Shown here: one piece after another, positions 1-64,000 of the stretch
Numbering within the stretch: position 1 is the first letter of the stretch
Layout: every line of letters begins with the position of its first letter
Origin: Rhizophagus irregularis
Lineage: Eukaryota > Glomeromycota > Glomeromycetes > Glomerales > Glomeraceae
Length of the DNA: 64,000 nt
Direction: 5' to 3'
NCBI RefSeq assembly: GCF_026210795.1
Contig: NC_089444.1
Location: forward strand, 1,230,501-1,294,500
Position numbers and translations under genes: made by a program
The notes under the pieces: model-generated
The model's input: only the letters and a program-made list of their open reading frames with translations
Database searches by the model: none
What the model was told of the DNA's origin: nothing

Positions 1-124
1 GTATCAAATATAATTTGTCTAATTCAATGTTCATACTAAATTAAAAATATGAATCGATCAACCCGGGATTAACTCATTGATTTCCGCCGGTTGTCAATGT
101 ACAACTGGGGGGGGTCTGTTCACA

Positions 125-703
125 TTACCGACAATCATTTTACCAACAAAATAATAACATAATTTTAAGTATGTAATAAAATAAAGTAAGATTGAAATAA
201 TTATTTAAAATAAAACTTTTATTAGTTTATTATTTATTATTAATTAAATAATATAGTACAGTACATTATTATATTCAATTAGCATTTTGAAATACTCTAG
301 AATGCTTACAAAAAAAGCAAATTATATAAACTGAATTAAGAAAATTATTAAGAACAATTTTAAGTACATTATATTATGAAGCTGAAGCTGAAATAAATTT
401 TTTAAAAAATAAAATTGATAAAATTAAACATTGAATTCAATTTATTTTATTAGTATATATAAATATCATAGTATTTCACATTTTGTTATATATTAAACAT
501 ATAATACATATACTAATTATAATACCAACATTTCTTGTCAAATATGTATAAATAAGAATAAAATTTTTTTTTGATGTATATATTAAATATGTATTTTAAT
601 TTTCATAACTGAAGTGGGTAGTGAAATAGTAAATAAATACTGCAAGTGTTGATGGTAAAATGAGACTAGGTAAAATAAGTGTTGGTAAAATGATTGTCGG
701 TAA
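125..703. mobile_element. MITE-like element with 24-bp inverted termini
   Basis: Positions 125-148 and 680-703 are perfect inverted copies of each other (24 bp, containing CCGACAATCATTTTACC). The 530 bp between them are AT-rich and non-coding. The right end carries four spaced copies of GGTAAAAT (about 653, 668, 684 and 699), like subterminal transposase sites. I see no convincing target-site duplication, so the superfamily is open. The element ends about 140 bp upstream of the start codon at 843 and may hold part of that promoter. Confidence 0.6.
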
Positions 704-842
704 AATGCATATGGGCTAATCAGACGCATTAGCCAGATGTCACGTGATAAAATCAAATCATGATTATTTTAAATTTGAATATGATCGACATTTGACAATA
801 TTTGTGAATTGTGAAACATCAAAAAGTCAAAAAGAATAAAAA

Positions 843-1626
843 ATGTCTACGTCGCCATCATTGTCGTCTACGTCAAAGAAATTTCCTTGTTCATTATGCC
901 AATTTTCAAATAATATAAATACTCTTTACACAAAAAATAAACTTTCTTCACATCAGCGAAAGTTTCACCCAAACAACTGTATCATTCCTCATATTCAACA
1001 GTCGTCTTTAAATAACATTCCAGAGATTCAAGTCAAGAATTTTTGGAACTCACTATTGTTAAGAATAGAAAAGAAGCTTTCATATCATAGATCAGGAAGT
1101 GGAAGTAGAAAAATAATATTTGAACCTTTTAGTGAAGAATTATTTGTCAAAATTTTTTCACAAGAAGAGAACTTTACATTTATTTCTTACTTGAATAAAT
1201 ACAAATGTGTTTTTACTGGAGAACTAGGGTATAAACGCTTGGGATTTTTATTTGATTGTGAAGATTGGGGTGAAAAAAAGCATGTAAGTCGCACCAAAGC
1301 ATATGTATTTATGGAATATGAAGAAAAGCAAAAGGAGGTCTCTTTTGTTTGGTCAGACATTATAGTTACTAGAAACCATGATGGTAAAGAACCTTTAACT
1401 TTAAATAGTCCGAAATTAGCAGTTTCTTTTAATATTTTAACTGGTTACTTTCAAGATAATAATATTGATGAAAATTGCACGAGTGAAGGTGATTTACACA
1501 TAATTTTATTTATATTAATTCATACTTATTAACTAATTTACATTATTTTACACAGGAAATTCTAGCTTAGAAATGTTTGTTCAATTTTTTCTTTCTTTAA
1601 AATTGCTTTTCTATTGGTATAAATGA
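843..1626 (+). CDS. Small zinc-finger-like hypothetical protein, two exons
   Basis: Model: exon 843-1488, intron 1489-1555 (GT...ACACAG), exon 1556-1626, giving 238 aa. Reading through the intron would give a shorter spurious tail; the spliced frame ends at TGA 1624-1626. A C2H2-like motif lies at the N-terminus: C16, C19, H37, H42, with a longer C-to-H spacing than the classic finger. A Ser/Thr-rich leader precedes it. The rest (Trp/Phe-rich, no membrane segment) is not recognised. Rhizophagus genomes carry many repeat-family proteins that start with such a finger, so this may be a truncated member of the family whose other part is the decayed gene on the opposite strand just downstream; that link is inference. 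The two genes are convergent and about 100 bp apart. Confidence 0.6.
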
Positions 1627-2620
1627 ATGGTAAATATAGATTAAATTTTTTTTTTTTTTAATGTAAATAAAAAACATAAATGAAAACTTAGAGCGAAAAT
1701 ATAGCAATAAAAAAGATATATTTATTACCTTTAGCTTCTTTTTTAGCGTGTAATTCTTTTTTCCAATAAATTTCACGTCCATTGTGGATTAAATTTGATT
1801 TTAATCATTCTTTTAAAACAATTGTTTTTTGTACAATGGATTTTGGTGTATCATTCATTAAAAAATAAAGCTGTCGATTTTCATAAATTAATATATCATG
1901 AACGACAGAATTTGCTTTATTACCACCACCCATTGTTGTTGCACCAAAAAATATACGAACCTATAAATTATTAATAATTATACTGCAACACATAATACAA
2001 AATAAATATAATAACTATTACTTACATGCATATGATTTTTCTTTTCAAGACTAGAAGTAGAAAAATGTCAGAATTGTAAGTTTTTACTTTTTAAAATATG
2101 AAGAAATTGAGGAATATGACATGTAAGTATATACATATATGGGTAATATCAGTTGGATTAAACATTCCTCTTTTTTGATTAGTACTGTTTGATTTTCCAA
2201 CAGTTGGTTCACAGAATTTTAAAATCCAACTTTTAGCTGCTTGTTCAAATGAATCAATCTCTTCATCAGTAATGTGATCTTGACGTAAAAATAAATATAA
2301 ATGTAAAAATTCACGCCATAAAAATTCCATTTTCTTGCCACGCTCACCAGAAACAAATTTAGATACTTCAAAATTTTCAAGTACATTTAATTTTTCAGTA
2401 CCATTTAACGTAGTCCAATCATATTTGCTTTTTGTTTTTGATTCATAAAATTGAAAGTGAGTTAATCCTATCCGATGCATTTCTTGTTCAATTAAAGTAG
2501 AAGTACTTTTTTTAAATTGATTTATGTCTTCCATAAGTTGATAAAAAAAGCAACCAAATAAAACATCAGTAATTCATAACATGATGTGTAATTCATCGGG
2601 CACCCAATTTCCAGTTTTAT

Positions 2621-3123
2621 CACAGGTCGAAAAGTGAAAAATCAGGCATCAATCAGTCACCAATCGGTCACTAATCAGGTACCTGATTGGTGACCGATTG
2701 GTGACTGATTGGCATTTTTGCCAAATACCATTACCAATCAGGCAGTTTGCTAACTTTTGATCCAGTGATCAGAAAAGGACGAAATATAGCTCATTGGAAT
2801 CGTCTCAACAAGACGAATCTAATGGTAGTAAAATCACATTTCTAGAATTAATAGTTAATAAAATATTAAATAAAATATAAATGATATATTTTTATTTTTA
2901 CATTTTACTTAATTTCTCATCAAGTACTAATCCTAGAAATGCGATTTTACTACCATTAGATTCGTCTTGTTGAGACGATTCCAATGAGCTATATTTCGTC
3001 CTTTTCTGATCACTGGATCAAAAGTTAGCAAACTGCCTGATTGGTAATGATATTTGGCGAAAATGCCAATCAGTCACCAATTGGTGACTGATTGATGCCT
3101 GATTTTTTACTTTTCGACCTGTG
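2621..3123. mobile_element. Foldback (palindromic) MITE inserted in an exon
   Basis: The termini CACAGGTCGAAAAGT and ACTTTTCGACCTGTG start an inverted repeat of about 200 bp per arm around an AT-rich centre near 2880. The left arm contains a second palindrome centred on GGTACC near 2680, partly deleted in the right arm. Coding sequence of the minus-strand pseudogene resumes directly on both sides, so the element landed inside an exon. Flanking TTTAT and TTAAT could be an imperfect 5-bp duplication. No coding capacity. Confidence 0.75.
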
Positions 3124-3545
3124 TTAATCATAGGAAATAAGCAAGGATTTGCGTGTCCTAATAAATAATATATAGTAATTCATTATTAAATACTAAACAA
3201 TTTATTTTTCGCTTTAAAATAATATTACTTACCCATTTTGTTTCCAGTAATATTCCATGAATGGTTCATATTGGAGCGTAGACATTCACAATATAAACAA
3301 AAAAAATTTGAATTTGCAGCCTTAATTCTCATAACCAATGCCATAAATTTCCAGTCACCAGAAAAAAACAATTCAACTGTCCAAATAACATCATCACAAT
3401 CTTTAAATCCATCTTTTATTTCATCTAATTCATTAATAATTTGAGATACTGCAAGTGACAAATATTCATATTTCTCTTTTCTAATATATAAAAGAATACT
3501 TAAAAAAAATTCAAACATTTAAATTAATAAATAATAATCAACATA

Positions 3546-4308
3546 TCCACCGATCTGCGGAATTAACAAAATTCGTCTAAATTAAGGAATTTGACAATAA
3601 TTTAATAAAAATTAGGTAAATTAAGTTTTGCAAAAATGATCACACTTGTGTTACATGATCATATGACAGATATTAAGAAATTACTTCAACAAAAAGTAGC
3701 GTTAAAAAAATTTTTTTCTTTCGTAAACTCCCTATTAAACTCCCCATCAACTCCCCCATCAACTTTTCAAACAGTTTTTACATCAAGTAAGTTGAGAATT
3801 TTTGCAAGTATATTTGTAATTATTTTATATTAGATACAACTTGGAGCTGTTTTTTTATTTTTTTTTATAGTTTATAGAAAAAATTTATTTAGAAAGCAAA
3901 ATTATTCAAAAAAAATCTTTTCAATAAATAAATAACTCTAAATATTTATAACGATGTTTTAGCGAATTTAGATTATGTATTGATTAGTTGTTTAATTAAA
4001 ATCTATTTGATATTTATTATTAATTATTTTTCAGTTAATTTTTTTTCATTAAATCATTAAATATTCTGAATTTTGTAAAGTTTTCTTTTGTTTTTTTTAA
4101 TAAACTAACTTTATAATATTTTTTTCCTTTTTTTTCTAGAAACTCCTTTTACTGGTTTTGGGTTAAAGAGGTAAATATTTTGGGAGAGGTCTTAAAAGTT
4201 TTTTTATATATTTTTGACATTTTTTCTTACATAGGAACGGGTTTTGATCAATTTTAATCGGTACTGCGCCACATAACTGATGATCGGCAAATTCCGCAAA
4301 TTGGCGGA
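3546..4308. mobile_element. TA-flanked MITE inside an intron
   Basis: Imperfect inverted termini read TCCACCGATCTGCGGAATT at the left and AATTCCGCAAATTGGCGGA at the right, with TA on each side (3544-3545 and 4309-4310). This fits a non-autonomous Tc1/mariner-like element. It lies in the intron between the exons ending at 4342 and starting at 3498 of the minus-strand pseudogene. A 65-aa frame inside it (3636-3833) has no recognisable domain and is left out. Confidence 0.5.
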
Positions 4309-5729
4309 TATGATTAAATAATTAATTAATAATAAGCTTACCAATATTGATTGCTTGGTTTTAAAACCTCATCTTTTTCATTTAATAGACATACTGTTAA
4401 CATTACATGTGAATATTGGTAAATTACAATATGTTCATCTCCTCCTAATTTTAATTTAATTGTATCTCCAAAAACCAAAATAGGTGAAGAACCTTTCTTC
4501 CATATAGGAACTAAAATATTTAAAAGATCTTTAATAGATCGAAAAGAACATAATCCATTTTGATCATTATTATTATTTTGAGCATTATTACTATTAATAT
4601 TAGGAGGATCTAGATTTTCTCTCGATTGATCTAAAGTTGATGAAGTAATTTTAATAGTATAATTATGTATTGGAATTAGAGAATTCATAATTTGTTGATT
4701 TGATGTTTTCGCTCTTCAATATGATATCCTTTTTCAATATTTGGATCAACCATTGCAAGACGTCAATATCCTTGTCATGAAATCAAACATTCATCAATTG
4801 CTCGAAGTACAGCATCACAATGAGATTGAAAATCAATAACTACTATTTTCCCATCAATTTCAAGTTCAATCAATCTTAACTGACTATTATTAATGTTGTT
4901 ATTTTTTAATATAACAGTTGATTGAGTTTTAAAATCCTTAGCCAGTGAATGTAAACATCTATTTTTCTGTGATGTTGAAACTTCAGTATATGGATGCTTT
5001 CTATTTATTATAATAGGTACATCAACATTTTCTCTTACTTCAATTAAATCAGGTATATTAAAGTCAAATAGTAAAACTCCTGAAACTTTTGAGCTAGCTT
5101 CATTCCAATTATCTGATTTTATTATTGATTAAAAAAAAAAAAAAAAAAAATTTTATTAAATAAAAATTACCTTATAAAATTCATTTGCTACACCTGAAGA
5201 TGATCGAGTATTTGAAATAATTTTGGATATATTATTATGATCTTTCCATTCAATTGAATATTTAATTTTTCCATTAGGTAAATAATTAGATTCACAAATA
5301 ATTAAAAATCCCCCAAAACTGTTTCAACTTTATATTTATCTGGAATTTTATATACAGGCAAATTTTTTTTACTATGCTGTGTATACTTGACATTTAAAGG
5401 ATAATTTCCTAGTGATAAAATATTGTAACTCCTTTCATGTTGTTTTCTATTAGCCTCATAATAGATAAGTTCAATAATAGAACTTGTTGGATAATCACAA
5501 ATAAAAATAGGTTTGTTATGATTAGGCAACTTAGATTCTTGATCATTAAATAAATTATCATCAGTTTCAAATTTCTATAAAAACAATAAACTGTACAATT
5601 AGAATAAATTTAAATGGACCGCAGATTGTTACTAATATATATAATAAAATCATCATACTGTACATACATCAATGTTTCGTTCGCCATTATTTTCAATAAG
5701 GCTTCATTCATCATCATTTTTGTTAAATT

Positions 5730-7087
5730 CTATAACTAATTAAAAAAATAACAAAAATAACGTTAATTCTTATTATTATATAATAAAAATACTTAATACT
5801 TTGCGTAAATAATATAATTAATATAATAATAATTATAAAAGTACTTGGTTTTGATTTTTTCCATATTTATTAAGTTTATGTCAGTTTGAAACGTTTATAA
5901 AGTTAATTTATAATGTGATAAAATATATTTAAGCTTAGTATACAACATATAGTCACATATACTGAAACTAATTCACAACCTCGTAACATTGTATTTAGGG
6001 AATTTACCAGGCGCCTCCCTAATATATCTGAAAGATAAAAAAACAAACTATTTAATATATTCCCAAGTTCACTGCATTTTGGCCAATAGAACATAATGCA
6101 CTTATGGATGCATTAGCTGATCCCAGGAAATGTTAGAATTTCAAGACTATTGAATGGATAACATATATACGATCGAAGATCTTTAGGGTGAAGAGGTGGG
6201 ATGATATAAGTCATTGCATCACAAACTCTGGAAAGAATTTAGCCAAGAAAATTTTTTCCTGATATTGCACTACGCATTTTTCAGGTGATGTAACTCTTGA
6301 TCATTTAACCTGACCTAGTCTTCTCTTCTATACTTTTAACTGGAGATGCTTTCAGGTATTCGGACTTGACTCAGAACATAATTCTAACACCTCATTAAGC
6401 AGGATTTTGGGCTCTCTGATTTCATCGCAGAGCACACAATACTTTTTATTTCTTTGACTATTGCCATGCAAATACCAATACATATAGGGTAGATTCTGGA
6501 GTCAAAGATCTCATAGCAATCTATTTGATGCTCACCTTTCTTATCTACACTGAAGTTTAGTTCCATGTGCTGGAGTCATAATTTACTCAAAGAAAATCAA
6601 TGTGTCGATATATAACAAGAAGAATATCTGAAATTTTCACGTATTCCATGATTTGATCTTGATATAGAGGTAAGATTTCTTAGATTCACTAAATTTGCAC
6701 AAAGCAGATAAAAGAATCATTAACCAGGAGGACTTACCTTTTACTGTATAAGTTTTGTAGTGAACCTAAAATTGTGGAATAGATTTATTGTGTAAAGATG
6801 ATTGATCACAATCCGACACTCGCCACATCACGCAAAAAAATATATAGTAGCTATCATGCAAAAAACGCGCTTTGATTTATTATTTGTATAAAAAATTACA
6901 TATTATTTCATACTATGTAATAAAAAATATTACGGTTCTTTAAAGGTCTTATTTGTAAAAAAATATGTTTGAGAAAATTTGTGTAAGAATCATAATCACA
7001 GAAATAAGCCAAGCATCTAAACCACCTTCCCTTTAAATGATGCAACATTAGAAAATGATAATTCGGTAAAGTTAATGTGTATATATA
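5730..7087. other. Intergenic, short unidentified coding-like relics
   Basis: No gene model is supported. Minus-strand open stretches at 6094-5903 and 6566-6384 have a more balanced base composition than the flanks and could be remnants of a retroelement or gene, but no domain is recognisable. The rest is AT-rich. Confidence 0.4.
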
Positions 7088-7208
7088 TGTTGTGCGTCAA
7101 GTGTTGATTTGCGTCAGATGCAGCTGACGCGCGTCAGATGTAAATCGACACTTGACGCGCGTCAGTTAATAATTGACAACTGAGGCGCGTTGGCTGTCAT
7201 CTGACGCA
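7088..7208 (+). repeat. Left 121-bp terminal inverted repeat
   Basis: GC-rich compared with its surroundings. It contains two copies of the palindrome TGACGCGCGTCA (7125-7136 and 7153-7164) and further GCGTCA half sites, likely integrase-binding sites (inference). Confidence 0.85.
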
Positions 7209-7439
7209 AGTCAGCTGTCGTCTGACGCAATTTCTTTTAATTACAATTGGTACTTTTTTATTCATCAAATTAAGAAATTTTATTGTTTTATTTTTCAAAT
7301 GAACTAAAAGTTTATACAATCTCTTCCTTTAATTATTCTTTGGTAAATACTCTAAATATACAATTTTTTTAAAAATACTATTATTACGAATGATAATTAT
7401 ATAATAAAAATAATAAACAGATAGTAAAATTTTACTTAC

Positions 7440-9571
7440 TTAATTAACTTCATTTTTGTTTTGGCATTGTCGACCACCATGACATCTGCTTCCACAGTTA
7501 TTTCCCATTTTTCTACAATAGCACCTATTACTGTTGCAATTTCCTTTACAATTACATATTGTACCTGTGGTTGAACCTATATTTTGGAGACGTGCAGCCT
7601 CTCTAACAGTAATTGTACTTGTAGGTATTATTTCAAGTTCCGGAAATTGGTTAACACCAAGGGGGCTAATTTCTCCTGCTGAATAGAAGACATTAATGAC
7701 TCCAAATTGAGAACCTAACCGATATTGATTATTAATTTTTTCCAGGATTTTGCATGGGAGCATAGGTCGGTCAGTACCAAAGCGATCAATTTTTGGAACA
7801 GAGATTCGTACTAAATCTCCAACTTCATAGTTGTTTGGTCTTTTCTTTCCCTTATTCATTTGGTTAACCATCTTTTCAGTATAATTTTCAAGGTCTCGCC
7901 GAGCAGCTTCTCTTAATATTTTATGGTTTGTAACTCTCTCTTGTGATGAAGCTTCATTTGTAATGTCAATAAGAACGGGGTCAATAGGAATAGGCTGTTC
8001 TGACGTCTCATTCTCCCTGGTTTCAAAATATACTGCTTTATCTTGGTTTTGTGAAACCTAAAATAATGAAAGTTGATAAAATTATATAAAATATTGTTAA
8101 ATCATTTAATTAATTAAAAATTACACTAAAAATTTCATTAAAAATCATTGAAAATTTCGTTAAAAATCAATAAAAATTTTATTTAAAAATCAATAAAAAT
8201 TATTTAATAAAATTTACAATTAAAATTAATAAATTATAATATAAAACTAATAAAATTTACGATAAAAATTAATAAAAATTATAATAACTGAAAAATCAAA
8301 TAAGTAAAATAAAGATATTACCATATGAGATGATGCTGGAGAATCTAAAAAAAATAAAAAAAGCTATATTAAATATTAAGTTAAATATAATTAGTAATAA
8401 TAACAACTTATTTACCAAGTAAATTTTCATTAAAATCAAAATCATTATCTAAATTTTCATCTGAACTTTCAAAATCTGCAATTTTGATCATTTCAGGAAT
8501 GTTTTCTTCGTCATAAATGCCTCGGGCAAATAGTTCATCAATTAAACTACAATTTCCACGAGGTTTATCACCATAAACTAGTTCGTAAGGAGTTTTTTTA
8601 TGTGATCTACAAATGGAATTATTCATGGACAAGACTACTAAACGAAGCCCATATGACCAATCTTTTCTTCCGGAAGTTTCTCTCCACTTCCCCAATTTTT
8701 GTTGTAAAATACCATTTCCCCTTTCTACCAAACCTTGGGACTGCGGATGACGAGGCCTTCCATTAATAATTTTTACAGATGGCCAAAGGCCAACAAGTTC
8801 CTTTATTATTTCTGCGCAAAACTCCTTCCCATTATCAGATTGTAAAATGGTTGGAGGAGAGCCAATAAAAAAAAATAAATCAAATAAAAAGGCTGCCACT
8901 TCAATAGCTCGTTTGGAAGTTAGTGGTCTCGCCCAAGAGAATCTTGTAAAGTGATCACGAACGTGACAAATGTATTTGTAATCCCCGTCAGCGTCATATG
9001 ACAAATCAATCAAATCTATCTGTAGAAAAGAAATACTCTTAAATTAAAATGAATTTTTTCATAATCAATATAAATAATTTACCTGGACACGAGACAGATA
9101 GTTTTTTGCAATTATTGGTTTACTTGCTAAAGGATGGAAAGAAGGCTTTCGGGTGGCACATATAGTGCAGTTGTTGACAAACTTTTCAACAATTTCCTGT
9201 CTTACAAAACTCCAATTTTGTTTAACTGATTCCCATAACTGTTTCTGACCAGCGTGATTATCAATTTCAGCATGTATCCTGCATAATACTTCATACATAT
9301 TTTCAACAATTAAAACAGGTTTATTATCACGCTTGGCCATAATCCTATAATCTCCTGGAGTAATCTCTTCAAGGATAAAACGTTTTCTTGCCCACTCACG
9401 TGTAGTCTTTGTATCAATTTCTTTGTTGGAAGGATCAAGTAATATTTTTTTTATTCTTTCAAAAAGATTTTCATTAACTAAAGCTTTTTCTTGTCGACAT
9501 TCTGGCAGAGAGCTTATATAATTATTAACTATATTATCAAGTGTAGCCTTGCTAATAAAGTTGTATTCCAT
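7440..9571 (-). CDS. Integrase-type transposase (Ginger-like), four exons
   Basis: Model, minus strand: 9571-9083, 9019-8416, 8344-8322 and 8057-7440, all with GT/AG introns and continuous frame, giving 577 aa. Domains in order: N-terminal helical region; H2C2 zinc-binding domain (H100, H106, C135, C138) as in retroviral-type integrases; rve integrase core with D165/D168, D225 in QSDNGKEF and E262 in GLVERGN, a DDE triad with 36 residues between the second D and E; a region near 'YEVGDLVRI' resembling an integrase C-terminal barrel; and a terminal cysteine cluster (CNCKGNCNSNRCYC and following) similar to the CRC/tesmin type or KRAB-A-domain-containing-2-like proteins. It should cut and join the element ends in the nucleus. 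No stop or frameshift is seen. The 23-nt third exon is small but its phase fits exactly. Confidence 0.85.
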
Positions 9572-9684
9572 TAAAAAATTAAAAGATTAAATGTTGATAT
9601 AATTAAAATGTAAAAAGGACGTTAAAAGGTAAAGAGCAGAGCGTAGAGTAGATGGTGTAACAATAGTAATTTATTGATTATTAA

Positions 9685-9805
9685 TGCGTCAGATGACAGC
9701 CAACGCGCCTCAGTTGTCAATTATTAACTGACGCGCGTCAAGTGTTGATTTACATCTGACGCGCGTCAGCTGCATCTGACGCAAATCGACACTTGACGCA
9801 CAACA
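9685..9805 (-). repeat. Right 121-bp terminal inverted repeat
   Basis: Inverted copy of 7088-7208 with two mismatches. Palindromes TGACGCGCGTCA lie at 9729-9740 and 9757-9768. It lies about 110 bp upstream of the transposase start codon and so probably overlaps its promoter. Confidence 0.85.
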
Positions 9806-9919
9806 TATATGACTCTTTTGGTACAACCTCATAAGATCCAATTTTTTTTACAACTAGTTTCATTTCGTTAAATTTTTAATCAAATTTAAATTCCCTAAAT
9901 GTTAAGACCAATTACAGTA

Positions 9920-10463
9920 TTAAAGATATTGTCTCTTTCTAGGTCTTGAATCATCTTTTTTGTGTAGTTCAATAGTGTCAGAAATTGGATTGGATTCAAA
10001 AGTTTCACTACAATATTCACCCTCGTTACAAGAGGTGGTTTTAGTTCTGTTAGTGGAAGAAATGTCATTGCTTCTTTTCCCAGTGATTCGGTTGGCCTTC
10101 CCGACACTTTTGTAAGAGCTAAATCCATTTCTTTGTTCTCTTTGTCTGATAACGTTACATCGTTTGGTTTCTTAAAAAAAAATTTATTATTAACCAAATA
10201 TATACATAAAAATGAGATAGTAGAATGAATACAAATTCAATAATAGACTTACCAACTGGTCTGTTGTAAGAACTATTCTCAAGTTTCTGATCTGCCTGAT
10301 CTATGGACAATAATTCATTGTGTTCTTTGAAAGGCTTCCCAGCTTCTACCCACTCTTTGTATTTGGCCCAATTTACGGAAGACTTAAAACTTTTACTTGC
10401 TCTTTTTAGTTGTTCTTCAGTATATTGAGGAAACTGAGACCAAGAAAACTGAGTTTCAGACAT
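9920..10463 (-). CDS. Hypothetical protein, two exons, 153 aa
   Basis: Model: 10463-10253 and 10170-9920 with intron 10252-10171 (GTAAGT...TTTTAAG). The joined frame stays open to TAA at 9920-9922 (211 + 251 nt = 154 codons). The N-terminal half has an aromatic, charged stretch around 'WAKYKEWVEAGKPF'; the C-terminal half is Arg/Lys/Ser/Thr-rich and ends near RPRKRQYL, which could be a nuclear signal. No signal peptide or membrane segment. I do not recognise the family. It begins 115 bp outside the right end of the Ginger element, so it is not part of the transposon. Confidence 0.6.
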
Positions 10464-11240
10464 ATTTAAGAGTTTTTCTTAAAGGTTGATTATGAATATT
10501 ATGAATGTGACATCAATAATGTGATTTTTGTACTGGAAAATTTAATGTAATACAAACTAAGTAATCATGTATAGGAACACAAGAATAAATGAGTCAGCGT
10601 TACTACCATTGCACGATTTTCTTATATTAGTTAATCCTAGTTTTACGTAATTATTCTACGGTTTACCTAAAATGCATAGTCTAAGTTTCATCTCCAATAT
10701 CATTGGCCGGCAACTATTTTACACTGCGAGAAGTAGCGAATGCGAAACTTCAGTGTTAGAGGGAAAAAAAATTACACATTCTTTTGTTATACTGTGCATC
10801 AATCTCACATAACCGGTCTATGCTACGATTACGAACCTGAATTTATTGCTTGAAGTGAAGCAAGTAAGACAATATTCTGTTCCATTTTTATACCATTCGC
10901 CATGTAATCCGTAATTTTCATATTTCCATCGCAAATAGGACATGGTGAGCTTCACGGCTGTGGGTGATGCAAAATTATAATTATCAATCCCTCTAAAACT
11001 ATTTCAGAATTTCAAGTATGTGAAATGCTCTAACATGGATTTATAATTAATTCTGGATCGGGTCTAGCTTCGAATTTATAAAAAGATGGCCTTTTGATAA
11101 TTACCATGGTTCATGTCCAGTTTCTTTCTTATATATTTTATATAATTTGGATCGAAACTTATTTGTCAAAATACTTGGTAAACCAGTCAATTTAGCATAC
11201 CAATCCAGATATTCGGGGGTTAATATTTTATAGGATATGG
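10464..11240. other. Intergenic with one short protein-like relic
   Basis: About 11225-11065 on the minus strand reads as a coherent peptide fragment (includes KLTGLPSILTNKFRSKLYK) ending in TAA. It looks like the relic of a repeat-family gene that I cannot name. Nothing else is supported. Confidence 0.35.
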
Positions 11241-12091
11241 TTAAAGTTGCCTGCCAAAATTAGGGAGTTTCAGCATATCGAAATTGTCAAAACCTAAAAA
11301 TATTACGTTTCACATAATAACTTGGCATTCAATGATCGTGTTGGAATCGTCTCATAATGATGAGTCGAATGGTGGTTAGATCATCTTTCTATGATCACTG
11401 GATACCAAGATATTGAGCGAAACGTCAAAAATCGGCATTTTGTATTTTGCGATACTACGCTATTTGACGTTTCACATAATAACTCGGCATCCAATGATCG
11501 TAGAAAGATGCACCATAGCTCGTTAGAATCGTCTCATAACGACGAGTCGAATGGTGGTTAAATCATCTTTTTATGATCACTAGATGCCGAGATATTAAGC
11601 GAAACGTCAAAAATCGGCATTTGTATTTTGCGATATTGCACCGTTTGACGTTTCATGTAATAACTCAGCATCCAATAATCGTAGAAAGATGCACCATAAC
11701 TCATTGGAATCGTCTCATAATGACGAGTTGAATGGTGGTTAAATCATCTTTTTTACGATCACTGGATGCTGAGATAATAGGCGAAACATCAAATGGCGCA
11801 GTATCACAAAATACAAAATGCTAATTTTTCACGTTTCGCTCAATATCTCGGCATCCAGTAATTGTAGAAAGACGATCTAACCACCATTCGACTCGTTGTT
11901 ATGAGACGATTCCAACGAGCTATGGTGCATTTTTCTACGATCATTGGATGCCAAGTTATTACGTGAAACGTAATATTTTTAGGTTTCGACAATTTTGACA
12001 TGTCGAAACTATTTCAGCATTTTGGCATTTTGACAGGTTTTAGTTTTGACATTTTGACAATAGCCTGTAGAGTTTTGGCAGGCAACTTTAA
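11241..12091. mobile_element. Foldback element built from ~180-bp tandem modules
   Basis: Exact 19-bp inverted ends TTAAAGTTGCCTGCCAAAA (11241-11259) and its complement (12073-12091). Inside, a unit beginning CGTTTCACATAATAAC repeats directly at about 11310, 11469 and 11650, and then appears inverted from about 11830 to 11980. Each unit carries a core like GGAATCGTCTCATAA followed by GACGAGTCGAATGGTGG. No coding capacity. A target duplication is not clear. The core resembles the arms of the 2621-3123 foldback. Confidence 0.7.
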
Positions 12092-14717
12092 GTATAACTA
12101 AACTATTTTAGTATGATGTAAAATAAGCAGGGATTCTGCTGGAAACCATAGCATAAAATCTTATAAAGGATCAGGGCTTCAAAAAAAAAAAAATATCACA
12201 CACTAGCAAAACCCAAAAAGTATTTCTTTTGCCCAAATAATTTTATATGAAGCTTACCTATAATGCCCATTTGATAGTCTTTACCTTTGTTTCATGGTGT
12301 TATTATAGTTTTAATAATTGTGACCTATATTAGCAAGCAAACGAATAAAGATTTCTGATTTAAGTTCTTTTATTATAGGATCTTTTTATGATACCATACC
12401 ATTTAACAATGTATTTTTATAAGAAACTAATAAAACAATTTTATGAAGATTTATTAAGTTCTCATTTAAATTATTTTACTTTTTTAACTTTTTAAGCACT
12501 ATTAAAAATTATGAGAATATTGATTTGATTTAATTCTTGTCAGTTAATTCAAGTGGGATTAATAAGTCAGATAATAATAAATTTACTCATTTAAGTGAAT
12601 TATATTTACTGTATAATTATTAAAAGGAAGCCGAGATGGATTTACTTCTAAAATGTTTGATAAATTATGTGACAATAGACCTACTATTATTACGTTTATT
12701 AAAGTAAAAGAAACAGAAGAAATTCTTGGTGGTTATATAATCCTTTAAACATGGTTTAATATTAAAAAATGAAATACAAATATTTTTTTAAATTATTTTG
12801 GTTTTTAAAAGAATTATCATTAATCAATATATGTAATATTTAAATATTTTTGCAACAGTATAATGAATGTAGCGAAATAATTCATAAAAATTTACTTAAT
12901 AATAGAAGCTAAGATATATTTCTGGATTAGCATAAAAATAAATTTAATAAATAGATATTGGATGGGGGAATAGAGATATCGGTCAAAGACTGATATTCCC
13001 TATCCAATAACTAACGGTCATTAGGAGATTTTCCCAGCGTAACCTGAAAAAATGTTATGAACAATCACATGACATTTTCATCACCAGCGTCACAGTCGTT
13101 CCTTGTTTCCATTTTTCATAAGTATCTGGGGGATGGGGGAATTTTTTATGTAACAAAATCTACTTGTCACACACATGTGCGCTACACCTAGTTTCAGTCA
13201 AGTTTGCCATTTTGTGACGTTACGCTGGGGTAATCATCATTAAGAATACTGCGGAATTAATGCTACTAATACTGATTTCAATATTGGATGTCTCATAAAA
13301 ATATTGTCCAGTAAAATCCCACATATTCCCAATTGTATTGACTGAGCAATAATGATTAATTGAATTATTTTTAAAACAAATTTTCTCATTTACTCTTATT
13401 TAATTTGATTTATTTTGGAAATATGGTAATAAGAGGAACAAGGAATGAACGCAAGATTCTCTACCAAATTTAAATTCTATTGTTTAGCTTACCATATTTA
13501 ATATAGAAGAGAAAGGTTTTTTTAAAATTTACATCATTTACATGTATATAATTAAAAACATTTTGAATTGTGTAATGTGTAGTAACTGTAGCATTGTCTC
13601 CATCATTGGCTATATCATGATTTTTTGCTAAAATGGCTTAACATGATCATTTTTATTGATGATATGGTGCTGGAAGTCTATACTCAACAATAAAAATGCA
13701 ACACTTAAAAATCTTTCAACTCCTTACAAAAAATACAATTTGACGGGTAACTTTCTTTGAGATAAACTCTATCAAATTACCGGTCAGGTTTTAAAAGAAG
13801 ATCTATTATAAGCATTTGAAATTGCAATTTGAAACAAAATATGTTGGCCAGTACTTATGATAATTCGGGCCAACTTCATGCATTGTGATAATGCCAGCCC
13901 GAATTATCATAATCTGAATCGAATGTAATTTTTTTTTTAAAAAAAAATTTTATTAATGTATGACTTTTATAAAATGGTAGGTGCGTTTTTATTACTGAAA
14001 TTCACTTTTTTTTATGTTTTTTCTTATTTGTAATAAAAGAATTTTCAAAAACTGCATTTTATTAGTACTTTACACAAGAAATCCTGGTTTTTTATTGGCT
14101 GAATTTCAGATCACATGATATAGAATCGCTAAACAAAATCACGTGATTGTCGAGTATATAATTTTATTGGGCTGAGAAATTTAATTAGAGCGATTTCTTG
14201 ATTTAGGTCATAGTTTTGTGAAAACACATTCTATATTTCTATGGTGTTGAGCACCAAGTGGTGTTTTAGTGATTTATAATTGGAAAAGTAAAAAAAGATT
14301 TATTTAAATTACAAACTAAGAAATTTGTAGAATATTTTTTACTACTCTAGCCTTAGTGTTTAAATAATTCTAAGAAGAAAATACCTATAAGATGACAGCT
14401 AATGCAGGTGATTAATATTTAGATAAAATATAAAAAAAAAGAATTATTTAAATTACAAACTAAGAATCTTTAGAATATTCTACTATTCTAGTCTTAGTGT
14501 TTAAATAAAGCTAAAAAAGAATAAAATAAAGAATAACTTTTGTTGAATGCATGATATCAAATATTATTTAAAAAAAACTACAAATCATTTTCTTAAAACG
14601 CAAATAATTATAATTTTCATCTGTTTTAATATCTAATAATTATTAAATAAATAAAATTAATTTCACATAAATAATTTGCAAAATTAATTTTCTTTTATAC
14701 CAATATTACATACCTAA
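12092..14717. other. Gene-free stretch with relics and small hairpins
   Basis: Besides the TLDc relic annotated separately, it holds: a hairpin at 12956-13011; a short pair of inverted ends CCCAGCGTAAC / GTTACGCTGGG around 13034-13226, perhaps a tiny MITE; a hairpin with arms ATGATAATTCGGGCC / AGCCCGAATTATCAT near 13857-13912; and an imperfect tandem duplication (about 14296-14400 and 14438-14530). No open reading frame of weight. Confidence 0.45.
12626..12748 (+). pseudogene. TLDc-domain fragment
   Basis: The frame starting at 12626 reads GSRDGFTSKMF, then LCDNRPTIITFIKVK and ILGGY, the hallmark block of TLDc domains as found in the many Rhizophagus BTB/TLDc proteins. It then hits TAA at 12746-12748 and no further domain sequence follows in frame. 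A truncated relic; no start codon or flanking exons are seen. Confidence 0.65.
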
Positions 14718-17700
14718 TTATTTGTCTACAATTATGCAATCATCCAAATCTTCAGTTATACCAGTAGAAGAACTTGCATGATAAGCTTGTGAATCTTCAC
14801 TTTCAAGAATTTCATTTAATTTTTTACTAGTAAAATTAAGTAAACGACTTGTATAGCATGCTTGTGAATGAGATTCAGTAGCAAGATTGTTATACATAAT
14901 TGGTGCATTTATAAATTCCATAACATTGCATTTTAATTCTTTATCAATATCTTTAACTTTTGCTCTATCTGGAAGAAAAATCCATTTCAAAATAATATTT
15001 AAAACTTCTCCAGCAGATGGCCTTTTTAAAGGATCTTCATTCCAACATTTTTTCATCAAATCTACATAACATTGTGGAGTATTTTCAATAATTTTAGGGC
15101 GTTCACCTTCACAAATACTTAAACTAAGTTGAAGATCATGCTTTCTATCATTAAATGGTGGCATTCCAGATGTAAATTCCCACATAATCATAGAAAAACT
15201 ATATATATCACTAGCTGGAGTATAAGATTTGCCTCTTAAAACTTCAGGTGCAATAAATGGTATAACACCATAAATATCATATTTTTTCAAAAATGATTTT
15301 ACAGGTCGACATAATCCTAAATCACTAATATAAACGGTTCCATCAATTCCATTTAAAATATTGCCATCATGAAAATCACAATGAATGAGATTTTGCTTAT
15401 GCATATTATTAAGTCCTAAAATAATTTCATATAGCATATATAACTTTTGATACCAATCATTTTTGACTATTCTTGTTAAGTTTCCCCTTAAATTACCTTT
15501 GCTTGCATAATCCATTACTACCATATATTTCAAAGTATCTGGATCTTTTGTAAATCCATAAAAATAAATAATATTACATGAATCTAAACAAATTTCATGA
15601 TAATTCCACTATAAAAAATAATAATCCATTAGTATAAGTAAATTATAATTTGAATTAAAAAAAATAAATAATTTACTATCATACTTCATTTAAAAATTCA
15701 TTTAAATTTTCATTTAAATTATTATGACATTTAAGAATTACTTCTTTATTATTATTTAACCAAATAGCTTTGTATATAATACCAAATCCACCTTCATCAA
15801 GATATTCAACATTTATAAATTTATTATAAGGAATCCATTTTAAATTCTTTTTAAGAATAAAGTCATCCAAAAGTGAATCTCCACTTTTTCCAAATCTATA
15901 AATTTAAATAAATAATTAAATTATATTAAAGTTTATATTAAACACTAAAAATTTAAGAATAAAATTAACATTTACTCTAAATTTTAAATAGGAATTTAAT
16001 ATAACGCATATCTTAAGTTTTTGTATAAATAAATACAATAATAACTTATATTTTACAACTTACCAACTAAAAATAACAGAAATTTTTAAATTAAAGAATT
16101 CAATTAATAAATAGTAAATATTATATAAAACATATAACAATAAAAATAACAAATAACCTACAAGCTATATAAATAATTTATTAAATAAAGATTTAAGTTA
16201 TTAATATTATATAAATTAATAATAATAAAATTAAATAAATAACTTACGCCCTATATTATTAAATAATTTATTAAATAAAGATTTAAGTTAGTAATATTAT
16301 ATAAACAAATAATAATAAAATTAAATAAATAACTTACGCCCTTTATTATTAAATAATTTTCAAATAAAAATTTTAGTTAGTTTAAATTATATGTGAATAT
16401 TATATAAATAAGTAATAATGGAATTAAATGAATAACTTACCCTCTATATTATTAAATAATTTTTTAAATAAAAATTTTAGTTAGTTTAAATTATATGGAA
16501 TATTATGTAAATAGGTAATAATATAATTAAATAATTAACTTACGCCCTATATTATTAAATAATTTTTTAAATAAAAAATTTTAGTTAATTTGAATATTAT
16601 ATAAATAAGTAATAATGGAATTAAATAATTAACTTATAACTTAACTTACCACCTAAAAGAAATTATAAAATAATTTTTTAAGTAAAAGATTTAGTTTTAA
16701 ATTATAAAATTATATGTAAATATTATTATATAAATAAGTAATAATAGAACTAAATAAATAACTTACACCCTATTAAATAAAGAATTTATTTATATTAAAT
16801 TATATACAAATATTATATAAATAAAGTAATAATAGCATTAAATAAATTACTTACGCCCTATGTTATTAAATAATTTTTCAAATAAAGAATTAAGTTAGTT
16901 TAAATTATTTGTGAATATTATATAAATAATTAGTAATAATAGAATTAAATAAATAATTTATGACTTACTAACTATAGGAAATGGAAAAATAATTTTTTAA
17001 TAATGGATTTAGTTCAAATTATGCAAATATTATATAAATAAGTTAAATAAACAACTTATAACTTACTAACTATAGGAAGTTGCAAAATAATTTTTTAATG
17101 ATGGGTTTAGTTCAAATATTATATAAATATGTAATAATAGAATTAAATAAATAACTTACATCCTATGTTATTAAATAATTGTTAAATAAAGAATTTAGTT
17201 AGTTTAAATTACATGTAAATATTAAATAAATAAGCAATAATAGAATTAAATAAATAACTTACGAGCTATATATTATTAAATAATTTTTTTAAATAGAGAA
17301 TTTAGTCAGTTTAAATTATATGTAAATATTATATAAATTAAATAAATAACTTATAACTTATCAATTACAAAATTAAATTATATGTTAATATTGCATGAAT
17401 AAGTAATAATAGAATTAAATAATTAACTTACGCCCTATATTGTTAAATAAATTTTAAATAAAAAATATAGTTAGTTTAAATTATATAATATTATATAAAT
17501 GGGTAATAATGGAATTAAAATTAAATAAATAACTTACACCCTATGTTATTAAGTAATTTTTAAATAAAAAATATAATTGGTTTAAAATATATGTAAATAT
17601 TTATAAATAAGTAATAATAGATAACTTACAAGCTATATTATTAAAATAAAGAATTTAATTAGTAAATATTATATAAATAAGTAATAATAGAATTAAATAA

Positions 17701-20700
17701 ATTACTTATAACTTACAATCTATTTAAATAAAGAATTTAGTTAGTTTAAATTATATGTAATTATTATATAAATAAATAATAATAGAATTAAATAAATAAC
17801 TTACGTCCTGTGTTATTAAATAAATAAAGAATACAGTTAGTTAAATTATATGTAGATATTATATAAATAAATAACTTACGTCCTATGTTATTAAATAATT
17901 TTTTAAATAAAGAATTTAGTTAGTTTAAATTATATGCAAACATTATATAATAATTAATAATAGAATAAAATAAATAACTTACGCCCTATGTTATTAAATA
18001 ATTTTTTAAATAAAGAATGTAGTTAGTTTAAACTATATGTGAATATTATATAGTAAATAAATAATAGTAACTTACGCCCTATGTTATTGATCAATTTTTA
18101 ATAAAAATGTAGTTAGTTTAAAGTATACTTAAATATTATATAAATAAGTAATAATAGAATTAAAATAAATAGCTTACAAACTATATTATTAAAGAATTTA
18201 GTTAGTTGAAATTGTATGTAAATATTATATAAATAATTCATAACAGAATTAAATAAATAACTTACGTCCTATATTATTAGATAATTTTTTAAATAAGAAT
18301 TTAATTATTTTAAATTATGTACAAGTATTATATAAATAAGAAATAATAATAGAATTAAATAAATAATTCATAACTTACCAACTAAAAGAAATTACAAAAT
18401 TATTTAAAATAAAGAATATAGTAGTTAGTTTAAATTATATGCAAATATTATATAATTAAGTAATATAATTAAATAAGTAACTCATAACTTACTAACTAAA
18501 AGAAATTACAAATTAATTTTTTGAATAAAGAATTTAGTTAATTTAAATATAAACAAATATTATATAAATTAGTAATATAAAATTAAATAAATAATTTATA
18601 ACTTACCAACTAAAAGAAATTATAAAATAATTTTTTAAAATAAAAAATTTAGTTAGTTTAAATAAGTAATAATAGGATTAAATAAATAACTTACATCCTA
18701 TATTATTAAATAATTTTTTCATATAAAAAAATTTTGTTAGTTTAAATTATATATAAGTATCATATAAATAAGCAATAATAGAATTAAATTATAACTTACC
18801 AACTTTCAAAATAATTTTTTAAATAAATAATTTAGTTAGTTTAAACAATATGTAATTATTATGTATATAGATAATAATAGAATATTAAATAACTTACGAG
18901 CTACATTATTAAATAATTTAAATAAAATTTTAGTTAGTTTAAATAAGTAATAATAGAATCAAACAAATAACTTACATCCTATTTTATTAAATAATTTTTA
19001 AATAAAAAATTTAGTTAGTTTAATTATATGTAAATATTATATAAGTAAGTAATAATAAAATTAAATAAAATAACTTACGGCCTATATTATTAAATAATTT
19101 TTTAAATAAAGCTTTGATTAATATAAATTATATTTAAGTATTATAAATACTAAGTAATAATAGAATTAAATAAATATCTAACAAGCTAAAATAATAAAAA
19201 TTTTTTAAATAAAGAATTTAGTTAGTTTAAATTACATGTAAATATTAAATAAATAAATAATAATAGAATAAATAACTTACGAACTATATTATTAAATAAT
19301 TTTTAAATGAAAATTATAGTTAGTTTAAATTATATTTAAATATTATATAAATAAGTAATAATAGAATTAAATAAAACACTTATAACTTACTAACTAAAAG
19401 AAATTACAAAATGATTTTTTGAGTAAAGGATTTATTTAGTTCAAATTATATTTAAATGTTATATAAATAGGTAATAATAAAATTAAATAAATAACTTACA
19501 CCCTATATTATTAAATAAGTTTTTAAATAAAGCGTTGATTATTAATATAAACTATATTTAAGTATTATATAAATACTAAGTAATAATAGAATTAAATGAA
19601 TAACTTACAGCCTATATTATTAAATAATTTATTTAGTTAATTTAATTTATATGTAGATATTATATAAATAAGTGATAAATAATAAAATTAAATAATAACT
19701 CATCACTTACCAACTAAAAAAATTGCCAAAAAATTTTTTAAATTATATTTAATCATTATATATATAAAGTAATATAGAATTAAATTTATAATTTATAACT
19801 TACCAGCTAAATAAATTACAAAATAAATTTTAAATAAAGTATTTAGTTAGTTTAAATTGTATATAAGTAATAATAGAATTAAATAAATAACTTACGCCCT
19901 ATATTATTAAAATAAAAAATTTAGTTAGTTTAAATTATATGTAAATATTATATAAATAAGTAACAATATAATTAAATAAATAATTTATAACTTACCAACT
20001 AAAAGAAATTACAAATTAATTTTTTAAATGAACAATTTAGTTAGTTTAAATTTATGTAAAATATTATATAATCGCGTAATAATGGAATCAATTAGATAAC
20101 CTATAACTTACAATCTATTTAAATAAAAAATTTAGTAAGTTTAAATTATATGTAAATATTATATAAAGTAATAATAAAATTAAATAAATAACTTATAACT
20201 TACCAACTAAAAGAAATTATGAAATAATTTTTTAAATAAAAAATTCATTTAGTTTAACTTATATAAATATTATGTAAATAAGTAATAATAGAATTAAACA
20301 AATAACTTACTCCCTATATTATTAGATAATTTTTTTTTAAATAAAGAATTTAATTAGTTTAAATTATATGTAAATATTACATAAATAAGTAATAGTAAAA
20401 TTAAATAAATAATTTATAACTTACTAACTAAAAGAAATTACAAATAATTTTTTAAATTAATAATTTAGTTAGTTTTAATTATATCATTTAAATAAGTAAT
20501 AATAAATAACTCACTTCCTATATTATTAAATAATTTTTTAAACAAAGAATTTAGTTGAATATTATATAAATAAGTATTAGAAAATAAATAACTCATAACT
20601 TACGATCTATTTAAATAAAAAATTTACTTAGTTTAAATTATATGTAAATATTATATAAATAATTAAATAAATAACTTACACTCTATATTATTAAATAATT

Positions 20701-22103
20701 TTTTAAATAAAAAAAAATATGGTTAAGTTTAATTATATGTAAATATTATAATCCAATTAAAATAAATAACTTACGAGCTATATTATTAAATAATTTTTAA
20801 ATAAAGAATTTAGTTAGTTTAATTATATGTAAATGTAGTATAAATGAGTAATAATAGAATTAAATAAATAACTTACGCTCTATATTATTAAATAGTTTTT
20901 TAAATTAGTTTAAATTATAGGTAAATATTATATAAATAATTAATAATCAAATTAAATAATTAGTTTACTAGCTATGTTATTAAATAATTTTTTAAATAAA
21001 GAATTTAATAAGTTTAAATATGTGAATAAGTATTATATAAATAAGCAAAATAAATAACTTACGCCCTATGTTATTAAATAATTTTTTAAATAAAGAATTT
21101 AGTTAGTTTAAATTTTATGTGAATATTATATAAGTAATAATAGCATTAAATAAATATCTTACACCCTATATATATGGTTATATAATATAAATAAAGAATT
21201 TAATAATTTAAATTTTATGTAAATATTGTATAAATAACTTATAACTTACGATCTATTTAAATAAAGAATTTGGTTAGTTTTAATTATATGTAAATAAGTA
21301 ATAGTTGAATTAAATAAATAACTTATAACTTACCAACTAAAAGAAATTACAGAATAGTTTTTTAAATAAAGAATTTAGTTTAAAGTTTAAACTATAAATA
21401 TAGTAGAAATATAGATATCATATAACTTACACCCTGTGGTATTATTAATTATTAATTAGTTAGATATAAATATAATAAAAATATTTACTGTAGATTAAAT
21501 ATATCACTTACAATCTATTTATTTAAATTAGGAATATAATTAGTTGAGTTACAAAATATTAAACAAATAAATGTAATATTGTAACTTACCATCTGAAATA
21601 TAATTAATATTTAAATAGTTATTTAATTAAAGAATTTAGTTATTTGAATATTATGTAAAATAAATAAAGTAAAGAAATAAAGTTTTAAATAAGTGATAAC
21701 TTACTAACTAGGATATTATACATCATTAGATAAATTATTTAGTTAAATGTAATATATAACAAAAAATAATAATTAATTCCATTATTATTTAATTATAAGA
21801 TAACATTAACTTACGAGCTAAATTGTTAATATAATTTATTTTATATGGTTAGTTTAAAGTATGGTTATGAATAGTATTTAAATTATTTACAAATAAAAAT
21901 TTAATATTCCAGCTTATTTGAATAATTTGATATACCTTTGGATTCCTCAGTGCTACTTCCTTCAAATTCTTCAGTACCACTTCCTTCAAATTCTTTAAAT
22001 ACTACTGGAAACTAGTTTTATTATATTGCAAATTTGGTTAAAAATTTTAGAATTCTAATTGTATTAAATGTTCATGCTATATATGATTTTACCTTCATCA
22101 CTA
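14718..22103 (-). CDS. Protein kinase gene with a 60-unit microexon array
   Basis: Minus strand. Exons in order: 22103-22093 (11 nt), 22004-21936 (69 nt, an acidic repeat with two copies of EEFEGS), then 59 candidate 3-nt exons from 21817 to 16064, a candidate 1-nt exon at 15976, exon 15895-15685, exon 15608-14718. The last two encode a tyrosine-kinase-like domain: glycine loop DEGGFGIIY, lysine in VILKCH, catalytic loop HCDFHDGN (Cys in place of Arg), DLG, then APE, and a Ser/Asp-rich tail ending at TAA 14718-14720. SGDSLLDDFI before the domain matches the usual start of Rhizophagus kinases. The 69-nt exon is open in one phase only; carrying that phase through 59 triplets and the single nucleotide enters the kinase exon in frame. 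The kinase is certain; the microexon splicing is a prediction. The first exon and start codon were not found. An alternative acceptor (AG at 15882-15881) could also restore frame. Confidence 0.7.
15976..21817 (-). repeat. Tandem intron array with 3-nt candidate exons
   Basis: Each unit (mean about 99 bp) reads, on the minus strand: AG acceptor, three bases, GT donor (almost always GTAAG), AT-rich spacer, often an ACTAAC-like branch motif, AT-rich run, next AG. Left coordinates of the triplets: 16064, 16162, 16248, 16338, 16441, 16544, 16650, 16767, 16855, 16969, 17067, 17160, 17263, 17432, 17538, 17630, 17717, 17815, 17880, 17983, 18076, 18178, 18266, 18379, 18493, 18607, 18695, 18800, 18898, 18976, 19079, 19183, 19281, 19391, 19500, 19609, 19711, 19804, 19896, 19996, 20112, 20204, 20311, 20425, 20515, 20604, 20680, 20775, 20877, 20969, 21063, 21163, 21250, 21334, 21431, 21512, 21590, 21715, 21815. 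One unit (17362) has lost both acceptor and donor. Unusual donors: GTAGGT (16162), GTTAGA (19183), GTGAGT (20515), GTAAAC (20969). There are 23 different triplets; GGC, TTG and TTA are commonest. Two unit types exist: acceptor ...AATATAG with G-rich or mixed triplets, and acceptor ...TTCTTTTAG with mostly TTG/TTA. Confidence 0.85.
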
Positions 22104-22677
22104 CTGTGTGTTATTATTATATATTATATCAAAAATTCTCCCTAACTGGACAAAATAAAGTAATTATTTTTTTCTTTTTTTTGAAACGCCTTTATTATTA
22201 TGGGTAAGCATGATAATAATATTTGAGCAAAATGCATTGTACAAGCATTGCATGTACGACAAACAAAAATTTACATGTGTCAATCATCAAGCCTCATTGT
22301 TGCGTAGCAAAAATCACAAAACAGGGAATACATATTACATAATGTCATTAAGTAAGTGTACTATCTTTAGCTACTTTGCAAGTTTATTTAAATTGGTAAA
22401 GGTAGTTTTGAATATCAAAATTTTGATTTTCTCATTAAAACCAACTTGGAAATGATCGGACACATCCAAAGTGGTGATTATATAGATTAAAGTTCTACAT
22501 TATTACTACAATTTATTAAAATTATTTAGCGATAGTATGCTTTTGGATGATAAATTTCTGACGATCATCTTCCAAATTTATTCACTTTTTCGCTTAATTT
22601 GTAGTTTGTCATACGATCTACATGCATTTTTTCATAATTTCGGAAATGCTCAATGTGAACTTTTTTGATTCAATTTT

Positions 22678-22778
22678 ATATAGCTATATATATTGCTAAT
22701 TGCAATTGCTATTGCTATTGCTATTGCTATTGCTATTGCTATTGCAATTGCAATTGCAATAGCTATATAGCTATAGAC
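22678..22778. repeat. (GCTATT)n microsatellite within a hairpin
   Basis: Six to seven copies of GCTATT are flanked by inverted ATAGCTATATA and TGCAATTGC arms, so the whole 100 bp can fold on itself. Confidence 0.7.
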
Positions 22779-23360
22779 GTTGTTATTGCAATATTGCTTC
22801 TTTGATATCATTAGAATAAAATTACAAAATATTCATTTTTGTGCCACTTTCGCTACATATTAACTTGAGGCATCAAACAATAAGTTTTATATTTGTATTT
22901 GATTTTGTTGATCTTTATTGATTTTCAATAAAAATAGATTCAAATATATTTCTTTTTCGTTAAAAAAATTGAAACGTGTAGATGATCATGTAGATCTTGT
23001 GATAATCAAAATAAAAAAGTGTTAGACGAAAATTTTTTTCAAAAATTTATCTTTTTTTTATAAATTTTTTTACATTTTTTTCTATTTGTAAGATTAAATA
23101 TTTGGATATTACATAATCACTAATTAAATTTATAAGCGTATTTAAGTGTATTTCTTTTAGAAAATAATGTGATATTTCATAAAAAATATTTTTTCTTACT
23201 ATTTTTATTTTTAAACTACTTGAATTTATAATTAATGAAAAAATTAATTAAAAATTTATGTCAGGTCATTTTCAAATTTTTATCATCTCAGTTCTTAATT
23301 TTTATATTACATTTATTTTTTATATAAAATTTTTTTAAATTAAACTTCTTTTTCCAAATA

Positions 23361-24312
23361 TACTATAATCTCCACTTTGGCCAAATGAAATCAACTTCAT
23401 TTATTAATTAAAAGTTGTTCAGGCATGTTGAAACCACTTGAATATTAATTTTCATGAATATAGGTATAGTGCTTAGAGAAAATTGCATTTCTTGATGATA
23501 TTAACTCTCTTTTCTGTTTTTTAATTTAGAGCGTAATATTTCCACTTTAGACAAATGAAATCAACTTTATTTATTAATTGAAAGTTGTTCAGGCAGGTTG
23601 AAACCACTTGAATATTAATTTTCATGAATGTAGGTGTAGTGCTCAGAGAAAATTGCATTTTTCTTGATGATATTAACTCTCTTTTTTGTGTTTTAATTTA
23701 GAGCGTAATATTTCCACTTTGGGCAAATGAAATCAACTTTATTTATTAATTGAAAGTTGTTCAGGCAGGTTGAAACTACTTGAATATTAATTTTCATGAA
23801 TGTAGGTGTAGTGCTTAGAGAAAATTGCATTTTTCTTGATGATATTAACTCTCTTTTCTGTTTTTTAATTTAGAGCGTAATATTTCCACTTTAGACAAAT
23901 GAAATCAACTTTATTTATTAAATGAAAGTTGTTCAGGCAGGTTGAAACCACTTGAATATTAATTTTCATGAATGTAGGTGTAGTGCTTAGAGAAAATTGC
24001 ATTTTTCTTGATGATATTAACTCTCTTTTCTGTTTTTTAATTTAGAGCGTAATATTTCCACTTTGGGCAAATGAAATCAACTTTATTTATTAAATGAAAG
24101 TTGTTCAGGCAGGTTGAAACCACTTGAATATTAATTTTCATGAATGTAGGTGTAGTGCTTAGAGAAAATTGCATTTTTCTTGATGATATTAACTCTCTTT
24201 TCTGTTTTTTAATTTAGAGCGTAATATTTCCACTTTGGGCAAATGAAATCAACTTTATTTATTAAATGAAAGTTGTTCAGGCAAGTTGAAACTACTTGAA
24301 TATTAGTTTTCA
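23361..24312. repeat. 172-bp tandem satellite, about 5.5 copies
   Basis: GAGCGTAATATTTCCACTTT recurs at 23529, 23701, 23873, 24045 and 24217 (the first and third with TAG variants after CACTT), exactly 172 bp apart each time. A partial copy precedes (from about 23361) and a truncated one ends near 24312. Copies are nearly identical apart from point changes. No coding frame. Confidence 0.9.
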
Positions 24313-24818
24313 TAAGATTTCATTTTTTTGTAGCTGTATTAACTTTAGAACACTTATTACAGCTTATGTCATTATTTTAAATTATAAAAATTAATTTATA
24401 TTATTGGCTAATTATAATCATATGATACTATTTGATTTAATAATTTAATAAAATATTATTATTTAAAATTAAATTCATATAAATGCAACTAATATTAATA
24501 ATTATAATTTAATCAGTAAATTCATTGACCAATTCTTGTAAATTCTATGCTCAAATTATGTAATTTCTTTGATCAAATCAATATAAATTCAGTATAAATT
24601 ATGGTCAATCATACACATGGTGCATTTTTGTGATATGGAATTGTGCATTTTCATATATCCTTATATATAGTTTAGATACATTATTTTTAAGAAAAAATTG
24701 TATAAATCTTATTAAAACATGATTTTTTATAGGGTCTAATTATAATAAAATTTTATTATTCAGTAACAATTCAATTTATTTATATCAAAGAATTTTTTTA
24801 ATTATAAATGTTATATTT

Positions 24819-24855
24819 GGGGGACGAAGTCCCCCAGCAAATCGCATATTCTAGT
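24819..24855 (+). mobile_element. Helitron-like 3' end
   Basis: A perfect hairpin GGGGGAC-GAA-GTCCCCC (24819-24835) is followed after 15 nt by CTAG and then T (24851-24855), the layout of a Helitron 3' terminus (hairpin, then CTRR, insertion before T). The matching 5' end was not found. Confidence 0.5.
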
Positions 24856-25928
24856 TAATGTGATAATCTCTTAAAAATTTTTTGACATATTAATAAATTT
24901 GAATTTTATATGGACGGGTCGCTTATAGATTAAGTAAAGAAAGATATAACATGACATGTGGTTTATTCAAACAGTCATTTATTCTGAGATCAAATCTGAA
25001 TTAACAGCAATTATTTGTACATTGTTAACAGTTCCCTTCAAATAGTTCAGTAAGGATTAATTCAGATAGTCACATAAAAGATGTTGATCTGACAGATCCG
25101 TGTTTGATATTTCCATGTTTTTTCCGTGGATGTATCATTTTCATGCTTTAAATCATGAAAAATTTCATCTCTCTAACATGGATATTATACATGTTGCCGA
25201 AACTCAGTAATTTCGGCATAATTTCAGGTTTCGGTTTCAGCCAGCCATTGAAACTCTACCGAAAGTCAAAATTCAGGCAGAAATTGTCTGGCCAACATTA
25301 TATAATTTGGCCCGCATTATGAATTTTTGTTTATCCTATGTCACGTGATCTATAATTCTAGCCTGCACCGCAAATTGGCCGGAATTACCAGAATTACCAA
25401 AAATTTCGGCCAGGGTTCTTTCGAACCTTTCGAATTCGGCCATTTATAGGTCAGAACATGATAATCAATCACTTTGGCTAATTATTAAATCATAATTTAC
25501 AAATTATTCTAAATAATACCTAACATTCTAATTTATGTAACTCTTCTAATCCTATTAATAAATGATATAATAAATAAATTTCATCTTTCTATATTAATTT
25601 ATTAAAATTATTTAAGGGAATACTTCTCAAACTACTTTTATCAGTAAATCTTATAATTACTGTATCACGATATCTTCAGAAAAAGGTCAGGTTTGACAAC
25701 CAGTCAAAAAAATCATGAAAAATTTTCCTTTTATAGAGGAAAGCTATTCCCTTTTTTGAAATACTGACCGAAATTATCATAATTCCAGCCCTGAAAAAAT
25801 GCGTACAGACTACAGATAATAATAGTAAAATTTTTTTAGCTGTATCTGATCTTTTTATATATATTTCTGGGGTCCTTTAGTTTCTAGTCTTTAGTTAATC
25901 AATAAAATTTTAATCTGCTCTCTCTTCT

Positions 25929-26400
25929 AATGTTAAACAAGATATTGATTTAATTTATAAAATTATTAATGGAAAACGACCTAATATTACTGATGATATA
26001 CCTGAATATTTTACCAACTTAATGAAAAAAATTGGAATTCTGATCCTAAAAAAAGACCTTCAGCAACGAATGGTTGTGAAATTTTTAATTCTTGGTAAAA
26101 TATGAGAATGAACGCCAAATATTTTAATCAAGCTGAAGAAATAAGATTAGAATTAATAAAATCAAAAATGCTTGGACCTGATTTTAGTGAGAAATCTTAC
26201 CCAAAAGCAATTTATACAAGTAGTTTATTAAGTTCCTTAATTGGTTCACCTTCAATTATTCCGTTTGTTACAAAACAAAGTATGTAAATATTAATTTTAT
26301 ACATTTTAACAATTAATAATTATTATCGTTATCATTTTAGATAATAGACTTGAAGCATTAATTGAAGAATCAAACAATAACATTTGCATATTTCATTATA
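25929..26400 (+). pseudogene. Kinase C-terminal fragment
   Basis: The frame from about 25929 reads QDIDLIYKIINGKRPNITDD, then after a small deletion WNSDPKKRPSA, the end of the kinase domain of this family. A TAA follows NSW (near 26097), then the tail with KAIYTSSLL and an intron-like gap (GT after 26279, AG near 26340). The N-terminal two thirds of the kinase are missing. It is clearly related to the kinase at 28-30.6 kb (SEKS-PKAIYTS tail) and in the same orientation, so it is probably the debris of a local tandem duplicate. Confidence 0.75.
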
Positions 26401-28023
26401 AATCTAAGTTCTTTTGTTATAGGATCTTTTTATGATATCATACCATTTAACAATATATTTAATATATTCAAATTTACTTATCAAACATTTGATAAAGAGA
26501 TTTTAACTAAAAATTTATGAAATCAGCAAAGGAAGAGATAATCATTCACATATTGAAAAATTTGACCTTGGTCACATCATTATCATCAGTTCTTGAAACT
26601 GCTATGATTTCTTTGACCATGTAATCTTGAGTCAGACATTCTGTAGAATCATATACGTAGGAAACAGTTGAGATTTTAGCAGGCATGGTGGGAATTCTGT
26701 TAGCAAAGTGAATAATTGAATGATAAAAAATTCTTTCATAAAATAATTTTTTTTTACCATTACTATCATTTTCAATACAAATGTATATTTTACATTTATT
26801 TACATTTACGAAATAAGAAAAATTTTTTTCATGTTATTTTTTATCCATGAAAAATAAAATTACAAAATATCATACGAAAAAAAGATGTTATTAAAAAAAA
26901 AAATAGAAAAAAAAGAAATAATTCTTAAAATAGGTCAAACTCATATAACTTACAAGTAAAAAGCAGGTTAGTTATATGAAAGAAAGAAAAAAAAATATTT
27001 CATGGCATTTCTTGGCATTTTTATTTACAATGAGCTTAAATAATCGAGGCACTGCCACATATCATTCCTAAGGTAGAAATGATAAGATGATTTTTTCCAA
27101 AAAAAGTATCAGATAATTTTATTTATACAAACAAAAAATTCGATTCTAAAATTTTTTTTTTTATTTATGATCCAAATGGAGTAAAAATCCTAATATTTAG
27201 ACAGATTGGCTATTCTAAGAAATAAAAAATAAATTTAATAAATTTTCACCAAAATTTTTTTCCTATTTTGGCTCAAGAATTTTCATGATAAAAATAAAAT
27301 AAAAGAATTGTAGAACAATGCGCAGTATAATACAAAAATAGGAAAAAACATATCAGGTTTTTTATACTACGATGAGTGATAATCGGGGCTTAATCAAAGA
27401 AAAAATGCAAGCTGCATGAATTTGATATGAAAAAACATTTTTTGATTTTTTTAGAATATTCTAATTAATGTAAGAAGTTTCTATTGATAATCAAAAATCT
27501 ATTTTGGGCCACATCATCTGAAATTTTGCGTAACATGGGTTAAAAAATTTTTTTTTTTTTTTGATTTATGGAAAAATATATAAATGTCTCCTATTCACAG
27601 GAAGGGAGGGTGGGCGTTATACTCTTAGATTTAGGATTATTCTTAATTCTAATAACCAAACTCTAAGATATTAAATTCGCGGGCAAAGTTTTCATGTAGA
27701 TCAAAACCAAAAAAGAGTATACGTTGCAAGTGTTTTGATGATCGTTTACCATGGGTCACTTTATTTTGAAAATTTAAAAAAAAATTGTAATACAGTATTT
27801 TAAAGAGTACAACAAATTACCAAACAGGAAAAAGTTTTTTACTCTACGATAAAGAAGATTCTCAGATCAACATCGCATTTTTGTTTTGCAAAGTACTTCC
27901 AAATAAATACAAATCGAATTTTCCGTAGTACTGGAAGAATTCATCGACAGAAAATTCTACATTCTACGGGTTCATTATGAAAACTATAAATAAGTTGAAT
28001 TTTCTATACTGTAATATTATAAA
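26401..28023. other. Gene-free stretch
   Basis: Positions 26405-26460 repeat 12361-12416 with about three mismatches. Minus-strand 26686-26546 is a 46-codon frame from ATG with balanced codon use (starts MPAKISTVSYVYDSTECL), possibly an exon or gene relic, family unknown. The rest is AT-rich with no signal beyond the promoter region of the next kinase. Confidence 0.35.
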
Positions 28024-30620
28024 ATGGAACTTGTAAAATTAAATGATGAAAATTCTTTTGATCCAACCCCCAAATTAAAATCTAATCCCGTACCGATTTT
28101 TTTTATTTCTTTTAACTGGGAAGATAATTATTGTTTTCATTGTGGAGAAGAATACACAAAGACGACTATCAGTGAATACCAAAAATACTGCAAAAATGTT
28201 TATCGAGTTATTTAACTAATATAACTGATATTAATCTTTACTTGGACGTATATTTATTCACAAAGGATTTGGAATGTAATGATCATAAAATAAGTAGAAC
28301 CAAAATACCACAAAATATTCAAGAATGCTGTATAAATTGCTTGATAGTATTATATTTTAAACAAATATCTACTAAATAACTTCTTGGGTTTATTAGAGGT
28401 ATTAGAGATTCATACGATTTATACGAATACGTGATTACAGGTGAAAAATATTGTAAACTATGTGGAAAATTATTATATCGCAATTGTATTACAGAAATAT
28501 TTAAACTATGTTCAACTTGTTATTTAGTCTCTTCTGGATGTATAGAATCAACCTTAACTAAAAAGTTTATTTCAATTATTTATTTACCATTTTGGGAAAA
28601 TACAAGTACTTGTTTTTGTCTTGAAAAATTGGTATTTACATCAAACTGTCAAAAGTATTGTGAAAATTGTTTCATATTTTTTATTGGATGTAGATATTGT
28701 TTAACAACAAATATTATTTTTGGGGTTACAAATCGATCACAATGCAAAAAATGCAAAAGAGTATCAATTTTTGATATTACAAAGATTATTAGTATTAACA
28801 GTGGAGATAGTGTTTTAGATAATTTTCTTTTTAATATAAGAAATAATCAATTGAATCAATTGAACATAACTAAATTCGTTTACGATTTAAAAAGTAATAA
28901 GTATCTCATTCCATCCCAGATATATACTAAAACTTTACGTACTAAAATTAGAAGAAGATTAATAAGATATATACCATATTCTCAACTTATAAATGTAAAA
29001 AAAATAGAAGAAGGAGGATTTAGCATCATATATCAAGCAACCTGGTTAGATAGTCCAAACTATAATTCAATTGTCATTTTAAAAAGATTTAAAAATCTTC
29101 AATATGCTAAAAAATATTTTTTTAAAGAGGTAAATATTTAAAAATTCGTATTTTTATTTAATGTTCGCAAAATATCTTAATTTAATGTCGAAATTTATAG
29201 CTGGAGTCGAATCATCGCTGTTATAAATTAGGTTGTACTGTTAATGAAACTTTTGGTTTTACAAAAGATCCCAAATTGGACGATTATATATTAGTTATGC
29301 AATATGCATCAGAAGGAGATTTACATAAATATTTACAAAAGGAATTTCCAGTAATTGATTGGAAACAAAAGATAAGAATTTTAAATGATATTTCATTAGG
29401 GTATTTATATTTTAAATATATTGATAATGATTAATTTGTGATTCTAATTTAATAATCTTATTTTAGACTTTTTGCTGTCCATGATTCAAATTTCATACAT
29501 CGAGATTTACATAGTGGAAATATATTGGTAAATAATTTAAATATTTATATTTGTTATAAAATAGGAGATCTAGGATTATCACGATCTGCAAACGATACCT
29601 CATTGGATGATGAAATATATGGAGTAATACCTTATATTGCACCAGAAATATTTAAAGGGTCGGCATTTTCCAAAGAATCTGATATTTATAGTCTAGGTAT
29701 GATTATGTGGGAACTTACAACAGGTTGTAAACCTTTTGCTAATGTTGAACATGATCATAGTCTTATTTTTAATATTATTGATGGTGTACGACCTGAAATT
29801 ACAAAAGATACACCAGAATGTTATGCTAATTTAATGAAAAGTTGTTGGGATTCTGATCCCAAAAAAAGACCTTCTATATGTGAAATTCGGAATACTTGTA
29901 TTCCATGGTATAAATATTATAATCAGTTTATTGAAAATAAATATGGATTCGATTTCGTAGCTCAATTTAGCCAAGCTGAATTAAAATGGAAAGATTTAAT
30001 AGTCTCGAAGAAGCTTGGTCCCGAGTTTAGTGAAAAGTCTCACCCAAAAGCTATTTATACAAGTAGATCATTAAACTCTTACATTTCTAAACGTTCATTT
30101 ATATTTTCTAAACGTTCATCTATATTTTCTAAACGTTCATCTATATTTTCTAAACGTTCATCTATATTTTCTAAATGTTCATCTATATTTTCTAAATGTT
30201 CATTTATCAATTCATCAAACGGTATGTACTTGATATTTTAATAAAAGTAATCTTTGGATAGATAATTTTAAAATTCTTTTTTTTTTTTTATAGATTACAC
30301 TTCAGAAGAATTAGAATTAGACATAGATATTAAAAGGTATTTTAAAATTAAAAATATTTGTTAATTATAATTTAAATCCAACAATGAAAGTCTTCAATAA
30401 AATATTAGTGATAGACTCACCTCACTTGGAATTAAGCGAAATATTGAAGAATTAAATATTAATTCTTGTGAAAATAGTGGTAAATGTTTTATTCGATTTT
30501 AAATAATATTAAAATTTGTTGTTTATATTTATCTATTTCTCAAATTTAAAAATAGGAAAACGAATTAAAGTTAGTTCTGGTTATTCAAGGACAACTCTCG
30601 CATCTTTCAATAGACAATAA
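28024..30620 (+). pseudogene. Tyrosine-kinase-like gene, near complete but broken
   Basis: Exons: 28024-29129, 29201-29400, 29467-30221, 30294-30336, then degraded exons to TAA 30618-30620. The N-terminal half has several CxxC/CxxCG pairs (FHCGEE, CKLCGKLL, CSTCYL), a zinc-ribbon-like region usual in Rhizophagus kinases. The kinase domain is intact: EEGGFSIIY, lysine in VILKRF, HRDLHSGN, DLG, APEIF, then a Lys/Ser-rich tail. Breaks: a frameshift near 28205 (after YCKNVYRV), TAA at 28377-28379 within the zinc region, and near 30380 a lost acceptor plus an in-frame TAA. A shorter product starting after 28379 would still contain the whole kinase domain, so residual function cannot be excluded. 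Sequencing error is an alternative for a single break but not for all three. Confidence 0.7.
30079..30206 (+). repeat. 21-bp coding minisatellite (heptapeptide)
   Basis: A 21-bp unit encoding SIFSKRS-type heptapeptides is repeated about six times in the tail of the kinase, with K-R changing to K-C in the last units. Copies are nearly identical, so length variation between strains is likely. Confidence 0.85.
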
Positions 30621-33453
30621 TGAGGAAATAAGAAATGGATGGAAATTTCATACAGATATAATAATATATTTTATTTTTAATATTAGATTTACCGATTTTT
30701 TTCTTCTTTATTTTTTTTTTTATTATTATGCAGTATTATTCAATTAGCTTTGGTGAAATGCAAAGTGAGAATTAGGACGAAATAGCTTAAATTTTAATCC
30801 TAAGGCGCAGTTAAAATCATAAATAAATATAAAAATTAAATCATAATTTGAACCGATTGACAAATTTTCGAAAGAGTTGTTTCGTATATAAAATTTAACT
30901 TATTTAAAAGCGCATGAAAAAAATGTAGGATTTTGTAAAGTGTGCTAAATATATATAATAAACGTTTTAAAGAAATTCATGATGTTTGTTTAAAAATTTC
31001 TCATTAAAGTAAATTAATGTTCAATTTTTCTTGTTGAACGAATTTCGCTCGCTAGTTTCTGCGTCAAAAAAAGGGTCAAAGAAACGACGCAGTATTTTTT
31101 GGAGTGATACGGAAAGTTGTGGAGTCCGGTCCCTATGTGACAGTTTACTCAAGTGATAAATAACACGACGGGCCAAACACGTGATTCGGAGTGGGCCAAG
31201 ATGCTATTCATCACCTGAGTACAAATGTCGCCGTACTCCACTCAACATCCTCACCGGACTCTACAACTATTCGTCTCAACACCTCCACCGGACGCCACAA
31301 CTATTCGTCTCACCTATTTTTTTGATTAGCTTATGTATATTATCTTAATAATGATATATAAAATTTCGAGTCAATCGAATTGATCAAAGAGTATGAAATA
31401 ACAAGAAACAGAAATTTTTTACGCAATTTATTATATAAAAAACAGGTATTGTAATTTATTTATTATTACATGGTAATCCGTGTAAAAATTAATTAATAAA
31501 TAAATAAATAAAATAAACTAATTAAATAAATCATTCCTTGAATTAATTCCTAATCTTAACGTTAACGTTATATACAGTAATTGACCTTAGTAAAAATTTG
31601 TGATTTTGCTATATCTTAAATGGAGGTGGAGGATAAAGCCTATATTTAACTTATATAATAATCACTTCCATAACGTGATTACTAATTAATATAAAGTAAA
31701 AAATAATGAAGTGACGAAACGTTCTAAAAATGTTCGGAATATTTCACTTCGAAAATTAGATATTTAATTGAGCATATCGAAATTTTAATCCGGGGGGTGA
31801 TTTTATTTGTAAAATAGGACCCGAAATATATATGTAGGGGCAAGGTGCATTATTGCGTCGCCATCATAGAAAAATTTTACAGGGTTAGATACTGATTTGC
31901 GTGGTGATCAGATTATTAAAATGCGTATTTTTAGTATTTTTAACAGGTTTTTTTTAATAAGGGGTTTATTTTGCGTATTTTTAGTGGTTTATCCGATCAT
32001 ATATATACACATACGTTTCATAAGAAATAAATATAATTAACTATGTAGCATATGTAGCATAAAAGAAATACGCATGTAACACTTGTAACGCCTTGCTTCT
32101 AATATTATCTATTATCTTTATTATCTTGGGCCATTAATGATTATTTTGGCCAGAAAGATGTAATTGAAAAAAATGATAACCATATTTATTGAATGTATTA
32201 TTATATATTCATTGTAAAAAATATTTTAATTTATTTTACAAAATTTTACATTGTAACACTCGATCCTGTGGTATGGGTTCTTGCCACATCAAGTTGTTAA
32301 CAAAATATTCCTTTATTCAATAATAAAATATTCACACTATACAAAATAATCATACTACACTATTCTATTAAACTAAATCAAACTCCCTCATATGTAAATT
32401 CTATCAACCCTTAAATTAATTAAGGTGGCACTTTTTCATCATAAGAAAAGGGCAAAAAGAATCGAAAAATAATATAATGGGTAAAATAGGAAAATTCAAC
32501 TTCTGTCTGAGATGGTCGAAATAATCTCCTTTTTATAATTGTCCTTGTTTACTTGACCTTTCTTATATGAATGTTGATCTCTTTCCTTCATTCAAATAAT
32601 GTTTCTACTAAGCCTCATTTTCATCTATGTAACTGGTTTGTAGATCTTCTAATCACGTGTACAGTTTATTCTCATGTGACAGGAGTTATTAATCAGTTTA
32701 TACTCGTGACTTGGAGTTCACTACTGGAAATAAAATAAAATTTTATACACTACTTAAGCTAAATATAATACTGCGCCTCACAATTAATAAATTCACTAGA
32801 TAAGTTCAGACGCTACAACGTATATGAATATTTATTAATTACGGGATTCCGGTAAGATATTTTTTTCCTAATTATTTTCTTTAACGAACGACTACTAACT
32901 TTTTTTTTCCTTTATAGACGGCTGACTCTTTGATATCCTTAGAATTTAGACGCGGATTTCGTAAGTTTTTAACTTTTTTTTCTTTAATTTTTTCTTTTAA
33001 CGAATGGTCATCATCTTTCTTTTTTTCAGATGATTGGTTCTTCAACTCTTAAACATATTAAATAAAACGTACGTACGTATGGAAGAAGTCATGAGACCAA
33101 CGTACGTACAGTACATAGATTTTTTAAACAAAAATTTTCTTTTTTTTATAATAAACTTGTCAACTTGATACAGTAATACTAATATATATAAATACCAAAA
33201 AAGAATATTTACAGTGATGCTCCGAATTCTATCTTTTATATATGAAATTGTTTAAGATATTTATTTATTATAAAAAAACTTTGAGATGTTTGTAAAAAAC
33301 GAATTTATACTGCTAAATATTAAACTTTATTAGAATTAATGTATTAACCTCCCATTTATTGGTGGTTCTAACTCGCCAATATTGTTGTATTTGTTTGAGC
33401 TCGCTTTAATTGTAGGTGTTATTATTATAAAGTAACATGTTATTATTATTTGT
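30621..33453. other. Gene-free stretch with a large imperfect hairpin
   Basis: About 31113-31267 forms an imperfect hairpin (GTTGTGGAGTCCGGT against ACCGGACTCTACAAC), with a further copy of the outer motif near 31290. The sequence alternates AT-rich runs with short palindromes such as AACGTTAACGTTA (31559) and CGTACGTACGTA (33070). No gene is seen. Confidence 0.4.
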
Positions 33454-34063
33454 TTAAATAAATGTCATTTTCTTTTTTTTTTTAGCATTAGCTATTTCTA
33501 ATGCCTCGGCCTCTGCTTCTTTTTTCCTAGCTTCAGCTGCACGCTTCCTTAATGCTATTTTTCTTTTCTCAATTTCTTAATTCAGATATTTCATTTATGG
33601 TTGATGTTTCTTCATTCTTTTCTCTTATACCTTTCTTTGATGATTTGTTTCTATTAATGGAAGAATAATAGATTACTTTTAATGATGGTTTAGTAGACAA
33701 CTCATCATCTGTTAAATCAATAACGGATTCTTTGTTTTTTTTGGTTACGAGACACTATGTACAATCAATACAATAAAAAAAACTTGGAATTACACAAAAA
33801 TCAATAAAAGATAATAATTTTTACATATATGCATTTGCGTGTTATTGCCTCGTGTTCTTTTAATCTCACTTCTATCACGATGATTGTAAGGTACTCTTGA
33901 TTTATTATGGATTCAAAATTGTTTTCCTCTTTATAAAAAAAATTTTACAGTTATTTGATAATATTATACAATAATACTAAATTATTAATGAACATACCTC
34001 AAAATAGCTGATAATAACGTCAACTGGTTTAAACTTCCCCAGCGTAGCTCTGGCACGTGACAT
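33454..34063 (-). pseudogene. Small basic protein gene, three exons, one frameshift
   Basis: Exons: 34063-33998 (starts MSRARATLGKFKPVDVII), 33926-33825 and 33754-33454, with GT/AG introns and matching phases. In the sequence as given the frame stops at TGA 33571-33569 after 117 codons. One base further the other frame continues as a highly charged helix (RKRAAEARKKEAEAEALE) to a poly-Lys end and TAA at 33456-33454. This indicates a one-base insertion (AAATTGAG) or a sequencing error. The middle is acidic (DLTDDE). The charged coiled-coil-like C-terminus suggests a DNA- or chromatin-associated role, but I do not recognise the family. Confidence 0.6.
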
Positions 34064-35094
34064 ATTCTGCAGATCATGATTTTTTTGAACCAAATATTAT
34101 TCAACTTTTATAATCATAATTTCTATAGGAATAAATACAGTGCTGGCAAAAAGTAATCGGAATTACAAAAAAATGCGACAAATGAGAAACCAGTGATTGA
34201 AATTGCTTCAAAATTTGTAGATTTGTTGCCAAATGTGTCGTTATTTCTTTGTCTCACAATCGATTTTTTAATTCAAAAAAAAAAAATTGTAATATATTTA
34301 ATTTATAAAAAATCTGAAATTCTAATATTGTATAGCATTAAAATTGCAGTTCATTAAAAGGTTGAATGATTATAAATTAAAAGTTTAATCTTTCGCTTTG
34401 CTTCGGACAATAAAATCTATAAAAAAAACGCATTTATTATAACAATATTCCATATTTATGTTATCACAAATATTTAGTTTTATATTGTTTTAACAGATTT
34501 TTAAAAATTGGTTTTAACTTAGAGAATTTTGTCGTTGTTGTCCATAAAACGGTAAACAATAAACAAATAAATTAATAGGGCTGATCGCGCCACACAAGTC
34601 ACGTAGGGAAGAAAATTTGTTGGGGAAGATCGGCTTTAGACAACCCCAAAAGGAATCATCGCATGCGCGATGAATAAATCATTAAATTTTATGCATAATG
34701 TAAATGTTAACAAAATTCATCACAGTGAAATATAACGTTTGTATCAAATCTGAATTAATGTATTTTGACATGAACAAATTAAAAAACCATTCAAATTGGA
34801 TCTTTTTTTTTTTAAAAAAAAGATTATTTATTGATTTGCTATTACGTTTCGACACATTTAATCAACTAAAGTTGACAAAAAATCATTATTGAAAATTGTA
34901 ATTTGTAATTTATAAAATATAAACGCGTTTATTTATAGATCTAAATATAAAGAAGCTGACTACAACGCGAAAAAGTATTACAACAGCCAATAAAAAAATA
35001 TTCATAACAGAAAGAAAAAGAAAAAAACAAATAAAAATTACAAAAATTCTTAAAATGAGTTAATACTATCTTGTTTATTAACTACAAGAAAATT
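34064..35094. other. Gene-free stretch
   Basis: AT-rich. A 62-codon frame at 34704-34892 has a low-complexity Phe/Leu/Lys composition and no domain. Near 34580-34680 the composition is briefly balanced (CGCATGCGCGATG palindrome), without a clear function. Confidence 0.35.
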
Positions 35095-35415
35095 TTACGC
35101 GCAAGACGTTGCGGTGCAAGAAGTTCCCGAAGGGCAACAAGTTCCATCACCGCAAGATACACCACTAGCACCGCATCCATAGGGGTGACAGCATCCGACT
35201 GCACATGGAACTAGTCCTTGGGACGAACACGACTGTCTTTTCGACAAACGGTGTGGACCACTTGTCCTTCCTTTTTCTTCCGGCCGTCTTTTATCTATGG
35301 AGTTCTCTTTAGTAACTCTACTAGCATCATCTCTTTTCCAAGTAGAAGGTGTAGCAGAAGCGAATGCGATAAAGGCTACAATTATAGCGAGTATTAGGAT
35401 AATTTTTTTATTCAT
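35095..35415 (-). CDS. Secreted cysteine-rich peptide with Kex2 sites
   Basis: 106 aa, single exon. Residues 1-21 form a signal peptide (MNKK start, hydrophobic ILILAIIVAFIAFASA). A charged propeptide follows with dibasic sites KR at 27-28, KRR at 42-44 and KR at 59-60, fitting Kex2 cleavage in the Golgi. Cleavage after 60 would release a 46-residue peptide with ten cysteines (63, 71, 75, 76, 81, 88, 93, 94, 100, 105), including two adjacent pairs, Gly/Ser-rich between. This layout is common in fungal secreted effectors and small knotted peptides; the target is unknown. No intron. It could also be a cell-wall or defence-like peptide. Confidence 0.8.
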   Translation of the reverse strand: MNKKIILILAIIVAFIAFASATPSTWKRDDASRVTKENSIDKRRPEEKGRTSGPHRLSKRQSCSSQGLVPCAVGCCHPYGCGASGVSCGDGTCCPSGTSCTATSCA

Positions 35416-36602
35416 GATTTTTGAAGATTATTAAAGAATTAATGAGTTTTCGTAATTAAGGAGAAAAGACGTGTTTCTTATTTTTTATATTTTTCGTTTT
35501 TTTGTTTTTTTATTTTTACTTTGGAAAGGGAAAAATAGAGCAAATTTATAAAAAAATTTTCAATAGCAGACACGTTAATGATTATTCTGTTACGTATTTA
35601 TTATTTAAACACTTTAAGTTAGATCGAACATTCTTGGAGTAACTGATTAGATTGGGGATATAAATAAAGAAAAAAATTATCATCAAATAAATCTAAATAT
35701 CATTCACTTTAGATGTAGTAAATGAAATGATTAAATAAGAAATATTATAAAGACTAAGAAATCACCACCAAACAAATTTAACTTGTTGAAATTAATTGCG
35801 AAACATTACTAATCGCAAAGAGGAATCTTATAATGATTAAAATAGAAGTCAAAATAATACCACTAGACTAATTTATTGTGTCCCAGAATTTTTTTTTTTA
35901 CTTAAAACAGAAATAAAGAAATTAAACATTGAAAATTTTCCATTAAAAGTTTAATAATGAGATGACCCGAATCAGGGGTATATGATTTTTTGTACTGCAG
36001 TGCTACAGAAATCGATAATTGTCCGGAGCAAAAAAAAGTCGATCTTTTTTATATCCATCTTTTATATTCCATACTTTTTTCCATAAAAGGCAATGATGAC
36101 CCTATATTTTATGGCAAGCTGAAGCGGATCAATCTGCACCTATCTCCGCTTATTCTCACACCTATTATGCGGTTAATAAGCATATAGTTATAATATAAGC
36201 GTTTAATTTATACATCAAATTTTTTTATTACCTTTTTCTGTATAATCAAACAAGAAATTTACTTCTTAATAAATAAATTATGTAATAGATTTCTTAAAAT
36301 AGTTAAAATAGTAAATATTTTGTGGTACACTAAATTATGCGTTTATTAAATGCTAAATTTCACATAATAAATGTTAAATAAGTGGTAAATTTTGTTGAAA
36401 GTATCTGGCTTACCATATTTATCACGGGAATTATTTTCATTTTCCATGAATGGATCCGTGAAAGGCTCATTTTTACGGAGTTTTTAAAGAAATAAAAGAC
36501 AACGAATAAAATGATGTCACATGAATTTTTCGGTTCTCCCCGTTACACAGTTCTAACGATTTCTTATTTTAGTTATTCCGAACTTGACGGTACCCGTTCC
36601 CT

Positions 36603-36930
36603 AACCCGGTCAAAATATGCATGATTATGTATAACAAGCATATTCTTATGAAAATGGAAAAACGTCATTTCATTGTTTCTCTTCTTTTACGAGAGTGTAG
36701 ACACAAAAAGAATTTTTTGCAAGACATTAATATTAATAAATAGATTTATAATACTTAATGAAAAAATAATATGGTACAAAAATAAATTATTTTATTTATT
36801 TTATATCATTACATTATTATAGATTATAAAACTTAAAAAATATGAACAAAGTTTTTTTTATTAAATATTTCTTTTCGAATCAAGAAAAGAATATGTTTGT
36901 CATACATAATCATGCATATCTTGACCGGGT
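36603..36930. mobile_element. MITE with ~45-bp imperfect inverted ends
   Basis: The left end ACCCGGTCAAAATATGCATG (36603 on) and the right end, ending CATGCATATCTTGACCGGGT (36930), are inverted copies continuing for about 45 bp through TGATTATGTAT and AACAAGCATATTCTT. The interior is AT-rich and non-coding. No clear target duplication. Confidence 0.65.
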
Positions 36931-37058
36931 CAAGAAAGTAATACGAGGTAATTTTTTGTGTTCCCAAGTGTAGATATCATGACGGAACTTCAAAAACAAT
37001 TACACCCAAAATACTTTGCATGGATAATTTTCATTTTTAATAAATAAGTTCTTTTATA

Positions 37059-37228
37059 CACAGTCTTGATATGACGGAACATAATGATATATCGGAATTG
37101 GGGCCTGGAACAGATTATCATAATCTATAATTAATTTACTTTCGATATAACGGATTTCTCGATATAACGGATTTTTGACAAATTTTACTAACGGAACTGA
37201 TGGTTCCATTATATCGAATTTCACTGTG
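37059..37228. mobile_element. Pogo/Tigger-like MITE
   Basis: The left end CACAGTCTTGATATGACGGA and the right end, read inward CACAGTGAAATTCGATATAA, resemble the CAGTG...CGATATAACGG termini of pogo/Tigger elements. Further GATATAACGGA copies lie inside (37144, 37161). TA occurs just outside each end. 170 bp, non-coding. Confidence 0.5.
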
Positions 37229-37425
37229 CATAAAGCGGGTTTGGTACGAACTACGAAGTCACAATCAGGTATAAAATTTTAGTCCGAAGTATCAATATGT
37301 TTATTAACCTTTTACCGTAAATGACGCTTTTTTTAATTTTATCTCACTCTGGAATGTAACTATTTTTTTATCCAATCACTTCTGCTACAGCAACTGAAGA
37401 TGAGACGTTACGCTAGCAGACGACA

Positions 37426-38518
37426 TTAAAAAATATAAGACGAAAGATAATCGAGAAGGAGAGAAATTAATGGCGGGAACTTCTTTGACTTAATCGAAGA
37501 AAGGCTTGAGAAATGGGGAATGCCGGGTGGACCAGCTATGAGACTGGTGAAGTTCGCTATGAAAAAATGTTGAGGGCCTTTTTGTCTTACGCAGTTTGAA
37601 GGAAGTGTTAACGAGATGTGGCATTGACTCCAATAGAACTGACACCATCCCATTATTCTCTCTACAAACCCACGAAATTCAAGACCCCAACGAACGAACA
37701 CTTCGAGCATTGTATGACGGAAATTTTAGTCAGTTATGGGTCTTTGGTCGTGGATAGCTTGGAAGACATGCGTAATGAGTACGTTTCGATCATTCTTCAC
37801 ACGGCGGGTGATGCTACGAATAAGGAATTTAGTATGAGACCTGAATACGAAATAATTTGGTGATGAAAGTTGCGGGTGAGTCGATTATGCAATCAAGGCA
37901 TGGGAATCCCTCGTTAACATAGCCAATCCGGAATATAATATATCATAGCTAAAAAATGTTTTCGTGAGCTGAGGATTTTTTTTTCTTTTTTATGTTACAG
38001 AAGATACGGTCCAGCGTAACATTCTCGAAAGTTTTGCCCAAATTATCAGAAACGAACAGGAGAAAACGAAAACGAAATGATGATGATTTTGACTACCTTT
38101 ATGGTATTAGGACAACTGCTAAGGATCGGCGTTTCTTGCTTTATCCTCCAGGTGAAATTTTTCAGGCGAATGAACTCCTAATTTAACAAGAAGGCCTTGG
38201 ACAACGCATCTCAATCATTGCGTAGTGCTGTGAAAGAGGTTTTGGAAATAATCGTGGGTATATTAAAGGACGGGCCATGTGCAGAAGATGATTCTCACTC
38301 AAAGAAAAAAGCTAGAATAGAGGGTTATCGTCCAAAAAAATAATCGTGTAATATTAGTCCGCAGACATAGAATAGAAATTTTCGCCATGTATCGCGGGCA
38401 AAGTTCCGACCATTGTATTAATTTTTTACGTACATTAATAAAAAATTTTTTCTTGGCAAAAGTGATCGGCGTTACAAATTGTAACATTTACTTGAATTTG
38501 TCAAGGTTTTATAGATCA
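37426..38518 (+). pseudogene. Decayed Crinkler-like repeat-family gene
   Basis: Fragments in several frames line up in order: PTNEHFEHCMTEIL and DSLEDMRNEYVSIILHTA (37690-37800), SMRPEYEII (37830), TNRRKRKRNDDDFDYLYGI (38055-38110), FLLYPPGEI, then FNKKALDNASQSLRSAVKEV and ARIEGYRPKK ending at TAA near 38341. These recall a large Rhizophagus family often labelled Crinkler-like, from memory only. The stretch between 37863 and 37992 holds stops and frameshifts, and further breaks lie at 38184 and before 37618. The basic RRKRKR run would be a nuclear signal in an intact copy. It cannot encode a full protein. Confidence 0.6.
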
Positions 38519-39295
38519 TGTCATTAATGAATTATTGAGACAACGCATTTATGAGTTTGAAGTTAAGAATGCTAAGCTTGAGACTGAGAAAGCCGAGATT
38601 GAGGCGTAAAATGTTGAGCTTCTAAAGCAAGTTATGGAGGAGAATGCCAAGCGTTATGCTGAGAATGCTCAACTCAAGTCTAGTGCCATAGGGAGGTGGA
38701 CACTTTCTTGGCATGAGAAAAGGGGTAGTAATTAAATAAGGCAAAAGAAACAGAGAAAAGACTTAAAGATGATGGTCCATTGGTAACTTCTCAGAAAATT
38801 TTGGATTTAGGGCGCTCATAGCTGTTACCTCTAATATAATTTCCAGAATTCTACAATCCTTTTAAACAAAGAAAATAAACAGGGCTCAATTCCTGTTGAA
38901 TCAGAGCAAATGATTGTTGATAAAAAAGATTCACTATAATCAAAAAGTGGAGCAAGCTTGAGACAGGAACTATCCTCTTGCTTGCACTAAAGGTGATATT
39001 CAGATTCCTGAACTCTCTTAGGAGCAATTCTGACGGGATCTAGCGAACTTACAGTGCAAAATATAGTTGATCTATTTAGATTTTGGGTAAGCAATCAAGG
39101 TCAGAGTGTCAGACAAAAGGCTGATATTGCTACTATAATGCATATGAGCATCAAATTCGGAATATATTACTGATGTAAACTTGCATCAGAAAACATTTAA
39201 AGCCAAAAAGTTTACCTGATATTTACAGAAATAGCAATAGATAAGATCGCAAACCTTCACACCTTTAGTCCCTTTAGTCCCTTTAGTGTAGCAAA
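38519..39295 (+). pseudogene. Decayed coiled-coil repeat-family gene
   Basis: 38519-38735 reads as a Glu/Lys-rich coiled coil (LLRQRIYEFEVKNAKLE) with an internal TAA after AEIEA. 39020-39110 reads SSELTVQNIVDLFRFWVSNQ, and 39165-39270 continues with ITDVNLHQKTFKAKK and pieces of a tail that recur in many Rhizophagus proteins. Several stops and frameshifts. It may be the 3' part of the same ancestral gene as 37426-38518 or a separate one. Confidence 0.5.
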
Positions 39296-42200
39296 TAATA
39301 TTATGCTTAATCATTAGCTTCTATCTAATATAATTGTTATTATAAAAATCAATGGAAGAATTCACAATTATATATAAATATATAAATAATAATTATTACG
39401 TGTAATAATTTCTTAATCAAAAAAATTTGTCTGACGTTTGGATTAGTCTCCGTATAAATTATTTGAATTATTTGAATTGTGTAACTTGAATCCCATGCTA
39501 TAATTAAAACCCGTGACATTCCTCCGCCTGATCTATTTGTGGTCAAAAACTATTTATTCCAATCAACTAATCCAATTTCAGTTATCTTAATCGGAATTTT
39601 TTTTAATTTTTTTGTCCGATTTTTTTTTTCCAAATATTTTTAACTTTTTTTGGTTCAGTTTAGTTTTTTTTTCAAAACCGAAAAATTCATACTAATGATA
39701 CTAATAGCTTTTTTTTTTTAAAAAAAAAAAAAAAAAAATTTTTTCTCCGTTTAGGTTTATTTTTTTTTTCCCAAACTGAAATTTTTTTTTTCACTCTTTT
39801 TGGATCATTATTGTCCTTTTTTTTGTCAGAATTTTTTTCGTACTTATTTTTTTTTCGGATTCCTTTTTTTAAACTGATTTCTTTCTTATCCTTTTTCTTC
39901 CTCCCAATTTTTTTTAAAATTTTTTTTCTTTTTCTTTCAATTTTTTATTATTATTAAATAAAAAATAAAATATTAAATTAATATATTTACAAAATTGTTA
40001 TTTTTTTAAAAAAAATCAATATAACATATCAGATATAAGGAAATTAATCGACGTTGATAGAAAGATGAGTAAGATTTTTTCAATTAAATTGAACGCTAGA
40101 ATAAATAGTTTGATATTCAAATTCATAAAAAATCAATCAATTAATTATAAAATATCATTTTTTTTTGATAGAAATTGTTGAATTAATAATAGATTATTAT
40201 AACCAAATCCATATCCGAAATTCTCTAAATAATCACCAGATTTTTGAATAAAGATTTTAATTCAAATGGTTTAGCTAAATTAATAATTTATTGAGTAAAA
40301 TGGGTACTAAAAGAATAATAATAAATGAAATGAATAGATTCTTAATACATTTAATTATTCAAATATTTTCCTAAGTTGGTTATAAGTTTAAGATTAACGT
40401 AATATAAAATAAGAAATAATTAAATTTATAATTAATTAATAAAAATATTTGTAATATTTTCATAATATTAAAGTTTTTTCGAAAATACTTCTAAAAAATT
40501 AATCAAAAATGAGGGTGAATGAAAAAATAGGGAGAGTAAAAGGGAATAAAAAAAAACGAAGGGGGAGTGAGGGAGGAACGAAATGGAGCAAAGGGGGAAT
40601 AAAAGAAACAAAAAGGAACGAAAAAGATCAAGTGGGAATAAAAAAAAAATGAAAAGAATGAAGGGGGACGAAATAGAGCAAAGGAGAATAAAAAATGAAA
40701 GGAACAAAGGGTAGTGTAAAGATAAGTGGGAATGGAAAAAAAAATGAAATAACAAAGGACAGTATAAAGGAACGAAAAGATGAAATGGGAATGAAATAAA
40801 AATGAAAGGAACGAAGGGTAATGTAAAAGAATGAAAAAGACGAAAGGAACGAAGAAGAAATAAAAAACAACGGAAAAATGAAGGAAGGGAAGAATAAAAA
40901 GAGCAAAAGAAATAAAGAGACAAACAAAAAAATGGAGAAGGGCGAAAATGAGATAAACAGGGGACCAAGTAAAAACCAAACCCATAAAATAAAAGAAGAA
41001 ATAAAGTTAGTAGGGAACAGAAATTTACACGTAATAAATAAACAAAAAAAAAATAAAAAAAATACCTTAGTAGTTACAGAGAAGAATCGAAAGACCTAAA
41101 AAGAATGAAATACAAAATGTAAAAACGAAATATTAAGAATGGAATAAGAAACGGCCATATAGTGCTGATCATATCTTAATTGCAAAATCGAAAGAGCCAA
41201 AGGACCTAAAAAAACGAAATAAAGTTAGTAGGAAACAAAATGCAAGAAGCAAAAATGAAAAAAAAAGAAAGAAAACGTACCTTGAGTGCCGTGCAAATGG
41301 TACACCGTATGAAAGGACCTAAAGAAAATAAGATTATTCGAGTACGTTTAAAAAAAACATAAGAAATGATCAGCACATTAATTAGCCAATAAAATTTAAT
41401 TGGGTGTACAAATTTAATAATGATCACCCTAGGTTATTCCTTAATTAATCCGAATTTCATTCTACAAACGTCAAAGTCGTCAAAAAAAAATATACTAAAT
41501 ATAATTTATATCTTATAAATATAATTTAATAGTAATTTAATACATATTATTTTATTATTTTTTGTTAACTAATTATTACCATATTAACAAGATAAAGTTG
41601 TACGGTAACCAAATATGGTAAAGTTTAAAAAAAAAATTCAAAAAATATTAGCTTGGCGTTTATGCATCTTTATGTCCATTATGAGCGTTATATGGTCACG
41701 GCCAAGAAGTCTTTCTTCAAATAATTTAAATGGTAAATGAAGAAATGTACTCGTATATTGAATACATGAAGGAACATTTAAACAACTAATCAGTATTTAT
41801 GCAGTAAAGTTATCTTTTATTTTTTTTTTGATTCCTGCGCAGAAATTGAAAGTAAAATCATCCGTTACACCAAATTTTTTTTTTAAAGAAACAATCAAAC
41901 AATGTACATTATGCATATTAGATAATGTTCACTTGCACAAATTCCATATGAAAAATGTTTATACCGTTTGTACGGCTTTAATTTGACCGAGTGTCCGGAT
42001 TAAATATTGAATCGGTTTTTATTCCAGCCACACCCAAGATCCGAGTAATTTAATATCGATATGTGTAGAAGTAAGCAAGCCACATCCGCCATAGATAATT
42101 TTAGATAAGGCAATAATGGGCAAGTCAAATTTATATAAATTCTTCCAATTATTACAAATGTCATGAAATCGAATAATAATAAAAACAAATAAAATAAAAT

Positions 42201-42729
42201 AAAAATGAATAAGTAAATAATTATCGTTATAGGATAAAAAAATGTATTAATCTATCTTTTTTAGCTAAACAAATGAACAATAAACAAATGATTCACGTGT
42301 AAAATAAAAAACGCTTACAATTCTTAAAGAAGTTGTTTTATTCTTCTTATCTGTCATTTACTAGATAAAATTCCGATAATTAATTTATTTAACGTCATTT
42401 GATGTAAACTCCGTGTTTTTTTTTTTGAAAGGATTTATGGCATTAAATGTGTTTCAGAATTAAAAAAAATGAACCTTTTTGCGGTTCTTAGTGCTTTTCG
42501 AAAAGAATCTTTTCAGTTCTAAATGCGATTCAAGGAGAATCTTTTCAGTTCTAAATGCGTTTCAAGGAAATAATAATTTTTATTTTTATGCTCTTTTGGA
42601 AATATTTTACTTGGAAAAAATGAATTATAAAAGCAGATAAGTTTCGAACGATAATCATTCAGAAAATTTTATTAAAAAAAAGAATTAACTACAAGAATTA
42701 CAGGATTAATATTTAATCTCTTTAAAATA
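39296..42729. other. Gene-free stretch: poly-T zone and polypurine tract
   Basis: About 39580-39950 is T-rich low complexity. The polypurine tract is listed separately. About 42505-42575 has a roughly 33-bp direct repeat (CTTTTCAGTTCTAAATGCG). No gene is supported. Confidence 0.5.
40500..41150 (+). repeat. ~650-bp polypurine (GA-rich) tract
   Basis: The plus strand is almost only A and G, with degenerate motifs such as GGGAATAAAAA, GAAAGGAACGAA and GGGTAATGTAAA recurring at irregular 25-45-bp spacing. The complementary strand is open in all three frames for long stretches purely because stop codons need bases that are rare there, so those frames are not genes. Confidence 0.8.
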
Positions 42730-43036
42730 ATGCCACGTCAAAAAAAAAAAAGTCCGCTAAAAAAATGTTCCAAAATGCTTTTCTGTGTTTTACGGAGGCA
42801 TATCATAATATGCATTGTGAAGCAGAAAAAATCGAACGCACTCTAGCAATGGAATTAGCATCACCTGTATAGGCCAAAATGAAGGATAAAGAAAAAATTC
42901 CATGGTTTAGATTACACAATGAAAAAAATTAAATGATTGAAAAAGATATGACATTACTTAACGTTAATAAGTCGAATTTTGAATTGATAATGTCAATGTT
43001 TAGTTCACCATTTATTATTGAATCAAAATGATGATA
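42730..43036 (+). pseudogene. HMG-box-like relic
   Basis: ATG at 42730 opens a basic start, then an A-run of about 12 shifts frame, and the next frame reads [20 protein letters not shown], followed by AKMKDKEKIPWFRLHNEKN. The order of aromatic and basic residues fits an HMG box (N-A-F start, W, K..Y/H end). TAG replaces an expected Trp codon after ASPV and TAA follows NEKN. Rhizophagus has many HMG-box genes. Identity is from the pattern only. Confidence 0.5.
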
Positions 43037-43362
43037 ATGATGAAGAATACGCGGAAATTTTTAATGAATTTATAGACGAATATATAGTGGATTTCTTGTG
43101 TAAGGAGAACCTTAATGATAATAAAGAGAAAGGTTATCCTATGATCACTCAGATAAATGAGTTATTGAATTACTAGGCTGATATCAGAACGCTCATCCAC
43201 GCTTACTCAGGCACATATACCAGATTTCATCTAGACTCACAAAGAATCCCGACAAATAAGCATAAGCAAATTTGGAAAACCTTAGACATATACATACGTG
43301 AGCAGACCCATGAACTAAATCGTAAAAAAGCCTTCATTGCAATTAAAGCCCAAACTTTTTAA
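43012..43362 (+). pseudogene. Unknown coding block, first copy of a tandem triplication
   Basis: Frame from about 43012: an acidic stretch (DDNDEEYAEIFNEFIDEY), then YPMITQINELLNY, TAG (about 43174), ADIRTLIHAYSGTYTRFHL, then a Lys/Ile/Thr-rich helix to TAA near 43362. Apart from one TAG the frame is coherent, so it is probably the end of a gene, perhaps following the HMG-box relic. Family not recognised. The part from 43090 is repeated twice more downstream. Confidence 0.45.
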
Positions 43363-44066
43363 ATTTAAACACAACAACTCACCAAATGTACCAAATGGTA
43401 TAAATTAAATTAAATCCGATTTCTTGTGCAAGGAGAATAATAATCTAGAATAAAGAGAAAGGTTATCCTATGATCACTCAGATAAATGAGTTATTGAATT
43501 ACTAGGCTGATATCAGAACGCTCATCCACGCTTACTCAGGCACATATACCAGATTTCATCTAGACTCACAAAGAATCCCGACAAATAAGCACAAGCAAAT
43601 TTGGAAAACCTTAGACATATATATACGTGAGCAGACCCATGAACTAAATCGTAAAAAAGCCTTCATTGCAATTAAAGCCCAAACTTTTTAAATTTAAACA
43701 CAACAACTCACCAAATGTACCAAATGTTATAAATTAAATTAAATCCGATTTCTTGTGCAAGGAGAATAATAATCTAGAATAAAGAGAAAGGTTATCCTAT
43801 GATCACTCAGATAAATGAGTTATTAAATTACTAGGCTGATATCAGAACGCTCATCCACGCTTACTCAGGCACATATACCAGATTTCATCTAGACTCACAA
43901 AGAATCCCGACAAATAAGCACAAGCAAATCTGGAAAACCTTAGACATATACATACGTGAGCAGACCCATGAACTAAATCGTAAAAAAGCCTTCATTGCAA
44001 TTAAAGCCCAAACTTTTTAAATTTAAACACAATAACTCACCAAATGTACCAAATGTGATAAATAAA
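43090..44066 (+). repeat. Three tandem copies of a ~328-bp coding-derived unit
   Basis: Units start with GATTTCTTGTG at 43090, 43418 and 43747 and are almost identical over their whole length, including the TAG after INELLNY/INELLNY. Copies two and three share a variant of the first 45 bp (AATAATAATCTAGAATAAAG) that differs from copy one, so copy three most likely arose from copy two. Unit length is not a multiple of three. Confidence 0.9.
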
Positions 44067-44299
44067 TTCCTGTTGATTTTGTTATAGAACCTGGGTCTTG
44101 ACAATGATTTGGAGATGTTATTCTTTGGTTGACTTCACTTGAGTAGGTTAGTCTAGTCTAACGTTTCTATGCTGATATATTAGGAGTAATACTAATTTCT
44201 TGTTCAACATTTGTTGTCCTGATCTTGGAATAAATGGTATACCCTAGATAATTATTTGTTTAAAAAAAAAAATATTTATTTGAATGAATGAAAAAAAAT

Positions 44300-44640
44300 A
44301 CGTATATGAAAATAAGAATATTTGAGGAAAGAATATTTATTTCTTCGCGCAATAAAAAAATAAGAATATTTATTTGCGCAAAAAAGAGTTTGTTACCTTC
44401 TCAAGAATAATAGAAAGGAAGAATATTATTTTTTCGCGTAAAAAAAAAATAAAAATATTTATTTGCGCGAAAAAAGGTTTCCTTTCTCTAAAAGAGAAAA
44501 AGAATAAGAGGATATTATTTTTTCGTGCAAAAAAAAAATAAAAATATTTATTTGCGCGAAAAAAGTTTGTTACCTTTCTCTCTAAAAGAGGGAAAGAATA
44601 AGTGGATGTGTATGTGTGAAATAGGAAATAGGAGGATGTT
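44300..44640. repeat. ~100-bp tandem repeat with TTTGCGCGAAAAAA motif
   Basis: About three imperfect copies of a unit containing AAAATATTTATTTGCGCGAA, TTTGTTACCTTTCTC, AAAAGAG, AAAGAATAAG and ATTATTTTTTCGCGCAAAAA. Each unit can pair TTTCGCGCAAA with TTTGCGCGAAA. Non-coding. Confidence 0.7.
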
Positions 44641-44904
44641 TGGAATAAGAGGATGTGTAATAAAAAAAAAAAGAAAGAAAAAAGGACTGTATAAATATTA
44701 TTTTTTGTTGCACAAGCTTTTCATATAAAAAGTATAAATGATATTAATATTTGTAATCAACTCTTGCGGACTCGCAAAAATAGAAAAATAGTAAAAAATA
44801 GTCTATTGTTGATATTTTAATTGATTTAATAAAAAAAATACTTTATACTGCGCATCAATAACAATAAAAAGTATAATTAAACTGTAATAGTCTATATTTA
44901 AATA

Positions 44905-45205
44905 TCAGTTCATCAAAATCACTAACCAATATCATTTCGGAATTACATAATATCAGTCCTTCAAAATCACCAACCAATATCATTTCGGAATTTTACTTCA
45001 ATTTTACATCTTTTACAATAATAATCATATTATCTTATATAATTATGAGTCATCACTTACATATTATTTTATTACCATATAACAATTTAAACTGCGCATT
45101 AATAAAATCAGTGGCTTGTGTTATAAAAAATATTTGACATAAAAGGTACAATTAACTGTATATCAGTCCGTCAAAATCACTAACCAATATCATTTCAGAA
45201 TTTTA
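44905..45205. repeat. Three dispersed copies of a TATCAGTCCRTCAAAATCA motif
   Basis: Copies at about 44904, 44952 and 45160, each followed by AACCAATATCATTTCRGAATT. The motif start, TCAGTCC, also occurs at 46570 and 53687. It may be a terminal sequence of a mobile element family. Confidence 0.6.
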
Positions 45206-45649
45206 ATAAGTTAAATTACATCTTTTACGCAAACTTATAAAAGACGCGTTACATGTTATGAGACAATTTATGTTAGACTATACTGTAAAGTTGACTACCA
45301 TCCTGATTTTCTTTTAATAATACTCAACTTTTCTTTACAACTTATTAATAAAAATTTTATTTTAATGTAAAACATTTAATTTTCTTTTAATATAATAATC
45401 AGGGATAAAAAAGTTTTATCGACAAGTTATTCCTCAAACTAGATATTTTTCATTTTACACCTAAAAATCATGGTTAAAAAATTTTCATCTTGAAATAAAA
45501 AATGATATTATAGTGACTCAAAAACTCATTCTCGAAAAAATAATTGGTATTTTTTTTTATAATTGGATAATGGATTTTTATTTTTGAAAAATAAACTTTT
45601 TTTTTATTATAAAAGGGTTCATGGAAATAGAAAGCTGGAAAAGGAATTA

Positions 45650-45972
45650 GACAAAAAGGATGAAAAGATTAAAAGCTTAGAAAGGTCAGAAATGTTAGAT
45701 TAGACCAACCTATTAAATTGAAGCTACTGCATTACGCTCACTTAGTTGACTTTATAATTAGTACTTTTTTTTAGTTTAATTGAATTCATTGAAAAAGGTA
45801 AAGACAGTTACATTGAATATTTAAAAATAAAAGTAAGATCATTAAAAATGAATGTCATTCAAAACCTCAAGATGATACACATCCAAATCCATCAATGTCA
45901 AATACTACTTATGTTCAACCAGCAATCAGAAGCAACTTCACCCAGGTATCAGGAAGAAGAATTTGACCTATT
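45650..45972 (+). pseudogene. Coiled-coil protein tail relic
   Basis: LEKELDKKDEKIKSLERSEM (about 45638-45697) then, after an AT-rich gap, EFIEKGKDSYIEYLKIK (about 45784) and, one frame over, HSKPQDDTHPNPSMSNTTYV to RSNFTQVSGRRI and TGA (about 45970). The order resembles the end of a multi-exon Rhizophagus coiled-coil protein, but no start or intact frame is present. Confidence 0.4.
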
Positions 45973-46569
45973 ACAATATTAAAATGTGACCAGCGTTGCA
46001 ATTTTCATTTATATATCATTATTAGTATACTGTATCTCTGAATTAACTGTTCTGTTGTGATTGACATTGGTGGGGTTATCATCGTTTTCAAAAAATACAG
46101 TATGAACATGATCCAAGAAAAAGTGAAAAAAAATATAGTTTGTTTCATATAAATAAATGCGATGAACTCTTCAAATAATTTTCTGATTTATAGAATTCTG
46201 TTCTGTGAATTGTTCCGTGCATTCTCTGAATAAAATGATTGGTGCACGTGCAAAATCATCTAGCAGATTTGTTATATCCACATTCCACACTTTTGCGTAT
46301 TTCCGAAAATGGCGATAATTGACCCGACCCCTTGTCATTAGGGTACCGACAAAATGATAGATCACCTGAACGCAAATCCCCTACTAAAACAAATCATCCA
46401 ATAGTTTAAGGTCATTTCGGGCCGCAGTATAATCTAACCAATAGTTTAAAGTCGTTGCAAACCGCAGTAAAATTTAAAATAAAATTTGCGCCTAAAAATA
46501 ATATTATACTATCACATTTTCTGACACTACAAAATGCATAAAAAATTAAATTAAGCCATATAAAATATA

Positions 46570-46839
46570 TCAGTCCATCATAAATTAATGATTCTAATAG
46601 ACGAACCAAATGAAAAGTGATAATATGTAATGAATATTCGTCACATTTAAAAGTCATCCCTAAGCTGGTTTCGCCTTTTCCACGAGCGAGACTCTAGTAT
46701 TGTTTGAATCTCTATTTTACATAATAAAAAAAGCCATTAAATAATATTCATTCATTAGAACTTTCACAAACCAAATCACATATAATTTTCAACAATTTAT
46801 CTGGTGGCGACGAAGTCACCACACATCAAACTAATCTAG
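46570..46839 (+). mobile_element. Putative non-autonomous Helitron
   Basis: Starts TCAGTCCATCATAAATTAAT after A/T and ends with a hairpin GTGGCGAC-GAA-GTCACCAC (46804-46822, one mismatch) followed after 13 nt by CTAG and T (46836-46840). TC at the 5' end and hairpin plus CTRR at the 3' end are the Helitron hallmarks, and no target duplication is expected. 270 bp, no coding. Confidence 0.45.
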
Positions 46840-47663
46840 TTAAAAATATAATTTGAATTATTTGATTAGTATTAACGAAAATATTTATAAATTTTATCAA
46901 TACCAATGCAAATTGTTTGCAAATTTTATTAATATTAATGCAAATTAACTAACGTTACTATATTATTAATGAAATTAAAAGGAAAAATTTTTTATTTTAA
47001 CTAAAAGGACTATGTACAGTATATTACTAAATTACTAATCTTTTGAAATTAGAATTGCATTAAAAATTAACTAATCCAGTCAGGATTTTAGCTGTCAAGA
47101 TTTTAGATCACCAGGATTCTGTCAGGGATTTTGGGAGATCCCATTTTGAATGACACAATTTCGTTTTAAACTAATTTAAAACGAAACTTAAATACAAGCC
47201 CCTTGAAATATATTAATTTAGTTGTATTCCTCATGTGATCTCAAATTTCATATCCTTTTTTTAAATTCTGACGGCTGAAATTTCATCATTATTTAATTCT
47301 TAAACTTATGTCATAAACAAAGCACAGTCGCTTTCTTATCTAAGGAATCAACGACCGAAGATGTCTAAAATTTTTTTTTTTTTTAAACAAAAACGAACTT
47401 AGTTAAGTTATCCAACGCAGTAATACATAATTATTATTTAGTATGATTTTCTTTGATGACTTGATGTATAGCATGATGATAATCGTGATTTGCAGATTAA
47501 TAAAATTAATACGAAGAAAAAGAAAAGATGAAACAAAGTAAATCTTTTGGTTGTTGTTTTTTTCTTATAAAAGAAGTAACTGATTTAATCCGAATTCAAA
47601 AAAAAAAAAATTAATAAACATTTATTTTAATAAAAATTTAATTACAAGAAAATTTAAGTAATC

Positions 47664-48185
47664 ATGAGTCGAATTTTTATTTTTGCATTCGTTTTATTTG
47701 CTACGCTTTTTGCGGTCAATGCAGCACCACTTGAAAAAAGAGAAACTTCATTTCCACCATGTCCCGATTTGCCACCAGATGCAGTGGGACTCGATGTAAA
47801 AATGACACCTGATCCCTTCGCTCCTGGACAAGAAGAAACGTTCGACATTAAAGGAACATTGAAAAATGATATTATCACTGGAGATTTGCTTGGTATTGCA
47901 TTCATCAATCTTGCCGAGAAACATCCCGTAGGAGGTCCCCTCATTGTGGATATTTGTTCATTACCTGGAGTTACTTGTCCGATTAAAGCCGGAACTACAT
48001 TTTCTACAACGCAGAAATACATTGCACCAGGCGCAGAAGAGTTGCCTAAATCATACGCTATTGTAATTGCAATTGAACATGGAAATCCACCTGATAGTGT
48101 AGCATTAGCCTGTTCAGCTGCTATTTTTGGTGCTAGTGAACCTCCTGCTGTACCTGCAGATTTGGACTTTTGGGGTTTTTTATAA
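47664..48185 (+). CDS. Secreted ML-domain lipid-binding protein (NPC2/PG-PI transfer type)
   Basis: 173 aa, single exon. Signal peptide 1-20 (FIFAFVLFATLFAVNA), then APLEKR with a Kex2-type KR at 25-26. The rest matches the ML (MD-2-related lipid-recognition) family: start 'FPPCPDLPPDAVGLDVKMTP', the PFAPGQEETFDIKG strand with GTLKNDI, and the C-x6-C pair ICSLPGVTC-PIKAG typical of the family. Cysteines at 33, 98, 105 and 150; the usual six is reduced to four. Family members bind sterols or phospholipids in the secretory path or outside the cell. Kozak context AATCATGAG; a TATA-like TTATAAAAG lies at about 47565, roughly 100 bp upstream. No intron and no break. Rhizophagus has several such secreted proteins; a role in lipid exchange at the plant interface is speculation. 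Confidence 0.85.
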   Translation: MSRIFIFAFVLFATLFAVNAAPLEKRETSFPPCPDLPPDAVGLDVKMTPDPFAPGQEETFDIKGTLKNDIITGDLLGIAFINLAEKHPVGGPLIVDICSLPGVTCPIKAGTTFSTTQKYIAPGAEELPKSYAIVIAIEHGNPPDSVALACSAAIFGASEPPAVPADLDFWGFL

Positions 48186-49138
48186 GTGCTTGATGTACTT
48201 ATTTTACACGAATCTTTAATTATTAATAAGTAAATTAATTAGTTAATTGATTAATAACAATTTTATTTTTATTTTATTTTAATTTTTTTTTTATATTTAT
48301 TAAATAAATAAATAAATTCTTTTTTTGCGTTTAAAATATTAAATGTGAAATATTTTATAAATATTATCTCGTTGGTACCCGGTATCCGAGAAGCCAATTA
48401 CAACTTGTCAACACCAAAATAGAAAGATAATTTTGTGATCGTATAGTAGTATAATCACTAAATTCTCTTGGCACTATACTGATGCTATTATTCTTTTAAG
48501 TACTGTGTTCTTAATTACTTTACCTAAAAAAAGATATATGCAATTTTTGAACTAGTGCTTTATCCGAATGTATTATATACCGTATTATTTAGATGATCAG
48601 ACACTAATTCGAAAACTGCTTACGTCGTTTTTAAAAAAAAGAATTTTTAAAACATTTAAAGGTTTATTATTATGCATGAAAGTCTGTTTCACCCTAGGAA
48701 TCTTCTCAACTATGGAGTATACGGCGCAGTTGTGGCAACTGATCTACTAAATATATTATTTACTGTAAGTTATTATTTTCGCGTCTACATTACCAAGAAT
48801 ATAAAATTATTTTTAAAATGAAAAGTTGACTTGATTTCTTTATAATGGAATTTTATTTTAAAAAAGAATTCTCTTCTACTTCTGTAATATAAAGTATAAA
48901 TTAGTTGGGATATTAATTATACTAATAACACTTTTTTAATACAGTATAAATTTACTATTTTATTTAGTATTGAATTGTTTAATCAATAATTCATTATTAC
49001 ATTTAATTTTAAATTGCTTTACGTATAAATTAAAAATCTATATAGAATGTACCTGAAATACTTGTTGACACTGACGTTTTAGAGTTGCTTAGGGTTAGGG
49101 TAAGCATAAGATTAGTTAAGCGCCCGCTCTTGTCAACC
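48186..49138. other. Gene-free stretch
   Basis: AT-rich 3' flank of the ML gene. A 60-codon frame at 48568-48750 has no recognisable domain. Nothing else is seen. Confidence 0.35.
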
Positions 49139-49234
49139 ATGGACTCTATTGACCGTGTTCATGTGATATGTGAGAATTCTATATTACACTCCGGGGAGCT
49201 TATTGTAGAAAAGCTCGAACAGTTTATTAATAAA
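49139..49234 (+). CDS. Possible orphan first exon
   Basis: ATG in a good context (CAACCATGG), then 32 codons with balanced codon use (MDSIDRVHVICENSILHSGE...), closing exactly at a GTAAGTT donor. Such composition is unusual in this AT-rich neighbourhood. No second exon is recognisable downstream, where low-complexity DNA begins, so this is either a gene cut by that expansion or a relic. Confidence 0.35.
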
Positions 49235-49289
49235 GTAAGTTAAATAAAAACAAATTCTAGAAACCTGAAATTATTAAAATGAAACAAAT

Positions 49290-50000
49290 AAAACAAAAAA
49301 AAAATTTATTAAAATTGTGAAATTTAATAAATTTTCAATCAATTTTTTATAAAAAAAAGATCTCTAATGAAAATCTTTATTAAAAAAAAAATTTCAAGCC
49401 AAAATTCTCGATACCCTTATTAAAAAAAAACTATTTTCAATAAAATTTTCTATTGAGACTTCTAACAAAATTCTCCATCAAAAAATAAAAAACTTTTCAA
49501 CCAACAATTCTCTAATGAAATTCTCAATCAAAAAAAATATCCCGATTAAGAAAAATTTCTAACGAAAATCTTCCATCAAAAAACACATTTTCCCTATTAA
49601 AAAAAATTCAAAGATTCTTTACCTATTAAAAAAAAAAAATTCTTTACCATAATTCTCTATCAAAAAAAAATCTCCCCTGTGGCCCTGTTAAAAAAATTTA
49701 CTAACGATCTATCAAAAAAAAAATCTTATATCAAAAAAAAATTCTCTAATAAATACTCCGTCAAAAAATACTTTCACCTATTAAAAAAATTCCCAAAAGA
49801 AATTCTTTATCAAGGAAAACTCCCTTCTATTAAAAAAAAAATTCTTAACAAAATTCTCTATCAAAAAAAAATTTTTATCAAAAAAAATCTTTCCTATTAA
49901 CAAAATTCTCCAAAGAATTTTCTACAAAAAAAAAATTTCTCAATGAATTCTCTATCAAAAAAAAAATCCTGTTAAAAAAAATTGTCTTATTAAGAAAAAA
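49290..50000. repeat. Low-complexity A-run / TTCTCTATC minisatellite
   Basis: Runs of 6-10 A alternate with degenerate TTCTCTATC, CTATTAAAAA and CAAAATTCTC motifs for about 700 bp, without fixed period. The open frame at 49679-49900 is Lys/Ile-rich by composition only. Confidence 0.7.
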
Positions 50001-50872
50001 TTCTCCAAGGGTTAAACACAAATAAAAATAGTTACTATATTTAATATATACAAATAATATGAAAGTCTTGTCTGTATCATAAACCCATCAGAAAGCTACA
50101 CAAATATCACGTTTTTCAAATAAAGACAGAATTAGGATTTGTAAAACTAAAACTATTTGAACTTTTTGATATGTTGCGTAAACTTGAAATTTGAGCGATA
50201 AACCACGTGATAAATGATCATGTGATCCATTAAATTATTGTTTCACCGTCTCCCTCAATGTGATTGAAGATGTTGCTCAAATATTACAATTCAATTCGTA
50301 ACAGTCGATTGAAATTTGAAATGATAAACTCACTTGACCAATTTTACTAATAAAAATTTACTAAATTTCAGATAGATCAAATGTTAATTTTCTTATATAG
50401 TATTAGACAAAAGAAGAGTGTTGCTTTGAATTTTTTAGTCATGATATTTTTAAAAAATGTGTTTATTTTCGATGTGTTATAGACCAATAATTGTAAATAT
50501 GATTGATGAGACAGAATATTGCATGCTTGATATGAAATTAAACGTCATAATACTGTCATAATCATATGATTATCCAATAAAACCAATGCTCATTGCAAAC
50601 TCTTGATTTATTTCCATAGTGTTTAGTAATTAATACAATAAAAGATTACTTGAATGGCGATTGTTTAAAAAAGTGAAGATTGAAATTTAGATCGAAAATT
50701 GAAATAGAGGTATGCCGAAAAAGGAAACCATTTTAACGTTAACTTTAACGTTAACGTTAGGATTCAAAATCTTAATGTAAACATAACGTAAAAAAATTTC
50801 TCAATATATCTCAATAATAAATGATATGAAGCAACTTTTAAAATTATTCAGTTGTCAAATATTATGTAATAA
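50001..50872. other. Gene-free stretch
   Basis: AT-rich. TTAACGTTAACTTTAACGTT near 50735 is a short palindromic cluster. No gene. Confidence 0.35.
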
Positions 50873-52591
50873 TTAATCAACTTCCTTTAATAAATTATAA
50901 ATATTACCAGCAAAAGATAAATCATTCCAACTTCGAACTCTAATATTATATAGTTTAAATTCCTCCGCTTCATCTTTCAAATCATACAAATCTATTTGAA
51001 CTTTAAAATACATAATAGACAAATACTTTACTCTTTTTTTCTTCATAATATATTCCTTTATATAATGTAAAATATCGTAACTACTTCTTTGCTCAATTAA
51101 CAATTTATTAATAAGAATATCTTGAGAATTTTCTAAGAATGTTCTAAAATCACTGTTTTTAATAGAAACAGTCAAACTTAAGTATTCTAATTTAGAAGGG
51201 AGAGCTTGTCCTAAATTTTGCAATATATTTGAACCATGTTCAATATTACCATTCGAGTAATAATAAATACCATCCAATATACGAATTGCAAGATGATTAA
51301 GTTTTTGTTTAATATTTTCAATTAAATTGATTATTAGGCGACACAAAGTGGTAAAAATGGTTTTCATAGTCCGGCCGGGTCAGTTTTTGTTAGGTCTTAA
51401 AAAAAAATTTTTATATTGTTACTATGCCGGGTGAGAATTTTTTAAAAATTGAAAAAAAATTTCACATATAAAATTTTTGAAAAAAAAAATTAAAAGCCGG
51501 GTTGCCGGGTTATTGATGAAATTTTTATATTATGAAAACCATAAAATCAAGTTTGTATGGCCTTAGATAAATAATCGGATTATCAATTCTACTCAAATCA
51601 AGGAATTTGATATTCTTACAATATTTTGTAATTAATTCTATTAACTGTTGATCTAATGATCCCCTAAAACCAAAACCAAATCAAAATTTTCTAAATAACC
51701 ACCAGATTTTTGTAATAATAATTGTAGTGATTCAATTTGTAATATCTTGCCCATAAATGGTTTAGTTAAAGTAATAATTTGTTGAATAAAACTATCATTT
51801 AAAGATGAACAATAAACAATATGAACAGATTCTAAAACATTTAATTGTTTAAATACTTTATCTTGACGCAATAGAAAATGATTGTATTTAAAGTATTTGA
51901 AAAATTATAATCTTTTGATAAAAATAATAATTGATATAAAGGTAAATTATAACCAAGTAAATTTTTTTTTTAGATTTTAATGTGAATTATTTGTGATAAA
52001 CGATCTTTGATTATATCAATTCTATATAATATATACTATAAAGTTTTAAATTTCTAATATTGTAAATGAAATTTGGATTTTGTAAAATTAACTCAAGAAT
52101 ACTATCAAGATATATACTAGAATATTTAATAGTAGGTGAGTTCTCAATTTCGAAGGTATGTAAATTTACTTCATTTTCAATAAACATTTTAAATAGTAAT
52201 AAACATATATCAATTATTGAACTTTTTAAATGTTTATTTTTGAAGGTTAAAGATTTTCCATTCATTAAACAGAAGTAATAAATTTATATGTATTCAAATA
52301 TTTTAAAAAGCTAAGATAATTGAATAGTGTATTTGAAGGTAATAAATTTTTATTAATTTTATATACATTTAATTTTGTTTTAAAATTATGTAAATAAATA
52401 TCAATAATAAATTTATGGTTTCTAGTAGAAATAGAAAATGGATTTTCCCATAATAATGGAATAGTTAAACGACACCAAAATCTGTTAACTAAAATACATG
52501 AATGTAAAGTTGAATGATCATTCTATAAATATTTTATAACTTCATAAGTTAATTCGGGAAAATCTCCTGAAAATAATTTTGAACATGACAT
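50873..52591 (-). pseudogene. F-box/LRR-type gene, decayed
   Basis: ATG at 52591-52589 opens MSCSKLFSGDFPELTYEVIK, the standard start of the very large Rhizophagus F-box-like family, which would recruit substrates to an SCF ubiquitin ligase. TAG follows after 'YL' where a Gln codon is expected (CAG to TAG). The same frame then continues to 'SLVNRFW'-like and PLLWENPF motifs, to TAA near 52268. Later segments are in order but in different frames: 52265-52011, 51871-51653 (LESVHIVYCSSLNDSFIQQI), and 51610-51545, then 51367-50873 (LGQALPSKLEYLSLTV, IKEYIMKKKRVKYLS) to TAA. Intact members are single-exon and of this size (about 570 codons). At least three frameshifts and a 186-bp insertion break it. 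Confidence 0.8.
51357..51542. mobile_element. Small MITE inserted in the F-box gene
   Basis: Inverted ends ATGGTTTTCATA (51357-51368) and TATGAAAACCAT (51531-51542) enclose 160 bp of T/A-rich DNA with GC-rich islands CCGGCCGGGT and GCCGGGTTGCCGGGT. The F-box/LRR reading resumes on each side, so the 186 bp are extra. Confidence 0.6.
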
Positions 52592-55500
52592 ATTGTAAGT
52601 TGAAAAGAGAAAGAGAGGTATTTGTGTATCACATTTTACTATTGTGTCTATTTATATTAATTAATTAACTGACGCACAATTAGTGATTGTGAGTAACATC
52701 ACTGAGGATGAATTCTGCGTGTGATAAAGTTAATCATGTGAAATTCTGTGATTTGGTCAGAATTATTCAAGGTCGGCCAACATTACGATTCACAAATTTT
52801 GACCAAACTTAATTATCAGAGAAAATGTGATGAAAAATATTGTCAAAATATTTTTTTTATGTTATAAGTTTATCAGTAGCGAAAGAAATGATAGCATGAC
52901 ATAAGTAATTATCACGAGTAAATATTAATTACACCATAAAAGATTTGTTGACTACCGATCGTAAAAAATAACAAATCACATTTCTTTATACAAATAAGTG
53001 TTAGTCAAAAAGTTGTCGATAAAAAATAGCAAGCAATATTGATTATTGAATGTCATATTCAAATAAATATAATAGAATGAAGAAAGAGAAGGCGAGTTAA
53101 GAAAATGATGAAATAAATATATTAGTAAATTTAACAAAAGTCCGGACAATACATTTTTATTTAATTTAAAAAAAGTGAAGGTGCAAATTGAATTTAATTA
53201 ACCTTTAAATGTAACTTTTAAACCTAATAAATAGCATGCTTAAACTGGGAACAATGAATAATTATATATATTAAATTTTACATTAACATTACTAAAGCAA
53301 AAAAAATATATATTGTAATTTCAAAAAAATATATTCTTTTTGAATATCATAAAATTAAAATTAAGATGAATTGTGACTTTGAAGAATATTTTATTCTTTT
53401 TTTGATGAATTAGAAAATGGGAAGTCTAATTCATTAATTCATGATCAGAATTCAGAAGTAATACAAGCCATGACAGTTACGTATAGTATAAGCAGTAATC
53501 TCGAGAAATCTGATTATTTTGATTAACATTGATGCATACTCTAGCCACTTACTCTATCTGCATTTAATATATATCAGATTTTCCCACAGAATTTCAAAAA
53601 AAAATTTTACCAGTTTATATTTATAACATTTTAGGTTAAAATGTAATAAATAATTTATTAAATATTTAGCCATTAATGAGAAAATATCAGTCCATCATAA
53701 TCAAAATGGACTACCAATAAATCAAATAAAAAAGTTACCTTTATAAAAAGTAAAGAGACATAATTTATTACTCTCTTGCCTATTTATTGCTACTCTCTTT
53801 ATAACTTATTTTACCACTTAGTAACTTATTGATTATACTTTTTATCTCTCTTTTTTTTACAGCTAATCTGAGTAAACCATATAAAAAAATAATATTAATG
53901 GGAACTTTATAGAACAATAATGTTGATAAAGATAATATTAAAATGTATTTCCATCAGAATATTATATTATTAATGTCAAAACTTAATAAAACTTTTAGTC
54001 AAATACAGAATAATGGATTGAATGTCACCCAACTTGATATATTTTATGTTAAAAAAATGAATGTCATAGTTGTTGGGAGAGTGAATGGGTATCCCTTGGG
54101 ATTTCCTAAAATAAATAAAATTGATTTTATGTGAATTGTTTGAGAAATCTAACATTAACCTCAAATATACTACAAACCATTAATTATTCTGGACAAGTTT
54201 TCATATCCTATTATTAATTATATATATTAATAAAGTATTTACTAATATTCACAAATTAAATTACAAATGTTAAAAGATTCACCTCTTTTTAGCGCATTCC
54301 ATTTATTGCAACACTGGTTTTGGGTTATGATAAAATTATAGTTATTATTTATTCTTGTCACAATTTTCATTCATATCAAATGGTCACGAATTGAATGATC
54401 TTCAAAAAGATCAAGATATTGCTGATAGTATCTAATTAGTATAAATAAAGTTACTATTTTTCCAATTTTTTTTATAGATAATTTCATTGTAAGATTAATA
54501 CAAATTTACCTTATTAATGTCTGAGTGGCATCATTTAGCCAGATTGATACTACGTTATTTATATTAAGATTTAAAATATTTGGGTTATAAAATAAAAATT
54601 GTGTTAAAAGAATTAAATTTGTAAATTAAAAAATTCGATAAGAATTTTATTGCCTTATATTTATGTAAAATTTGTTAATTTCTGATATCTATAATTATTA
54701 TATAATTAATCTTGGCCAATTCCATAGAAATTCTAGTATATCATCCATTTCATTATATTAAAGCGTGATATACCACTGAAGCTACAAGTAAATGATATTG
54801 AAATCTTTTTTTTGTAAAAAGTAATAATCCTATTGCTTTAATAATACAATTTGTAGTATTTATTTTCAATGTAATTTGTTTTTAGTTTTTTACCACATTA
54901 ATTTCATTACATTATAAATTTTTGGTAAGCTAAATTCAAAGGAAATAATAAAATTTCTATTTTGATCTATTATAATAATATGGAGATTAGCATGATTTAA
55001 TATAACTTTATACTACTTATTTATTATATAATAATATACTATGATATATAATGCATGGAATTCATTTAGAACTTTTAACATCATGTATATATTACTATAT
55101 TACTTTATTATATCAAAAATACTATAACTATATGTGTAAAAATTATAAAATATTTTAGTAATTTAACATTCTTAAAATAAATAGATTATAGATAGATATT
55201 ATTTATCTTTACATGTTTACTTAATCTATATCTATCATCTCAAAAATTCATTATCTCTATTGTTTAGCTATTTATTTAAATTAATAATTCAATTCATATT
55301 TTCAAATTTATTATTAGTATGTATCATTTATCTTTAACAATTAGTAGTAAATATAAATCATATAATTTAATTTTGTTTCAGTCTTTTTAAGGGTATTGAT
55401 TCATTATTAAGTAATAATGTAAGATTTTACAATCTTTTTGTTATATTTTCACAATTAAGTATAAAAAGCTAAATATAAAAATCTCAACAGGTATGCAATA

Positions 55501-58500
55501 ACTCTTGAAAATATAAATTTTCCATATTTTAATCAATATTAAGGCCCAATTATCCATACTAATTTTTAAAGTCTGGAAGCCTGCACAAATGAGATATTCA
55601 GTTATGTAGAGGTTGAATTAAAATATAGATCCATTTTAAATTGGCTATTTTGGTTTTGTTTATCCATTATAAAATGTTAAAATAAAGATAATTGGCTCTG
55701 GACTTCTACACTACTTCTACTGATTCTTAACTTCTAGTTAAAAAATATACATCTTGTTTTATAGAATTAGGTCTCTTTAGGTATTCTCTGTTATTATCCT
55801 TAATACTGGGACCTGTTATGTAAGAGTTTATGCTCTACTATCAACACTTTGAAGACAATTTCTAACTGAATTGCATCGGTTGACAGGTTGTAATTGCATA
55901 ACTTTTCATTTTCTTGACATCATTTATATTATTTTTTTGATTTATCAGAAATCAGAATAGAAACTTCCTGCAGATGCCTGGTCTGAGCCTGGATTTCACA
56001 CCAATGGAATGTTTCATATTCTTTTGTATGATTGTCCAATTCTTGGATAGTGAAATACATAACTAATATATTATTACTTATAAGAAAACATCTCAACTAA
56101 TAAATACAATACATTAAACTAGATAGAAAGGCTAAGAGCACTAGCTTGTACTAAGATTGAACTATGAGTTCATTACTGTCGACTAAGAATCACAGCTTGT
56201 GCTAAGCATCAAACAAGAGGTTAATTATTGCTTGATTGATAAGTTCTCAACTCAAATGCTAAATGAGAAGTCTAATTGATAAATCATTAATTGTTTCAGG
56301 AATTTTAATACCATATCTTTTTTTTATAATAGTAATATAAGTTATAGTAGGTATCTTAAGTAAATATTATATTATATGTTTTCAGTTAATGTTATTGTAA
56401 TTAATGATATTTTATATATTTTTTTATCAGTTCATATTACTAAAATCATAATTATTAGATCTATACTATATTCAATCAGTCACAATAATCAAATTAATTA
56501 TGAATAAAACTATATATTCAAAAATGCACATTTGTGATATTTTGTGAATATACTTTCTTTTGACTTCAAAGGAGTAGTATATTAAGCTAATTGCAAAGTA
56601 CAACTTTATAATAGATCAGTTAAATAAAAAAAGAATTCTAAGATCTTATAAATTATTTAGATTAATTATAGCTCCATATTTTCTTTATCTTTTTAGATGT
56701 TAATAATGCGAATACATTTTATTTAAATAACAATAATTTAATAATAATAACAATTAAAATATATTACTCATTTGAATCTGTTCAAGTTAGTAGATTTGTG
56801 AATTTTCTTACAAGATATGACTTGCATTTTCATATCCTCTTTTGAGTGATTTCCCTTTTAGTTTGCAACTCACATTAGGCGCAGATTTGTAAATATACCA
56901 AACTGATATGGATGTGTAATTTTTACTATAAATAATAAATCAAACATAACTAATTGTCATATTCTAATAAGACTGATGAAATATGACTTCCAAATAAAAT
57001 TAATTTAAGAATAATGTATAAATTGATGTTTTTTATTTATTGCATGATTTGTTAGTAATATATAACAATATTATTAATAAGATAATTCAGATACTAATTA
57101 TTGCTTAATATAAGGATTATTAAATTTAGTTCTCAACTAGTTTGGAACATTTTTTCTATCTTCATAAAAGATTTTAATGTAATAATAATAATGGTTATCA
57201 AAAAGTTGTTATAAATTTAACTAATTTAACTGCTTTTAAAACTAAGACTTGACAAAATTTCAATTTTAAACTTATTATCAATAAGCTTTTTAATTGTTTA
57301 GAAATTAATTTTCTTTTCATTTGATTTTTGAATATCTGATAGTTACTTTTAAAAAAATATAAGTTCGCCAATACAGCAAACTTATTTAAATATAAAATTA
57401 TATTATTTAATTTAAATTAGATATAATATTCCTATACAGATTTTTTTTCATAATTTTAAAAACTTTTTTTTTCTTTATTGAAATCAGATTTATTTTATGA
57501 TTTAATTCAAAGAGCTTTTTCAAATAAAAAAAAAAATTAATAAAGTTTTTATCAAAGACAATAGATTTATTGATTAACAAGAATGATTAACAATATTAAA
57601 TTTTTTTATAAATGAATAACAAAAAGCTATTTTTATGGAATAAATATATAAAAATAAGCAGATTCAATTGATGCTTAAAATTGGTTATTGCTATTATATA
57701 CATATTGTTTTACTGATATGAAACAAAATAATTACAATCATTTAACCATTGAAATTAATATAGAGATACAACATATGATATTAACAAAATTTGAGATTAT
57801 TTTAACAGTATAATATATATTTACAGTTAATGATAAATGGTATGGTGAATTTAATAGAACATAATATGAATTATCAAAAAGTAATGTAATAAAAAATAGA
57901 AAAATTTGAAAATCTAAATAGTTTTATAACTGAATTCAACTACTGTAGTAGTTTCTGTATGGTAGCTACGAACTACAAAGCTCTCTAAAATTTAGATACT
58001 TTTTTTTTTACGCCAGTATTTTTTGCTTATTTTAGGACGAGAATTATGCTTAGCAAACATTTTGTTTTACAATTTCAGTGTCTTTTATTTATATCCTATT
58101 TAGAACATATGTTAACTTTAAAAAGTAATTATATTCACCCTACATATGACATCATAAACACTATTCTTCACCTTTAAAGTATATATATATTAAATATCTC
58201 ACAGAATTATTTAATTGATATAATGTTTAGTAAAAAATCGATTAAAGCAAATATTTTTTTGATGATACGTTCATCCATCTTCTTATTCGTCTATATATTA
58301 TTATACTAAAAAATGAGTTTTTTCTATTATTAAATTTATAATAGCCTATTTAAACTTTTATTACCGTTAACTTTAAAATAAAAATCTACTAATGTCAATT
58401 GTACACTTTGTGAAATCACATTGAATGTCTAATAAAAAAAAATAATTTATCTTAATAAAAAAACCTATATAAATTAAATTAATTGAAATATTCACAATTT

Positions 58501-58768
58501 ATCAAATCAAGAAAAAAACTTTTACAATTAAATTTACGTCCGAGAATAGGCAAATTCTTATGAATACGTAATGTGATAGCAAATGAATAAAATAGAATGG
58601 CAATCATTCTTATCAAATAGAAAGTATTTTTATTTTTTATGAAATATCGTATCACATTTTAAATTTTAGATGTTTAAAGAAATTGGTTTCAGAGTAAGTT
58701 TTTCCGGTAACTAAAGAATTTGTTTGCGATCTCACGATCTACACATAATAAACTACGCTGAGACGATA
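52592..58768. other. Large AT-rich gene desert
   Basis: About 6.2 kb with no supported gene. Frames near 53943-54164 exist on both strands and have no domain. TATCAGTCCATCATAATC at 53685 recalls the motif at 46570. Around 55550-56300 the composition is a little more balanced and may be old repeat debris. No tRNA or rRNA was recognised. Confidence 0.5.
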
Positions 58769-59286
58769 ATTGCCAATCCGTCTAAAATCGGCACTGCGTT
58801 ACTAATAAAATTCGGGGATATTAACGATAATAAAAAAACCCGTTTTTTACATCTCACGCGCGGGATAAACTTTCACCCATTTCACCCATTTCACAAATAA
58901 AAGTACCCTTCAATTTTTTACTAGTTCTATAAAGAAAAATATTTAAAAAAAGTCTTTAAAAAAAGCTTAGAAAGCCAAAAAATATATGTTTGTAATGTAA
59001 ATAACATGATATAGTAAAATAAAATATTGAAATTTCTTACATTTTAAGGTGTAAATCTGACGCGCGTACATAGTAAACTCATTATTTTGCATATGAACGT
59101 ATAATTTTTTTTTGCAAAATCTTTTTTTTTCAAGCATTTTTTCAGTATATCATATGACTTTTATTTATAGTTAATATGTCGTCTATGAAAATATCCTTTC
59201 TGAAGATTGTGTTCTAGCACAAAATCGGCAAATTTAACCCCGAATTTTATTAGTAACGCAGTGCCGTTCTTAGACGAATCGGCAAT
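58769..59286. mobile_element. TA-flanked MITE, ~49-bp inverted ends
   Basis: The left end ATTGCCAATCCGTCTAAAAT, continuing CGGCACTGCGTTACTAATAA, ATTCGGGG (58769-58817), and the right end (59238-59286) are inverted copies with few differences. TA lies directly outside both ends (58767-58768 and 59287-59288), the Tc1/mariner-type duplication. 518 bp, non-coding. It ends about 290 bp upstream of the kinase-Sel1 start codon. Confidence 0.75.
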
Positions 59287-59579
59287 TAAGTTTCAAATTT
59301 GGTTGTGTCATATGTCCTAAAAAAATTATGTAAACGTCATGTCACGTTAAAATTATTTATTGATTTTGGCGCAGTCAAACGTAGGACAGAGCGTCGTCTT
59401 ACTAAAATTGTTTTTTTTGCCTTGCATGAGCATGATTTACAAATTATACAAACTACACAAATTTATTTCGTAACACCAAATTTCTATAAATAGACAAAAT
59501 TCTTTTTTTTTCTTTAACATAAAATTAACTTACATTAAAAACTAACTACCGCAGTAAAAACTTTTCTGTATTTAAAACA

Positions 59580-61718
59580 ATGTCTAACATTACTGAATTT
59601 GAAGTTATTGATAATTCAAATGAGTGGATTGATTGGATTGAAGAATCTATTGCGAAAAATCAAATTAAATATTATGATTATAATCATTTTAATAGCATTA
59701 AAGAGGTTGGCTTTGGAAGTTTTGGAAAAGTTTATCGTGCAAATTGGAAAAGTTCTCATAGTTATTTAGCATTGAAATCTTTTTATAATTTCAATGTTAT
59801 GGCTAAAGAAATTGTTAATGAAGTAACTATTATATAGTATTGTCTTAATAATATGTTAACGTGAATTATGTTCCTAATTTATCATTTCTATTTTGGTTTA
59901 GCTTAAACTTCAGCGTGAAATTGATTTTCATGAAAATATAATTCGTTTTTATGGCATTACAACAGGTATTATAAATATTTAAAATATTATGATTTTGATA
60001 AAATGAAAAAATCTAAATAAATTTTATTTATTTTTTTTTCTTAAAAAAAGAAAATCAAAGCAACAATTCAAAGAAATATTTATTAGTGATGGAATATGCC
60101 AATAATGGTACCCTTCGAAGCTATTTAAACAGATGCTTTAAAGACCTTAACTGGAATAACAAATTAAATCTAGCATTTCAGTTAACTAATGCTATATCAT
60201 TTTTACACGATGAAGGGATTGTGCATCGTGATTTGGTAGGTTATTTACATTTTAACATTTTATTAAATTAATACAGTTTGTAAGTTTATTACCTAATATT
60301 ATTATCATTTTAATTAATAATAGCACTCCAATAACGTATTAATTCATAAGGATACCGTTAAATTAGCTGATTTTGGATTATCAAAAAGGATTGAAGAATC
60401 ATCTAATATTCAATCAAAATTATTTGGAATGGTTACTTATGTTGATCCACAAATATTTAATAGAAAAAGAGATAGCAACAATCAAGTTCAAATATATTCA
60501 TTAAATAAAAAGAGTGATGTTTACAGTATTGGTGTACTCTTATGGGAAATATCTAGTGGACTACCACCTTTTTGTAATGAACCATATGATCTTGGTTTGG
60601 CTATGGAAATATTACATGGTCTTAGAGAGAAACCCATTCCCAATACACCTGATGATTATATAAAAATATATACTGGTAAATAAAAATAAATTTAAATTAT
60701 GTTCATAATAATTGCTTTTATTAATTACAAGTCTATTTTATACTTAGACTGCTGGAATAATGAACCAGATAATCGTCCAACTATCAACCAAGTTGTTGCA
60801 AAATTAAATGCAATTATTTTAAAAGAAAATATCCAATTATCAAGTGAACAGCAGGATATTGTTGAAATTCCTAGAAATATGATTAATAGTTCATTGCATG
60901 GAGAAATGTCTCAACTTATTCAAAATTTTAATACTATGAATACAGAAGAAATGGATACTTCAATATCATCAAAAAATAATTTTGACATAATGGTTAATGA
61001 AATAATTATTCTTCTTGAAAATGTAACAACAGTAAGGAGAAAATATGAAATTGTTAATTATCTTAATAATCATAATATAACTTCAAAAGAAATTTATAAT
61101 TGGTTATTGAATAATCAGAATAATTTAAATTCTGTTCTTTTACTTGGAGTATTTAATCATTTTGGAGTTGAAATTAATGTTGATAAACAAAAAGCATTTG
61201 AATTATATCAAAATGCAGCAAATTCAGAAAATGTGCTTGGAATAATTAGCTTAGGATACTGTTATGAACTGGGAATTGGAACAAATGTTGATAATCAAAA
61301 AGCATTTGAACTATATCAAAAGGCAGCAAATTCAGGAAATGCACGTGGAATATATAGTCTAGGATATTGTTATCATTATGGAATTGGAATCAGTATTGAT
61401 CATCAAAAGGCATTTGTATTATATCAAAAGGCAGCAAATTTAGAAAATACACTTGGAATAAATAATTTAGGAGGCTGTTATGACTATGGAATTGGAACTA
61501 ATGTTGATAAACAAAAGGCATTTGAACTATATCAAAAGGCTGCAAATTTAGGAAATTATATAGCTCAATATAATCTTGCTGCTATGTATGAAAATGAATA
61601 TGGAGTTAAAAAGGACATAAATCAAGCAATTTATTGGTATACAAAATCTGCTGAACAAGGACATCAAAAAGCTCAAAACAGATTAAATATATTAAATATA
61701 CTTTGCAGAAACCCGTGA
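59580..61718 (+). CDS. Protein kinase with C-terminal Sel1 repeats
   Basis: Five exons: 59580-59822, 59902-59965, 60051-60235, 60324-60675, 60748-61718, all GT/AG with matching phases, giving 604 aa without breaks. Kinase domain about 40-310: glycine loop VGFGSFGKVY (G44, G46, G49), lysine K66 in LALKSF, HRDL at 161-164, DFG at 180-182, then a VDP in place of APE, DVYSIGVLLWEIS, and CWNNEPDNRPT. Residues about 412-590 hold five 36-residue Sel1 repeats (KAFELYQKAANSG, LGYCY, YGIGTNVD), an alpha-helical scaffold for protein contacts. The kinase-Sel1 pairing is greatly expanded in Rhizophagus. It should be a cytosolic signalling kinase; substrates unknown. All catalytic residues are present, so it is probably active. 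Confidence 0.9.
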
Positions 61719-62214
61719 TTTGTTACCATGCAGTTAAGACATCGCCATCAAATCACAACGATCTATTAACCATCATGTGAAGACGTGGTATCAAACGATC
61801 TTGTGAAATTGTCAATAACATATCTTTACGAAGTTGTAAAATGCTATTAAATAGGTGGTGAATAGGTGGTAAATAGGTGGTGAATTGATGGTTATTGTCA
61901 TCAAAATTTAGCCGAAAAAATCAATTCAAGATAATTTTTCGATGCATTAAATATCACTTGACGATGATTAATTTTTTTTTATTTAATAAATTTAACCTAA
62001 TAAAATTAATAAAAAACTAATTACTAATTACATAATAGTAAAAATATCATTTTGTAAAAATTAATAAGAAAACTAGTGTGAAAACGTATTTGTTAAGAAA
62101 AATAATAATAAAACGTCATATATAGCATTTTATTGTAATATACTATTGTAACCGCCCGCATATTTTTTTATTTTTATAATTAAAATCTTATAATAAAACA
62201 CATGAAATCTATAA
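61719..62214. other. Short intergenic region
   Basis: Between the convergent kinase-Sel1 gene and the next minus-strand gene. A GAATAGGTGGT / AAATAGGTGGT short repeat lies at 61856-61885. Otherwise AT-rich. Confidence 0.4.
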
Positions 62215-63972
62215 TCACAATTGCAATCTGCTGGCAATGTTCTTGCCGTTTCTTGACGGAACTGCTATATTTTTTGTCATTTTATCCAAAGCCTTCGTTG
62301 CATCAACATCTCTAGAATTATAATTTACAACAAATGCCCTTTGAACAAACTTTTGTAAAGTCCGCAAAGAATGGTTAGCCTTTAACTCGGTCATGTTTGT
62401 TGCGCTTAACCATCTTTGCAAAATATTTAACATTAAGTTTTCATTGATGAATAAATTTATCTCATGCCCCTCCAAATGACGGATGTTTTCATTTTCTCTG
62501 TGAGTGAAAATAATTAATTGGTAAAAATCCGTAGATAAGCAACAGAAAATTCAAATAAAATGATGGTCTGCTTACCCAACTCTCTTTTTCTTAAATATAG
62601 TGACTGCTTCCTCAATATTATCAAGAAATTTATTGCGAAAGTCACTGAAATTCCTACTGGCCGCACGCAAACACTCGATACCTTCCGCAGAGTTAAGATC
62701 GTAGTTAAAAACTTGCCGGACTAATTCTTCAAAAGCGCTCTTTTCAGGACCTCAAGCGCGAAGAAATAGGCATTTCAATTCTTCTAAAAAGTCTCGATTG
62801 GCTTTCGTCTGAATTATGCAAGTTATTAAACAATAGCAACAAGAACTAATGACAAAATAAATGATTGTTGTATTTACTCTGTCCTCTTGCCTTAACGCTT
62901 GTGGTATACCGGTTGCTAATGTTGCTGAATTAACGTTTGGTGTAACCAAGTTGAATGAGGTTGCAACTGGTGTTTGCATCGACAAATAAAGATTATAAGC
63001 AAGTAGTAAGATGCTCGGGTTTGCACATAACCACGAACAGATCTGATAAATGTTTCCCATATCGCAAAATGATGCTGGAAGTGTGGATTCTGATGTTTGG
63101 AAGGTCGAACGAGCATCACTATGATCATTAGTAAAAAAAGGTGTATTCAAATGAAACACTTTTTGTGGATTCAGACGAAAAACATCATCATTAAACTCTC
63201 TAGGATGATTAGGACCAGGTGTAGTATTATAATGTAAACGAGAGCGAGGTTCATGTATTTCATTTGATCGATATGAGTCATTATTACGAATTCTATCAAC
63301 ATTTCCGGATTCATCCATCCCATCTAATAGTATATTGTTATAAATTCTATTACTATCATTTGTAATCGGCGTTAGAGGTTCACGTTCGATATCTGCACTA
63401 TTTTTATTAAACTGAACTTCATCTAAAGAATTGAAGAAGGTTAAAACAAAATTTTATGAAGGTTAAAACAAAATTTATGAGGTTATATCAAATTATGATA
63501 AAAAGAGACCTTCTGAAAGAACATCATCATCGCTTAATTCTAAAAGTTTATTTATCGGAGTTAGTTCAGCAATGGCGGTAGCAGCTGGTTCTCTAATGCC
63601 AACGTCTTCATTTAAAATTTCATTGATAGCAGCTGTTGTACGCCTGCGTTTCGTGGTAGTCTTGGAAGTTGATGCCACAGTTTTGGTATTTGGTGATACA
63701 GTTTGTCGATCGGCATCATTTGTAGATTTGTTATCGTTAACAGGATCCTTCCTTTTTCGACCTCGTCTTTTAGTTGAAGGTTTTTTATTTAGATCCGTTT
63801 CCGGTTCTTGATTTTCTTTTGGAACTAGAAAGAAAATTAAGAATATGGCATAGTTTTTTACAATAACAGTAAAAGACGAAAAGTTACTTGAAGGATCGCT
63901 GATTTCGTCTTCGTCAATAGGGATAACATTTTGTTTTTTCTTTTGACCTCGAGTAGTTTTTTTAGGAGGCAT
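62215..63972 (-). CDS. Unknown five-exon gene with one internal TGA
   Basis: Exons: 63972-63888, 63824-63510, 63422-62878, 62808-62576 and 62497-62215, all phases matching, total 487 codons. The second intron has a GTCTCT donor, the only weak site. The N-terminus is very basic with several nuclear-signal-like runs (PPKKTTRGQKKK, TKRRGRKRK, TTTKRRR), then an acidic LSDDD. The middle is Asn/Asp/Arg-rich with one moderately hydrophobic stretch (SILLLAYNLYL). The C-terminal third is helical (FLDNIEEAVTIF, MLNILQRWLSATNMTEL). Codon 334 is TGA (62754-62752); the frame is open for 150 more codons after it, so this is either a recent nonsense change (CGA to TGA would do), a sequencing error or a short isoform. 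Nuclear location is likely; function unknown. Confidence 0.7.
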
Positions 63973-64000
63973 GATAATGCTGAAACGACTTTAAACTTTG

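What the first reader, a model, noticed from the sequence alone, without database searches (positions are those of the whole stretch)
15976..21817. Array of 59 consecutive 3-nt candidate exons in a kinase gene
On the minus strand, 59 triplets are each framed exactly by an AG acceptor (mostly TAG) and a GT donor (55 of 59 GTAAG), spaced about 99 bp apart over 5.8 kb. Many units also carry an ACTAAC branch-point-like motif. Spacer sequences have diverged in length and base, yet the two splice sites and the 3-nt gap are preserved. That is not what a neutral satellite would show. The triplets themselves vary (23 kinds). I know of no described gene with so many successive 3-nt exons.
Basis: partly seen in the sequence, partly recalled or inferred. 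Interest (0 to 1): 0.95.

Follow-up and report, generated by a model that had tools for sequence, protein, structure and literature searches.

The report
Fungal genes with dozens of one-codon exons
In a plant-symbiotic fungus, a family of kinase genes appears to spell part of its protein in three-letter exons, 59 in a row in this gene; no RNA has been examined yet, but stop codons are absent exactly at the joins where such splicing would otherwise create them.

Summary
On the minus strand (21817-16064) 59 triplets lie between an AG acceptor and a GT donor; 55 donors are GTAAG. The genome is that of Rhizophagus irregularis. Arrays of this design recur across it: 2,262 unit-pattern matches against 16 in controls. 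I compared 17 arrays.

The key test needs no RNA. Flanking exons imply that triplets are read in phase 1 (last base of one triplet plus two of the next). In 642 adjacent junctions there is no phase-1 stop: 0 of 168 T-ending triplets precede AA/AG/GA, against 102 of 474 others. The avoidance exists only for the immediate next triplet, not for reversed order or lags 2-8. A genome-wide count for TAA/TAG agrees: 3 of 576 against 334 of 1,552. A 1-nt exon after the array restores the kinase frame in all 15 genes with a clean kinase exon. Triplets differ 5 to 14 times more than their introns between similar units.

Best reading: genuine 3-nt exons, spliced in order and translated, forming a variable segment before the kinase domain. 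No transcript was available to me.

The parts
22093..22098 (-). Proposed first coding exon (ATGAAG). The start codon used by sister genes lies just upstream and reads ATA here.
   Evidence: Sister-gene motif TAGTAATGGCTCNNAGTAATGATAAAGGTAA, up to 3 mismatches, has 62 places in the genome. The start in this copy is the least certain part of the model.
21936..22011 (-). Exon 2 (76 nt; 69 nt if the CAG acceptor is used and it starts at 22004), acidic E/F/S/G-rich peptide, leaves one base (G) for the next codon
   Evidence: In 12 of 16 sister genes an exon 2 was found, with a length divisible by three (24-138 nt); in the other four the script found none.
16064..21817 (-). Array of 59 three-nucleotide exons separated by introns. 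First bases of the triplets: 21817 21707 21592 21514 21433 21336 21252 21165 21065 20971 20879 20777 20682 20606 20517 20427 20313 20206 20114 19998 19898 19806 19713 19611 19502 19393 19283 19185 19081 18978 18900 18802 18697 18609 18495 18381 18268 18180 18078 17985 17882 17807 17719 17632 17540 17434 17265 17162 17069 16971 16857 16769 16652 16546 16443 16340 16250 16164 16066
   Evidence: sites; 0 phase-1 stops in 58 junctions, shuffle mean 2.8, P(0)=0.027 for this array alone; family-wide tests.
17355..17370 (-). Degenerate unit: acceptor and triplet lost, donor-like GATAAG; it merges two introns into one of 166 nt without changing the frame
15976..15976 (-). One-nucleotide exon (A) that shifts the frame from phase 1 to phase 2 for the kinase exon
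   Evidence: without it the ORF breaks; a 1-nt AG-N-GTRA site upstream of the kinase exon in 15 of 15 genes with a clean kinase exon. Genome pattern of this site, up to 3 mismatches: 31 places, controls 0.
15685..15895 (-). First kinase exon (FGKSGDSLLDDFILKKNLKWIPYNKF...)
   Evidence: Pfam kinase match in the spliced product.
15609..15684 (-). Ordinary 76-nt intron (GTATGA...TATAG)
14718..15608 (-). Last kinase exon with stop codon TAA
   Evidence: PF07714 E=1.2e-39, PF00069 E=1.6e-37 on the 453-aa product.

Best explanation
The array is a run of 59 genuine exons of three nucleotides, plus one of one nucleotide, in a kinase gene of Rhizophagus irregularis, and it belongs to a large family of such genes. 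Each unit is a complete small U2-type intron (GTAAG, ACTAAC, TAG; mean 95 nt) followed by one triplet. The spliceosome removes the introns by intron definition and joins the triplets in genomic order; because a 3-nt exon can hardly hold the acceptor and donor machineries at once, the introns must be removed one after another (inferred). Each step adds exactly one codon's length, read in phase 1. The terminal 1-nt exon then sets the frame of the kinase domain. Units multiply by tandem duplication, so the encoded segment can grow, shrink and mutate without breaking the frame. The result is a segment of about 20 to 90 residues, variable in length and sequence, between an acidic N-terminus and the kinase domain. 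Shown from sequence: unit structure, gap of 3, phase, order, frame restoration, fast triplet change. Inferred: actual splicing, order of intron removal, role of the segment.
For: Phase and order: 17 arrays, 642 adjacent junctions, 0 phase-1 stops; T-ending triplets followed by AA/AG/GA 0 of 168, others 102 of 474, Fisher p=1.8e-15 (junctions treated as independent, although units are duplicates of each other). Counting each distinct triplet pair once leaves p=5.7e-7. The same test at lags -6 to -1 and +2 to +8 shows no avoidance (lag -1: 28 of 164; lag +2: 19 of 141). Within-array shuffles of 16 arrays: mean 18.6 stops, minimum 8 in 2000; phase 2 has 81 stops, shuffle mean 72.5. ATT before AA/AG/GA 0 of 55, ATC 16 of 68. 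Genome-wide, these 17 arrays included, T followed by AA/AG: 3 of 576; non-T 334 of 1552; p=1e-45. The phase was written down before the count, though after the triplet lists were in view. Frame: exon 2 leaves one base in 12 sister genes; in 15 of 17 genes the first kinase exon has an open acceptor one base before its first codon, at the same place in 14; the 1-nt exon supplies the difference in all 15. Complete ORFs: 453 aa in the window, 468 aa in L051 with 27 triplets and array introns of 63-117 nt. Array ends are conserved: 13 of 17 start CTC, 3 CTT; 10 of 17 end CTT-TTG. In 97 non-overlapping unit pairs whose introns differ by 2.8% per site, triplet positions differ in 20, 14 and 38 of 97.
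Against: No RNA evidence was available. No public protein contains the window's array-encoded peptide, and the closest annotated family proteins appear to skip the array or read into introns (P0001, P0002, P0016). In the window copy the sister genes' start codon is lost, so this copy's 5' end is uncertain and its array alone gives only P=0.027. In two of 17 genes the kinase exon was not found or is interrupted (L032, L044). Three genome-wide T-to-AR junctions exist. The genome-wide TGA count was not obtained (service busy). The encoded peptide has no homologue, so its function is unsupported.
Confidence: 0.93

Rival explanations
1. Intronic satellite: the array is one long intron whose repeat unit merely looks like splice sites, and the whole array is removed or never transcribed.
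For: Units are clearly tandem-duplicated and satellite-like; public gene models appear to skip the array.
Against: A satellite has no reason to avoid T|AA, T|AG and T|GA between neighbouring triplets and only in that order, genome-wide for T|AA and T|AG. Direct joining of exon 2 to the kinase exon breaks the frame. The AG-NNN-GT gap is kept in 510 of 526 while the bases inside it change most.
Confidence: 0.04
2. Recursive splicing: the AG-NNN-GT sites are ratchet points that help remove a long intron stepwise, and the triplets are finally discarded.
For: Acceptor and donor are almost juxtaposed, as at Drosophila ratchet points (start of the abstract of PMC8605326); the arrays span about 2 to 11 kb.
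Against: Ratchet points are described as juxtaposed acceptor and donor; here three bases lie between them in 510 of 526 and their junctions behave as codons. Discarded triplets would not avoid stops.
Confidence: 0.02
3. Alternative microexons: triplets are included in variable subsets, giving a very large number of isoforms that differ by single residues.
For: Every triplet can be skipped without a frameshift, provided the 1-nt exon is kept (inference).
Against: If skipping were common, stops should also be avoided between triplets two apart; they are not (lag +2: 19 of 141 T-ending against 72 of 426 others, p=0.36). This favours constitutive inclusion, with skipping at most a minor outcome.
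Confidence: 0.1
4. The window copy itself is a decaying member whose array is no longer functional, although sister genes use theirs.
For: Start codon of sister genes lost, exon 2 one base longer with the sister acceptor, one unit degenerate.
Against: A nearby ATG or a 7-nt shift of the exon 2 acceptor restores the frame; no stop in 58 junctions; kinase exons open.
Confidence: 0.25

Closest known systems
Micro-exon genes (MEGs) of flatworms
   Same: Runs of consecutive exons whose lengths are multiples of three, hard to annotate and to align (passages of PMC7653826 read).
   Different: MEG micro-exons are defined there as under 70 nt; here nearly every array exon is 3 nt, there are about 20 to 90 in a row, each with a similar tandemly repeated intron, in a fungus, in front of a kinase domain.
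Bicycle and megacycle genes of aphids
   Same: Rapidly evolving genes with very many small internal exons, almost all in one phase; one megacycle gene has more than 100 microexons (passages of PMC9168663 read).
   Different: Its protein is about 2000 aa, so the exons encode many residues each; the passages mention no 3-nt exons and no array of repeated introns.
Isolated 3-nt and 1-nt exons (Drosophila homothorax 3-bp exon; Arabidopsis APC11 1-nt exon; Fusarium CYP621A 1-nt exon)
   Same: Show that spliceosomes can use exons of 3 and of 1 nt (PMC4674806 abstract and outline; PMC7392893 and PMC12940212 seen in listing only).
   Different: Single tiny exons, as far as seen, not dozens in series.
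Recursive-splicing ratchet points
   Same: Acceptor directly followed by a donor, stepwise processing of a long intron (PMC8605326, start of abstract in listing).
   Different: Acceptor and donor juxtaposed, no 3-nt exon kept between them.
Stwintrons and other complex introns of fungi
   Same: Several spliceosomal introns in close succession in fungal genes (listing).
   Different: Stwintrons are nested introns sharing interrupted splice sites; here introns are side by side with 3 nt between them.

Membership tests
Micro-exon gene (criteria in PMC7653826) | At least seven exons, at least half of them micro-exons (<70 nt, divisible by three) | tested here: met
   Predicted window gene: 59 of 64 exons are 3 nt. 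Met by the predicted structure only.
[quoted passage not shown]
   Predicted: 59 consecutive in the window, 27 in L051, about 90 in the gene at G000:C4:820000-835800.
Micro-exon gene | Exons present in transcripts | not testable with these tools
   No RNA data here; indirect evidence from stop avoidance.
Neutral satellite DNA | Divergence spread evenly over the repeat unit | tested here: not met
   In 487 pairs with introns at least 95% identical, triplet positions differ in 0.26/0.12/0.51 of pairs; intron positions mostly 0.00-0.08, at most 0.19. AG and GT columns there are held by the way units were chosen; the unbiased figure is 510 of 526 gaps kept.
Recursive-splicing ratchet point | Acceptor and donor directly juxtaposed (AG|GT) | tested here: not met
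   Gap of 3 in 510 of 526; gap 0 in 28, below the shuffle mean of 34.6.
Protein-coding exon array | Absence of stop codons in the phase given by the flanking exons | tested here: met
   0 of 642 junctions; 89 stops in phase 2.
Kinase family of Rhizophagus | Kinase domain | tested here: met

The most novel reading that the evidence does not exclude
A fungus builds a hypervariable protein segment one codon's length per exon: tens of genes carry arrays of about 20 to 90 three-nucleotide exons, spliced in strict order through similar repeated introns, with a 1-nt exon as frame adapter. The repeated introns act as a frame-safe scaffold for rapid evolution: unit duplication changes length by whole residues, and the triplets diversify about 5 to 14 times faster than the introns around them, as expected if variation in this segment is selected.
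Probability: 0.8. Interest if true: 0.97.

Novelty: new variant of a known kind. Interest (0 to 1): 0.95.

Why it matters
A 3-nt exon is near the edge of what spliceosomes are known to handle; here it would be done dozens of times in one transcript and in many genes. It would give splicing research a natural system for strictly sequential intron removal without exon definition. It would show a way for proteins to evolve residue by residue without frameshifts, in a symbiont of land plants. It would also mean that current models of this Rhizophagus kinase family are wrong at the N-terminus. The question is directly testable with long RNA reads that already exist: Manley et al. 2023 (PMC10234402, passages read) describe Nanopore RNA reads for this fungus; one mapping step reported there used a maximum intron length of 3000, shorter than this array.

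Tried and rejected
Neutral satellite, recursive splicing and alternative-inclusion readings were tested and are set out as rivals.

Codon-phase tests: phase 0 cannot be tested by shuffling triplets, because it does not depend on their order; phase 2 is excluded by 89 stops in 642 junctions. The window array on its own is too short to be decisive (P=0.027).

Circularity found on checking: units were chosen by splice-site scores, so their AG and GT columns are conserved by construction; I rely for that point. One search looked only for kinase-exon acceptors in the expected phase; one search repeats it for any phase. The acceptor farthest upstream with an open frame has the expected phase in 14 of the 15 genes; in L047 a weaker one lies farther out. 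Over the 16 genes scanned there, 34 open acceptors have one base before the first codon, 3 have none and 10 have two, most of the latter inside the exon.

Public proteins as hidden transcript evidence: 64 relatives of the L051 product were retrieved and read. None carries the window's peptide (four candidates, none scored). P0015 has 48 residues between an N-terminal match at G000:C14:3080987-3081067 and a kinase match at C14:3085610-3085720, and none of the 150 scored matches (of 1,018 candidates) covers residues 29-72, so that model may be pieced together from very short exons; its composition (seven Met; none among 549 phase-1 codons) does not fit phase 1, and I could not read the DNA, so I do not count it as evidence. 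No other protein shares the stretch. P0025 and P0049 (R. diaphanus) have similar unexplained stretches.

Rows dropped: locus L034 (one unit only) was left out of the array set; about six further places visible in the capped list were not fetched; junctions with introns over 125 nt were left out of the stop counts; units scoring under 10 were dropped but kept, whose chain model misses 3 of the window's 59 units. Intron divergence is the selection criterion for pairs, so it is biased low; in the most diverged bin (16.9%) the triplets still differ more (34, 28, 70%).

Genome-wide TGA-type junction counts were requested repeatedly and never answered. No structure prediction was tried, because the spliced protein is not a letter-for-letter translation of the DNA. 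Literature searches for consecutive 3-nt exons or for microexons in arbuscular mycorrhizal fungi showed no such description in the rows listed; the lists are capped and cover open-licence PMC papers only. Recalled, from no call: the ACTAAC branch-point name, intron versus exon definition, U1 and U2AF.
Full report
WHERE IT LIES. The window is bases 1230501-1294500 of contig 16 of a 146.7-Mb genome in 32 contigs. The closest public proteins of the sister gene product L051 are from Rhizophagus irregularis, with R. diaphanus and R. clarus behind them, and one of them (P0008) sits on a contig of exactly the length of contig 4 of this assembly. The organism is therefore R. irregularis, an arbuscular mycorrhizal fungus.

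A scan gives exactly 59 AG-NNN-GT units on the minus strand, 55 with GTAAG, 23 kinds of triplet. Shuffling the region gives 0.035 sites on average against 55 with a GTAAG donor. The region has 12-14% G+C and is a diverged tandem repeat.

IT IS A FAMILY. The pattern TTTAATAATATAG-NNN-GTAAGTTA with up to two mismatches occurs 2,262 times in the genome against 16 for the reversed control. The exon 1 motif occurs 62 times and the terminal 1-nt-exon motif 31 times (up to three mismatches), controls zero. I took 20 stretches at 16 of about 22 places visible in the capped list. Fifteen of the 16 held arrays; one (L034) held a single unit and was left out. With the window and L051 this makes 17 arrays. 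They share one design: a short first exon, an acidic exon 2, an array, a 1-nt exon, then the kinase exons. Of the 17 arrays 13 start with CTC and 3 with CTT; ATT followed by GGT or GGC comes within five units in 14; 10 end CTT-TTG. The largest one read completely, G000:C4:820000-835800, has about 90 units over 10.8 kb.

THE GAP IS HELD AT THREE. To avoid circular counting I built a profile from intron interiors only and looked at what lies between neighbouring hits. Of 526 neighbouring pairs, 510 have AG-NNN-GT; shuffles give 27.8. At least four of the 16 misses are only cut by the hit edge. Among 764 exons in the chain model of 17 arrays, 727 are 3 nt, 15 are 1 nt, 8 are 6 nt and 5 are 9 nt; nine have other lengths, six of them low-scoring. 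The 690 introns of at most 145 nt have mean 95 and s.d. 12.3, range 55 to 142.

PHASE AND ORDER. Exon 2 leaves one base (12 of 16 sister genes; none found in the other four). In 15 of 17 genes the kinase exon has an open acceptor one base before its first codon, in 14 of them at the same place. So triplets, if used, must be read in phase 1: the last base of one plus the first two of the next. This was written down before the count, with the triplet lists already in view. In 16 arrays with 523 junctions there are no phase-1 stops; within-array shuffles give 18.6 on average, never below 8 in 2000, while phase 2 has 81. With 17 arrays and 642 junctions the count is still zero: T-ending triplets are followed by AA, AG or GA in 0 of 168 cases, other triplets in 102 of 474. 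These p-values treat junctions as independent, which duplicated units are not; counting each distinct triplet pair once leaves p=5.7e-7. ATT and ATC, which differ only in the last base, behave as different words: 0 of 55 against 16 of 68.

THE LAG TEST. The decisive control is distance. The avoidance is seen at lag +1 (p=1.8e-15) and at no other lag from -6 to +8. In reversed order (lag -1) it is 28 of 164; at lag +2 it is 19 of 141 against 72 of 426. Composition, unit type and local homogeneity should act alike in both directions and over several units; joining each triplet to its next neighbour and translating the result explains a signal at +1 alone. The lack of a signal at +2 also suggests that skipping is not the rule.

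GENOME-WIDE. With an exact pattern for two neighbouring units (intron 71-101 nt), T-ending triplets precede A-A or A-G triplets in 3 of 576 cases, others in 334 of 1,552; p=1e-45; reversed controls 0, 0, 0 and 3. These counts include the 17 arrays. Counts for the TGA type were not obtained.

THE FRAME ADAPTER. In the window, exon 2 + 59 triplets + A + kinase exons give one open frame of 453 aa; leaving out the A, or joining exon 2 straight to the kinase exon, ends in a premature stop. Joining exon 2 to the A with any number of triplets would also keep the frame. A 1-nt site lies upstream of the kinase exon in all 15 genes with a clean kinase exon. Its base is A in 12, G in 2 and C in 1, so its length is kept more strictly than its letter. 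In six of these genes a second 1-nt site (T) follows, which would break the frame if used. In L051 every element is intact: 27 triplets, array introns of 63-117 nt, a 468-aa product. Pfam finds a kinase domain in the window product.

HOW TRIPLETS EVOLVE. In an alignment of 260 of 528 units the three triplet columns agree with the consensus in 27-59%, the splice-site columns in 93-100%, the intron interior in 39-92%; units were chosen by splice-site score, so the splice-site figure is biased. Among 487 pairs of units with introns at least 95% identical, the triplet positions differ in 26, 12 and 51%; intron positions mostly in 0-8%, at most 19%. In 97 non-overlapping pairs the triplets differ in 20, 14 and 38 cases while introns differ by 2.8% per site. 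Of 250 third-base differences 77 are C/T, so CpG decay is not the main cause. In phase 1 the second triplet base is the wobble position, and it changes least. This points to selection for change in the peptide, or to homogenisation of introns with triplets kept apart by selection. It is suggestive, because pairs were chosen by intron identity.

MECHANISM. Shown: the units have intron signals and a 3-nt gap, and neighbouring triplets behave as joined and translated in order. Inferred: the introns are recognised singly (intron definition), since U1 and U2AF can hardly both sit on 3 nt, so removal must proceed stepwise along the array; the growing upstream exon then serves each next donor. The peptide between the acidic N-terminus and the kinase domain would be a length-variable linker or recognition surface. 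No homologue of it was found, so its role is open.

THE WINDOW COPY. The start codon of the sister genes is ATA here and exon 2 is one base longer with the sister acceptor; an ATG in the first exon, or the CAG acceptor seven bases on, restores the frame. One unit is degenerate. This copy may be young, altered or in decay; the family conclusion does not rest on it.

COMPARISON WITH WHAT IS KNOWN. Single exons of 3 nt and 1 nt are documented (PMC4674806, abstract; PMC7392893 and PMC12940212, listing). Flatworm micro-exon genes are the nearest kind; by the criteria in PMC7653826 (passages) the predicted gene would qualify, but exon size, number and the repeated-intron design are outside what those passages describe. 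Aphid megacycle genes have more than 100 microexons (PMC9168663, passages), not 3-nt ones as far as I saw. Searches for consecutive 3-nt exons or microexons in these fungi showed nothing comparable in the rows listed.

WHAT IS MISSING. No RNA was examined. The public gene models closest to L051 appear to skip the array. Long RNA reads exist (PMC10234402, passages), but one mapping step reported there allowed introns of at most 3000, so reads across these arrays may have been clipped; this is an inference, not a check.

I recounted against the calls and added. Mended: intron range of L051, number of Met in P0015, array start and end counts, number of matching contigs, and the statement that AG and GT are fixed.

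Noticed in passing
G000:C4:820000-835800 (L052, L048, L053), minus strand: The largest array read: about 90 units over 10.8 kb with unusually diverse triplets and a kinase exon after a 1-nt site; 79 junctions, no phase-1 stop.
   Followed up: yes
G000:C14:3080987-3085720; public protein P0015: A public R. irregularis gene model has 48 residues between two matches 4.5 kb apart, of which residues 29-72 are covered by none of 150 scored genome matches, as if assembled from very short exons in an array.
   Followed up: partly
L045 (introns of 259 and 239 nt): Two introns of one array carry insertions of similar sequence (with TGATGATCACC) that leave the AG-NNN-GT sites on both sides intact: mobile-element-like insertions tolerated inside the small introns.
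   Followed up: no
L037, L039, L040, L042, L045, L051, just downstream of the 1-nt exon: A second site of the form AG-T-GTAA follows the 1-nt exon in six genes; used as an exon it would break the frame.
   Followed up: no
public protein P0054: The N-terminal exon pair of this kinase family is fused to a DUF8211 domain instead of a kinase in one R. irregularis model.
   Followed up: no
window 23371-24313: Tandem array of a 172-bp unit, 5.5 copies, 96% matches, upstream of the kinase gene.
   Followed up: no
window 43090-44068 and 11341-11793: Further tandem repeats: 329-bp unit x 3.0 (97%) and 182-bp unit x 2.5 (88%).
   Followed up: no
window 7440-10478, minus strand: Integrase-core ORF (PF00665) next to other ORFs, looking like a transposable element.
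   Followed up: no
window 59529-61718, plus strand: Kinase-like ORFs followed by Sel1 repeats (PF08238, E=2.1e-47) with a 108-bp internal repeat.
   Followed up: no
window 47658-48185, plus strand: Open frame with an ML domain (PF02221) and a hydrophobic start.
   Followed up: no
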